A stretch of 36,608 nucleotides of DNA, taken from contig JAFSHA010000127.1 of the NCBI GenBank assembly GCA_017440565.1, positions 1-36,608 on the forward strand, written 5' to 3'. The notes under the pieces are model-generated. The model saw only the letters and a program-made list of their open reading frames with translations. It searched no databases and had not been told where the DNA came from. Below are positions 1 to 36,608 of the stretch, one piece after another. This stretch comes from Eggerthellaceae bacterium (lineage in GTDB: Bacteria; Actinomycetota; Coriobacteriia; Coriobacteriales; Eggerthellaceae). Made by a program: the position numbers and the translations under genes. The first letter of the stretch is position 1. The number at the start of each line of letters is the position of its first letter.

Positions 1-163
1 AAAGCGGCAAGGGTGGGTGCCACAGCCCCGCGCAGCGTCAAGGGGTCCGACCGCCGTCAGGCGGGCGGAACCTTCGCACGCGAGGGAAAGCAAGAAAGCG
101 GCAAGGGTGGGTGCCACAGCCCCGCGCAGCGTCAAGGGGTCCGACCGCCGTCAGGCGGGCGGA
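1..163. repeat. Two tandem copies of a 69-bp intergenic repeat with a palindromic core
   Basis: Bases 1-69 and 95-163 are identical, giving a 94-bp period with a 25-bp unrelated spacer. Each copy ends in a hairpin with an 11-bp stem and GTCA loop (arms 45-55/60-69 and 139-149/154-164). The stem has one mismatch; in the first copy the outermost pair is also lost. A related palindrome with the same CCGTCAGGC core lies between argG and argH near 28722-28755, so this looks like a dispersed REP-like intergenic element. The array may continue left of the window. Confidence 0.8.
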
Positions 164-190
164 CCCAAATAGGCCTCGCAGCGTCGAATC

Positions 191-218
191 GTTGCGGCGG
201 CCCCACGGCCGCCGCAAC
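191..218 (-). terminator. Hairpin just after leuS stop
   Basis: A perfect 12-bp stem (191-202 with 207-218) with a CCAC loop starts 5 bases past the leuS stop codon. There is no clear U-tract after it on the minus strand, so it may be a Rho-assisted terminator or a 3'-end stabiliser rather than a textbook intrinsic terminator. Confidence 0.55.
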
Positions 219-222
219 CAAA

Positions 223-2796
223 TTATTTTGCGACAATATTCACCAGACGGCCGGCAACGTAGACGACCTTCTTCACGTCCAGGCCCTCGACGGCCTTCTC
301 GACGGCGGCCAGGCCGCAGGCCTTGACCTCATCTTCGGGCGCATCGGCGGCCACGGTGATCTTGGCCTTCACCTTGCCGTTAACCTGCACCGCAAGCTCG
401 ATCTCGTCAGACTTCGCCTGCTCGGGATCGAACGTCGGCCAAGCCTGCTCATGCACGGAATCCTCATGACCCAGCACAGCCTGCCACAGCTCGTCGGCGA
501 AGTGCGGCGCGATAGGCGCCATGAGCTTCACCAGCGTATCGGCAACATCGGCGCAGATGGGGCCGCACAGCTCGCAGTTCGCGCGCTTCTCGGCCGGCGC
601 CTTGCGCAAGAACGCGCCCGCGGCGTTGGAAAGCTCCATGATGGCGGCAAGCGCCGTGTTGAAGTTGTTGCGCTCGATATCGGCCGTAGCCTTGCCCACC
701 ACGCGATGGCGCTCGCGATTCAAAAGCTTCGCCGCCGCCTGAACCTCGTCCTTGGTGGCACCCGGCTCAAACAGCGTGTCCTCGCCCGCCTTGCAAGCCA
801 GGTCGTTCACCTGACGCCACACGCGGTTCAGGAACTTGTACATACCGGCCAGGCCGTCTTCGTTCCACAGCTTCTCCTTGTCGGGAGGGCCCATGAACAG
901 CATGGCGGTACGCACGGCGTCGGCGCCGTACTCGGCGATCATCTCCTCGGGCGACACCACGTTGCCCTTGCTCTTGCTCATGACCTCGCCCTTGGCGTCA
1001 AGCACCATGCCCTGGCACAGCAGGTTGGTGAACGGCTCGTCGAAGTCGAGCATGCCGCAGTCGCGCAGCACCTTGGTGAAGAAGCGACTGTACAGCAGGT
1101 GCAGGATAGCGTGCTCGATACCGCCGATGTACTGATCGACCGGCATCCAGCGGTTGGCCTTGGCGGGGTCGAACGGCGCCTCGGCGTTGTGCGGGTCGGT
1201 ATAGCGCATGTAGTACCAGCTCGAGCACGTGAACGTGTCCATGGTGTCGGTCTCGCGACGCGCCGCAGCCCCGCACTTCGGGCACGTGCAGGCCGCGAAA
1301 CCCTCATGCGTAGCCAGCGTCTCGCCGGCAGCCAAGTCGATGTCCTCGGGCAGGAGCACCGGCAGGTCCTCTTCGGGAACGGGCACCACGCCGCACTCGG
1401 GGCAGTGGATGGCGGGAATGGGGTTGCCCCAGTAACGCTGGCGGCTGATCAGCCAGTCGCGCAGGCGGAACTCGACCTTGCGCGTGCCGCGGCCGGCGGC
1501 TTCGAGGTCGGCCACGATGGCAGCCTCGCCCTCGGAATGCTTACCGCCCATGAGGCCGGTGTACTTGCCGCTTTGCACCAGACGGCCCTCGGCCACCATG
1601 GCCTCTTCCCAGTCGACGCTGGTCACCACGCGGCCCTGTTCGTCCTTAAGCTGCTCGAACAGCGGGTCGTCCTCGCCCATGATGATGGGCACGATGGGAA
1701 GGTCGTACTTCTTGGCGAACTCAAAGTCGCGCTGGTCGCCGCAGGGAACAGCCATGACCGCACCGGTGCCGTAGTCGGCCACGATGTAGTCGGCCACCCA
1801 CACGGGCACCTTCTCGCCATTGATGGGATTGACCACGTAACGGCCCGTAAATGCGCCGTGCTTCTCCTTGCTGCCCTGTGCGCGCTCGACCGCGGTGATC
1901 TTCTTGGCGTCCTCGACGACCTTCATCACGGCCTCTTCGTATTCGGTCCCTTCCACCAGGCCCTTGAGGATGGTGCTCTCGGGCGCCAGCAGGAAGAAGC
2001 TGCAGCCGAACAACGTGTCGGCGCGCGTGGTGAACACGGTCAGAAGTTCGTCGGCGGAAGGCTCGGCCGGCACGTTGCCCTCGGCGTCGCACAGCGTAAA
2101 CGTAACCTCGGCGCCTTCGGAGCGGCCAATCCAGTTTGCCTGCTGCTGCTTCACGCGCTCGGGCCAGCCGTCAAGCTGATCGAGGTCATCCAGCAGCTCC
2201 TGAGCGTAGTCGGTGATTTTGAGGTACCACTGCGTGAGCGGGCGCTTCTCCACCTCGGAGTGGCAGCGCCAGCACTTACCTTCGATAACCTGCTCGTTTG
2301 CCAAAACGGTAGCGCAATCGGGGCACCAGTTGACAGGGCTGTTGCGGCGCTCGACCAGGCCGCGCTCCCAGAACTTCAGGAAGATCCACTGGCCCCAGTG
2401 GTAGTACTCGGGATCGCACGCCACGACGGTGCGGTCCCAGTCGTAGGAAAAGCCCATGCGCTTGAAGCTGGCCTTCTGGGTCTCGATGTTGGCGTAGGTC
2501 CACTTGGCCGGATGGCTGTTGCGCTTGATAGCGGCATTTTCGGCAGGCAGGCCGAAGGCGTCCCAGCCCATGGGGTGCAGGACGTCGAAGCCCTGCATAC
2601 GGGAGAAACGCGCCACCACGTCGCCGTAGGTATAGTTGCTCACGTGGCCCATGTGGATGTCGCCCGACGGATACGGGAACATCTCGAGCACGTACTTCTT
2701 GGGCTTGCCGGCGTCTTCGCGCACAGCGTCGATGCCGCTGGCGGCCCACTGCGCCTGCAGGCGCGGTTCTATCTCATGCGGGTTATAGGCTTTCAT
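223..2796 (-). CDS. leuS: Leucyl-tRNA synthetase
   Basis: Class Ia aminoacyl-tRNA synthetase that charges tRNA(Leu) with leucine in the cytoplasm; 857 residues, the usual bacterial LeuRS size. The HIGH signature appears as HMGH near residue 50 ([10 protein letters not shown]) and the KMSKS loop as VMSKSKGNV in the C-terminal half. Between them is the CP1 editing domain, with a T-rich stretch (FTTRADT) typical of LeuRS proofreading. Paired CxxC motifs (CPDC, CWRC; CPEC, CPKC) mark zinc-ribbon insertions. The ATG at 2796 was chosen because the protein then begins [11 protein letters not shown], as in the family, behind a GAGG ribosome-binding site. An upstream in-frame start at 2862 would overlap the promoter. 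It stands alone, divergent from the next gene. Function is secure. Confidence 0.97.
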
Positions 2797-2865
2797 GTTG
2801 TCCTCACAAGTCGCAAGTTGCACAGCGCGCCCCATTTTCACCGACGCGCGTTTTCGTAACAAGGA

Positions 2866-2894
2866 ATTATAGCGCCGGCTGCGCCCGTTGAGAA
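2866..2894 (-). promoter_or_regulatory. Likely leuS promoter
   Basis: On the minus strand a consensus TATAAT (2866-2871) is preceded by TTCTCA (2889-2894) with a 17-bp spacer. The predicted transcript starts about 65 bases before the leuS ATG, too short a leader to hold a T-box. Confidence 0.6.
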
Positions 2895-2913
2895 ATTGTT
2901 TCCAAAGTCGGAC

Positions 2914-2942
2914 TTACCTTTTGGGTGCGAGGATGCTATAGT
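2914..2942 (+). promoter_or_regulatory. Candidate forward promoter of the LTA-synthase-like gene
   Basis: TTACCT (2914-2919), a 17-bp spacer and TATAGT (2937-2942) form a plausible sigma-70 promoter. Transcription would start near 2949, giving a leader of about 300 nt that contains several hairpins. Confidence 0.4.
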
Positions 2943-2955
2943 GGAGTCAGGCTGG

Positions 2956-2990
2956 GACGGCGGACGATTTATTCGTCCGCCGTCTTCGTT
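2956..2990 (+). terminator. Terminator-like hairpin at the very 5' end of the leader
   Basis: A perfect 12-bp stem (2956-2967 with 2973-2984) with a 5-nt loop is followed by TTCGTTTTC. It begins only a few bases after the predicted start site at about 2949. It would either terminate a roughly 40-nt transcript or serve as a 5' stabilising hairpin. Confidence 0.5.
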
Positions 2991-3083
2991 TTCCCTTGAC
3001 CCTCAAGCCGCCTTGACCTCGGCGGGCAAACTCCGCAAAGCGCTTGGCGCGCAAGGCAGGTTTGCCGCCTCATTGCCCCGACA

Positions 3084-3127
3084 CCCCAAACGTTCAGCGC
3101 CCTGCTTATCGTTTGTGGGGATTTTTC
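3084..3127 (+). terminator. Second T-tailed hairpin in the same leader
   Basis: CCCCAAACG (3084-3092) pairs with CGTTT-gt-GGGG (3110-3120), with a two-base bulge, followed by ATTTTTC. This is a weak intrinsic-terminator shape within the leader of the gene starting at 3247. Confidence 0.3.
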
Positions 3128-3181
3128 GCTCCTTCTGTGCGCCCGATATGACCGAGAGGCGAAGTTTCCGTGAAGGTAACC

Positions 3182-3232
3182 TCATCCTATCCAGTAGGGA
3201 TAGGATGATGAAGATCTCGTAGAGGATCTTCG
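3182..3232 (+). promoter_or_regulatory. Two back-to-back inverted repeats before the start codon
   Basis: An 11-bp perfect inverted repeat (3182-3192 with 3198-3208, 5-nt loop) is followed at once by a 7-bp hairpin built on GAAGATC/GATCTTC (about 3210-3231). Both end within about 15 bases of the start codon at 3247, so they could bind a repressor or control access to the ribosome-binding site. Neither has a U-tract. Confidence 0.45.
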
Positions 3233-3246
3233 CGCGCAGAGGAGAC

Positions 3247-5127
3247 ATGACCACAGCTTCGCAACATATTTCGCTTCGCTCGATTCGCGATTTCGCCCGG
3301 CAAACGCAAGAGCGCCTCGAGCCCCACCGCGTGGCCGTTCGCTTGGGCGCCACGTTCGCAGCCATCCTGCTCGGCTTCTTTTTGGTGGAATTCGCCTGGA
3401 ACCCGCAGCTGTTCGACATGCGCCCGTTCCACGTGGCTGCCAACCTGTTCTTCCTGGCGGTCGCCTATGCCATCATCTACTACCTCGGGCAGCGCACACG
3501 CGGCGCCCTCGTCGCGTTTCTGTTCCTGTGCCTGCTTCTGGGAACAGCCAACTATTATCTGGTGAAGTTCAAGGGCCAGCCCGTCGTTCCCGCCGATCTT
3601 CTGGCCTTCCCCACCGCCGCGGAGGTGGGCGGGGGCTACTCGTTTGCGCCCGACTGGCACGTCGTCGTGTGCGTCGTGCTGTTCGCGCTTGCCTGCTTTG
3701 CCGTCACGCTGCTGCCCAAGCACCCGCTCAACGTCGGCAACACCCTGGTCAGCACCTTCGCCTTCCTCGCCTCGATCAGCATGTTCGCGGGCTACCTGTC
3801 AATCAGCGACATCGCGGAAGACTTCGACTGCGAACCCGATTCGTGGAGCACGCAGGAATACTACGCCGACTACGGCGCGGCTTTGGGCTTCATGAAGCGC
3901 GTGCAGGATATCAATCCCGAGCGGCCGTCGGGTTACAGCACGACGGCCGCCGAGGAGGTACTCCTCGGCGCGCACGGCAAAGCCAACGAAGCCCTGCTCA
4001 GCGGCACCGCCAGCGCAAGCGAAACGAAACCCACCGTGCTCGTGGTCATGAACGAGACCTTCGCCGACCTTTCGCGCCTTCCCGGCGTAAGCGGCGACGA
4101 TGCCGAACTTGCGCATTTCAACGAGATAGCCGCCCAGTCCATCGTCAGCGGAACGGCCTACGCCTCATCGTTTGCGGGCGGCACCTGCAACAGCGAGTTC
4201 GAGATGCTGCTCGGCGCGAGCATGGCCTTCATGAGCGAGGACACCTACCCCTACCTGTTCAACGACCTGAGCAATGTCGAGAGCCTGGCCTCGACGCTTG
4301 CGGCCCAAGGCTACTCGACCGCCGCCGTGCATCCCGCCGAGGGGCGCAACTGGACGCGCGACAAGGTGTACGCCGACATGGGGTTTGACGCGTTTTACGA
4401 CATCGACCACTTCGAGGACGCGCCCACCCTGCGCGGATTCACCACCGACCGAGCCCTGTACGACTTCATGCTCGACCTCGCTCAAGCCGAAAGCGGCCCC
4501 AGCTTCATCTTCGGCATCACCATGCAAAACCACAGCGGCTACACCGTGGCCGATCTGTTTGAAGAACCGGACTGCGACGTGCGCATTCGGGGGACGAAGT
4601 ACGTGGAAGCCGACGAGTACGCCACGCTCCTGCAGCACTCCGACGAAGATCTGGCCTACCTCATAAGCCGCCTCGAAGAACTGGACGAACCGGTGATCCT
4701 CTTGTTCTTCGGCGACCACCAGGCTTACTTAAGCGAGGTCCCCAAGCAAGACTTGTACGGGTGGGACCCCTACGAGGCCACGCTCGAGCAAATGCAGCAG
4801 CGCCAGGAAGTCCCCTACCTCATATGGGCCAACTACGAAACCGGCGCGGAGTGCAGCCAAACCGAGGCCACGAGCCTGAACTACCTGGGCATCCAGCTGC
4901 TCCAAACGGCGAACCTGCCTTTGAGCAGCTATCAGTCAGCCGTAGCCGACCTGCGCAAAACGCTGCCCGCCGTAAACGCGAAAGGCTACCTGGCGCAAGA
5001 CGGCACGTGGTACGGACATGAAGAGGGCCCCGACGAAGCCGTCCGGGCCCTGAAAACCTACGAGCTTATTCAGTTCGCCAACCTGTTCGACAAGCACATC
5101 GCGCGCGATGCTTTCATCGAAGGCTAG
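3247..5127 (+). CDS. LTA-synthase-family membrane phosphoglycerol transferase (sulfatase fold)
   Basis: 626 residues. Five hydrophobic segments (about 33-50, 62-80, 86-105, 138-156, 166-186) anchor an extracellular alkaline-phosphatase/sulfatase-like domain. Residues corresponding to the LtaS active site are visible: E270 (MNETF), the nucleophile T313 in GGTCNSEFE, W369, H429 in MQNHSGY, and D490-H491 in FFGDHQ. The family transfers glycerol-phosphate from phosphatidylglycerol to a glycolipid, polymer or glycan at the outer membrane face. The acceptor cannot be read here, since classical lipoteichoic acid is not a given in Coriobacteriia. The start has a GAGGAGA ribosome-binding site. It faces the zinc-ribbon gene at its 3' end. 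The family call is firm; the exact product is not. Confidence 0.85.
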   Translation: MTTASQHISLRSIRDFARQTQERLEPHRVAVRLGATFAAILLGFFLVEFAWNPQLFDMRPFHVAANLFFLAVAYAIIYYLGQRTRGALVAFLFLCLLLGTANYYLVKFKGQPVVPADLLAFPTAAEVGGGYSFAPDWHVVVCVVLFALACFAVTLLPKHPLNVGNTLVSTFAFLASISMFAGYLSISDIAEDFDCEPDSWSTQEYYADYGAALGFMKRVQDINPERPSGYSTTAAEEVLLGAHGKANEALLSGTASASETKPTVLVVMNETFADLSRLPGVSGDDAELAHFNEIAAQSIVSGTAYASSFAGGTCNSEFEMLLGASMAFMSEDTYPYLFNDLSNVESLASTLAAQGYSTAAVHPAEGRNWTRDKVYADMGFDAFYDIDHFEDAPTLRGFTTDRALYDFMLDLAQAESGPSFIFGITMQNHSGYTVADLFEEPDCDVRIRGTKYVEADEYATLLQHSDEDLAYLISRLEELDEPVILLFFGDHQAYLSEVPKQDLYGWDPYEATLEQMQQRQEVPYLIWANYETGAECSQTEATSLNYLGIQLLQTANLPLSSYQSAVADLRKTLPAVNAKGYLAQDGTWYGHEEGPDEAVRALKTYELIQFANLFDKHIARDAFIEG

Positions 5128-5162
5128 GCGGCCAAGGCGAAAAGGCGCGGCCCTTCGCGGCA
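5128..5162. terminator. Possible bidirectional terminator between convergent genes
   Basis: The 39-bp gap between two converging genes is almost filled by an imperfect hairpin (GCGAA...TTCGC with an AGG/CC continuation). It could serve both sides. No strong T-tract is present. Confidence 0.3.
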
Positions 5163-5166
5163 CGCC

Positions 5167-5730
5167 CTACTGCCATGCAGGCTGCTGAGGCTGTGCCGGC
5201 TGCTCGGGCTCGACGGGCTGCTGCGCAACAGGTGCCGCATCGTCGAAGCGCGTGCCGCACTGCATGCAGAACTGGCTGGGCACGTCGGGAACGAAACCGC
5301 AGTTCGGACACACCTTCTCATCGGGCGATATGGCAGGCTCGGGCTCGGGTTCGGGGGCTCGCGTACCGCACGAGGGGCAGAACTTGTACATCCCGGAAAC
5401 CTGGGCTCCGCACGAAGGGCAGGAACGCGTGGCCGCAGCCGCTGCACGAGCAGCCGCGCCCTCGGCCTCGATGCCCGCGATGCGGTCCTCTATCTCGGAT
5501 TTCTTCGCGAGGCATTCCTCGACCTCGGACAGAACCTCCTCGCGCCCGGCGCGAAACGCCGTGTCGGTGCCCATCGTCGCGAACACCTGCTCGCCCAGCT
5601 TGGCGTAGGCCTGCTCAAGCTGCCTATTCGCGTCGGCCAGCTCGACCTTCAGCGAAATGGTCTTGCCGCCGCGCTCGGCGCTTGCCACGCCACGGTTAAT
5701 GAAACTTTGCGCAGTATCGAAAATACCCAT
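5167..5730 (-). CDS. Coiled-coil protein with two C-terminal zinc ribbons
   Basis: 187 residues starting MGIFDTAQSF; the upstream in-frame Met is rejected because it lacks a ribosome-binding site and family-like sequence. Residues about 25-110 are charged and Ala/Glu-rich with heptad character, probably a coiled coil. Two zinc-ribbon pairs follow: CPSCG...FCPSCG and CPNCG...FCMQCG, separated by a Glu-Pro linker. The tail is Pro/Gln-rich. No catalytic motif is visible. Proteins of this DZANK-like layout are usually annotated as hypothetical zinc-ribbon proteins and may be scaffolds. The function is unknown. Confidence 0.8.
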   Translation of the reverse strand: MGIFDTAQSFINRGVASAERGGKTISLKVELADANRQLEQAYAKLGEQVFATMGTDTAFRAGREEVLSEVEECLAKKSEIEDRIAGIEAEGAAARAAAAATRSCPSCGAQVSGMYKFCPSCGTRAPEPEPEPAISPDEKVCPNCGFVPDVPSQFCMQCGTRFDDAAPVAQQPVEPEQPAQPQQPAWQ

Positions 5731-5992
5731 GATCAGCCCTTTCGACGAAACCAACAGGCGGGGCGCGCGGCACTCGACCACGCGAGGCCCCCTTTCTTTT
5801 CTCAGGGTAAACTCTAGCGGATTCGGACGCGCTTTTTTGCAAACAAGGCGTAATATCGCAGAAAAACCCGAAGAAGCAGGGCGGGGGCGAGGTGAAACCC
5901 AGGCCGCATCGGAACGGGGCCCGCGGAACCCATGAGCCTCGCAGGCAAGGCGGGCGCGGCGCTTTGGCGGCTCGCGTCAGGCGATTCGGGTG

Positions 5993-6727
5993 CTACGAGC
6001 GCTCCTTCAGGTACGCCACGAAGGCAGCGCGCGCCGCCTTACTGCGCTTTTGGCTGATGGGAATGGTGGCGCCCGAGGCCATCTCCACCTTGTCGCTTCG
6101 CATCTCGACTATCTTGTCCATGTTCACCAGGAAACTCTTATGGCACTGGATGAAGCTGTCCGGAAGCTCTGCGGCCAGCCCCGAAAGCGACTCGTACGCC
6201 TCGATGAGCTCGCCGTTGACGAAAATGCGCACCTTGCGCCGATCGCTTTCGATGTACTCGATGTCGGCCGGAAGCACGCGCATGATGCGTCCGTTTGCCC
6301 TCACGCCGAAAGGCCGCGCGGCACGTGAGCGCAGATTATCAACGGCCCTTAGCAGCGCCTCCTCGAATTCTTCGGAATGAACGGGCCTAAGCAGGCAATA
6401 CACATGATCGGTGCGATAAACGCGCGTGAAGTGCTCCGACTGGTCGGCGAGGTAGATGATCTGAATCCCCGCGTACTCAGAAAGCAGGTACCGCGCAGCC
6501 TCGATGCCATCGTTTTGGGAGGCGGGAACGCCGTCAACCTGGAAGGCGATGTCGACGAACGCGATCTGGGGCGCGAACCCCCGCGCAAGCAGCTTACGGG
6601 CATCGTCTGCGTTCGCACACGATGCAACTTCAAACGCAACGGAAACGCGCGAACGGCGCACCAAGTCCTCGATAAGCTGCGTCTGTTCGGGATCGTCGTC
6701 GACGATCAGCACCCTGTATTCGTTCAT
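5993..6727 (-). CDS. LytTR-family response regulator with an atypical receiver
   Basis: 244 residues. The N-terminal receiver domain (about 4-125) has the acidic trio D10-D11-D12 and the phospho-acceptor D59 (FVDIAF). A C-terminal LytTR DNA-binding domain (about 145-243) includes IEYIESDRRKVRIF and FIQCHKSFLVNMDKI. The usual receiver Lys-Pro pair is Arg114-Pro115 (LLRPV), and the switch Thr/Ser region reads IYLAD, so phosphorylation signalling may be altered. No kinase gene is adjacent, making it an orphan. LytTR regulators bind paired direct repeats to control cell-surface, bacteriocin or virulence genes. Its targets cannot be read here. Confidence 0.9.
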   Translation of the reverse strand: MNEYRVLIVDDDPEQTQLIEDLVRRSRVSVAFEVASCANADDARKLLARGFAPQIAFVDIAFQVDGVPASQNDGIEAARYLLSEYAGIQIIYLADQSEHFTRVYRTDHVYCLLRPVHSEEFEEALLRAVDNLRSRAARPFGVRANGRIMRVLPADIEYIESDRRKVRIFVNGELIEAYESLSGLAAELPDSFIQCHKSFLVNMDKIVEMRSDKVEMASGATIPISQKRSKAARAAFVAYLKERS

Positions 6728-7081
6728 GCCCCCAGCCTTCCACCCACTCGAAGGGATTTGGTCACATGCGATTCATTGTATCGAATAATCATTTTTTCGC
6801 TGCGAAAGCAGCCTTTGATGTAACAACTGACGTTTTCTTTGCTATTTTTGACGCCCGTTTCGCCGCTTGCGGCCCCAAAATGCGCCTTCCCAAACATCTG
6901 ATCAGCGGAAAGAGGCCAGCCTTACTCCGTCCCGATCTCCTCCCCTTCGCGCCTTTTTCTCCTCCCCTTCGCGCGTCCGCCAACCTTCGAAAGCAAGCAC
7001 CGCCCCTCCGCCCAACCCCGCCTGGCGCAAAATGCGGGTATCATAAGAGCAAAGCCCACACACGAACGCAAACGAGGATCC
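6728..7081. other. 354-bp divergent intergenic region (LytTR regulator / engB)
   Basis: On the minus strand TACAAT (6775-6780) is a likely -10 for the regulator. A small GCTGC-GAAA-GCAGC hairpin lies near 6798. A 17-bp direct repeat with a 22-bp period (6936-6952 and 6958-6974) sits mid-region. TATCAT (7039-7044) is a possible -10 for engB, but no good -35 is seen. No convincing ORF is present. Confidence 0.4.
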
Positions 7082-7672
7082 ATGAACTTCCACCTTGCCA
7101 GCTTCAAGGCCGCCTACGGCACCTCCTCTCAGCTGCCCCCCTCCACTGGCCCCGAGATCTCCTTCGCGGGCCGTTCGAACGTTGGCAAGTCATCGCTGCT
7201 CAACAAGCTCATGTACCGCAAGGGGTTGGCGAAAGTCTCCCAAACGCCCGGAAAGACCGCAACCATCAACTTCTACGATGTGGACGGGCATGATTTCGTT
7301 GACCTGCCCGGCTACGGCTACGCCAAAGTCGCGAAATCGGAAAAGGGCCGTTGGTCCGAGCTCATCGAGGGCTATTTCAATCAGGATCGCAATTTCGCGC
7401 TCGTCGTTTCGCTCATCGACATTCGCCATGATCCCAGCGCGCTTGACCTGCACATGGTGAACTTCCTGCTTGAAGCCGACCTGCCGTTTGCCATCGCGCT
7501 CACCAAGGCCGACAAGCTCTCCAAGCAGCAAATCAACAAGCAGCGCGCTGCCATTCGCAAGGCCCTGGCCCTTCCGCGTGACCGAGAGATCCCCATTGTG
7601 GTCACTTCGTCGGAAAGCGGCGCAGGCGTCGACGAGTTGCGCACCCTCATATCACGCGCCCTGGCCGAGTAG
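7082..7672 (+). CDS. engB: Ribosome biogenesis GTP-binding protein EngB/YsxC
   Basis: 196-residue TRAFAC-class GTPase needed for late assembly of the 50S ribosomal subunit. The G1 P-loop is GRSNVGKSS (30-38), the G2 Thr lies in the TPGKT segment, G3 is DLPGYGY (74-80), and G4 is TKAD (141-144). A G5-like Ser follows in VVTSSESGAG (SSESG). Size and motif spacing match the family, also called YihA/YsxC. The ATG has a GAGGATCC leader. It is monocistronic as far as can be seen. No oddity was noted. Confidence 0.96.
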   Translation: MNFHLASFKAAYGTSSQLPPSTGPEISFAGRSNVGKSSLLNKLMYRKGLAKVSQTPGKTATINFYDVDGHDFVDLPGYGYAKVAKSEKGRWSELIEGYFNQDRNFALVVSLIDIRHDPSALDLHMVNFLLEADLPFAIALTKADKLSKQQINKQRAAIRKALALPRDREIPIVVTSSESGAGVDELRTLISRALAE

Positions 7673-7747
7673 AAAGCGCACCGCTTCCGCTCGTCCCCTG
7701 CTGTTTGAAAAAATCAAATCGTGCACGTCACCGTAACACGATAAGCC

Positions 7748-7753
7748 TATACT
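7748..7753 (+). promoter_or_regulatory. -10 box for the PurF-like gene
   Basis: TATACT lies about 40 bases before the GTG start, with transcription expected near 7760. No good -35 is visible at 16-18 bp, so an activator or an extended element may be involved. Confidence 0.4.
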
Positions 7754-7792
7754 TTCGAACGTAAGCTTGCTTGAGTGCAATCGGAGGTTATC

Positions 7793-9217
7793 GTGGGCGG
7801 CTTTTTTGGCGCGACTTCGCATCGCGACGTTGTTTTGGACGTGTTTTTCGGCGTTGACTACCACTCCCATCTGGGAACTCGTCGAGCAGGCATGATCTTC
7901 AAGGATCAGAATGAAAAGGGTTTCCAGAGGCAGATCCACTCCATCGAGAACACGCCGTTTCGCACCAAGTTCGAAGACGACCTGAACGGCTTCCACGGAA
8001 CGGCCGGCATCGGCTGCATCAGCGACGCCGACCCGCAGCCGCTGCTCGTGCGCTCGCATTTGGGAACGTTCGCCATCACCACCATCGGCGCCATCACCAA
8101 CTCAGACGAGCTGGTCGAGAACTACTTCGACGGCCACACCCAGTTCATGGCCATGGGCTCGGGCAAAGTCAACGACACCGAACTGGTAGCCGCGCTCATC
8201 AACCAAGAGAAGGATTTCGTAGCAGGCATCAAGCATGCGCAAGCTGTGGTTCAGGGATCCCTCACGTTGCTCATCATGACCGATGACGGGCGCATCATCG
8301 CGGCGCGAGACGCACTTGGCCGCCTGCCCATCCTCATCGGCAAGGACGACGAGGGCTACTGCGTATCGTTCGAATCGTTCGCGTACCAGAAGCTTGACTA
8401 TGTAACCGACTATGAGCTGGGCCCTGGCGAGATCGTAAGCATCACCGCCGACGGCCACGAAACGCTGGCACCCGCTGGCGAGGACATGAAGATCTGCGCG
8501 TTTTTGTGGACCTACTACGGTTACCCGAACTCCACGTACGAAGGCGTGAACGTCGAGGTCATGCGCTATAACAACGGCAAGATCATGGCACGCGACGAGG
8601 CCGCGCGCGACGCCGTGCCCGACGTCGATTTCATCGCCGGCATCCCCGATTCGGGCATTCCGCACGCTATCGGCTACGCCAACAAGACCGACAAGAACTT
8701 CGCGCGTCCCTTCATCAAATACACCCCCACCTGGCCGCGCAGCTTCATGCCCGGCAACCAAAGCGTCCGCAACAAGGTTGCCAAGATGAAGCAGGTACCG
8801 GTTTCCGAGCTTATCCACGATAAGAAGTTGCTGTTCATCGACGACTCCATCGTGCGCGGCACGCAGCTGCACGAGACGGTTGACTTCCTGTTCAACTGCG
8901 GCGCCAAGGAAGTGCACATGCGTTCGGCGTGCCCGCCCATCATGTTCGGCTGCAAGTACCTGAGCTTCTCGCGCAACGACTCCGACATGGAGCTTTTGGC
9001 GCGCCGCATCGTCCAGCAGATCGAAGGCGACGAGGGGCAGAAGCACCTCGATGAGTACGCCGATGCCTCCACCGAGCGCGGTCAGTGCATGCTCAAGGCC
9101 ATCTGCGAGGAGATGGGCTTCGACTCGCTTGAGTACCAGTCGCTCGACGGCATGCTCGAGGCTATCGGCCTTGACCCTTCCAAGGTGTGCACCTACTGCT
9201 GGAGCGGCAAGGAATAG
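7793..9217 (+). CDS. PurF-like amidophosphoribosyltransferase homologue lacking the catalytic Cys
   Basis: 474 residues from GTG 7793, chosen for the GGAGG ribosome-binding site five bases upstream. A stop codon at 7772-7774 forbids any longer N terminus that could supply a Cys. Canonical PurF starts with a processed Cys nucleophile (MCGIFG); here it reads MGGFFGATS. The oxyanion Asn-Gly segment (HNGN in PurF) is TIGA, so glutaminase activity is probably lost. The PRPP loop is intact (LFIDDSIVRGT, 348-357). Four cysteines line up with the Bacillus PurF 4Fe-4S ligands: C235, C387, C466 and C469 (CTYC). From memory, MGGFFG-type homologues also occur in Bacteroides. It may use free ammonia or be a purine-linked regulator. 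A canonical purF elsewhere in the genome would be expected if it is not catalytic. Confidence 0.85.
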   Translation: MGGFFGATSHRDVVLDVFFGVDYHSHLGTRRAGMIFKDQNEKGFQRQIHSIENTPFRTKFEDDLNGFHGTAGIGCISDADPQPLLVRSHLGTFAITTIGAITNSDELVENYFDGHTQFMAMGSGKVNDTELVAALINQEKDFVAGIKHAQAVVQGSLTLLIMTDDGRIIAARDALGRLPILIGKDDEGYCVSFESFAYQKLDYVTDYELGPGEIVSITADGHETLAPAGEDMKICAFLWTYYGYPNSTYEGVNVEVMRYNNGKIMARDEAARDAVPDVDFIAGIPDSGIPHAIGYANKTDKNFARPFIKYTPTWPRSFMPGNQSVRNKVAKMKQVPVSELIHDKKLLFIDDSIVRGTQLHETVDFLFNCGAKEVHMRSACPPIMFGCKYLSFSRNDSDMELLARRIVQQIEGDEGQKHLDEYADASTERGQCMLKAICEEMGFDSLEYQSLDGMLEAIGLDPSKVCTYCWSGKE

Positions 9218-9274
9218 GCAGAGGCGGAACTTCGTACTGAAATGGGACACCGAGCCGGGCTCGGTGTCCCATTT
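9161..9274 (+). repeat. Direct repeat, left copy: purF-like 3' end plus terminator
   Basis: This copy covers the last 18 codons of the PurF-like gene, its stop, the short 3' UTR and the terminator. Bases 9182-9274 match the right copy at 10153-10245 exactly. The preceding 21 bases also align except for a four-base block that changes a Ser codon to Glu and silently alters a Pro codon. The two copies bracket the toxin-antitoxin pair. Confidence 0.95.
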
Positions 9275-9276
9275 TT
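9240..9276 (+). terminator. Strong intrinsic terminator of the PurF-like gene
   Basis: The sequence from 9240 to 9274 is almost wholly self-complementary (AAATGGGACACCGAGCC with its reverse complement) and ends in TTTTT. It forms a stem of about 15 bp closed by a small loop, beginning 23 bases after the stop codon. Confidence 0.9.
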
Positions 9277-9303
9277 AATGCATACTGTTGTATTCACTTT
9301 AGT

Positions 9304-9332
9304 TTGTATTTATTTATGTATTTGTGTATACT
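9304..9332 (+). promoter_or_regulatory. Promoter of the toxin-antitoxin operon
   Basis: TTGTAT (9304-9309), a 17-bp spacer and TATACT (9327-9332) lie in an A/T-rich stretch (about 9275-9345) that stands out from its GC-rich surroundings. The repeated TGTAT words here (for example 9290s, 9305, 9317) are candidate antitoxin operators. An AAGGAG ribosome-binding site precedes the antitoxin ATG. Confidence 0.6.
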
Positions 9333-9371
9333 TTCGATATGTAAAACACAGACGGGAAGGAGCGCACTGGA

Positions 9372-9734
9372 ATGAACACGATAACGGCAAGCAAACCATG
9401 CTTTAGCAGAGATCAAATTGTATCTGCCACCACCGTGAGCAAAAAGTTCTCCGAGATTCGCAAGCGCGCGAAGTCGACGCCCCTGTTCGTCTCGGACAGA
9501 AACGAGATCGACACGGTCATCCTCGACTACCAGGCGTACGAGGACATGTATATGGAGCTCGAGTACCTGCGCGAGCAGCGCTTCTACGAAGCCGTCGCGG
9601 AGCGCATCGCCAAGGGCGACGCCGATCCCGCCCGCAAGAGCATCGGCCTCGACGAGGCCATGGGAGCCGAGGCTCTCGCCGAGTACCTGAGCATAGACCC
9701 CGACGCCATTTCCGACGAGGAGCTGTTCGAATGA
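9372..9734 (+). CDS. Phd/YefM-family antitoxin
   Basis: 120 residues. The N-terminal half (about 15-70) has the Phd/YefM layout: an IVSATTVSKKFSEI segment for DNA binding and dimerisation, then a strand containing PLFVSDRNEIDTVILDYQAYE. The acidic, flexible C-terminal half should wrap the toxin. Antitoxins of this family neutralise the toxin and auto-repress the operon. The gene overlaps the next by four bases (ATGA), the usual coupling in type II modules. It lies between two copies of the purF-like 3' end, which suggests recent acquisition. Confidence 0.88.
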   Translation: MNTITASKPCFSRDQIVSATTVSKKFSEIRKRAKSTPLFVSDRNEIDTVILDYQAYEDMYMELEYLREQRFYEAVAERIAKGDADPARKSIGLDEAMGAEALAEYLSIDPDAISDEELFE

Positions 9735-10045
9735 GCAGGCGATTCACCGTACGGTTTTACAACGAGGACGCGCTGAAGGAGTACCGAAAGTTAGACGGAT
9801 CCGTGAAGAAGCTGGTCGACGTCGGGTTGCGAAAACTCGAGGTACGCGCTGACGAGATCGGCAAGCCCCTCGAGGGGCCGCTCCGGGGGTGCAAGGAGCT
9901 TAAATACCGCAAAGACGGCGTCCGCGTGGTGTTCCGTATCGCGGGCGGTGTTATCGAGATCGTGGACATCATCGCCATTGGCAGCCGCGCCGACGGCGAA
10001 GTCTTCAAGACCGCCGAGAAGCGCCTGACGGCAGGAAACGAGTAA
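9731..10045 (+). CDS. RelE/ParE-superfamily toxin
   Basis: 104 residues, basic, starting inside the antitoxin stop (ATGA). The pattern is typical of RelE/ParE folds: an early FYNEDALKEYRKLDGSVK helix, then the core GCKELKYRKDGVRVVFRI followed by IEIVDIIAIGSR. The YRKDGVRVVFRI strand carries the basic residues that RelE-type mRNA interferases place near the cut site. A ParE-like gyrase poison cannot be excluded by eye. With the antitoxin it forms a complete type II pair that looks intact. Confidence 0.85.
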   Translation: MSRRFTVRFYNEDALKEYRKLDGSVKKLVDVGLRKLEVRADEIGKPLEGPLRGCKELKYRKDGVRVVFRIAGGVIEIVDIIAIGSRADGEVFKTAEKRLTAGNE

Positions 10046-10131
10046 CCGTCGAGCGGAACGAAGCAGCCTCGCGAACAAGCTAAATGACAGCTGTTCACGA
10101 GACCGCTTCACAGCTGACTTCAAACGAGCAT

Positions 10132-10188
10132 GCTATCGGCCTTGACCCCGAGAAGGTGTGCACCTACTGCTGGAGCGGCAAGGAATAG
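10132..10188 (+). pseudogene. Orphan 3' fragment of a purF-like gene
   Basis: The last 18 codons (AIGLDPEKVCTYCWSGKE, then stop) persist without a start or body. The peptide differs from the intact copy only by Glu for Ser, written with a full codon change. The fragment therefore probably derives from a diverged allele rather than from a fresh local duplication. It sits just downstream of the toxin. Confidence 0.8.
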
Positions 10189-10245
10189 GCAGAGGCGGAA
10201 CTTCGTACTGAAATGGGACACCGAGCCGGGCTCGGTGTCCCATTT
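10132..10245 (+). repeat. Direct repeat, right copy
   Basis: This is the second copy of the purF-like 3' end and terminator, 971 bases downstream of the first. Bases 10153-10245 match the left copy exactly. Upstream of 10132 the sequence GAGCATGCT resembles the native GGCATGCT, with a 7-base deletion between GCT repeats, so homology may extend a little further left before decaying. The duplicated terminator (10211-10245) lacks the full T-tract and reads CATTTGATTTT. Confidence 0.95.
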
Positions 10246-10249
10246 GATT

Positions 10250-10439
10250 TTACCAGCCGAACAGGGCGGCGGCCTTCCCCATACGCTCGGATATCCTCAC
10301 ACCGAAGGGGCAGTTAGGCTCGCACGCCCGACATTCCGTGCAGTCACCGACCAGCGCGTCAAGCGCCAGGTAGTGCTCACGCCCCGAATCCGATGACGCT
10401 CACCTCAAGGCCCGTCTTCCCCAATCGCCTGTACTGCAT
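10250..10439 (-). pseudogene. Internally deleted aldo/keto reductase
   Basis: On the minus strand an ATG at 10439, behind GAGGGTGAG, begins MQYRRLGKTGLEVSVIGFGA and stops at 10377. This is the classic N terminus of aldo/keto reductases with C-terminal Fe-S sites. In another frame, downstream residues read EHYLALDALVGDCTEC, then RACEPNCPFGVRISERM and AALFGW, ending at 10250. This is the matching C terminus with its CxxCxxC...CP ferredoxin motif. Roughly 300 residues of the barrel are missing between them and the frame has shifted. It is clearly a dead remnant. Confidence 0.88.
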
Positions 10440-10578
10440 AGTTTCTCACCCTCTCAACATACGCGACCCACATCCGATTCGCACGCCAAGCTTACCTTAA
10501 GCTCCAAAGCCCCTGCAGCCAATAGGACAAATTAATTGCCACTCGGTTAATTGTGGTGCTGGCCTTGGGCAGCGCGTC

Positions 10579-10584
10579 TATAAT
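10579..10584 (+). promoter_or_regulatory. Consensus -10 for guaB
   Basis: A perfect TATAAT gives a start near 10591 and a leader of about 87 nt. The -35 region (around 10556-10562, TGCTGG) is poor. Two TTAATTG words (10532 and 10547) lie just upstream and could be part of an operator. Confidence 0.6.
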
Positions 10585-10601
10585 GTCGAGCAACCATATT
10601 T

Positions 10602-10630
10602 GCGTCTCGTTAGTTCGGCGAGGCGCTTTT
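10602..10630 (+). terminator. Attenuator-like hairpin in the guaB leader
   Basis: GCGTCTCG (10602-10609) pairs with CGAGGCGC (10619-10626), eight pairs with one G-U and a 9-nt loop, followed directly by TTTTCATT. It lies about 11 nt after the predicted start site and about 50 nt before the guaB ATG. It could attenuate guaB or act as a 5' cap hairpin. No known purine riboswitch core is visible in the short leader. Confidence 0.45.
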
Positions 10631-10677
10631 CATTAGGGAGAACGGAAGGCGCGAAAGCCGGAAACGAAGGAGAGAGC

Positions 10678-12192
10678 ATGGCGTTTTATTTCGAAGAACC
10701 GTCCCGCACATTTAACGAGTACCTGCTGGTGCCCGGCCACACCCCGGCCGACTGCGTGCCGGCAGCCGTCAGCCTGAAAACCCCGCTGGTCAAGTACCGC
10801 AAGGGCGAGGAAGAGTGCCCCCTGTCGCTCAACGTCCCCATGGTCTCCGCCATCATGGCCGCCGTTTCCGACGACAACATGGCCGTTGCGCTGGCAACCG
10901 AGGGCGGCCTTTCGTTCATCTACGGCAACCAGAGCATCGAAGACGAAGCGGCCATGGTCGCGCGCGTGAAGGACTACAAGGCCGGATTCGTGGTAAGCGA
11001 CGCCAACCTCTCCCCCGACATGACGCTTGCCGACGTGGTCGAGCTCAAGGAGCGCTACGGCCACTCCACCATGCCCGTCACCGACGACGGCAGCGCCACC
11101 GGTAAGCTGCTCGGCATCGTGACCAGCCGCGACTACCGCCTCTCCCGCATGTCGCTTGACCTGAAGGTCGCCGAGTTCATGACCCCGCGCGAGCGCCTTA
11201 TCGTCGCCCCGGCCAGCACCTCCCTCAAGGTCGCCAACGACATCATCTGGGATAACAAGCTCAACTCCCTGCCCATCGTCGACGAGGACGACCACCTGAT
11301 CAGCCTCGTGTTCCGCAAGGACTACGACTCCCACAAGTCCAACCCGCTTGAGATGCTTGATGACCACAAGCGCTACCTGGTAGGCGCAGGCATCAACTCG
11401 CGCGACTACGCCGAGCGCGTGCCCGCTTTGGTCGAGGCCGGCGCCGACGTGCTGTGCATCGACTCTTCCGAGGGCTATTCCGACTGGCAGAAGTTCACCA
11501 TCGAGTGGGTACGCGAGCGCTACGGCAACGATGTCAAGATCGGTGCGGGCAACGTGGTCGACCGCGAGGGCTTCCGCTTCCTCGCCGAGGCGGGCGCCGA
11601 TTTCATCAAGGTGGGCATCGGCGGCGGCTCCATCTGCATCACCCGCGAGACCAAGGGCATCGGCCGCGGCCAGGCCACGGCGGTCATCGAGGTTGCCAAG
11701 GCGCGCGACGAGTACTTCGCCGAGACCGGCGTTTACGTGCCCATCTGCTCCGACGGCGGCATCGTGTACGACCACCACATCTCGCTCGCGCTTGCCATGG
11801 GCTCCGACTTCGTCATGCTGGGCCGCTACTTCGCCCGCTTCGACGAGAGCCCCTCGGCCAAGGTCATGGTCAACGGCACCTACATGAAGGAATACTGGGG
11901 CGAAGGCAGCGCCCGCGCCCGCAACTGGGGTCGCTACGACCTGGGCGGCAAGAAGTCGCTTTCCTTCGAAGAGGGCGTCGACTCCTACGTGCCTTACGCC
12001 GGCAGCCTGAAGGACAACATGGCCGTCACCCTGCTCAAGTTGAAGAGCACCATGTGCAACTGCGGCGCGCTTACCATCCCTGAGTTCCAGGACAAGGCCA
12101 AGCTCACGCTGGTTTCGGCCACTTCCATCGTCGAGGGCGGCGCGCACGACGTCATGCTGAAGGACAAGAACACCTTCGCCAGCAAGGCATAA
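10678..12192 (+). CDS. guaB: IMP dehydrogenase, Tritrichomonas-like subtype
   Basis: 504 residues. It oxidises IMP to XMP with NAD+, the first committed step to GMP. The catalytic loop [13 protein letters not shown] places the nucleophile at C320. The CBS pair occupies about residues 100-215. The flap reads [16 protein letters not shown], unlike the YRGMGS type of most bacteria. From memory, this flap, the FNEYLLVPG start and the end segment [13 protein letters not shown] match Tritrichomonas foetus IMPDH, a eukaryotic parasite enzyme thought to be of bacterial origin. ATG 10678 was chosen for its AAGGAGAG ribosome-binding site. Being next to the PurF-like gene suggests a purine cluster since interrupted. 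Confidence 0.95.
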
Positions 12193-12215
12193 GACATCCA
12201 AGTTCGAAAAGCCGA

Positions 12216-12251
12216 AAGGACCCCGCCTCTCGTTTGAGAAGCGGGGTCCTT
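12216..12251 (+). terminator. guaB terminator
   Basis: An 11-bp perfect stem (AAGGACCCCGC, 12216-12226, with 12241-12251) is extended inward by TCTC/GAGA. The tail TCCATTTG is only weakly T-rich. It starts 23 bases after the guaB stop and could also serve the converging small gene. Confidence 0.75.
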
Positions 12252-12309
12252 CCATTTGCAGGCGAACCGTCGCTCAAGTTCTGTGCAAAAACGGCGGGAC
12301 CGCAATCTA

Positions 12310-12555
12310 CTACGCCCCGGGCGCCTTGGGCGCAGCGGGCGCTCCCGGAGCCGCGGGAGCGGCGGGCGCACCAGGTGCGGCAGGCGCAGGAGCGCCGGGC
12401 ATGGGCTTTTCGCCCTTCAGATACGGCGTGAAGTCGCACTTGCAGAAGGGGCACTTCTTGATGGCGATGCCCGAAAGCATGGCCTTGATCTCCTCGCCGC
12501 ACTCGGGGCACTTCGGAGCCGCGGCAGCGGCGGCATCGGCAGGTCTAAAACACAT
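12310..12555 (-). CDS. Small zinc-ribbon protein with Ala/Pro/Gly-rich tail
   Basis: 81 residues with an AAGGAGAG ribosome-binding site. CPECG (16-20) and CPFCKC (36-41) form one probable zinc-binding knuckle pair. The last 30 residues are low-complexity APGAPAAP repeats. No enzymatic motif is visible. It converges on guaB and is upstream of nothing obvious. It is expressed independently as far as can be seen. The function is unknown; it may be a nucleic-acid- or protein-binding adaptor. Confidence 0.75.
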   Translation of the reverse strand: MCFRPADAAAAAAPKCPECGEEIKAMLSGIAIKKCPFCKCDFTPYLKGEKPMPGAPAPAAPGAPAAPAAPGAPAAPKAPGA

Positions 12556-12728
12556 AACAACTCTCCTTACACGAAGCGAAAGCGCCGCCCTGGCAATTCA
12601 AAACGGCGCTTGAGCTTATTCTGTGACGATCTATGGCAAGCACGCCCCCAAGGTGCCTCCCGAGCGCCAATCGATAGGGCTCATGACGCTCGGGATTTAT
12701 AGGGATGGCGAGCTTATTACTTTACTTC

Positions 12729-13913
12729 CTACTTAAACTTGCACAGGGCAAGCGCGGCGGTGCCGATAAAGCCGATCACGCACATCACGATGCCGGTGGT
12801 CATCCAAGCGGTCATATCGGGACCAAGCAGGATGGGGGTCAGCCAAGAACCCAGGAACTGGCCAAGGCTCTGAACCAGCATGAGAACGCCCATGCCGATG
12901 GACATAAGCTCGGGACGGCCGAGCACGTTGATGTAAGAGGTCAGGCACATAACCGGACCGCCCAGGCCGACGAGGCCCATCACGATGGCGCCAACCCACA
13001 GAAGCGGACCAGTCTGGGTGAGCAGCAGGAACGTGCAGGGACCCATCACGAACAGCGCAGCCAGGTACAGCGGCTTGCAGCGACCCAGCTTGTCAGACAG
13101 CGTGCCGAACAGCGGCGAGGAAATAACCGCGAGCAGCATGGGCAGCGTGCTGATGAAGCCGGACAGCGTCGGGTCAACGCCCTGCTGCTGCAGGAAGGTG
13201 GGGCCGAAGTTGAGAACGGCCATGAGGGTCAGGTTGAACACGAGGAACGCAAAGAAGAACAGCAGGATGTTGGGCTTAACGAGCTCGGTGTAGCTGACCT
13301 TCTCCTCGACGGCAGCCTCGGTTGCCTCTTCAAGGGCCTTACCCGGATCCTTGACGATAACGGCAACGACGATGGCGAACACAACGGCAGCAGCTGCGTA
13401 GATAACCCACACGCCCACGAAACCAGTAGCGGAGTACAGGGTGGGAGTCAAAACGCCACCGACTACGGAACCCAGGCAAACCCAAAGTGCCCAAATGCCC
13501 GTGGCCGAACCAATCTTGTCGGGCGCGACGTATTTCTGCACGGCTAGGGGACCGCAGATAGTGACGAAGATAAACGCCACGCCCTCAATGGCACGCGACA
13601 CGATGAGAATCATGCCGTTACCCGCAAAGGCGCCAAGAAGCGAACCGGCGGCAATGATGACGGCCGCTGCGAGCAGCATGGTCTTCGGGCCGAACTTCTT
13701 AGCGAGAGCGCCCGTGGGAACGGCAAGGACGATTCCCACGAACGTGAAGATGGACATGAGCCAAGACGCAGAGCCGGCGTCCATGTTCATGTTCACCATG
13801 ATGTCGCCCATAACGACGGGGACCTTGAACTGGATGGTTGCGATAGCCGTGCCGAACAGCAGCATGGCAAACGCGATCAGGATGTAATTCCCGTACTTCT
13901 TCTCGGTGCTCAT
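12729..13913 (-). CDS. Major facilitator superfamily transporter
   Basis: 394 residues with twelve predicted membrane segments in two halves. Between TM2 and TM3 is a GALAKKFGPKTM loop, the usual basic MFS signature region, and its counterpart in the second half is FGTLSDKLGRCKP. The linker after TM6 (about residues 190-215) is charged (KDPGKALEEATEAAVEEK). An AGGAGGAGG ribosome-binding site precedes the ATG. The substrate is unknown. It lies downstream of the molybdopterin oxidoreductase, Fe-S and VOC genes on the same strand, so it probably imports the module's substrate or exports its product. It is not an oxyanion antiporter by any motif I recognise. Confidence 0.88.
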   Translation of the reverse strand: MSTEKKYGNYILIAFAMLLFGTAIATIQFKVPVVMGDIMVNMNMDAGSASWLMSIFTFVGIVLAVPTGALAKKFGPKTMLLAAAVIIAAGSLLGAFAGNGMILIVSRAIEGVAFIFVTICGPLAVQKYVAPDKIGSATGIWALWVCLGSVVGGVLTPTLYSATGFVGVWVIYAAAAVVFAIVVAVIVKDPGKALEEATEAAVEEKVSYTELVKPNILLFFFAFLVFNLTLMAVLNFGPTFLQQQGVDPTLSGFISTLPMLLAVISSPLFGTLSDKLGRCKPLYLAALFVMGPCTFLLLTQTGPLLWVGAIVMGLVGLGGPVMCLTSYINVLGRPELMSIGMGVLMLVQSLGQFLGSWLTPILLGPDMTAWMTTGIVMCVIGFIGTAALALCKFK

Positions 13914-14098
13914 AAAGCACCTCCTCCTCTTTTACGGTGCGGAACGTCGCTTAACCGAACGGGCTTGCCGCGATCTTCGGAAATCTCTCACCTCGGCACA
14001 TCGCGCTCGCAGTGCGACGAAGAGGGAAATGAGACAACACGACACTTACCCGACCCCCGGGTTAAGCTTTTCCTTGTCAGTTAGTTTGAGCGGAACTG

Positions 14099-14131
14099 AA
14101 TGAGCCAATGAACTAGGTTTATTGGCTCATT
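14099..14131 (-). terminator. Hairpin between the VOC gene and the MFS gene
   Basis: A perfect 11-bp stem, AATGAGCCAAT with ATTGGCTCATT, with an 11-nt loop lies 12 bases past the VOC stop. The following minus-strand sequence is not strongly U-rich. With 185 bases before the MFS start, the transporter may have its own promoter. Confidence 0.6.
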
Positions 14132-14143
14132 TCTGCGTATCAG

Positions 14144-14605
14144 CTACAGCGCGGCGATGTTGTCCTGGACAACCTCGAAGCGCTCGCCGCCAGGACCGCG
14201 GAAGAACATGATGCGCAGCTGCGCGCCAGCATCTCCGTACGTGACGAAGACGTCGGAATCTTCCTCGGAAAGCGGGCGGTCGAACTCCAGCGGCGGATCG
14301 AACGGACCGGCCTCGATGGCCACACCCTTCTCGTTCAAAAACGCCACGAACTCGTCCATGTCGGGAACACGCAGAGCCAGGTGGTTCAGGCAGTTTGCTG
14401 CGGCATCACACGTGGACTTGTCCTCGCATTCGAGCAGCTCGAGCACAACGCCGCTGCCCTTGATCCACGCCATCTTGAGGGGCTTATCGCCCTCCATGGC
14501 GTCACTCTTCAGCAGCAGCTTGCAATCGAAGATCTCCTCGTAGAATTTAATCGACTCCTCGATGTCACGGCAGTACACGCCAACATGCTGGAAGCCCAAT
14601 TTCAT
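14144..14605 (-). CDS. VOC-superfamily (glyoxalase-fold) protein
   Basis: 153 residues starting MKLGFQHVGVYC; the upstream Met at 14650 is rejected because the family begins at this strand. Two beta-alpha-beta-beta-beta units place metal-ligand candidates at H7, E56, H75 and E144, the 2-His-2-Glu pattern of glyoxalase I and methylmalonyl-CoA epimerase. VOC proteins catalyse isomerisation, epimerisation, ring cleavage or glutathione-type chemistry on small ketones and phenols. Its place between a molybdopterin reductase and a transporter suggests that it processes the same substrate. The precise reaction cannot be read. Confidence 0.85.
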   Translation of the reverse strand: MKLGFQHVGVYCRDIEESIKFYEEIFDCKLLLKSDAMEGDKPLKMAWIKGSGVVLELLECEDKSTCDAAANCLNHLALRVPDMDEFVAFLNEKGVAIEAGPFDPPLEFDRPLSEEDSDVFVTYGDAGAQLRIMFFRGPGGERFEVVQDNIAAL

Positions 14606-14669
14606 GGTTTCCCCCTTCCATGCGTATTGAAACAGTTCGATTAAACACAAGCGGTGAAGCTAAGCTATC

Positions 14670-14702
14670 GGGGATGCGGCCAGACGGAAAGGCCGCATCC
14701 CC
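14670..14702 (-). terminator. Strong hairpin between Fe-S subunit and VOC genes
   Basis: A perfect 12-bp stem (14670-14681 with 14691-14702) with a 9-nt loop lies 20 bases after the Fe-S subunit stop. It lacks a U-tract. It may set the oxidoreductase subunits apart from the downstream genes by partial termination or mRNA protection. Confidence 0.6.
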
Positions 14703-14722
14703 CGGTTAAGGCTAAGCGAACA

Positions 14723-15469
14723 TTAGCCCTGATCGCTCGACGTGGCAGCCATAACCTCGGCAACCGTGGCGTTCTTCATACGAAGCTCGCTGATGCACAC
14801 GACATCGGCGCCGAACTCGGTGACGGCGGAGACGTCGGAGGTGTAGACGTCGTCAACAGCGGTGCGACGCTTGGTGAGCGCGATGGCCTTCTCGGCGTCG
14901 TAAGGAATGAGCTGCTCCTTCGGCGGATTCGCCTTGGCAACCCAGTTCGGCGTGGTGATAGCCGGATCGGGCATGGTCTCGATCTTGCGCACGTCGCCGT
15001 ACTTGGCAACAAGCTCGTCGATGGGACCGAAGTCCAGAGCACGCATGGGGCAGGAGGCCACGCACAGCGGCAGCTGGCCCTTCTCCAGGCGGTCGACGCA
15101 CATCGTGCACTTGCTCATCTTCGTGCCCGGCTCGTCGCTGGCGAACTTCGGCGCGCCGTAGGGGCATGCCTTCCAGCAGTTGCGGTCGCCCTCACACTTC
15201 TCGGGGTCAACCAGAACGGCACCGTAGGTGTCCTCTTTGAAGATGGCGTCATGCTCGCACGCCTCGACGCACACCGGGTTGTCGCAGTGACCGCAGTTGA
15301 ACGCCAGGATGCCGATGGAGGTGTTCGGGAACACGTCCTTCTCCCACATGTACACGCTCATCCACTTCTCGGGACCGGGCGCGATGTCATACCAGTCCTT
15401 GCACGCTACCGAGCAGGCCTTGCAGCCGTAGCAGCGTCCCTGGTCGAAGAAAAATCCGTACTGAGTCAT
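14723..15469 (-). CDS. Four-cluster ferredoxin subunit of molybdopterin oxidoreductase (DmsB-like)
   Basis: 248 residues. Sixteen-odd cysteines fall in four groups typical of DmsB/NrfC-type electron-transfer subunits: CYGCKACSVAC (13-23), CGHCDNPVCVEAC, CEGDRNCWKACP and CTMCVDRLEKGQLPLCVASCP. It should carry electrons to or from the catalytic subunit. There is no signal peptide and no adjacent membrane-anchor gene. It starts three bases after the catalytic gene's stop, with its AGGTAGG ribosome-binding site inside that gene, so the two are translationally coupled. The C-terminal 70 residues are unusual, acidic and Ala-rich. Confidence 0.93.
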   Translation of the reverse strand: MTQYGFFFDQGRCYGCKACSVACKDWYDIAPGPEKWMSVYMWEKDVFPNTSIGILAFNCGHCDNPVCVEACEHDAIFKEDTYGAVLVDPEKCEGDRNCWKACPYGAPKFASDEPGTKMSKCTMCVDRLEKGQLPLCVASCPMRALDFGPIDELVAKYGDVRKIETMPDPAITTPNWVAKANPPKEQLIPYDAEKAIALTKRRTAVDDVYTSDVSAVTEFGADVVCISELRMKNATVAEVMAATSSDQG

Positions 15470-15472
15470 GTT

Positions 15473-17971
15473 CTATTCGCCTACCTTCCTGATCTCAACC
15501 AGGCCAGCCGTCAGCAGCGCGCCCACGATGTGCGGCAGATGAGTGTCGCCGATGAGCAGGTTGCAGTTGCCGGCGGTGTCAATGCCGTATGGCATGAGCT
15601 TCGACTTACGCACGTTATCGAACTTGGACCACTCGCCATGGCCGATGGAAACGGTGCCCGGAAGCAGCTTCGAGGAAACGTACGCGGTGATCTCGACCTC
15701 GCCGAACTGGTTGTACACGAGGACGCGGTCGCCGGTCTTGATGCCGCGGTCGGCAGCGTCGGCCGGGGACATGCGCACCATGTGCTCGTAGCAGTCGCCC
15801 TTGAGCCAAGGGTTCTGGTCGTTAGCGGAGTGCTGACGATAGGAGGAAACCGGCGTGACCATGGACAGCGGGTAGTTCTGCGTCCAGGAATGATAGTAGC
15901 TGTCGTTTGCGGGCTCGTCCTGATAGGTGGGCTGCCAACGCGGGTATGCGTCGTACTGTCCGCCGTAACGGGTCTGGGTGAGGTCGTTCTCCTTGACGAA
16001 GGAGCTCTCGAACTCGATCTTGCCAGACGGCGTCTTGAACGGGGAACGGCCCCACTCGACGGTGTTCTTGAACGGGTAGAACCACTCGCCCGGCTCGCCG
16101 GGAACGCGGACGATCGGCATCTTCTGGAATTCCTCCCACGAAGGCGGATCGATCTCGTAGTAGCCCAGCAGGCCGTTCTCGTCCTTAGCCCACTCTTCGT
16201 AAGCCGGCTTGTAGATGCGCTCGATGACCTGCTCGTCCCACTCGCGCCAATCGGTGACGTCGAGCATCTTCGGGCAGTACTTGTCAGCGAAGCCAAGACG
16301 GCGAGCCAGCTCCATCCAGACCCAGTCCTTGGAGCGAATCTCTCCCGGAGGATTGACGCCCTTGCCGGCGAACAGGAAGTAGTTCATCATGCCGGACGGA
16401 CCGTTCCAGTAGCGGTTGATTCCGAAGAAGTGCATGTCGGTGGACTCGAACTGAATGACCGGCGACGGGAGCACGATGTCGAGGAACTCGATGGACGGCT
16501 GATCGTGGAAGTACTGCCAGCCCCAGGAGAATTCCATGTCGGCGAAGCCCTGCATACGCTTGGACACGTGATGCTGATTGTTGATGTAGTTGTTCGGGAT
16601 GATGGCCATGCGCAGGTGCGGCAGCGGCGAGCCCTTCGGGCAGCCGATGCGACGACGGAACTCTTCCTCGTCGATCTCGCCAGCAGCATAGAGCTTCTGG
16701 CAGTGCATGACCTCGGTCACCTTGTTGTTGTTGTTGGTGATGGGGTTGACCACATCGCCCTTGATCTGGCCGGTGTTGGGCACAGGCGCGAAGATGCGGG
16801 GCTGAGTAACCAGGTTGGCGCCGCCACCCTCGCAGCCGCCGGGGATGGACATGTTGCCGGTCATAGCCTGGAGCAGCATGGCCACAGCCGCGGCGTAGTC
16901 GCCGAGGTTACGCTTGGAAACGCCGTACATCTGCTGCAGGTGGACGGGCTTCATGGAAGCGTAGTAACGGGCGAACTCGCGGATGGTCTCAGCCGGGATA
17001 CCGGTGATGGGCTCGGCCCACTCGGGGGTGTGCTCGACGCCGTCGACTTCGCCGACGATGTACTTGCGCCACTGCTCGAAGCCCTCGGGCTCAACCCAGG
17101 TCTCGACGTACTCATGGTCGTACAGGTCCTCGGTGTAGAGAACGTGCGCGACAGCCAGGCCGAACGCGGTGTCGGTGCCGGGGCGGATCGGAATCCACTG
17201 CGCACCCAGAGCCTCGGCGGAGACGTTGTATACCGGGTCGATGAGGATGAACTTCGTCCCGCGCTCCTGGGCTAGCTTCATGTAGAAGGGCACATGGCCA
17301 AACCATGCGACCATCGGGTCGAAGCCCCAGAGAACCACGAGCTTGGAGTTCAGCAGGTCGGGAGCCTCGAAGCCGGGGAAGGCGTCAGAGGTGCCCTTGA
17401 TGAGGCAGTCGGTCAGGCGGACGCCCAGATGGAAGTCCTCAGCCGCGGCGCTGCCGGAGGTGGAGTGGTCGCCCCAGCCGGTGATGGTGCCAGGCATGTA
17501 GGAAGCGAACGGGAAGTCGGAGCTCTCGAATGCCACATAGTAGCAGTAGTACAGCCACGGGCGGTCGGGGCTCTCGTCGGCGAACTGCTTCATCTTGTTC
17601 GCGATGGTGTCAAGCGCCTCTTCCCAGGAAATGCGCTCGAAGTGGCCCTTGCCGGAGCCCTTCTCACCAATACGCTTCATGGGGTACAGCAGGCGGTTCT
17701 CGGAGTACAGCTCCTGGCGCCATGCATGGCCCATGGGGCATGCACGAGCCTGCAGCATACCAGTCTGCACGGCGTTCTCGTCGTCGTCCTCGCGCGCGAT
17801 GCCGGGGTTGACCGAGTCGTCGGGCTCAATGGCGATGATCTTGCCGTCCTTCACGCTGCACTTGATCAGGCAGGTGGCGTCCCAGCAGCCATTGTTGTGG
17901 CAAGTGGTGTAGAAATAGTCTACCCCCTCGTGGCGCTCGCCCAGTTTCTCGACTATCGACTCTCTTGACAT
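15473..17971 (-). CDS. DMSO-reductase-family molybdopterin oxidoreductase, catalytic subunit
   Basis: 832 residues from ATG 17971 (GAGGAGG ribosome-binding site). Cysteines C24, C29, C34, C38 and C78 (ACPMGH) give a 4Fe-4S site with unusually wide spacing (DmsA has CX3CX3C). The segment YPMKRIGEKGSGKFERISWEEA-like (about 95-115) matches DmsA. GDHSTSGS aligns with the GDYSS of DmsA, so the molybdenum ligand is probably Ser. The C-terminal molybdopterin-binding domain carries HSANDQNPWLKG and ADAADRGIKTGDRV. There is no twin-arginine signal, so the enzyme should act in the cytoplasm. No DmsC anchor follows. The substrate is unknown; Eggerthellaceae use relatives for catechol dehydroxylation, sulfoxide reduction and similar reactions. 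Confidence 0.92.
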   Translation of the reverse strand: MSRESIVEKLGERHEGVDYFYTTCHNNGCWDATCLIKCSVKDGKIIAIEPDDSVNPGIAREDDDENAVQTGMLQARACPMGHAWRQELYSENRLLYPMKRIGEKGSGKGHFERISWEEALDTIANKMKQFADESPDRPWLYYCYYVAFESSDFPFASYMPGTITGWGDHSTSGSAAAEDFHLGVRLTDCLIKGTSDAFPGFEAPDLLNSKLVVLWGFDPMVAWFGHVPFYMKLAQERGTKFILIDPVYNVSAEALGAQWIPIRPGTDTAFGLAVAHVLYTEDLYDHEYVETWVEPEGFEQWRKYIVGEVDGVEHTPEWAEPITGIPAETIREFARYYASMKPVHLQQMYGVSKRNLGDYAAAVAMLLQAMTGNMSIPGGCEGGGANLVTQPRIFAPVPNTGQIKGDVVNPITNNNNKVTEVMHCQKLYAAGEIDEEEFRRRIGCPKGSPLPHLRMAIIPNNYINNQHHVSKRMQGFADMEFSWGWQYFHDQPSIEFLDIVLPSPVIQFESTDMHFFGINRYWNGPSGMMNYFLFAGKGVNPPGEIRSKDWVWMELARRLGFADKYCPKMLDVTDWREWDEQVIERIYKPAYEEWAKDENGLLGYYEIDPPSWEEFQKMPIVRVPGEPGEWFYPFKNTVEWGRSPFKTPSGKIEFESSFVKENDLTQTRYGGQYDAYPRWQPTYQDEPANDSYYHSWTQNYPLSMVTPVSSYRQHSANDQNPWLKGDCYEHMVRMSPADAADRGIKTGDRVLVYNQFGEVEITAYVSSKLLPGTVSIGHGEWSKFDNVRKSKLMPYGIDTAGNCNLLIGDTHLPHIVGALLTAGLVEIRKVGE

Positions 17972-18413
17972 CGTGCCTCCTCTCTTTGTAGCAACTCTCC
18001 CAAAAGAATGCGACTGCGCCCTCCAGCGCAACTCGCTTGAATGCAGACTACTGAGGCGCTTTCGTCGTTAACAAGGTCATTTCTGTTTTTCTATTTTTCG
18101 AAAATATCCTGTGTAATCTAACTTGCGAATTCTCGACATTGCCGACATCGAAAGATTCCGTTTTTTCTAAATGCTAAAATGAACGGGCCGCGTTGAGATA
18201 GGCATGCTGACGGCGGATCCGGGCGCTTCGCTTCTTTCGACCGCCTTTCCAGCGTCTCTATCTCAGCGCGACCAATTGGGATGCATGCAAGCTTCCTAGT
18301 CGACATGATTTCCGCGAAAAGGCAGGTCATGCGGGTTGTTCCGCATGGTTTGCTGCGCCGCGGAGGCCATATGCGTCGCAACTTGCTCAGGGGGATGTGA
18401 AGGGGTGTGCGTG
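17972..18413. promoter_or_regulatory. 442-bp divergent control region between oxidoreductase and Fic-like gene
   Basis: An A/T-rich stretch (about 18070-18120) with the near-palindrome ATTTTTCGAAAAT lies closest to the oxidoreductase gene and is the likely promoter/operator zone. A long structured inverted repeat occupies 18186-18273. No tRNA or convincing small ORF is seen. The arrangement suits a divergently encoded regulator acting on the oxidoreductase operon. Confidence 0.5.
18186..18273. repeat. 88-bp structured inverted repeat
   Basis: Outer arms 18186-18201 and 18258-18273 pair over 16 positions with one mismatch and one G-U. Inside, on the minus strand, GCTG/CAGC and GGCGG/CCGCC continue the stem past small internal loops to an apical GCGAAGC. 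It would fold as one long hairpin if transcribed toward the oxidoreductase gene, or could be a binding site. No riboswitch class is recognised. Confidence 0.6.
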
Positions 18414-19601
18414 ATGGACTATGCAGGCTATTCGTATTCGGCGCTTACTCAAGCCGAATTCTACAAAGCAGAAGCGGAGCTCCTTCGATTCGGCGACAAG
18501 CTGACTCACAGCCCCTGCGCGCGCTACATGCAAACCACGCTACTTGCCTTCGACGCCTGCTTTGCCATCCACATGACGCACGACTTCGTGCTTCCGGTCG
18601 TGCCGCTTATCACCGCGTTTGACTTGACCGACTGGAAATACCACGGCGACACGTACCGCAGCGTGCGGGCGCGCTTGCCTGAGTTCCAGTTCCCCGAGGA
18701 AACGCTAAGCGCCGCGCCTTACGCGCTGCATTACATGCAAGCGATTAACTGGGTGGCGGAAAACACCCAGCCCGATACCGTGATCAGCCTCGACACCGTC
18801 CTGCGCCTGCACGAGATCCTCCTCAGCGGCACCACGGGCGACAACCGCTATCGAGGGTTTCGCACCTCATATCTGCCGCATAAGAAGGGATCCGACCCCA
18901 CGCGCATTCCGCTTGAAATCAATGAGCTGTGCCAGTTTGCGAACACCGAGTCCTTCTCGCCTATCGGCCAGGCTTCGGTCATCCACCACGCCTTCGAGCG
19001 CATCGTGCCCTTCGAGCAGATGATCGACCGCACGGGCCTCGTGCTTTCCTTCATGTCGCTGTTCAAGCGAGGGCTTCTGCCGCATGGGTACATGGTGCCC
19101 ATCTGCTGGGGCGCATCCGTCGACAAAGAGTATCGCCGCAAGCTCAAGGACTCGTCGCGCGACATGTCCTCGCTGGAAACGCACGAGAAATTCCGCGAGC
19201 ATTGGGCCATCTACAACGCGCGCAACACCTACATGTCCGTGGTCATAGCCGACTCGTTCCTGAACGCCGCCGACCGCCTTCGCACGAAATGGCGGTCGCG
19301 CGACCTGCGCATACCGGCCAACTCCGCCATGGATCGCCTGCTTGACCTGCTGTTGGCCGTGCCAGGGCTTTCCACCATTCGCGCGGCGGATATTATCGGG
19401 AAAAGCTACGGCGCCACCAACGAGGCCATGCGTCAGCTTGCCCAAGCGGGCATCGTACGCGAGGTGGCCCTTGACGGACGCGAGCGCATATTCATCTGCG
19501 AGCAGTCGGCAGCCATGATCACGGAGTTCGTAGAGAATCTTGCGCGTATGGGCAGCAAAGCCGAGGCCGACGGTATTCGCAGCAAGAGCCTCCTTCTGTA
19601 A
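18414..19601 (+). CDS. Fic-fold protein with degenerate active site and C-terminal winged-helix region
   Basis: 395 residues; ATG 18414 has AAGGGG eight bases upstream, so the longer frame from 18336 is rejected. A Fic core spans about 135-245: GDNRYRGFRTSYLPH, then HHAFERIVPFEQMIDRTGLVLSF. The catalytic motif HPFxxGNGRxxR reads VPFEQMIDRTGL, so the general-base His is Val, the anion-hole Gly-Asn-Gly is Met-Ile-Asp and the last Arg is Leu. AMP transfer is therefore unlikely. The C terminus (about 310-370) looks like a winged helix (TIRAADIIGKSYGATNEAMRQL, AGIVREV). Divergent from the oxidoreductase operon, it is probably its transcriptional regulator, perhaps sensing a ligand through the Fic pocket. 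Confidence 0.82.
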   Translation: MDYAGYSYSALTQAEFYKAEAELLRFGDKLTHSPCARYMQTTLLAFDACFAIHMTHDFVLPVVPLITAFDLTDWKYHGDTYRSVRARLPEFQFPEETLSAAPYALHYMQAINWVAENTQPDTVISLDTVLRLHEILLSGTTGDNRYRGFRTSYLPHKKGSDPTRIPLEINELCQFANTESFSPIGQASVIHHAFERIVPFEQMIDRTGLVLSFMSLFKRGLLPHGYMVPICWGASVDKEYRRKLKDSSRDMSSLETHEKFREHWAIYNARNTYMSVVIADSFLNAADRLRTKWRSRDLRIPANSAMDRLLDLLLAVPGLSTIRAADIIGKSYGATNEAMRQLAQAGIVREVALDGRERIFICEQSAAMITEFVENLARMGSKAEADGIRSKSLLL

Positions 19602-19837
19602 AGGCCGACAGTTGGGACAGAGACCCTAGCCGGTACCCCATTTTCCTCGCAACGAACTTTGCCAGGCGACACGGGGGCTCGGCAGGGCAAACGAGACGAA
19701 AAGCCCGGATGACGGGGTAGAAAACCCAGCTCGGTGCCCCATTTGGCAAGACCCGCCGCAACGACGCCATAGGCCAAATTGGGCGAAGGCCGAGCTTTCC
19801 GCTCTAGCCTTCGCACCCGATTCCTATTCCGCTTGCA

Positions 19838-19864
19838 GAAGGGGCCGCATCACGCGACCCCTTC
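19838..19864 (-). terminator. Hairpin downstream of the small HTH-like gene
   Basis: GAAGGGGCCGC (19838-19848) pairs with GCGACCCCTTC (19854-19864), ten of eleven positions, with a 5-nt loop. It lies 31 bases past the stop on the minus strand with no U-run. The remaining space back to 19602 holds only two similar CCCCATTT-type words and no gene. Confidence 0.4.
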
Positions 19865-19895
19865 CGACAAGACGAATTGCTGCAGCAAGAACAGG

Positions 19896-20129
19896 CTACT
19901 TCACAGCCTCACCCGTAGAATCGCTGTGGAAGTTGGAGAAGCCGCCCACCGCGTTCGCGGCAAACTTGCCTTCGGTCTTAGAGAAAAAGACCTGCGTCTT
20001 CATCAGATCCTTGATGGTGACACCAACCTCGGCCATGGCCTCCTTCTGGCTCTTCCCCTCTTCGATGAAAGCGTTGAGCACCTCAGCCTTCTTCGGCGAC
20101 TCCAAAGCCATGAACTCCTCGCGCTCCAT
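19896..20129 (-). CDS. Small helix-turn-helix-like protein
   Basis: 77 residues from ATG 20129, chosen because GGGGGAGG lies five bases upstream; a start at 20144 would remove that site. Residues about 10-45 (SPKKAEVLNAFIEEGKSQKEAMAEVGVTIKDL) read as two or three short helices resembling a helix-turn-helix of the kind that names recurring small regulators. The C-terminal half has no recognisable motif. The strong ribosome-binding site, consensus -10 and inverted repeat upstream support expression. The function is unknown. Confidence 0.65.
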   Translation of the reverse strand: MEREEFMALESPKKAEVLNAFIEEGKSQKEAMAEVGVTIKDLMKTQVFFSKTEGKFAANAVGGFSNFHSDSTGEAVK

Positions 20130-20173
20130 ATGAACCTCCCCCATGGGTTGTCAAATGCCAACATGCTTTCGCC

Positions 20174-20236
20174 ATTATAGGAAGGGCGCTTGGCAACCGC
20201 GAAGCATATTTCCGTTTAGCGCGATGACGGAAATAT
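20174..20236 (-). promoter_or_regulatory. Promoter and operator-like inverted repeat of the small gene
   Basis: On the minus strand TATAAT (20174-20179) is a consensus -10 with no fitting -35. A perfect 10-bp inverted repeat, ATATTTCCGT with ACGGAAATAT (20206-20215 and 20227-20236), is centred about 54 bases before the predicted start site, where an activator could sit. Confidence 0.5.
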
Positions 20237-20365
20237 CTCCATCGCAAGATTGGTCGGTTCGCGTGCGTCGCCGTAATCGAAAAGCCGTCGGTTCCCGTCA
20301 TGTCGGTCGGGCAACAACCAACCTACGTCCTATGTCAAGTCTTTTTCTCGCTCGGAGTGCACGGT

Positions 20366-20520
20366 TATACTTTTTGCAGGCCTTGCCTCGACTTCATTTG
20401 CGATGGACTACCAAATTGAAGAGGGAGCTTCAGATTGCCTGTGAAATGGAGATTCGCATCCGTTGATGCGAAAGCCAGGAAGCCGGCTGCGAGCACCCAC
20501 CTTGTGAAAGGTGGGTTCAT
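20366..20520 (+). ncRNA. Candidate structured small RNA
   Basis: TATACT (20366-20371) predicts a start near 20378. The next 140 nt fold into separate stems: 20392-20400 with 20412-20421 (one bulge), TTCGCATC/GATGCGAA at 20453-20472 with a CGTT loop, an AGCCAGGAAGCCGGCT segment, and a perfect 9-bp stem 20495-20503 with 20508-20516 (GTGA loop). A further AGGGC/GCCCT hairpin lies near 20536-20554. No gene follows on this strand, so it would be a free RNA ending near the histidine kinase 3' end. Alternatively the last hairpins are the kinase terminator. No known RNA family is recognised. Confidence 0.3.
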
Positions 20521-20552
20521 CCTCTAGTCGAGACAGGGCTTTGCTTTTGCCC

Positions 20553-21992
20553 TCACAACTCGATGGAGGGGATGCGCAGGGTGAAGGTGGTGCCGCGGCC
20601 CACCTTGCTTGACAGGGTAAGCGTTCCCCGGTGATTGAGCGCCGCATGCTTGGCAATAGCCAGGCCCAAGCCCGTTCCGCCCGTTTCCTTGCTGCGGCTT
20701 TTCTCCATGCGGTAGAAGCGCTCAAATACCTTGCCCTGCTCTTCGGGCGGGATGCCCGGGCCGTCGTCGGACACGCGCAGAAGCGCGAAGCGGAAGTCGT
20801 TGATGTCGTACTCGTAGCGCACGTCAACGCCCACGTGCCCGCCGGGATGGTTGTAGCGGATGCCGTTTTCCACCAGGTTGTATACGGCCTCTTCGATAAG
20901 CGTCTCGGTGCCCTTGATAATGGCGTGCTCGCCCGAGCACGAAAGCGTCACGCTGCGCGTCTCGGCAAACGAACCCAGGCGCGCCACCACGCGCTCGGCA
21001 ACCGCCATCAGGTCAACCGGCATCGGCTCTTGCACAAACGCCGTCTCATCGAGGCGCGACAGGGTGAGCACGTCGTTGATGAGCTGGCGCATGTTGGCGC
21101 TTTCATCGTAGATGAGGCCGGCGAAACGCGGCACGTCGGCCGCATCGACCATGCCCGTCCTCATGAGCTCGGCGTATCCCGAAATCACCTGCAGCGGCGT
21201 CTTCATCTCGTGCGAAACGTTCGCCGAGAACTCGCGGCGCATGCTCTCGGCGCGGGCCAGCTCGGCGTTTTGCTCTTTGAGCAACGTCTGCTGCTCGTCG
21301 ATGCGCCGCAAAAGCGGCTCCATCTCAACGTAGATGTCGTTGTTGAGAGGGTCGGTCACGTCGATGGCGTCGATGGGCCGCATGATGCGCCGCGTGAACA
21401 CGCGCGAGATCGCAAGCACCAAGATGGCCGCCACGACAAACGACATGACCTCGGGCACCACCAGGTCGCTTGCGTACGAGAGCAGCGATTCACGCGTTTC
21501 CGATAGGCGGACGACGCTACCGTCGGAAAGCTCGACCGCCGCATACACCGTCACCGTGCCAAGCGTGGTGGAATAGCGCGACACCGCACCCTCGCCCGAC
21601 TCAAGCGCCGCCTTGATCTCGGGGCGGTCGGCATGGTTTTCCATGTCCGCCGCATCGGTGGTGCTGTCGAAGAGCACCTCGCCCGTCGCGCCCACCAGCG
21701 TGTAGCGAACATCGCCCGAAAGCTGCTGCTCAAGCGCGGGCACGTTTTCAGAGCTGGGCGTTTCGTTGAGCCTGTCGGCTGCCTGGTGGGCAAGGGCAAG
21801 CAAGTCCTCTTCCGCTTCGCCCTCTATGGCGAAGTAGTATGTCGCCATGGTGAGCAGCGAAAACGCCAACATCACGGCCATGGTAAAGCCCAGAAGCACC
21901 AGGTAGATGCGCCCCGAAAGGCTGTTTCCGAACAGGCCGCCTTGCCGTTTGGGCTCCTTCGGGGCATGACCCCGCGAACGTGCCTCACTCAT
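20553..21992 (-). CDS. PhoR-like sensor histidine kinase
   Basis: 479 residues. TM1 (about 29-52) and TM2 (about 177-197) flank an extracytoplasmic sensor domain of about 125 residues, followed by a short linker. The dimerisation/phospho-acceptor helix has H261 in FSANVSHEMKTPLQ. The ATP-binding domain shows N376 (LVENGIRYN), G1 DDGPG (409-413) and G2 GGTGLGLAIAKH. The family pattern, with a PhoB-like partner immediately upstream, resembles PhoR of phosphate signalling, but no pst genes are nearby and the signal is not proven. It starts three bases after the response-regulator stop, so the pair is co-translated. Confidence 0.93.
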   Translation of the reverse strand: MSEARSRGHAPKEPKRQGGLFGNSLSGRIYLVLLGFTMAVMLAFSLLTMATYYFAIEGEAEEDLLALAHQAADRLNETPSSENVPALEQQLSGDVRYTLVGATGEVLFDSTTDAADMENHADRPEIKAALESGEGAVSRYSTTLGTVTVYAAVELSDGSVVRLSETRESLLSYASDLVVPEVMSFVVAAILVLAISRVFTRRIMRPIDAIDVTDPLNNDIYVEMEPLLRRIDEQQTLLKEQNAELARAESMRREFSANVSHEMKTPLQVISGYAELMRTGMVDAADVPRFAGLIYDESANMRQLINDVLTLSRLDETAFVQEPMPVDLMAVAERVVARLGSFAETRSVTLSCSGEHAIIKGTETLIEEAVYNLVENGIRYNHPGGHVGVDVRYEYDINDFRFALLRVSDDGPGIPPEEQGKVFERFYRMEKSRSKETGGTGLGLAIAKHAALNHRGTLTLSSKVGRGTTFTLRIPSIEL

Positions 21993-21995
21993 AGA

Positions 21996-22688
21996 CTAGC
22001 GACCCACCTTAAAGGTGTATCCCACACCGCGCACGGTAGCCACGAGGGCCTCGGCACCGGGCAGCGCGCGCCCGAGCTTCTGGCGAAGCGTTTGCACATG
22101 CACGTCAACGGTGCGCGTCTCGCCCACGTAGGTTACGCCCCACACCGCCTCGAGCAGTTGGCTTCGCGTAAGCACGCGGCCCGCGTTTTCCATAAGCGTC
22201 TGAAGAAGGTCGAACTCTTTGAGCGTGAGAATCACTTCCTGGCCCTCCACGAAAACGGTGTGGGCGTCTACGTCCACGACAATCGGGCCAGCGGAAAGCT
22301 CGTTGTTGGCCACGGGAGCCGCTTTCTGCGAACGACGTATGAGCGCCCGCACGCGCGAGGCCAGCTCCATCATACCGAAGGGCTTGCCCAGGTAGTCGTC
22401 AGCGCCCGCGTCAAGGCCGATCACGCGATCGAATTCGGCGTCTTTGGCCGTGAGCATCATAACCGGCACGTCCTGCGTGGCCGGATTCTGCCGAAGGCGC
22501 TTCAGGATTTCCAGGCCGTCAATATCGGGCAGCATGATGTCAAGCAGAACGACCTCGGGAAGGCCCTGCTCAAGCGCCGCGAAAAACTCGTTGGCGTGCG
22601 CGAAACCCTGCACCTCGAAGCCCGCCTGCTTGAGCGCGTAGGCGGTAAGCTCCCGGATGTTCAAGTCGTCTTCGACGTAGTAAATCAT
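21996..22688 (-). CDS. OmpR/PhoB-family response regulator
   Basis: 230 residues. The receiver has acidic residues E6-D7-D8, phospho-acceptor D50 (LLDIMLPD), T80 and K102 (GKPF), all canonical. The C-terminal winged helix (about 130-228) carries LTLKEFDLLQTLMENAGRVLTRSQLLEAVW and the TVDVHVQTLRQKLG recognition region. AAGGAC precedes the ATG. It works with the kinase encoded just downstream. The genes above it (mscS, nrdG, nrdD) lie on the same strand with short gaps, so it may be partly read from their transcripts. Targets are unknown. Confidence 0.94.
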   Translation of the reverse strand: MIYYVEDDLNIRELTAYALKQAGFEVQGFAHANEFFAALEQGLPEVVLLDIMLPDIDGLEILKRLRQNPATQDVPVMMLTAKDAEFDRVIGLDAGADDYLGKPFGMMELASRVRALIRRSQKAAPVANNELSAGPIVVDVDAHTVFVEGQEVILTLKEFDLLQTLMENAGRVLTRSQLLEAVWGVTYVGETRTVDVHVQTLRQKLGRALPGAEALVATVRGVGYTFKVGR

Positions 22689-22766
22689 GTTCGTCCTTCA
22701 TCTGAGCTCAACTGCATGCCACAGTTGGCGCAGGCGCAACCCTGCGGCCAGCCCTTCTTCGATGGC

Positions 22767-23711
22767 CTACTGGGAAACCAGCTCCTTTGCGTCCTCAACC
22801 GCCTTAGCTTCATCGACCGCCTTCGCCTCGACGCCCGCTTCCTCGGCAAGAGCCTTCGCTATGTTTCCATGGGCGTACAGAGCCATGGCTCGCACGGCCG
22901 CATCGGTAGCTGCGTTGACCTTCTCCTCCTCGGCGATCCCGAACACCATGGTGCCGCGATAACCGTAGTCGGTGATTTCCGTGAACATCATGCTGGGCGC
23001 CTTCTTCAGCTTGCTCACGCGCGAAACCGCGTGTTCAACCGCGTGCTCCATACTGTGGGCAACTGCGGTAAGGCGGTCGTCCTCGGCCCTGATGACCACG
23101 GGTATCACCACGTGCGTGCGCGGCGGAATCTTCACCACGATGGAGGTGTTCATGGCCGAGTTCGGTATGATAATGCGGTTTTTTACACGATCTTCGATTA
23201 CCGTCTGGCGAAGATTGACGTCCTGCACCGTACCCTGCAGGCCCGTTGTGCCCACTTTGATGTGATCCCCGGGCTTCACCAGGCCGGACACGCTGACGTT
23301 TATGCCTCCGATAACGTTCGAGATGGTGTCCTGCAAGCCAAGAGAAAGCGCGATGCCGCCGACGCCGAGGGCCGCGAACAGGCCGGTGACGTCTTTGTCG
23401 AAGCAGAAGGAGAGCATAAATCCTATGCCCAGCGCCCAAATGACCACGCGAATGATGTTGAGGAAGATGCTGTTGGCGGGCAGCGCCGACGCTTCGTGGC
23501 TCATGATGCGCTTCGCGAACGTAGTTGCCAGGCGAACGAGCAGCCATGTCACGAACAGGACGATGACCGCCGTAACCAAAGAGAGCGTCAGGTCGGACTG
23601 AACGAGTCTCTCCATAAGCGTATAGGTTTCCTCCAGCGACTGCTCGACGCTTTCCACCGCCTCACCCGCGGTCGAGTTGGCCAAGGCGCTGCTTTCCTGA
23701 GAAGCGGTCAA
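22767..23711 (-). CDS. MscS-family mechanosensitive channel
   Basis: 314 residues from a TTG start behind GGAGG with 5-base spacing. Two membrane helices (about 41-64 and 82-103) precede the pore-lining TM3 with its small-residue pattern, VTGLFAALGVGGIALSLGLQ. The beta domain follows (GLVKPGDHIKVG, GTVQDVNLRQTVIEDRVKNRIIIPNSAM), then a C-terminal alpha/beta domain. The Ala/Glu/Lys-rich tail (about 285-314) looks helical. The channel releases solutes on hypo-osmotic shock. It starts 22 bases after nrdG. The co-location with ribonucleotide reductase has no obvious functional reason. Confidence 0.93.
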   Translation of the reverse strand: MTASQESSALANSTAGEAVESVEQSLEETYTLMERLVQSDLTLSLVTAVIVLFVTWLLVRLATTFAKRIMSHEASALPANSIFLNIIRVVIWALGIGFMLSFCFDKDVTGLFAALGVGGIALSLGLQDTISNVIGGINVSVSGLVKPGDHIKVGTTGLQGTVQDVNLRQTVIEDRVKNRIIIPNSAMNTSIVVKIPPRTHVVIPVVIRAEDDRLTAVAHSMEHAVEHAVSRVSKLKKAPSMMFTEITDYGYRGTMVFGIAEEEKVNAATDAAVRAMALYAHGNIAKALAEEAGVEAKAVDEAKAVEDAKELVSQ

Positions 23712-23733
23712 CGTGCCTCCTCTCGCATCAGGC

Positions 23734-24270
23734 CTACCATGAGGCGGGCCTGGTAATTACTTCCTCGTCGCGCCGCCACAACACGACGGTGCCCGCTTCG
23801 CGCGTCTTGCGCACATCGATGATGCGCTGGTTCGACGAGCCGCGGAACTTCAGCATGAGCGATTTTTTCGCTTGCACGAAGGGGCCGTCAACCAGCACGT
23901 CGGTGCTTTCGAGCAGCTGGCCTACGGCTGGCCTATCCTGAGCCATGCGCAGCAAATCCTCATACACGTAGCCCGTGTAGGTCCAGATGCCGTAGCCCTC
24001 TCCCTTCAGGCGCCGCGCCAGTTCCGCACAGGCCTCGGGTTGTTCGAAGGGCTCACCGCCGGAAAGCGTGACGTCGCGCACCAAGCCGTTGGCGCGGATC
24101 TCATCCAGCACGCTTTCCACCGTGCGCACCGTGCCTCCATCGAAAGGCTGGCTTTCGGGGTTGTGGCAGCCCGGGCAACAATGCGAGCAGCCCTGCACGA
24201 ACACGGCATAGCGAAGCCCCGGCCCATCCACAATGGAGTCGGCCGCCGTTCCGAAGATCCGTATGTTCAT
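23734..24270 (-). CDS. nrdG: Anaerobic ribonucleotide reductase activating protein
   Basis: 178 residues. It is a radical SAM enzyme that makes the glycyl radical on NrdD. The Fe-S motif is C28-X3-C32-X2-C35 in QGCSHCCPGC, followed by the family's HNPESQPFDGG. TLSGGEPFEQ is the SAM-binding GGE motif. Start at ATG 24270 (MNIRIFGTAADSIVDGPG) matches the family. An in-frame ATG at 24282 would add MGES and is possible; neither has an ideal ribosome-binding site. It lies 116 bases after nrdD, across a terminator-like hairpin. Confidence 0.94.
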   Translation of the reverse strand: MNIRIFGTAADSIVDGPGLRYAVFVQGCSHCCPGCHNPESQPFDGGTVRTVESVLDEIRANGLVRDVTLSGGEPFEQPEACAELARRLKGEGYGIWTYTGYVYEDLLRMAQDRPAVGQLLESTDVLVDGPFVQAKKSLMLKFRGSSNQRIIDVRKTREAGTVVLWRRDEEVITRPASW

Positions 24271-24291
24271 GCTCTCGCCCATGACCCGTTC

Positions 24292-24327
24292 ATTATAAAA
24301 GAAGGCCCGCCCCAAAAGGCAGGCCTT
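24292..24327 (-). terminator. nrdD terminator overlapping a nrdG -10 box
   Basis: On the minus strand AAGGCCTGCC pairs with GGCGGGCCTT (24302-24311 with 24318-24327, one mismatch) and runs into CTTTTATAATG. The U-tract contains a perfect TATAAT (24292-24297), only 10-22 bases before the possible nrdG starts. The element may therefore terminate nrdD and also start a nearly leaderless nrdG transcript. Confidence 0.6.
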
Positions 24328-24370
24328 ACACTTAAGCGACATTTTGAAGCGCGAGTCGGCATCAGAGGCT

Positions 24371-24390
24371 CGCAGGTTGGCGCAACCTAC
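24371..24390 (-). repeat. Short palindrome at the nrdD stop, shared with the argG-argH gap
   Basis: AGGTTG-gcg-CAACCT forms a small hairpin over the nrdD stop codon. The 14-base word CTCGCAGGTTGGCG recurs at 28694-28707. In both places AAGCGACA lies about 20-30 bases to the left, which suggests a minor dispersed intergenic element. Confidence 0.45.
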
Positions 24391-26705
24391 AAAGAATGTT
24401 TCACGCGGTCGCTCTCTTCGGCGCGCTTGGCGTCGTTGAAGCGATCGAGCGTTCCCACCAGGTAGCCCGTGATGCGGCGAATACGCTCGAACTGGTCGTG
24501 CTCGTCCTCGGTACGGCCGCACTTCGGGCACACGTCCTCGATCACGCCGTTGTAACCACACACCGGGTCGCGGTCAACCGGATGGTTGATGCTGCCGTAG
24601 CCCATTCCCTCTTCCTTCATGAAGCGGATAACCGACTCGAAGGCCTCGAGGTTGTCGGACGGGTTGCCGTCAAGCTCGATGTAGCTGATGTGACCGCCGT
24701 TGGTGAGTGCGTGGTAAGGCGCCTCGATCTTGATCTTCTCGAAGGCGTTGATGGGGTAATACACCGGCACGTGGAAGCCGTTGGTGTAGTAGTCACGGTC
24801 GGTCACACCGGGGATAGAGCCGTAGCGCTCGCGATCCATGCGAACGAAGCGACCGGAAAGGCCCTCGGCCGGCGTAGCGATGAGCGTGTAGTTCATGCCG
24901 CGCTCGCGCGAGATGCGGTCAACGTAGCGGCGCATATGACCCACGATCTCCAAGCCCAGGCGCTGCGCCTCGGGGCTTTCGCCATGGTGCTTGCCGGTAA
25001 GGGCCACCAGCGCCTCGGCCAAACCGATGAAGCCCGTGGTCAGCGTGCCATGCTTCAGGATCTCGCGCTGCTCGTCGCCAGCCTTAAGCTTCTCGGAGTC
25101 AATCCACACGCCCTGACCCATGAGGAACGGCGCGTTGTACACCTTCTTGCGCGCCTGGATCTCGAAGCGCTCGTCGAGCTGACCCACGACCAGCGCGAGC
25201 TTCGAGTCAAGCAGATCGAAGAACAGGTCCAAGTCGCCCTTGGCGCGGATGGCCAGACGCGGCAGGTTGATGGAGGTGAAGCTCAGGTTTCCGCGACCGG
25301 GCGTAACCTCGCGCGCGGGGTCGAAGACGTTGCCGATGACGCGGGTGCGGCAGCCCATGTAGGCCACTTCCGTTTCCGGGGTGCCCTTGTAGTACTGCGC
25401 GTTGAACGGCGCGTCCAGGAAGCTGAAGTTGGGGAACAGGCGCTTAGCCGAGCAGCGAATGGCCAGCTTGAACAGGTCGTAGTTCGGATCCTCGGGATTG
25501 TAGTTCACGCCTTCCTTCACGCGGAAGATTTGCACGGGGAAGATGGGCGTCTCGCCCGAGCCCAGGCCGTCCATGGTGGCAAGCAGCATGCTCTTGATGA
25601 CCAAGCGACCCTCGGGGCTGGTGTCGGTGCCGTAGTTCACCGAGCTAAACGGCGTCTGGGCGCCCGCGCGCGAATGCATGGTGTTGAGGTTGTGCACCAA
25701 GGCCTCCATGGCCTGGAACGTGGTGCGCTCGGAATCACGCAGGGCGTTCTTCTTCGCGTAGGCGACAGCCGCGTCGATGTTGGCGGCGGAGATGCCGGCT
25801 TCGGAAAGGCGGGCGCGCAGGATGGTCTCGTACGCTTCGTCCATCTCCATGCTGGCCCACTTGCCAGTAACTTCCTCGATGGCGGCGAGCTCGGCCTCGA
25901 CGAAGGCGCGCTCGTCCTCGATGTCGGTCAGCAGGTCAAGCGCTTCAGCCAGATGCTTCTTGAACAGGCGGCGATACGTCTTGCGCACGCCGTCGGCCAG
26001 ACCGTAGTCGAAGTCGCACACCGACTGGCCGCCGTGCTGGTCGTTCTGATTGGACTGGATGGCGATGCAAGCCAGCGCCGCGTAGCTGGAAATGTCGGAG
26101 GGCTCGCGCAGCACGCCATGGCCGGTGGAGAATCCGCCCGCGAAGAGCTTGCGCAGCTCGATCTGGCAGCACGTGGTGGTGAGGGTATAGAAGTCCATGT
26201 CATGGATGTGAATGTCGCCCTCGCGATGCGCCTTGGCGAACTTCGGATCGAGCACGCACATCTCGTAGAACTGCTTGGCCGATTCGCTTCCGTACTTGAG
26301 CATGGTGCCCATGGCGGTGTCGGCGTCGATGTTGGCGTTCTCGCGCTTCATGTCGGAATCGGACGCCTTCGAGAACGTGATGTCCTTCAGCGTCTTGATG
26401 AGGCGGGAGTTCACGTCGCGCGCGCGGTTGCGCTCGGCGCGATACAGAATGTAAGCCTTGGCGGTTTGCACGAAGCCCGACTCGATGAGCGTCTCTTCCA
26501 CCAGGTCCTGAATGCCCTCGACCGTCGGGGTGCCCTCGATGGCGCCAGCCTCGATCTTGGCAACCACCTTGTCGGCAATCTCGTCGGCCGCCTTACGATC
26601 CTGCATGGCAGCGCACGCCTGGAAGGCCTTCTCCACCGCCTCGGCGATCTTCTCCTTATGGAACGTGGTCGTGCGGCCATCGCGCTTGATGATGGTGGTA
26701 ATCAT
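24387..26705 (-). CDS. nrdD: Class III anaerobic ribonucleoside-triphosphate reductase
   Basis: 772 residues. It reduces NTPs to dNTPs without oxygen, using a glycyl radical. The N-terminal ATP cone (about 1-95) begins MITTIIKRDGRTTTFHKEKI. Family segments include STGHGVLREPSDI, HNLNTMHSRAGAQTPFSSVNYG and CRTRVIGN. The C-terminal zinc site uses CGYNGVIEDVCPKCG, and the glycyl-radical loop reads RRITGYL near the end. It is longer than the about 710-residue E. coli enzyme, mostly through central insertions. ATG 26705 was chosen because it starts the ATP cone; the longer frame to 26795 is Lys/Arg-rich and unlike the family. Tandem NrdR boxes upstream predict repression when dATP is ample. Confidence 0.97.
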   Translation of the reverse strand: MITTIIKRDGRTTTFHKEKIAEAVEKAFQACAAMQDRKAADEIADKVVAKIEAGAIEGTPTVEGIQDLVEETLIESGFVQTAKAYILYRAERNRARDVNSRLIKTLKDITFSKASDSDMKRENANIDADTAMGTMLKYGSESAKQFYEMCVLDPKFAKAHREGDIHIHDMDFYTLTTTCCQIELRKLFAGGFSTGHGVLREPSDISSYAALACIAIQSNQNDQHGGQSVCDFDYGLADGVRKTYRRLFKKHLAEALDLLTDIEDERAFVEAELAAIEEVTGKWASMEMDEAYETILRARLSEAGISAANIDAAVAYAKKNALRDSERTTFQAMEALVHNLNTMHSRAGAQTPFSSVNYGTDTSPEGRLVIKSMLLATMDGLGSGETPIFPVQIFRVKEGVNYNPEDPNYDLFKLAIRCSAKRLFPNFSFLDAPFNAQYYKGTPETEVAYMGCRTRVIGNVFDPAREVTPGRGNLSFTSINLPRLAIRAKGDLDLFFDLLDSKLALVVGQLDERFEIQARKKVYNAPFLMGQGVWIDSEKLKAGDEQREILKHGTLTTGFIGLAEALVALTGKHHGESPEAQRLGLEIVGHMRRYVDRISRERGMNYTLIATPAEGLSGRFVRMDRERYGSIPGVTDRDYYTNGFHVPVYYPINAFEKIKIEAPYHALTNGGHISYIELDGNPSDNLEAFESVIRFMKEEGMGYGSINHPVDRDPVCGYNGVIEDVCPKCGRTEDEHDQFERIRRITGYLVGTLDRFNDAKRAEESDRVKHSL

Positions 26706-27070
26706 GCCTTTTGCCTTCCTAATTCGTTTATGGTCCGTTCGGTTTTGCTTCTGCCGTTCAGCTTGCTGTTTATTTGGCGTTCGCCGGTTTTCCAAACCCC
26801 GCGCCGCGAACGATGCGCAGGGCCTTTGACGATCACTACATGCAGTGCCGAAAAGCGCGTGACGGCGTTATTCAAGCACCGCGCCCATTCCGTTGCTTGA
26901 CCTGTGGTTTCGCTTGATTGCTCAACAAGCTTTCCACAGGCTTTCCAGTTTTGAAACCACAATATATTGTGGTTCGTCTGGTTTGGAATGGGAATATATA
27001 GTAGATAAGAAAAAAATTCGGCGCAAGACTTGACATGCCCCAATGTCATGAATTGCCACCAAATCGCAAT
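26706..27070 (-). promoter_or_regulatory. nrdD promoter region
   Basis: On the minus strand TTGCGC (27021-27026), a 17-bp spacer and TACTAT (26998-27003) make the likely promoter, giving a leader of about 285 nt before nrdD. NrdR box 2 overlaps the -10 and box 1 lies just past the start. An inverted repeat TGACAT-N6-ATGTCA (27031-27048) lies just upstream of the -35 and resembles a Crp/Fnr-type activator site. The long leader (26706-26950) shows no clear terminator or ORF. Confidence 0.65.
26955..27005 (-). promoter_or_regulatory. Tandem NrdR boxes
   Basis: Box 1 (26955-26974) is a 20-bp perfect palindrome with core CCACAATATATTGTGG. Box 2 (about 26990-27005, GGAATATATAGTAG) is weaker. Their centres are 32 bp apart, three helical turns, as known for NrdR operators controlling ribonucleotide reductase genes. 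No nrdR gene is in the window. Confidence 0.85.
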
Positions 27071-27125
27071 AAAAAACACAAGCTCCTCATATATGTTACT
27101 AAAAATATAACATATGTGAGGAGCT
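27071..27125 (-). terminator. argH operon terminator
   Basis: An 18-bp stem (27081-27098 with 27108-27125, one G-U) with a 9-nt loop is followed on the minus strand by TTGTGTTTTTT. It lies about 110 bases past the argH stop and before the nrdD promoter. It insulates the two operons. Confidence 0.85.
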
Positions 27126-27233
27126 ATCGATTCTAACGGCTCTTCGAACCCCGAAACATCAGACTCCAAAAGCGCAGAAATCCCGAACCGCCATCGGAAG
27201 CCAACGACTGGCAAGCCGATACGGCATGCGCAC

Positions 27234-28622
27234 CTACAGGGCGGCAGCGTCGGCCTCGAGGGCCGCCTTCGCCTCCTGCATCTGGATGCGCACAGCCTCA
27301 TGGCCAGTTCCACCGTACGTGGTGCGCGCGGCCACGATGGCCTCCATGTTGAGCGCCTCCACAATGTCGGCCTCGAACAGGTCGCACTCACGCTGGAAGT
27401 CGGCAAGCTCCAAGTCCTCCAAGTCGCAGCCGCGCTTGTCGCACTCGAGCACCAGATGACCCACAACCTCATGCGCCTTACGGAAGGGCAGGCCCTTCTT
27501 TGCCAGGTAATCGGCCACGTCGGTAGCAGCCAGATAGCCCTTCTTCACCTGCGCACGCATAGCGTCGGCGTTCACGCGCATGGTGGCAATCATGCCAGCT
27601 GCGCACACGTAGCAATCCTCCATGGTGCGCGCCGCGTCAAACGCGCCTTCCTTGTCCTCCTGCAGGTCCTTGTTGTAAGCCAGCGGAAGTGACTTCAGCG
27701 TCATGAGCAGACCCACCAGATCTCCCACCACGCGACCCGACTTTCCGCGGATAAGCTCGGCGAAATCGGGGTTTTTCTTCTGCGGCATGATGGATGAACC
27801 CGTGGAGTAGCTGTCGGAAAGGGTGACGAAGCCGAACTCGGAAGTAGACCACAGGATGATTTCCTCGCACAAGCGCGTGAGGTGAATGCTCGAGACGCTG
27901 CAGGCGTACAGCAGGTCAAGCAGGTAGTCGCGATCGGACACCGCGTCAAGCGAGTTGGGAATGACGCGCGCGAAACCCAGCGTCTCAGCCGTCATATGAC
28001 GGTCGAGCGGATAGGTGGTACCAGCCAGCGCCGCGGCGCCAAGAGGGCACGCATCGGCCGCACGATACGCCGCCGCAAGGCGCTCGAAATCGCGCGTGAG
28101 CATCCACACGTAGGCGAGCATGTGGTGACTGAACAGCACCGGCTGCGCATGCTGCAGGTGCGTGTAGCCCGGCAACAGCACGTCGAAATTCGCCTCTGCC
28201 TGGTCCACGAGCGCGCGGCGCAGCTCAATGTTAGCGGCCATGAGGTCACGGCAGCGGCGCTTGATGAACAGGCGCGTGTCGGTAGCAACCTGGTCGTTGC
28301 GGCTGCGGCCCGTGTGCAGGCGCGCGCCCGCATCGCCGATGCGCGCAATGAGCTTGCTTTCGATGGACATGTGGATGTCCTCGTCATTGATGTCGAAGGG
28401 AAACTCGCCCGCCTCGATCTCGGAAAGGATCTCGTCAAGGCCGGCATGGATGGCATCGCGGTCTTCCGCGGAAATGACGCCGCGCGCAGCCAGCATGGCG
28501 GAATGCGCCTTCGACCCGGCGATATCCTCGGCGTACATCTCCTTGTCAACAGGAAGCGAGGCCCCGAAACGCTGCGTGAACTCGCTCACGCCCTCCTCGA
28601 ACCTTCCACCCCAAAGCGCCAT
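27234..28622 (-). CDS. argH: Argininosuccinate lyase
   Basis: 462 residues; cleaves argininosuccinate to arginine and fumarate, the last step of arginine synthesis. The fumarase/ASL signature GSSIMPQKKNP places catalytic S276 and K282. HTGRSRNDQVATD (103-115) and GYTHLQHAQP (152-161) are the other conserved blocks. ATG 28622 follows AAAGGAC. The in-frame TTG codons six bases upstream are less likely. It is the last gene of the arg cluster, separated from argG by 140 bases filled with hairpins. Confidence 0.97.
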   Translation of the reverse strand: MALWGGRFEEGVSEFTQRFGASLPVDKEMYAEDIAGSKAHSAMLAARGVISAEDRDAIHAGLDEILSEIEAGEFPFDINDEDIHMSIESKLIARIGDAGARLHTGRSRNDQVATDTRLFIKRRCRDLMAANIELRRALVDQAEANFDVLLPGYTHLQHAQPVLFSHHMLAYVWMLTRDFERLAAAYRAADACPLGAAALAGTTYPLDRHMTAETLGFARVIPNSLDAVSDRDYLLDLLYACSVSSIHLTRLCEEIILWSTSEFGFVTLSDSYSTGSSIMPQKKNPDFAELIRGKSGRVVGDLVGLLMTLKSLPLAYNKDLQEDKEGAFDAARTMEDCYVCAAGMIATMRVNADAMRAQVKKGYLAATDVADYLAKKGLPFRKAHEVVGHLVLECDKRGCDLEDLELADFQRECDLFEADIVEALNMEAIVAARTTYGGTGHEAVRIQMQEAKAALEADAAAL

Positions 28623-28646
28623 CAACAAGTCCTTTCAATCAAAAAT

Positions 28647-28755
28647 GTGTCGCTTAACGCTACAAGCATCAAGCGACACGCCCATTTCACCAACTCGCAG
28701 GTTGGCGTAGTAAGTCAGCGAGCGGATCCGGCGGCCGTCAGGCCGACGGACCCGC
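28647..28755. repeat. Three hairpins in the argG-argH gap
   Basis: GTGTCGCTT/AAGCGACAC (28647-28655 with 28671-28679) is a perfect 9-bp stem. CCAAC/GTTGG (28690-28705) follows, then a 15-bp stem with two mismatches and a GTCA loop (28722-28736 with 28741-28755). The last shares its CCGTCAGGC core with the repeats at 45-69 and 139-164. None has a U-tract. They may tune argH expression or protect the argG message. Confidence 0.65.
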
Positions 28756-28762
28756 AAAAAGC

Positions 28763-29989
28763 TTAAAAGATGTCCTGACCAGCCTGGCGACGATTCTCAG
28801 CCCAGGTCTTGCCAGCCAGGGCAAACAGGTTGATGAAGCCCTTGGCGGAAGCATGGTCGAAGATGTCGCCCTCATCGTAGGTGGCGAGGTCCTTGTTATA
28901 CAGCGAGAACTCGCTCTTGCGGCCCACGACGGTGCAGGTGCCCTTGTAGAACTTCAGGCGAACGGTGCCGCTCACGTGCTTCTGCGTCTCCTCGATGAAG
29001 GCGTTGAGCGCGTCAGTCAGCGGGGCGAACCACATGCCGTTGTACACCTGCGTGGCCCACGTCTGCTCGATGCCCAGCTTGTAGTGCTGCACGTCGCGCT
29101 CGAGCGTCAGAGCCTCAAGCGCCTTGTGCGCGGTGATGAGGGAAAGCGCGCCCGGCACCTCGTAGCACTCGCGGCTCTTCACGCCCACGAGGCGGTTCTC
29201 GATAAGATCGAGACGACCGAAGCCATGCTTGCCAGCGATGGCGTTCATGTCATACAGGATGTCCAGGTAGCTCTTCTCCACCCCGTCGATAGCGCAGGGG
29301 ATGCCCTTCTCGAAGGTGACCTCGACGAAGCCGGGCTCATCGGGAGCCTCCTCGGGATGGCCGGTCATGGTGTAGATGTCGGTAGGCGGAGCAGCCCACG
29401 GATCCTCCAGCACGCCGCACTCGATGGCGCGGCCCCACACGTTGTCGTCGATGGAGTACGGAGCCTTCTCGGTGGTGGGAACCTCGACGCCGTGCTCGCG
29501 CGCCCACTCCATTTCCTGCGGACGGGTCTTGAACTCCCACTCGCGCACCGGGGCGATGATCTCGATGGTGGGATCGAGCATCATGATGGACGTCTCGAAA
29601 CGCACCTGGTCGTTGCCCTTGCCCGTGCAGCCATGCGCGATGTACTTGGCGCCGTACTCATGCGCGATGTCGACCAGGTACTTGGAAATAAGAGGACGGG
29701 AAAGCGCGGAAAGCAGCGGGTACTGGTTCTCGTACAGGGCGTTGGCATGCAGCGCGCGGTTCAGGTAATGGTTGGCGAACTCCTCGCGCATGTCGACGAC
29801 CAGCGCTTCGATGGCGCCGGTACGCAGGGCCTTCTGGCGAATGGCCTCAAGACCGTCATGCTCCTGTCCGACCTCGCCCACGACGGCGATGATGTCGAGG
29901 TTCTTCTCCTCCTGAAGCCACTTGATGCACACCGAGGTGTCAAGACCACCCGAGTATGCCAATACGCACTTTTCCCTCTGCTCTGCCAT
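28763..29989 (-). CDS. argG: Argininosuccinate synthase
   Basis: 408 residues; joins citrulline and aspartate with ATP to make argininosuccinate. The ATP pyrophosphatase P-loop is AYSGGLDTSV (10-19). The citrulline/aspartate-binding segments AHGCTGKGNDQVRFE and YSIDDNVWGRAIECG are conserved, as is LTDALNAFIE near the C terminus. AAAGGG precedes the ATG. It follows argD by 73 bases, a gap containing a small CGTCATG/CATGACG hairpin. Citrulline must come from an ornithine carbamoyltransferase encoded outside the window. Confidence 0.98.
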   Translation of the reverse strand: MAEQREKCVLAYSGGLDTSVCIKWLQEEKNLDIIAVVGEVGQEHDGLEAIRQKALRTGAIEALVVDMREEFANHYLNRALHANALYENQYPLLSALSRPLISKYLVDIAHEYGAKYIAHGCTGKGNDQVRFETSIMMLDPTIEIIAPVREWEFKTRPQEMEWAREHGVEVPTTEKAPYSIDDNVWGRAIECGVLEDPWAAPPTDIYTMTGHPEEAPDEPGFVEVTFEKGIPCAIDGVEKSYLDILYDMNAIAGKHGFGRLDLIENRLVGVKSRECYEVPGALSLITAHKALEALTLERDVQHYKLGIEQTWATQVYNGMWFAPLTDALNAFIEETQKHVSGTVRLKFYKGTCTVVGRKSEFSLYNKDLATYDEGDIFDHASAKGFINLFALAGKTWAENRRQAGQDIF

Positions 29990-30040
29990 GTTCGTTTCCC
30001 TTTCTTATATGTATGGCTGGACTGAGTTTTCGTGTAACTT

Positions 30041-30060
30041 CGTCATGATAGTGCATGACG
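30041..30060 (-). terminator. Small hairpin after argD stop
   Basis: CGTCATG and CATGACG (perfect 7-bp stem, 6-nt loop) begin two bases past the argD stop. No U-tract follows, so it is probably a weak pause or processing site inside the operon. Confidence 0.35.
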
Positions 30061-30062
30061 GT

Positions 30063-31295
30063 TTAGCTTGCCAGAATCGCCCCCAGCTTTTCGACGAGCA
30101 CGTCGATATGCGTCTTCTCGCACACAAGGGGCGGAAGGAAGCGCAGCGTAGTGGGGCCGGTCGTGTTGAGCAGCAAGCCCGCATCAAGGCCTGCCGCAAC
30201 CACATCGCCCGCCGCGGGCGCGCCCTCGCCAAGCTCGGCAGCAACCATAAGGCCGTATCCGCGCACCTCAATGACGTGCGGAAGGGCGGCCAGCTTCTCA
30301 CGCAAGTAGGCGCCAACTTCCTCGACGTGATCCTCGAAACCGCCCTGGGCAAGCGTGGTCAGCGTGGCGTGCGCGGCGGCCACTGCCAAGCAGCTGCCAC
30401 CGAACGTAGAGCCGTGGTCACCCGGCTGGAAGGTGTCGGCAATGTCGGCGCGCGCGGCGCACATGCCGGTGGGCATGCCGCCGGCCACGCCCTTGGCGAT
30501 GGTCACGATATCGGGGGTGACGCCCAAATGCTGGAAGCCGAAGGGCTTGCCGGTGCGGAAGATTCCACACTGAACCTCGTCGGCAATGAGCAGGGCGCCG
30601 TTCTCGTCGCACAGGCTGCGCACGCCGGCCAAGAACTCTGGCGTACAGGGATGCACACCGCATTCGCCCTGGATAGGCTCGACCATGACGGCGCAAATCT
30701 GGCCTTTCATCTGGTCGAACAGGCTGCGCAGCGCCTCGATGTCGTTAATGGGGCTGTAGGCGAAGCCACCCGGCAGCGGCTGGAAGGCCTCCTGCTTGGC
30801 GGGTTGGGCAGTAGCGGCAAGCGTTGCCAGCGTACGTCCGTGGAAGCTGCGCTTGAGCGTCACGATGGTGCGTGCGGGCTCGACGCCGGCCTCTTCGGCA
30901 ACGCGACGCGCATGCAGGCGGGCAAGCTTGATGGCGCACTCGTTGGCCTCGGCACCGGTGTTCGCGAAAAACGTCTTCCACGTGACCTCGTCCTTTTCGG
31001 GCAGTGCAGCGGAAAGCAGCTCGGAAAGCAGCTTTGCCACTTCGCCGCGCTTCTCGATGTAGTAGTAGTTGCTCACATGAATGAGCGTCTCGGCCTGGTG
31101 CTGCAGAGCCTCCGCCAACGCCGGATGGCAATGGCCCAGGCTCACCGCGCCCACGCCGGACACGAAGTCCAAGTACTCGTTGCCGGCGTCGTCGACCACC
31201 GTCATGCCCTTGCCGGAAACCAGCTGCACGCCCTTGCGGCCGTACGTGTGCATAAGGTAGGCGTCTTCAAGTTGTTTCTGCTGATCAAAGGTCAT
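30063..31295 (-). CDS. argD: Acetylornithine aminotransferase
   Basis: 410 residues; class III PLP-dependent aminotransferase moving an amino group from glutamate to N-acetylglutamate semialdehyde. K268 in VTIAKGVAGG is the Schiff-base lysine. ADEVQCGIFRTGK (238-250) holds the conserved Asp that pairs with the PLP nitrogen, and NTGAEANE (112-119) binds the phosphate. ATG 31295 was chosen for its AAGGA site; a start at 31325 lacks one. It lies between argB and argG in the operon. The enzyme may also act in lysine synthesis, which cannot be judged here. Confidence 0.96.
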   Translation of the reverse strand: MTFDQQKQLEDAYLMHTYGRKGVQLVSGKGMTVVDDAGNEYLDFVSGVGAVSLGHCHPALAEALQHQAETLIHVSNYYYIEKRGEVAKLLSELLSAALPEKDEVTWKTFFANTGAEANECAIKLARLHARRVAEEAGVEPARTIVTLKRSFHGRTLATLAATAQPAKQEAFQPLPGGFAYSPINDIEALRSLFDQMKGQICAVMVEPIQGECGVHPCTPEFLAGVRSLCDENGALLIADEVQCGIFRTGKPFGFQHLGVTPDIVTIAKGVAGGMPTGMCAARADIADTFQPGDHGSTFGGSCLAVAAAHATLTTLAQGGFEDHVEEVGAYLREKLAALPHVIEVRGYGLMVAAELGEGAPAAGDVVAAGLDAGLLLNTTGPTTLRFLPPLVCEKTHIDVLVEKLGAILAS

Positions 31296-31358
31296 ATAAG
31301 GATCCTTCCCATTCTCAAAACGCACCGCTGTTGACTCTCGGCGAATACGGCGCGCCCG

Positions 31359-32309
31359 CTATTCGATGTTCTCAGCAAGCTTGGCGGCGAAGTTGCCAAG
31401 CGGCTGGGCGGTGAAGGACTCCACGTCGTCGCGGCCCGTCACCATGGTGCCGATACCCTTGTCGGTAAGCAGCTCGAGCAGAAGCGCGTTGTCGATGGTG
31501 CCGTTCAGGATGTGTGCGCGTGCGACGCCCGCCTCGAGTGCGTGCACGCAGCTGGAAAGCTTCGGGATCATGCCCGTCGAGATGCTTCCCTCCTCCACCA
31601 TGCGCTTGGCCTCGTCAACCGTCATGCGCGAGATAAGCGTGTCGCGGTTGGGGTAGTCCTCGAACAGGCCGTCGACGTCGGTCAGGAAGACCACCTTGTG
31701 CGCGCCGATGGCCGCGGCAATGTGGCCGGCGGCAACGTCGGCGTTGATGTTGTAGCAGCCGCCGTCTTCGCCCATGCCGATGGTGGCCACCACGGGAATG
31801 TAGTCGGAGGCTACAAGGTCTTCCAAAAGCGAGGTGTTGATGCGCGTGATGCGCCCCACGCGCCCAAGCGCTGGGTCAGCCTGCTCGGCCATGATGATGC
31901 CCGCATCGGCACCCGAGATGCCCACAGCCATGGTGCCGTGCTCGTTCATGGCAGCTACGAGCTCCTGGTTAACCTGGCCGGTAAGCACCATGCGCACGAC
32001 CTCCATGGCCTCGTCGGTGGTCACGCGCTGGCCGTCGACGAACTCGACGGGAAGCTGGAACTTCTCCATCACCTTGTTGATGGCCTTGCCGCCGCCGTGC
32101 ACCACCACCGGGTTCACGCCGATGATCTTAAGCAGCACGATGTCGGCCATAACCTCGGCGCGCAGGTGCTCATCCTCCATAGCCGAGCCACCATACTTGA
32201 TGACGATGGTCTTGCCGGTGACGTTCTTGATCCAGGGCATCGCCTCGGTCAGAACCTCGCCGGTTATGCTGGAAACGCCGTTCGGGCGCGTTTGCGTGTC
32301 GTAATTCAT
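31359..32309 (-). CDS. argB: Acetylglutamate kinase
   Basis: 316 residues; phosphorylates N-acetylglutamate, the second step of the cyclic pathway. Amino-acid-kinase motifs are present: IVIKYGGSAM for the ATP phosphates, VVHGGGKAIN for the substrate, and FLTDVDGLFED. ATG 32309 overlaps the argJ stop by four bases (ATGA), indicating coupling. The N-terminal extension of about 25 residues resembles the arginine-sensing helix seen in feedback-inhibited, hexameric kinases, so end-product inhibition is plausible. It precedes argD by 63 bases. Confidence 0.96.
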   Translation of the reverse strand: MNYDTQTRPNGVSSITGEVLTEAMPWIKNVTGKTIVIKYGGSAMEDEHLRAEVMADIVLLKIIGVNPVVVHGGGKAINKVMEKFQLPVEFVDGQRVTTDEAMEVVRMVLTGQVNQELVAAMNEHGTMAVGISGADAGIIMAEQADPALGRVGRITRINTSLLEDLVASDYIPVVATIGMGEDGGCYNINADVAAGHIAAAIGAHKVVFLTDVDGLFEDYPNRDTLISRMTVDEAKRMVEEGSISTGMIPKLSSCVHALEAGVARAHILNGTIDNALLLELLTDKGIGTMVTGRDDVESFTAQPLGNFAAKLAENIE

Positions 32310-33598
32310 GAGCGGTAATCTCCGTTGATCGAAACGTAGTCGTGCGAGAAATCGCAGGTCCAAATGGTAGTACCCTCACCGCCGGCGCCCAAGTCCACCT
32401 CGATGACAATCTCGGGCTCCTCGAAGCGACGCAAGGCCTCGTCCTCATCGAAGGGAACGGTCAGGCCATCGCGGCACACAGGCATGCCCATGATCTCGAT
32501 GTACACGTTCTCCTGGGCAAAGTGCGCGCCCGAGCGCCCGAGCGCCCCGGCAATACGACCCCAGTTGGCGTCATGACCGAAGATGGCGGTCTTGACAAGC
32601 GGCGAGTTGGCCACGGCGCGGGCCGCGAGATCGGCTTCGGCGGGGGTAGCCGCGCCGTAAACGCTCACGGTCACAAGCTTCGTCGCGCCTTCGCCATCGG
32701 TTGCCATGAGGCGGGCAAGCGCCGCGCACACCTGGTTCACCGCCGCCTGAAGCGCCTCGAACGCGGGGGTGCCAGGTTCGAAAGGCGCAGCTTCGGGTGC
32801 GGCGGCACCGCTTGCAAACATGAAGCAGGTGTCGTTGGTGGAAGTGTCGGAATCAACCGTGACCTTATTGAAGCTCATGTTGACGGCGGTCTTGAGCGCA
32901 GTGTGCAGGTGCGGGGCAGCCACAGGTGCATCGGTGGTGATGACCGAAATCATGGTTGCCATGTTGGGCATGATCATGCCCGAGCCCTTCGCCATGCCAC
33001 CCACGGTGAAGGTCACACCCGGATACCCGATGGCATCACCCGAAAACGTAACGGCGCATTCCTTCGGGACGGTGTCGGTGGTCATGATGGCACGCGCCGC
33101 ATCCGCACCGCCCTGCTTGGAAACCTGCTGCCATGCGGCGGGGACTCCCACCTCGAACGGCTCCATGGACAGATGAACGCCAATGACGCCCGTCGAGGCA
33201 ACGACCACCTCATCGGCAGTGCATCCTACGACGTCAGCCGTGATGGCGGCCATCTTCCGAGCGTTTTCGCGTCCGGGTTCGCCCGTTGCGGCGTTGGCGC
33301 AACCGGAGTTCACAACCACCGCGCGCGCCGTTCCGTAGGCAGGACCGCCCACGCCGCCTTCGCTCAGATGCTCTTTGGAAACCTGCACCGGCGCAGCGCA
33401 GAAGATGTTCTGGGTAAACACGCCCGCGCACGCGCAGGGCTCATCGGCCACGACAAGCGCCATGTCCAGGCGGCCGGGGTTTTTCCGGAAGCCCGCGTGA
33501 ACGCCCGCGGCCTTAAACCCCGCAGCCGAGGTGACGCCGCCGTCCTCCACGAAGGAGCAGCCGAACCTGGCCGCGTATGCATCGTTGGTAATGCTCAT
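32306..33598 (-). CDS. argJ: Glutamate N-acetyltransferase / ornithine acetyltransferase
   Basis: 430 residues. ArgJ is a self-cleaving N-terminal-nucleophile enzyme that recycles the acetyl group from acetylornithine to glutamate. The autocleavage nucleophile is T215 in KGSGMIMPNMATM. The C-terminal YVSINGDYRS is the family hallmark. A conserved NKVTVDSDTSTND block lies mid-protein. Whether it is bifunctional (also using acetyl-CoA) cannot be read from sequence, but no argA or argE is seen nearby. It sits 12 bases after argC. Confidence 0.97.
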   Translation of the reverse strand: MSITNDAYAARFGCSFVEDGGVTSAAGFKAAGVHAGFRKNPGRLDMALVVADEPCACAGVFTQNIFCAAPVQVSKEHLSEGGVGGPAYGTARAVVVNSGCANAATGEPGRENARKMAAITADVVGCTADEVVVASTGVIGVHLSMEPFEVGVPAAWQQVSKQGGADAARAIMTTDTVPKECAVTFSGDAIGYPGVTFTVGGMAKGSGMIMPNMATMISVITTDAPVAAPHLHTALKTAVNMSFNKVTVDSDTSTNDTCFMFASGAAAPEAAPFEPGTPAFEALQAAVNQVCAALARLMATDGEGATKLVTVSVYGAATPAEADLAARAVANSPLVKTAIFGHDANWGRIAGALGRSGAHFAQENVYIEIMGMPVCRDGLTVPFDEDEALRRFEEPEIVIEVDLGAGGEGTTIWTCDFSHDYVSINGDYRS

Positions 33599-33610
33599 TT
33601 CCCCGCCTTC

Positions 33611-34678
33611 CTACACTGGAACGGAAATCATGCTCAGGCCGCAATCCTGCGGCAGACCGCACACTATGTTGGCGCACTGAACCGCCTGACCAGCCGCGCC
33701 CTTACCCAAGTTGTCGATGGCACCCGTGGCAATGATCATGCGCGCGCCCTCATGCAGCGCCACGCCCACGTGCGCGCGATTCGTGCCCGCCACCGATGCG
33801 GTCTTGGGCTGCACACCCGCCGGCATGACCTCGACCAAGGGCGATTCAGCGTAAAAATCCTGATAGAGAGCCACAAGCTCCTTGATGGTAGGCGTCGGCG
33901 CGCCGGGAGCAAGCGGCATGGTGACCGTCGAGAGCAAACCGCGGTTCAGCGGAGCCAGATGCGGCGTGAACACGAGACGGCCCTCAAGCCCCAATATTTG
34001 CTCGATCTCCGGCGTGTGGCGATGCGTTCCCACGCCGTACGCCTCGAGGTTTTCGTTGGCGAAGCAGAAGTGCGTGCGCTCGGTTGCCTTCTTGCCCGCG
34101 CCCGTGATGCCCGAGATGGCATCGACGATAACGACGCCCGCAGGATCGACGAGCCCCGCACGAATGGCCGGAGCCGCAGCGAGCGAAGTTGCCGTGGGAT
34201 AGCATCCCGCGCAGCCCACGAGCACGGCCTTTCCCTGCGCATGCTGGGCAGCCGCCTTCGCCAGACCCTCCGCGAACAGCTCGGGAAGGCCGAACGCAGC
34301 GCCCTCAAGCAAGTCGCACGCCACGTGGGGGGTCTTGTACCACTGCTCATATACGGCGGGATCCTTCAGGCGGAAGTCAGCCGAAAGATCAATAACCGTC
34401 ACGCCCTGAGCCAAAAGCTCGGGCGCAGCACCCATGGCCGCCGTGTGCGGCACCGCCAAAAACACCACGTCGCATTGCGCGAAATCGGTGTTGGCATGGG
34501 TGGAGAAAGCCAACTCGGTGACGCCGCAAAACGCCGGGTACGCCTCGGCCAGCGGCGTGCCGTCAAGCGCGTCCGACGTTGCCGCCACCAGCTCAAACTC
34601 GGGGTGGGCCAGAAGAATGCGGCACAGCTCGATTCCCGCGAATCCCGCTGCACCTACGACGCCTGCTTTAATGGACAT
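33611..34678 (-). CDS. argC: N-acetyl-gamma-glutamyl-phosphate reductase
   Basis: 355 residues; reduces acetylglutamyl phosphate to the semialdehyde with NADPH. The dinucleotide-binding start is VVGAAGFAGIEL (7-18). The catalytic Cys is C159 in VGCAGCYPTATS, and a conserved His lies in GTHRHTPEI. It is the first gene of the arg cluster. The cluster order argC-J-B-D-G-H lacks argF and a repressor gene. It is preceded by a long leader with a terminator-like hairpin about 40 bases before the start. Confidence 0.97.
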   Translation of the reverse strand: MSIKAGVVGAAGFAGIELCRILLAHPEFELVAATSDALDGTPLAEAYPAFCGVTELAFSTHANTDFAQCDVVFLAVPHTAAMGAAPELLAQGVTVIDLSADFRLKDPAVYEQWYKTPHVACDLLEGAAFGLPELFAEGLAKAAAQHAQGKAVLVGCAGCYPTATSLAAAPAIRAGLVDPAGVVIVDAISGITGAGKKATERTHFCFANENLEAYGVGTHRHTPEIEQILGLEGRLVFTPHLAPLNRGLLSTVTMPLAPGAPTPTIKELVALYQDFYAESPLVEVMPAGVQPKTASVAGTNRAHVGVALHEGARMIIATGAIDNLGKGAAGQAVQCANIVCGLPQDCGLSMISVPV

Positions 34679-35040
34679 ATTCGAAACCTCGATTCCTCGA
34701 AGAAAAGGGCCAACACGAAAACGCTCCGCAAACCAAGGGGAGCGTCAAAGGGAAATATGCGCGATAGCCGAGATAAACCGCGGGAGAAACCCGCATGACG
34801 GACCGATGGAAAAGACTTGGCGCCGCTCACAAGCCATCGCGCATCGCGCGTCGTCGCAGACGCGTTGCAAACGCCAGAGCCTGTGCCATATGTACGCCGC
34901 TCAAGTTCACTCGTAATCCTCGGTTCAAAGGAAGGCCCGCAGCCGCATGCCGCGCCCAGCCGTTCCAGACAAGTGCATATTCTATCCCTCTTCGGGGAAA
35001 AGTGCGTGTAAATATGCTGTTTCAAGCGCAAAACAGCCGA
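34679..35040 (-). promoter_or_regulatory. Long leader of the arg operon with candidate attenuator
   Basis: About 395 bases separate argC from xth. On the minus strand ACGCTCC (34739-34745) pairs with GGAGCGT (34721-34727) and runs into TTTTCGTG, an intrinsic-terminator shape 43 bases before argC. Further upstream lie a GCGGG/CCCGC hairpin and a TAGAAT -10 candidate near 34980. A GCTGTTT-N8-AAACAGC inverted repeat (35016-35037) could be an ArgR-type or other operator. No T-box core (GGTGGNACC) is present. A leader peptide is not evident. Confidence 0.45.
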
Positions 35041-35060
35041 TAAACGCGCGGGAACGCGCG
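35041..35060 (-). terminator. xth terminator
   Basis: CGCGCG-TTCC-CGCGCG on the minus strand, a perfect 6-bp stem, is followed by TTTATC. It lies 14 bases past the xth stop and before the arg promoter region. Confidence 0.65.
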
Positions 35061-35074
35061 AGGACGATCGAGCG

Positions 35075-35977
35075 CTAAGCCAGATCGAGCTCGAGGCCTA
35101 CCGGACAGTGGTCGCTGCCAAACACTTCCGCGTAGATGCTGGCCGAGCCTACACGTTCACGCAGGGCCTCGCTTACCAAGAAGTAGTCGATGCGCCACCC
35201 CGCATTGTTGGCACGCGCGTTGAACCGGTAGCTCCACCACGAGTACGCGCCCACCGCATCGGGGTGCAGTGCGCGGAACGTGTCAACGAAACCAGCTTCC
35301 ACCAGCTGGGTGAACTTGCCGCGCTCCTCGTCGGAAAAGCCCGCGTTACCGCGGTTGGGCCCGGGATTTTTCAGGTCGATCTCGTTGTGGGCTACGTTGA
35401 AGTCGCCGCACATGACAACCGGCTTGGGATCAGCGATTTCGCCAGGCATCGTCAAGGCAAACTCGACGCCCGCCGCCGCATCGAGCCGGGTTTCGCGCGA
35501 AGCATTCGCCTCCTGCGCCAGGGGATCCTGTGCGCGAATGAACTCCACAGGCACACCCGCTGGCAGTACGCCCTCCTCAAGACCCTTGCAGAAATCGCGG
35601 AAAGCGTCGTCCCACTCCATGCGGTGGTCGATGCGCGCGAGACCGTCTTGCGCGTTAGGCGTGTACACGCACACGAACCAGAACTGGTCGAACTCGACGG
35701 CCACGATGCGGCCTTCGGCGTCTAGGTGCTCGCTTCCCAATCCGTGCAGCACGCGCAAAGGCTCCTGCTTGCAAAACACCGCCGTGCCCGAATAGCCCTT
35801 CTTCTGCGCATAGCTCCAGTACTGGTGATAGCCGGGCAAGTCCAGCTCAACCTGGCCCGCCTGCAGCTTCGTCTCCTGCAAGGCGAACACATCGGCGCCA
35901 AATTCGTCGAAAATGGCCTGGAAGTCCTTCTTCAAAACGGCGCGCAAGCCGTTCACATTCCAAGAGATAAGCCGCAT
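35075..35977 (-). CDS. xth: Exodeoxyribonuclease III
   Basis: 300 residues from ATG 35977 (AAAGGG site). It is an AP endonuclease and 3'-phosphodiesterase/exonuclease of base-excision repair. Motifs: MRLISWNVNGLRA with the metal-binding Asn, LQETKL with the metal Glu, YTPNAQ, MCGDFNVAH with catalytic Asp/Asn, NAGWRIDYFLVS, and the terminal GSDHCPV with the Asp-His pair. About 35 extra residues (roughly 140-175, Ala/Glu-rich) sit between CKGLEEGV and the GDFN strand, where ExoIII normally has a short loop. A longer in-frame start at 36184 crosses the inverted-repeat element and is not preferred. Confidence 0.93.
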   Translation of the reverse strand: MRLISWNVNGLRAVLKKDFQAIFDEFGADVFALQETKLQAGQVELDLPGYHQYWSYAQKKGYSGTAVFCKQEPLRVLHGLGSEHLDAEGRIVAVEFDQFWFVCVYTPNAQDGLARIDHRMEWDDAFRDFCKGLEEGVLPAGVPVEFIRAQDPLAQEANASRETRLDAAAGVEFALTMPGEIADPKPVVMCGDFNVAHNEIDLKNPGPNRGNAGFSDEERGKFTQLVEAGFVDTFRALHPDAVGAYSWWSYRFNARANNAGWRIDYFLVSEALRERVGSASIYAEVFGSDHCPVGLELDLA

Positions 35978-36110
35978 GGGCGCACCCTTTCCGTATATCC
36001 CGAAGCACCAAACCGCCGGCGCCTTACTGCTTGTGCTAAAGGATACCCTAGAAACCTGTCGGGCAACCATGGGCTCCAAAAACTGGTCTTCGAACGTTTG
36101 CCGAGCAGAC

Positions 36111-36279
36111 TTGTGTTCAAAAAACGCATCCTTGTAGGCACACAGCCGCCCATCGCGTTCGAAAACGCCAAGTTTACTGGACATTTTTCCTTTGAATGTT
36201 GAATATCTTTCCTCCCATAGGCAGAAACCAACGGTTTGTCATACCGACCTGCCTACAAGGATGCGCTTTTTGAACACAA
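36111..36279. repeat. 169-bp element with 30-bp inverted repeats
   Basis: Arms 36111-36140 and 36250-36279 are reverse complements with a single mismatch; the interior is 109 bp. No transposase or clear target-site duplication is visible. Read outward from the centre, both arms encode AYKDA(F/L)FEH(K/N). The one difference changes a Phe to Leu codon, so the arms may be inverted copies of a coding-like repeat. It could be a MITE or a recombination remnant. Confidence 0.75.
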
Positions 36280-36418
36280 CATCGAAACGCCCCTAAACCA
36301 GAATTGACACGGGCGATCTAGCCCGCTGCCGAAGCGCAGGTCGAACACGGGGTTTTGGCGGGAGGCCCAGGCTCCTATCAGACGCATGTCGATCTTGGTT
36401 TAACACAGCCTCGCATGC

Positions 36419-36510
36419 TTACGCGGGATTCGAGCCACCCTCGATGCTGAATCCCTCGCTGAAGGCGCTCGGGGTGACCACGGTGCCGCCCGATTGCTCG
36501 ACCACGCCTA
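36419..36510 (-). pseudogene. Possible C-terminal gene remnant
   Basis: A minus-strand frame reads GVVEQSGGTVVTPSAF, then SEGFSIEGGSNPA and a TAA at 36419-36421. It has protein-like composition, but upstream it runs into the direct-repeat zone and has no start. The family is not recognised. It could be the tail of a gene cut off by rearrangement, or chance. Confidence 0.3.
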
Positions 36511-36513
36511 TTT

Positions 36514-36571
36514 GGAAAATCCGAATAAATTTGTCGGAAAATCCGAATTTTTCAACTGGGAAAATCCGAAT
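36514..36571. repeat. Three direct repeats GGAAAATCCGAAT
   Basis: Exact 13-bp copies lie at 36514-36526, 36536-36548 and 36559-36571, spaced 22 and 23 bp (about two helical turns). A partial copy GGAAAATC lies at 36591-36598. TACAAT (36577-36582) follows, so the repeats probably form a multi-site operator for a gene just right of the window. Confidence 0.8.
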
Positions 36572-36608
36572 AGATCTACAATATAGCCAAGGAAAATCAG
36601 AAGCGCAT

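Follow-up and report, generated by a model that had tools for sequence, protein, structure and literature searches.

The window, the whole stretch of DNA analysed here, comprises 36,608 nucleotides from an Eggerthellaceae bacterium. It carries a gene, referred to as fic, whose product joins a Fic domain to a C-terminal winged helix-turn-helix (wHTH) domain. The fic ORF is complete, from ATG 18414 to the stop codon ending at 19601. Alternative in-frame starts occur 5' of this ATG, as far as TTG 18336, and M1 is the alignment start for most orthologs. The fic and dmsA genes are divergent and separated by a 442-bp gap, which agrees with the sequence-only reading, in which fic was placed divergent from a molybdopterin operon. 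The features of the locus are listed in table 1.

Table 1. Features of the fic locus, in window coordinates.
Feature	Position	Strand	Basis
Fic-wHTH gene, catalytically degenerate, 395 aa	18414..19601	+	ORF, Pfam Fic E=4.7e-7, 10 Eggerthellaceae orthologs, dN/dS 0.05-0.20
Fic domain core, residues 124-211	18783..19046	+	PF02661 match
Former Fic motif VPFEQMIDRTGL, residues 198-209	19005..19040	+	alignments, residue counts vs 41 canonical relatives
C-terminal wHTH, about residues 303-362; recognition helix about 333-346	19320..19499	+	HTH_24, profile alignment to 7cb8/SoFic, most invariant part, weak model
Divergent intergenic region, presumed control region	17972..18413		between both start codons
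Conserved 11-bp element, candidate operator or promoter element	18079..18089	-	alignment, shuffles
TGCTAAAAT, possible extended -10 of fic promoter	18172..18180	+	conserved in six closest orthologs
DmsA-like molybdopterin oxidoreductase, no evident Tat signal, presumed target	15473..17971	-	PF00384, PF01568, TIGR02166 subfamily match; N-terminus
DmsB-like iron-sulfur subunit	14723..15469	-	TIGR02951, Fer4 families
Glyoxalase-superfamily protein	14144..14650	-	PF00903
MFS transporter, conserved neighbour	12732..13913	-	PF07690, synteny

The former catalytic site and the C-terminal domain

The window protein matches PF02661 over its Fic core with 31 bits against a gathering cut-off of 24 (E=4.7e-7). 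This profile is also matched by 18/22 of the degenerate family members tested. Active Fic AMP transferases are defined by the motif HPFx(D/E)GN(G/K)RxxR with its catalytic His, which the window protein does not have. Aligned with HPFx(D/E)GNGRxxR, VPFEQMIDRTGL has Val in place of His, Gln in place of the metal-binding D/E, M-I-D in place of G-N-G and Leu in place of the final Arg, while P, F, the inner Arg and the Gly that follows it are kept. The protein also fails the motif test for class II Fic enzymes. The inhibitory-helix motif, which is S-S-x-I-E-G or similar in canonical relatives, gives way to FAIRMSHD-like residues in the window clade. Because the catalytic residues and the inhibitory-helix motif are both gone, both halves of the AMPylation machinery appear to have been abandoned in this clade. 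These changes at nearly every catalytic position lend strong support to the earlier claim of an inactive Fic fold, and AMPylation by the window protein would not be expected. Loss of the His, the GNG and the terminal Arg had been claimed and was found, along with loss of the acidic residue, which was missing from the earlier list.

The former catalytic positions were also compared across the degenerate group, where most members lack the acid and the Asn. At the former His position the residue (V, A, K, R, S or G) differs between subfamilies: most have Lys or Arg, and the window clade has Val or Ala. A new feature shared by 31/38 degenerate members is an Asp replacing the last Gly of GNG.

A single-sequence Pfam search gave a sub-threshold HTH_24 match to residues 308-349 (E=0.0086). 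A profile of the degenerate family, searched against solved structures, aligned with 7cb8 through both the Fic and C-terminal domains (E=6.7e-50), and it also matched FICD and SoFic, the latter with the C-terminal domain covered. This alignment across the C-terminal domains of 7cb8 and SoFic assigns the window protein to the wHTH proteins and, together with the PF02661 match, supports, at the level of sequence, the earlier proposal that the flanks of the Fic fold and a C-terminal winged-helix-like region are kept. SoFic (3EQX/3ZCN) and Mycobacterium marinum 7CB8 are the closest solved Fic-domain proteins by profile. They differ from the window protein in keeping the Fic residues in the aligned motif region, and the literature consulted does not describe them as reductase regulators. 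Prediction of the whole-protein structure from two input sequences only reached a pLDDT of 40, and this model was left unused. A model of the wHTH alone, also from two input sequences, was weak (pLDDT 53) and had the element order H-H-H-E-E. Foldseek returned many wHTH regulators and 7cb8 for it, but ribosomal proteins too, and all matches were weak (E >= 0.001). The wHTH is the best-conserved part of the protein, with 48% invariant columns vs 27% elsewhere (p=0.0017). The viral collection gave no usable pattern.

Orthologs and the divergent intergenic region

Orthologs that are 50-71% identical were identified in 10 Eggerthellaceae species. At all 10 loci the neighbours are the same: DmsA, DmsB and glyoxalase, plus the MFS gene wherever the contig extends that far. 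The His, acid, GNG and last Arg are gone in 10/10, and the same residues are lost at L151, a locus from another family of the order, where the neighbours are DmsA, DmsB and MFS and no glyoxalase match was found beside fic. Since the same residues are lost in the 10 orthologs and in L151, chance or sequencing error is excluded as their cause. The gene is intact in 11 species with a dN/dS of 0.05-0.20, which likewise rules out a decaying gene.

An 82-aa ORF (orf82, 19896-20144, minus strand) is convergent with fic. It is kept beside fic in 9/10 other Eggerthellaceae loci with 59-81% identity, and is also found beside fic in L151. Its one Pfam match is a weak one to HTH_28 (E=0.079). A copy with 44% identity lies in L055 at 16324-16515. 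A toxin-antitoxin reading was rejected, as the catalytic residues are absent and the convergent orf82 is the only small conserved neighbour. No LuxR-type regulator was found on the window contig; the genome has 26 LuxR-domain matches.

The divergent intergenic region contains a conserved 11-bp element, GTTTCTGTTTT on the plus strand in most orthologs. In 11/11 Eggerthellaceae orthologs it precedes the DmsA start by 98-107 bp, and its distance to the fic start varies among them from 138 to 336 bp. When seven diverse members were shuffled, ignoring their relatedness, 0/200 shuffles gave such a word. The fixed distance to dmsA and the shuffling result tie the element to the reductase and support reading it as a reductase-linked element; as regards the Fic protein it is a candidate site only. 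L151 has a version with two mismatches, farther out, and no convincing match was found in the other subfamilies. Between dmsA and the two-mismatch element, L151 contains a short tandem repeat of about GCAAGCCTTGCGCAATCTTGCGTTTTTC. In the intergenic region of the window, the TGCTAAAAT word may be a fic promoter element, judging from its conservation.

Survey of Fic-wHTH proteins

A survey of 138 Eggerthellaceae genomes generated 81 loci with 79 full-length Fic-wHTH proteins. Of these, 41 have an intact HPFxxGN(G/K)R motif, 36 are His-less, and 2 are degenerate with the His kept. A DmsA-family ORF lies within 3 kb of 36/36 His-less genes vs 2/41 intact-motif genes, which is the linkage to a molybdoenzyme gene looked for in locus-specific Coriobacteriia molybdoenzyme regulators. 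Within 300 bp the counts are 25/36 vs 1/41; gene calls in relatives were stop-to-stop ORFs with profile matches, so these distances are approximate. Some surveyed loci reach contig edges. Such a survey of degenerate Fic genes for pairing with molybdopterin operons had been suggested in the sequence-only reading, and its outcome is positive. With about 42 DmsA-family genes in 2.4 Mb, about 15% of genes would be expected to have one within 3 kb by chance. Adjacency through sheer abundance of DmsA genes was ruled out by the canonical Fic-HTH proteins of the same bacterial family, which served as control (2/41). The 36 His-less proteins are related by descent, and a Fisher p-value for adjacency therefore overstates their independence.

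The two intact-motif genes near a DmsA-family gene are L069:5402-6631 (273 bp) and L117:3365-4891 (1320 bp), which are possibly independent pairings or chance. Genome G000, with 45 molybdopterin-oxidoreductase profile matches in 2.4 Mb, was found to have a single degenerate Fic-wHTH gene.

The degenerate proteins form about 14 subfamilies that are down to about 22% identical and co-diverge with their DmsA partners. Fic and DmsA distances are correlated (r=0.78 overall; r=0.57, p=2e-4 among 14 subfamily representatives). Relative to dmsA, 21 of the 36 His-less genes are divergent, 9 are upstream on the same strand, 5 are convergent and 1 is arranged otherwise. The partner enzymes include proteins with and without Tat-like signals. 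In genome G085, three degenerate paralogs (L051, L061 and L102) each lie at their own DmsA. That the link held through divergence to ~22% identity and through rearrangements, with correlated distances, argues for a function. Loss of the catalytic residues, conservation, linkage and co-divergence are all read directly from the sequences. With the motif columns left out of the alignment, a tree splits the degenerate and intact groups by one branch with weak support (SH-aLRT 71), so that loss of catalysis was possibly a single event.

Outside Eggerthellaceae, four degenerate members lie beside DmsA genes and one beside a fumarate-reductase-like operon. No reductase was found near two other order-level degenerate members, L153 and L154. 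The fumarate-reductase-like case, L155:9587-10771, is a degenerate Fic-wHTH gene with the motif RPFELKDTRTSL. It is divergent from a pair of genes for a flavoprotein and an iron-sulfur protein, both fumarate-reductase-like; from this locus, the link of fic may extend to flavin reductases. In a phylum-wide search, matches outside the order had mostly intact or near-intact motifs and no DmsA match in their 1.5-kb flanks.

A putative regulator of a molybdenum reductase operon

Two characterized proteins set a precedent for DNA binding by a protein of this architecture. One is the Fic-HTH protein CccR of Yersinia pseudotuberculosis (PDB 7XUX), which binds an inverted repeat within its promoter and represses transcription there with no need for catalysis (PMC9755527). 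It resembles the window protein in having an N-terminal Fic domain and a C-terminal HTH. CccR differs in retaining HPFGNGNGRTVR and the inhibitory helix, in AMPylating FtsZ, in being secreted and in having no link to a reductase operon (PMC9755527); the window protein is without the catalytic residues, and its gene lies at a molybdoenzyme operon. CbFic2 of Coxiella burnetii, a class II Fic protein, binds DNA through its C-terminal wHTH (PMC10628234); unlike the window protein it is an active (de)AMPylase with HPFDDGNGRIGR that acts on histone H3 (PMC10628234).

The genomic evidence gives good support to the earlier suggestion that the window protein regulates transcription of the reductase operon. 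Because of the adjacency (36/36 vs 2/41), the co-divergence, the several arrangements, the conserved wHTH, the 11-bp element, the lack of a LuxR gene on the window contig and the CccR and CbFic2 precedents, we consider it likely, with a probability of about 0.75, that the protein is a dedicated local regulator of the divergent dmsAB-glyoxalase-MFS operon and belongs to an order-level, mostly Eggerthellaceae family of such regulators. For the window protein as a regulator acting locally on the dms operon, proposed to be a dimer, the figure is about 0.75-0.8. We infer its DNA binding, its target and its effector. The ancestor would have been a Fic enzyme whose C-terminus bound DNA. AMP transfer would have been lost, possibly once, and the degenerate protein would then have spread as a local regulator along with copied reductase operons, of the molybdenum type and in one case of the flavin type. 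In the window, a dimer may bind the intergenic region through the wHTH, perhaps at the 11-bp element about 100 bp upstream of dmsA.

What the Fic part would contribute to such a regulator is more tentative. Eggerthella lenta has DadR, HcdR and CadR, LuxR proteins with 10-12 TM segments that control an adjacent enzyme in response to its substrate (PMC9734109). They too belong to a large expanded family, whose genes adjoin those for molybdenum or flavin reductases in these bacteria (PMC9734109). These are membrane sensors with a LuxR HTH, unrelated to the predicted soluble Fic-wHTH proteins, and the analogy is one of role only. A reductase substrate or related small molecule might occupy the remodelled Fic cleft and change dmsA transcription. 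Sensing of a small molecule by the cleft, as suggested in the sequence-only reading and supported only indirectly, is conceivable, if somewhat short of an even chance. CccR autorepression leads us to lean towards a repressor that is relieved by ligand. It is an equally tentative suggestion that a second class of substrate-responsive regulators, soluble in this case, serves the molybdenum reductases of Coriobacteriia, an AMPylation cleft having become a sensor in ~14 or more subfamilies, each with its own reductase.

The wHTH might instead control dmsA with the Fic part as a dimerisation scaffold that senses nothing, which we think rather unlikely. CccR H192A still represses, its DNA binding resides in the C-terminal half and its N-terminal residues dimerise (PMC9755527), and the cleft residues of the degenerate proteins differ between subfamilies, as would suit a scaffold. 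Against this, ~14 subfamilies that track different enzymes suggest an enzyme-specific response in each, the analogous LuxR proteins respond to enzyme substrates (PMC9734109), and small molecules other than the usual nucleotide can occupy a Fic protein, as isoprenoid diphosphates are reported to inhibit FicD (PMC12974487).

The His-less fold could also be a re-tooled enzyme performing another group transfer on a protein of the reductase pathway, with the wHTH serving to localise it or vestigial. AvrB has a Fido fold without the conserved motif (PMC4454073) and yet is a rhamnosyltransferase (PMC10866546), and the new Asp of the degenerate group could be functional. We regard this as improbable given that the metal-binding acid and anion-hole residues are gone in most degenerate members, that the His position varies by subfamily in a manner unlike a shared new active site, and that conservation is highest in the wHTH. 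Least probable is an accessory or maturation factor, a chaperone or assembly protein that is linked to dmsA for that purpose and plays no part in transcription. Near-total linkage and co-varying distances would be expected of a binding partner too, and nine degenerate genes are co-directional and upstream of dmsA. Against it, 21/36 genes have the divergent orientation that local regulators typically show, conservation peaks in the wHTH, and the partners come from diverse enzyme families, with and without Tat signals, and include one flavin reductase.

A description of catalytically inactive Fic proteins as reductase regulators was not found in the open-access literature, so novelty is provisional. 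Fic is unmentioned in the literature examined on Coriobacteriia regulators and molybdoenzymes, and no open-access paper was found that combines Eggerthella with the Fic domain.

Gut Eggerthellaceae genomes can hold dozens of molybdenum reductases, as the 45 profile matches illustrate. Compounds from the diet and the host are among the known substrates of this class, yet many of the reductases are without a known substrate. For these enzymes, the degenerate Fic proteins look like a group of switches that has so far gone undescribed. A regulator dedicated to one reductase could be used as a reporter for finding its substrate, as has been proposed for the LuxR proteins. If the proposed role is true, the family would show a post-translational modifying enzyme turning into a family of transcription factors.

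What the first reader, a model, noticed from the sequence alone, without database searches (positions are those of the whole stretch)
36514..36598. Phased triple repeat ahead of an off-window promoter
Three exact GGAAAATCCGAAT copies at 22-23 bp spacing, plus a partial fourth across a TACAAT box, form an array in phase with the DNA helix. Such regular spacing implies cooperative binding by a dedicated regulator.
Basis: seen in the sequence. Interest (0 to 1): 0.5.

Follow-up and report, generated by a model that had tools for sequence, protein, structure and literature searches.

The report
Self-addressed repeat array of an ATPase
The three repeats look like the control region of a gene for a DNA-binding ATPase of a very common, untested candidate anti-virus family; most of its relatives that were examined carry their own array with the same spacing but a different word, which suggests that each protein addresses its own promoter.

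Summary
In detail: three exact GGAAAATCCGAAT copies, 22 and 23 bp apart. The fourth near-copy lies downstream of the TACAAT box, not across it. The window is a whole contig (C61) ending at the array. A near-identical copy on contig C41 runs into a gene for an AAA_14+DUF4143 ATPase, which PADLOC's profiles call phage-defence candidate PDC-S01; by that copy the start codon would lie about 45 bp beyond the window.

The array is a family trait. 71 of 76 relatives have a direct-repeat array of 22/23-bp pitch (or its double) upstream, against 2 of 72 downstream regions and 4 of 199 other genes. In a second set, 53 of 55 new relatives had it. The word differs from gene to gene; the pitch follows the protein branch (96 genes at 22-23 bp, 25 at 32-33 bp, one change on the tree). 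It recurs on plasmids of several phyla. The -10 box is helically phased to the array, and the protein has a confidently predicted winged helix.

Best explanation: each ATPase binds its own array and controls its own promoter. Binding is inferred; repression or activation is open. A recognition-helix correlation seen in the first set did not replicate in the second.

The parts
36514..36526 (+). repeat copy 1, GGAAAATCCGAAT
   Evidence: exact match
36536..36548 (+). repeat copy 2, 22 bp after copy 1
   Evidence: exact match
36559..36571 (+). repeat copy 3, 23 bp after copy 2; its unit covers the -35/spacer region of the putative promoter
   Evidence: exact match; position relative to the -10 compared among relatives
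36577..36582 (+). putative -10 box TACAAT
   Evidence: sequence; offset 22 from the start of the last unit, within the main cluster of relatives; no good -35 hexamer
36591..36603 (+). near-copy GGAAAATCAGAAG (2 mismatches), out of the 22/23 register (32 bp after copy 3); also in the C41 copy
36397..36502 (-). copy of the 3' end of a Band_7 (SPFH) gene whose complete form is on contig C41; precedes both arrays, marking a segmental duplication
   Evidence: alignment; Pfam Band_7 for the complete gene L007:4353-5309

Best explanation
The array is the self-operator of a DUF4143/AAA_14 (PDC-S01) ATPase gene. The ATPase's own winged-helix domain binds the 22/23-bp direct repeats, probably as a cooperative head-to-tail oligomer, and controls its own promoter, whose -35 region is covered by the last repeat unit. 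Family members have their own words, so that paralogues in one genome would regulate themselves without cross-talk; the pitch is set by the protein subfamily. Shown: the array, its conservation, pitch and position upstream of this gene family, the divergence of the word, the helical phasing of the -10 box. Inferred: that the protein itself binds, cooperativity, autoregulation. Open: repression (about 55%) or activation (about 45%).
For: Sister copy with the gene. 71 of 76 relatives with an array of lag 22/23/44-46 and score 12 or more upstream, 2 of 72 downstream, 4 of 199 other genes; second set 53 of 55. Pitch follows the protein tree, 96 against 25 genes, one change. Word private to the locus in the window's genome and, for one other word tested, in complete genome G021. 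Model with pLDDT 91.7 whose 214-294 part reads as a winged helix; Foldseek neighbours include DNA-binding AAA+ proteins DnaA and Orc1. Residue 254, second in helix 254-266, best explains word similarity in 68 genes. -10 box phased at about 11 bp, 0 of 500 shuffles as strong.
Against: No binding data. The residue-254 signal rests on few independent changes (about 4 supported contrasts, median p 0.25), is not first in a mutual-information ranking and did not replicate in the second set (rank 105 of 406). 12 of 40 DUF4143 genes of three fully listed genomes show no significant repeats, and 5 of the other 28 have lags outside 20-24, 32-33 and their doubles. Some best cross-matches between paralogous upstream regions (up to 13.5) are as high as the weakest self-scores (12; scored slightly differently). 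The gene itself is not in the window.
Confidence: 0.65

Rival explanations
1. A separate, unlinked regulator binds the arrays and controls these ATPase genes, for instance as part of a defence regulon.
For: The position over the promoter would suit any regulator; a Thermus DUF4143 gene rises 6.6-fold with plasmid DNA in an Argonaute-bearing strain (PMC4406477).
Against: The word differs between paralogues of one genome and between relatives, while the pitch follows the ATPase tree; one shared regulator would keep one word. The arrays are also on plasmids of several phyla.
Confidence: 0.15
2. The array is an iteron-like site for DNA work of the ATPase (nucleation of a filament, partition, or a mobility/recombination site), and promoter control is secondary.
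For: AAA+ neighbours include the initiators DnaA and Orc1/Cdc6; relatives lie on plasmids; the window's copy belongs to a duplicated block.
Against: Arrays lie upstream, not downstream, of the gene (71 of 76 against 2 of 72) and in fixed helical phase with the -10 box, as expected for promoter control. No Pfam Rep domain in P0001.
Confidence: 0.15
3. Chance, simple repeat expansion or an assembly artefact at the contig end.
For: The array lies at a contig end where C61 and C41 share 122 identical bases, typical of an assembly fork.
Against: The same architecture stands inside single-contig genomes and in plasmids of other species; 0 of 50 shuffles of the window give such a triple.
Confidence: 0.02

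Closest known systems
PDC-S01 phage-defence candidate (PADLOC), AAA_14 + DUF4143 ATPases
   Same: P0001 and 12 other scanned members match PDC-S01 profiles. PMC12988326 (passages) describes ATPase fused to a PD-(D/E)XK-superfamily part.
   Different: In the passages and searches seen, no regulatory array is described for the family; [quoted passage not shown]
SARP / SARP-LAL activators (AfsR, PimR): tandem direct repeats upstream of the -10
   Same: ATPase regulators with winged-helix-type DNA binding on tandem direct repeats, 22-nt boxes, cooperative monomers (PMC5930380, abstract and passages).
   Different: SARP units have an 11-bp pitch and mostly control other genes; P0001 has no SARP-type domain in Pfam; here the word is private to each gene.
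MalT-type STAND activators and PhoB boxes (recalled, not from a call)
   Same: Oligomerising regulators on direct repeats near the -35 region.
   Different: Other domain make-up; these serve many promoters with one word, here one promoter each.
Iterons of plasmid Rep proteins (recalled, not from a call)
   Same: Direct repeats of about 17-22 bp bound by a winged-helix protein that can regulate its own gene.
   Different: No Rep domain; many chromosomal paralogues per genome (25 in G021, 29 in G087), two main pitches by subfamily.

Membership tests
DUF4143 ATPases (PF13635 + PF13173) | both domains above Pfam's gathering score | tested here: met
   DUF4143 94.6 bits (cut-off 28.1), AAA_14 39.1 bits (cut-off 27) for P0001, the gene of the sister copy; the window's own gene lies off the contig
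PDC-S01 (PADLOC) | match to the PDC-S01 profiles | tested here: met
   PDLC04790, E 2.2e-55 over residues 8-431
PDC-S01 (PADLOC) | anti-phage activity | not testable with these tools
   no experiment; reported as pending for most PDCs (PMC12988326, passages)
SARP activators | SARP N-terminal DNA-binding/BTAD domains | tested here: not met
   Pfam scan to E 1 gives only DUF4143, AAA_14 and two sub-threshold matches
MalT / LAL regulators | C-terminal LuxR-type HTH | tested here: not met
   no such Pfam match
Iteron replicons | Rep protein | tested here: not met
   P0001 has no Pfam Rep domain
Iteron replicons | origin function of the repeats | not tested
   needs experiment
Self-operator (autoregulatory site) | gene product binds the site | tested here: inconclusive
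   indirect: residue 254 correlation in set 1, not replicated in set 2

The most novel reading that the evidence does not exclude
PDC-S01/DUF4143 ATPases, among the commonest candidate defence genes of prokaryotes, are sequence-specific DNA-binding machines that oligomerise on a private direct-repeat array at their own promoter; the subunit spacing (22-23 or 32-33 bp) is fixed by the protein subfamily and the word drifts gene by gene, giving many orthogonal self-addressed switches in one genome.
Probability: 0.55. Interest if true: 0.75.

Novelty: new variant of a known kind. Interest (0 to 1): 0.63.

Why it matters
PDC-S01 ATPases number tens of thousands (29,494 detected in Bacteria and 9,986 in Archaea; PMC12988326, passages) and I found no established function for them. 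A private, pitch-coded array in front of most members examined in two branches gives a handle: it predicts a specific DNA target for each protein, readable from its own promoter, so that binding, oligomerisation and control become directly testable. It would also offer a large natural set of orthogonal operator-regulator pairs, and it bears on whether these genes are inducible defences or self-limiting selfish genes.

Tried and rejected
Tried: genome-wide scatter of the word (none). The exact double word is found in 1 of 138 family genomes, the window's own, which looked like a private oddity until upstream regions were compared by period instead of word. Opposite orientation of the Bifidobacterium arrays (ATTCGGATTTTGG) was dropped for one orientation with an A- or T-run after CGGA. 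Protein-word covariation: residue 254 first in set 1, not in set 2; kept as suggestive only. -35 test for the sign of control: 0 of 27 against 6 of 40 control promoters with score 3 or more, Fisher p 0.07: undecided. Empty site of the C41 block in same-genus genome G001: no match, uninformative. IMG/VR scan with A2: 16 pattern matches, none a relative. Sequence search of solved structures: one irrelevant match, E 0.044. Foldseek against viral models: generic AAA+ and clamp-loader matches. NCBIfam and PHROGs: none.

Literature (open-access library): DUF4143 in 1 paper (one section of it read); COG1373 in 7 papers (listing only); two searches found no paper; one search listed 5 unrelated ones; ranked unrelated papers on top (571 and 1,440 papers held the terms; 20 and 8 listed); PDC-S01 in 3 papers (passages of two seen); one search listed 10. 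'No report of the arrays found' means no more than these searches.

Rows dropped before counts: L076 of 77 (no upstream). L053, L055, L057 left out for having no 22/23 lag (with 220 bp and lags to 70, files L053 under 22-23); 68 genes with 3 or more units and over 350 aa; L065, L123, L131 left out by hand. L091, L102, L120 left out as the same genes as L146, L121, L154; L083 and L138 too short for the tree; 13 near-copies left out; 23 near-copies and 2 short upstreams of 80 left out; the 80 were chosen by me from the near-full-length matches listed. L237, L244, L255, L258 of 55 left out. In one search loci on the minus strand were read on the wrong strand; redone.

Full report
WHAT IS THERE. 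Three exact copies of GGAAAATCCGAAT stand at 36514, 36536 and 36559, 22 and 23 bp apart. No other 13-mer of the window occurs three times within 60 bp, and none of 50 shuffles has one. The window is the complete contig C61 of a 2.41-Mb, 172-contig assembly and ends 5 bp after the near-copy.

THE SECOND COPY TELLS WHAT FOLLOWS. The exact word occurs six times in the assembly: three in the window, three in contig C41. The two arrays are identical, with the same spacings and the same near-copy, and the last 122 bases of the window are found exactly in C41. On C41 the array is followed, 82 bp after the third repeat, by AAGGAGG and an ATG that opens a 433-aa protein, P0001: AAA_14 plus DUF4143. By this copy the gene of the window would start at about 36653. 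A translated search finds this protein once at 100%, with two more relatives at 48 and 45%, so a second full gene copy beyond the window is likely but not seen. Both arrays are preceded by a copy of the 3' end of a Band_7 gene whose complete form is on C41: the block is a segmental duplication.

IT IS A FAMILY TRAIT. 77 relatives of P0001 were fetched, nearly all from Coriobacteriia and Bifidobacteriaceae by their record titles. The best self-match lag of the 200 bp upstream is 22 or 23 in 57 of 76 and 44-46 in 16 of 76; in shuffles 22/23 is best in 4.7%. With a score of 12 or more it is 71 of 76 upstream against 2 of 72 downstream and 4 of 199 upstream regions of other genes in the same loci. 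Of the 30 controls with score 12 or more I looked at ten: two are DUF4143 genes by Pfam (L046 4478-5839, lag 34; L076 1743-3056, lag 33), a third (L046 1346-2536, lag 46) reads like one but was not scanned, and one is an AAA_16/nSTAND-like ATPase with a 19-bp array. A second set, 80 relatives picked from the near-full-length matches, gave 55 new genes after 23 near-copies and 2 short ends were dropped: 53 of 55 have the 22-23 pitch, one lag 55, one none.

WORD FREE, PITCH FIXED. The words differ from gene to gene. Within one genome no paralogous array repeats another's word: best cross-matches are 13.5 (19 genes of G021), 9 (5 of G067) and 8.5 (5 of G000), against self-scores of 12-45, 14-37 and 14-34; the low end overlaps, and the two scores weigh mismatches differently. 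One other word was looked up in the single-contig genome G021: four copies 33 bp apart in its own array, plus two singletons with one mismatch. All listed DUF4143 genes of three genomes were examined (25, 8 and 7): 28 of 40 have significant upstream repeats (18, 5 and 5). Over 161 genes, 96 have pitch 22-23, 25 have 32-33, 12 another lag (one, L161 at 66, may be 2 x 33) and 28 none; on the FastTree tree of 159 proteins the two main pitches are separated by one change. The tree has long branches, and with all four labels it needs 24 changes (shuffled mean 58.5). Genes without repeats cluster in part, for example in the MYIxREIE subfamily. Sampling is uneven: 76 of the 161 are P0001 relatives, 27 are best matches of family genomes, 40 are from the three full genomes, and 18 plasmid or phage-labelled genes were chosen by me for spread out of 64 listed hits.

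ACROSS PHYLA. 14 of these 18 show the pitch of their branch: Bacteroidota (L163, L167, L169), Fusobacteriota (L162), Chlamydiota (L164), Pseudomonadota (L165, L173, L174), Chlorobiota (L170), Bacillota (L172), Collinsella plasmids (L168, L176) and two phage-labelled contigs (L175, L178). Four do not: Thermus L171 (lag 22, not significant), Vibrio L166 (not significant), Vescimonas L177 (42, with 33 second) and Parabacteroides L161 (66).

HOW IT PROBABLY WORKS. AlphaFold2 of the Ellagibacter relative L060 (71% identical) has mean pLDDT 91.7. Helices 214-226, 234-242 and 254-266 with strands 270-273 and 291-294 I read as a winged helix; the strands beyond 346 would hold the nuclease-like part (the labels are my reading, and no nuclease motif was tested). 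Foldseek's best PDB matches are the archaeal ATPases 2qen and 2fna (TM 0.40-0.52), then RuvB, DnaA and Orc1 with DNA at low TM. In 68 genes aligned in register, word similarity beyond overall identity is best predicted by residue 254 of P0001 (r 0.346; next 0.223), which is the second residue of helix 254-266 in the model. Arg254 goes with T, other residues with another base, after CGGA in 64 of 68. This points to the protein's own winged helix but is not secure: only 4 contrasts lie on supported branches (median p 0.25), a mutual-information ranking did not put 254 first, and in the second set the column ranks 105 of 406 (that comparison was phase-free and over more distant genes). The -10 boxes, where a good one exists (27 of 59 genes after dropping near-copies), lie 21-26 (14), 33-35 (5), 44-46 (7) or 59 (1) bp from the start of the last unit, periodic at about 11 bp, with 0 of 500 shuffles as strong; the 44-46 group may hide one more degenerate unit. 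So the array belongs to the promoter, and its last unit covers the -35/spacer region. A -35 consensus is not above shuffle in these 27 (none with score 3 or more), against 6 of 40 controls (p 0.07). That suits a repressor on the core promoter and equally an activator that replaces the -35, as in operators of the SARP type (PMC5930380, passages). I do not decide.

WHAT IT IS CALLED. P0001 matches PADLOC's PDC-S01, as do the other 12 proteins scanned, from both pitch classes and others. PMC12988326 (passages) calls PDC-S01 the fourth most common defence across prokaryotes, found by guilt-by-embedding, with validation pending for most PDCs. I found no report of the arrays in the searches named under Tried and rejected. 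In Thermus a DUF4143 gene (TT_P0211) rises 6.6-fold with plasmid DNA in an Argonaute-bearing strain (PMC4406477, section 7), so one member is at least regulated.

VERDICT. The anatomy is well supported; the binder is inferred; the sign of control is unknown.

Noticed in passing
window 36111-36140 / 36250-36279: A 30-nt inverted repeat (97% complementary, 109 nt apart) beside the array; pieces of it match many places of the assembly (65 matches to the query that holds it and its surroundings, among them C31, C107, C115, C132). It looks like a dispersed repeat family of the genome.
   Followed up: partly
window 36397-36502; L007 5170-5340 and 7170-7310: The 3' end of a Band_7 (SPFH) gene is copied in front of both arrays, so the array block has been duplicated together with a gene fragment.
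   Followed up: partly
L035:5354-6463 (-): An AAA_16/nSTAND-like ATPase gene without DUF4143 also has a direct-repeat array upstream, pitch 19 bp; self-arrays may reach beyond this family.
   Followed up: no
G087, contig C41, about 74507-80614: Four DUF4143 matches lie in tandem on one strand within about 6 kb, in a genome with 29 matches in all.
   Followed up: no
L127, L150, L158, L139, L140, L153, L126, L177: Other DUF4143 genes have significant repeats at lags 38, 21, 21, 41, 40, 41, 42, 42; several may be further pitch classes.
   Followed up: no
L175, L178 (fecal contigs labelled Bacteriophage sp., UNVERIFIED): Relatives of P0001 with 23-bp arrays lie on contigs deposited as phage; whether they are phage was not checked.
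   Followed up: no
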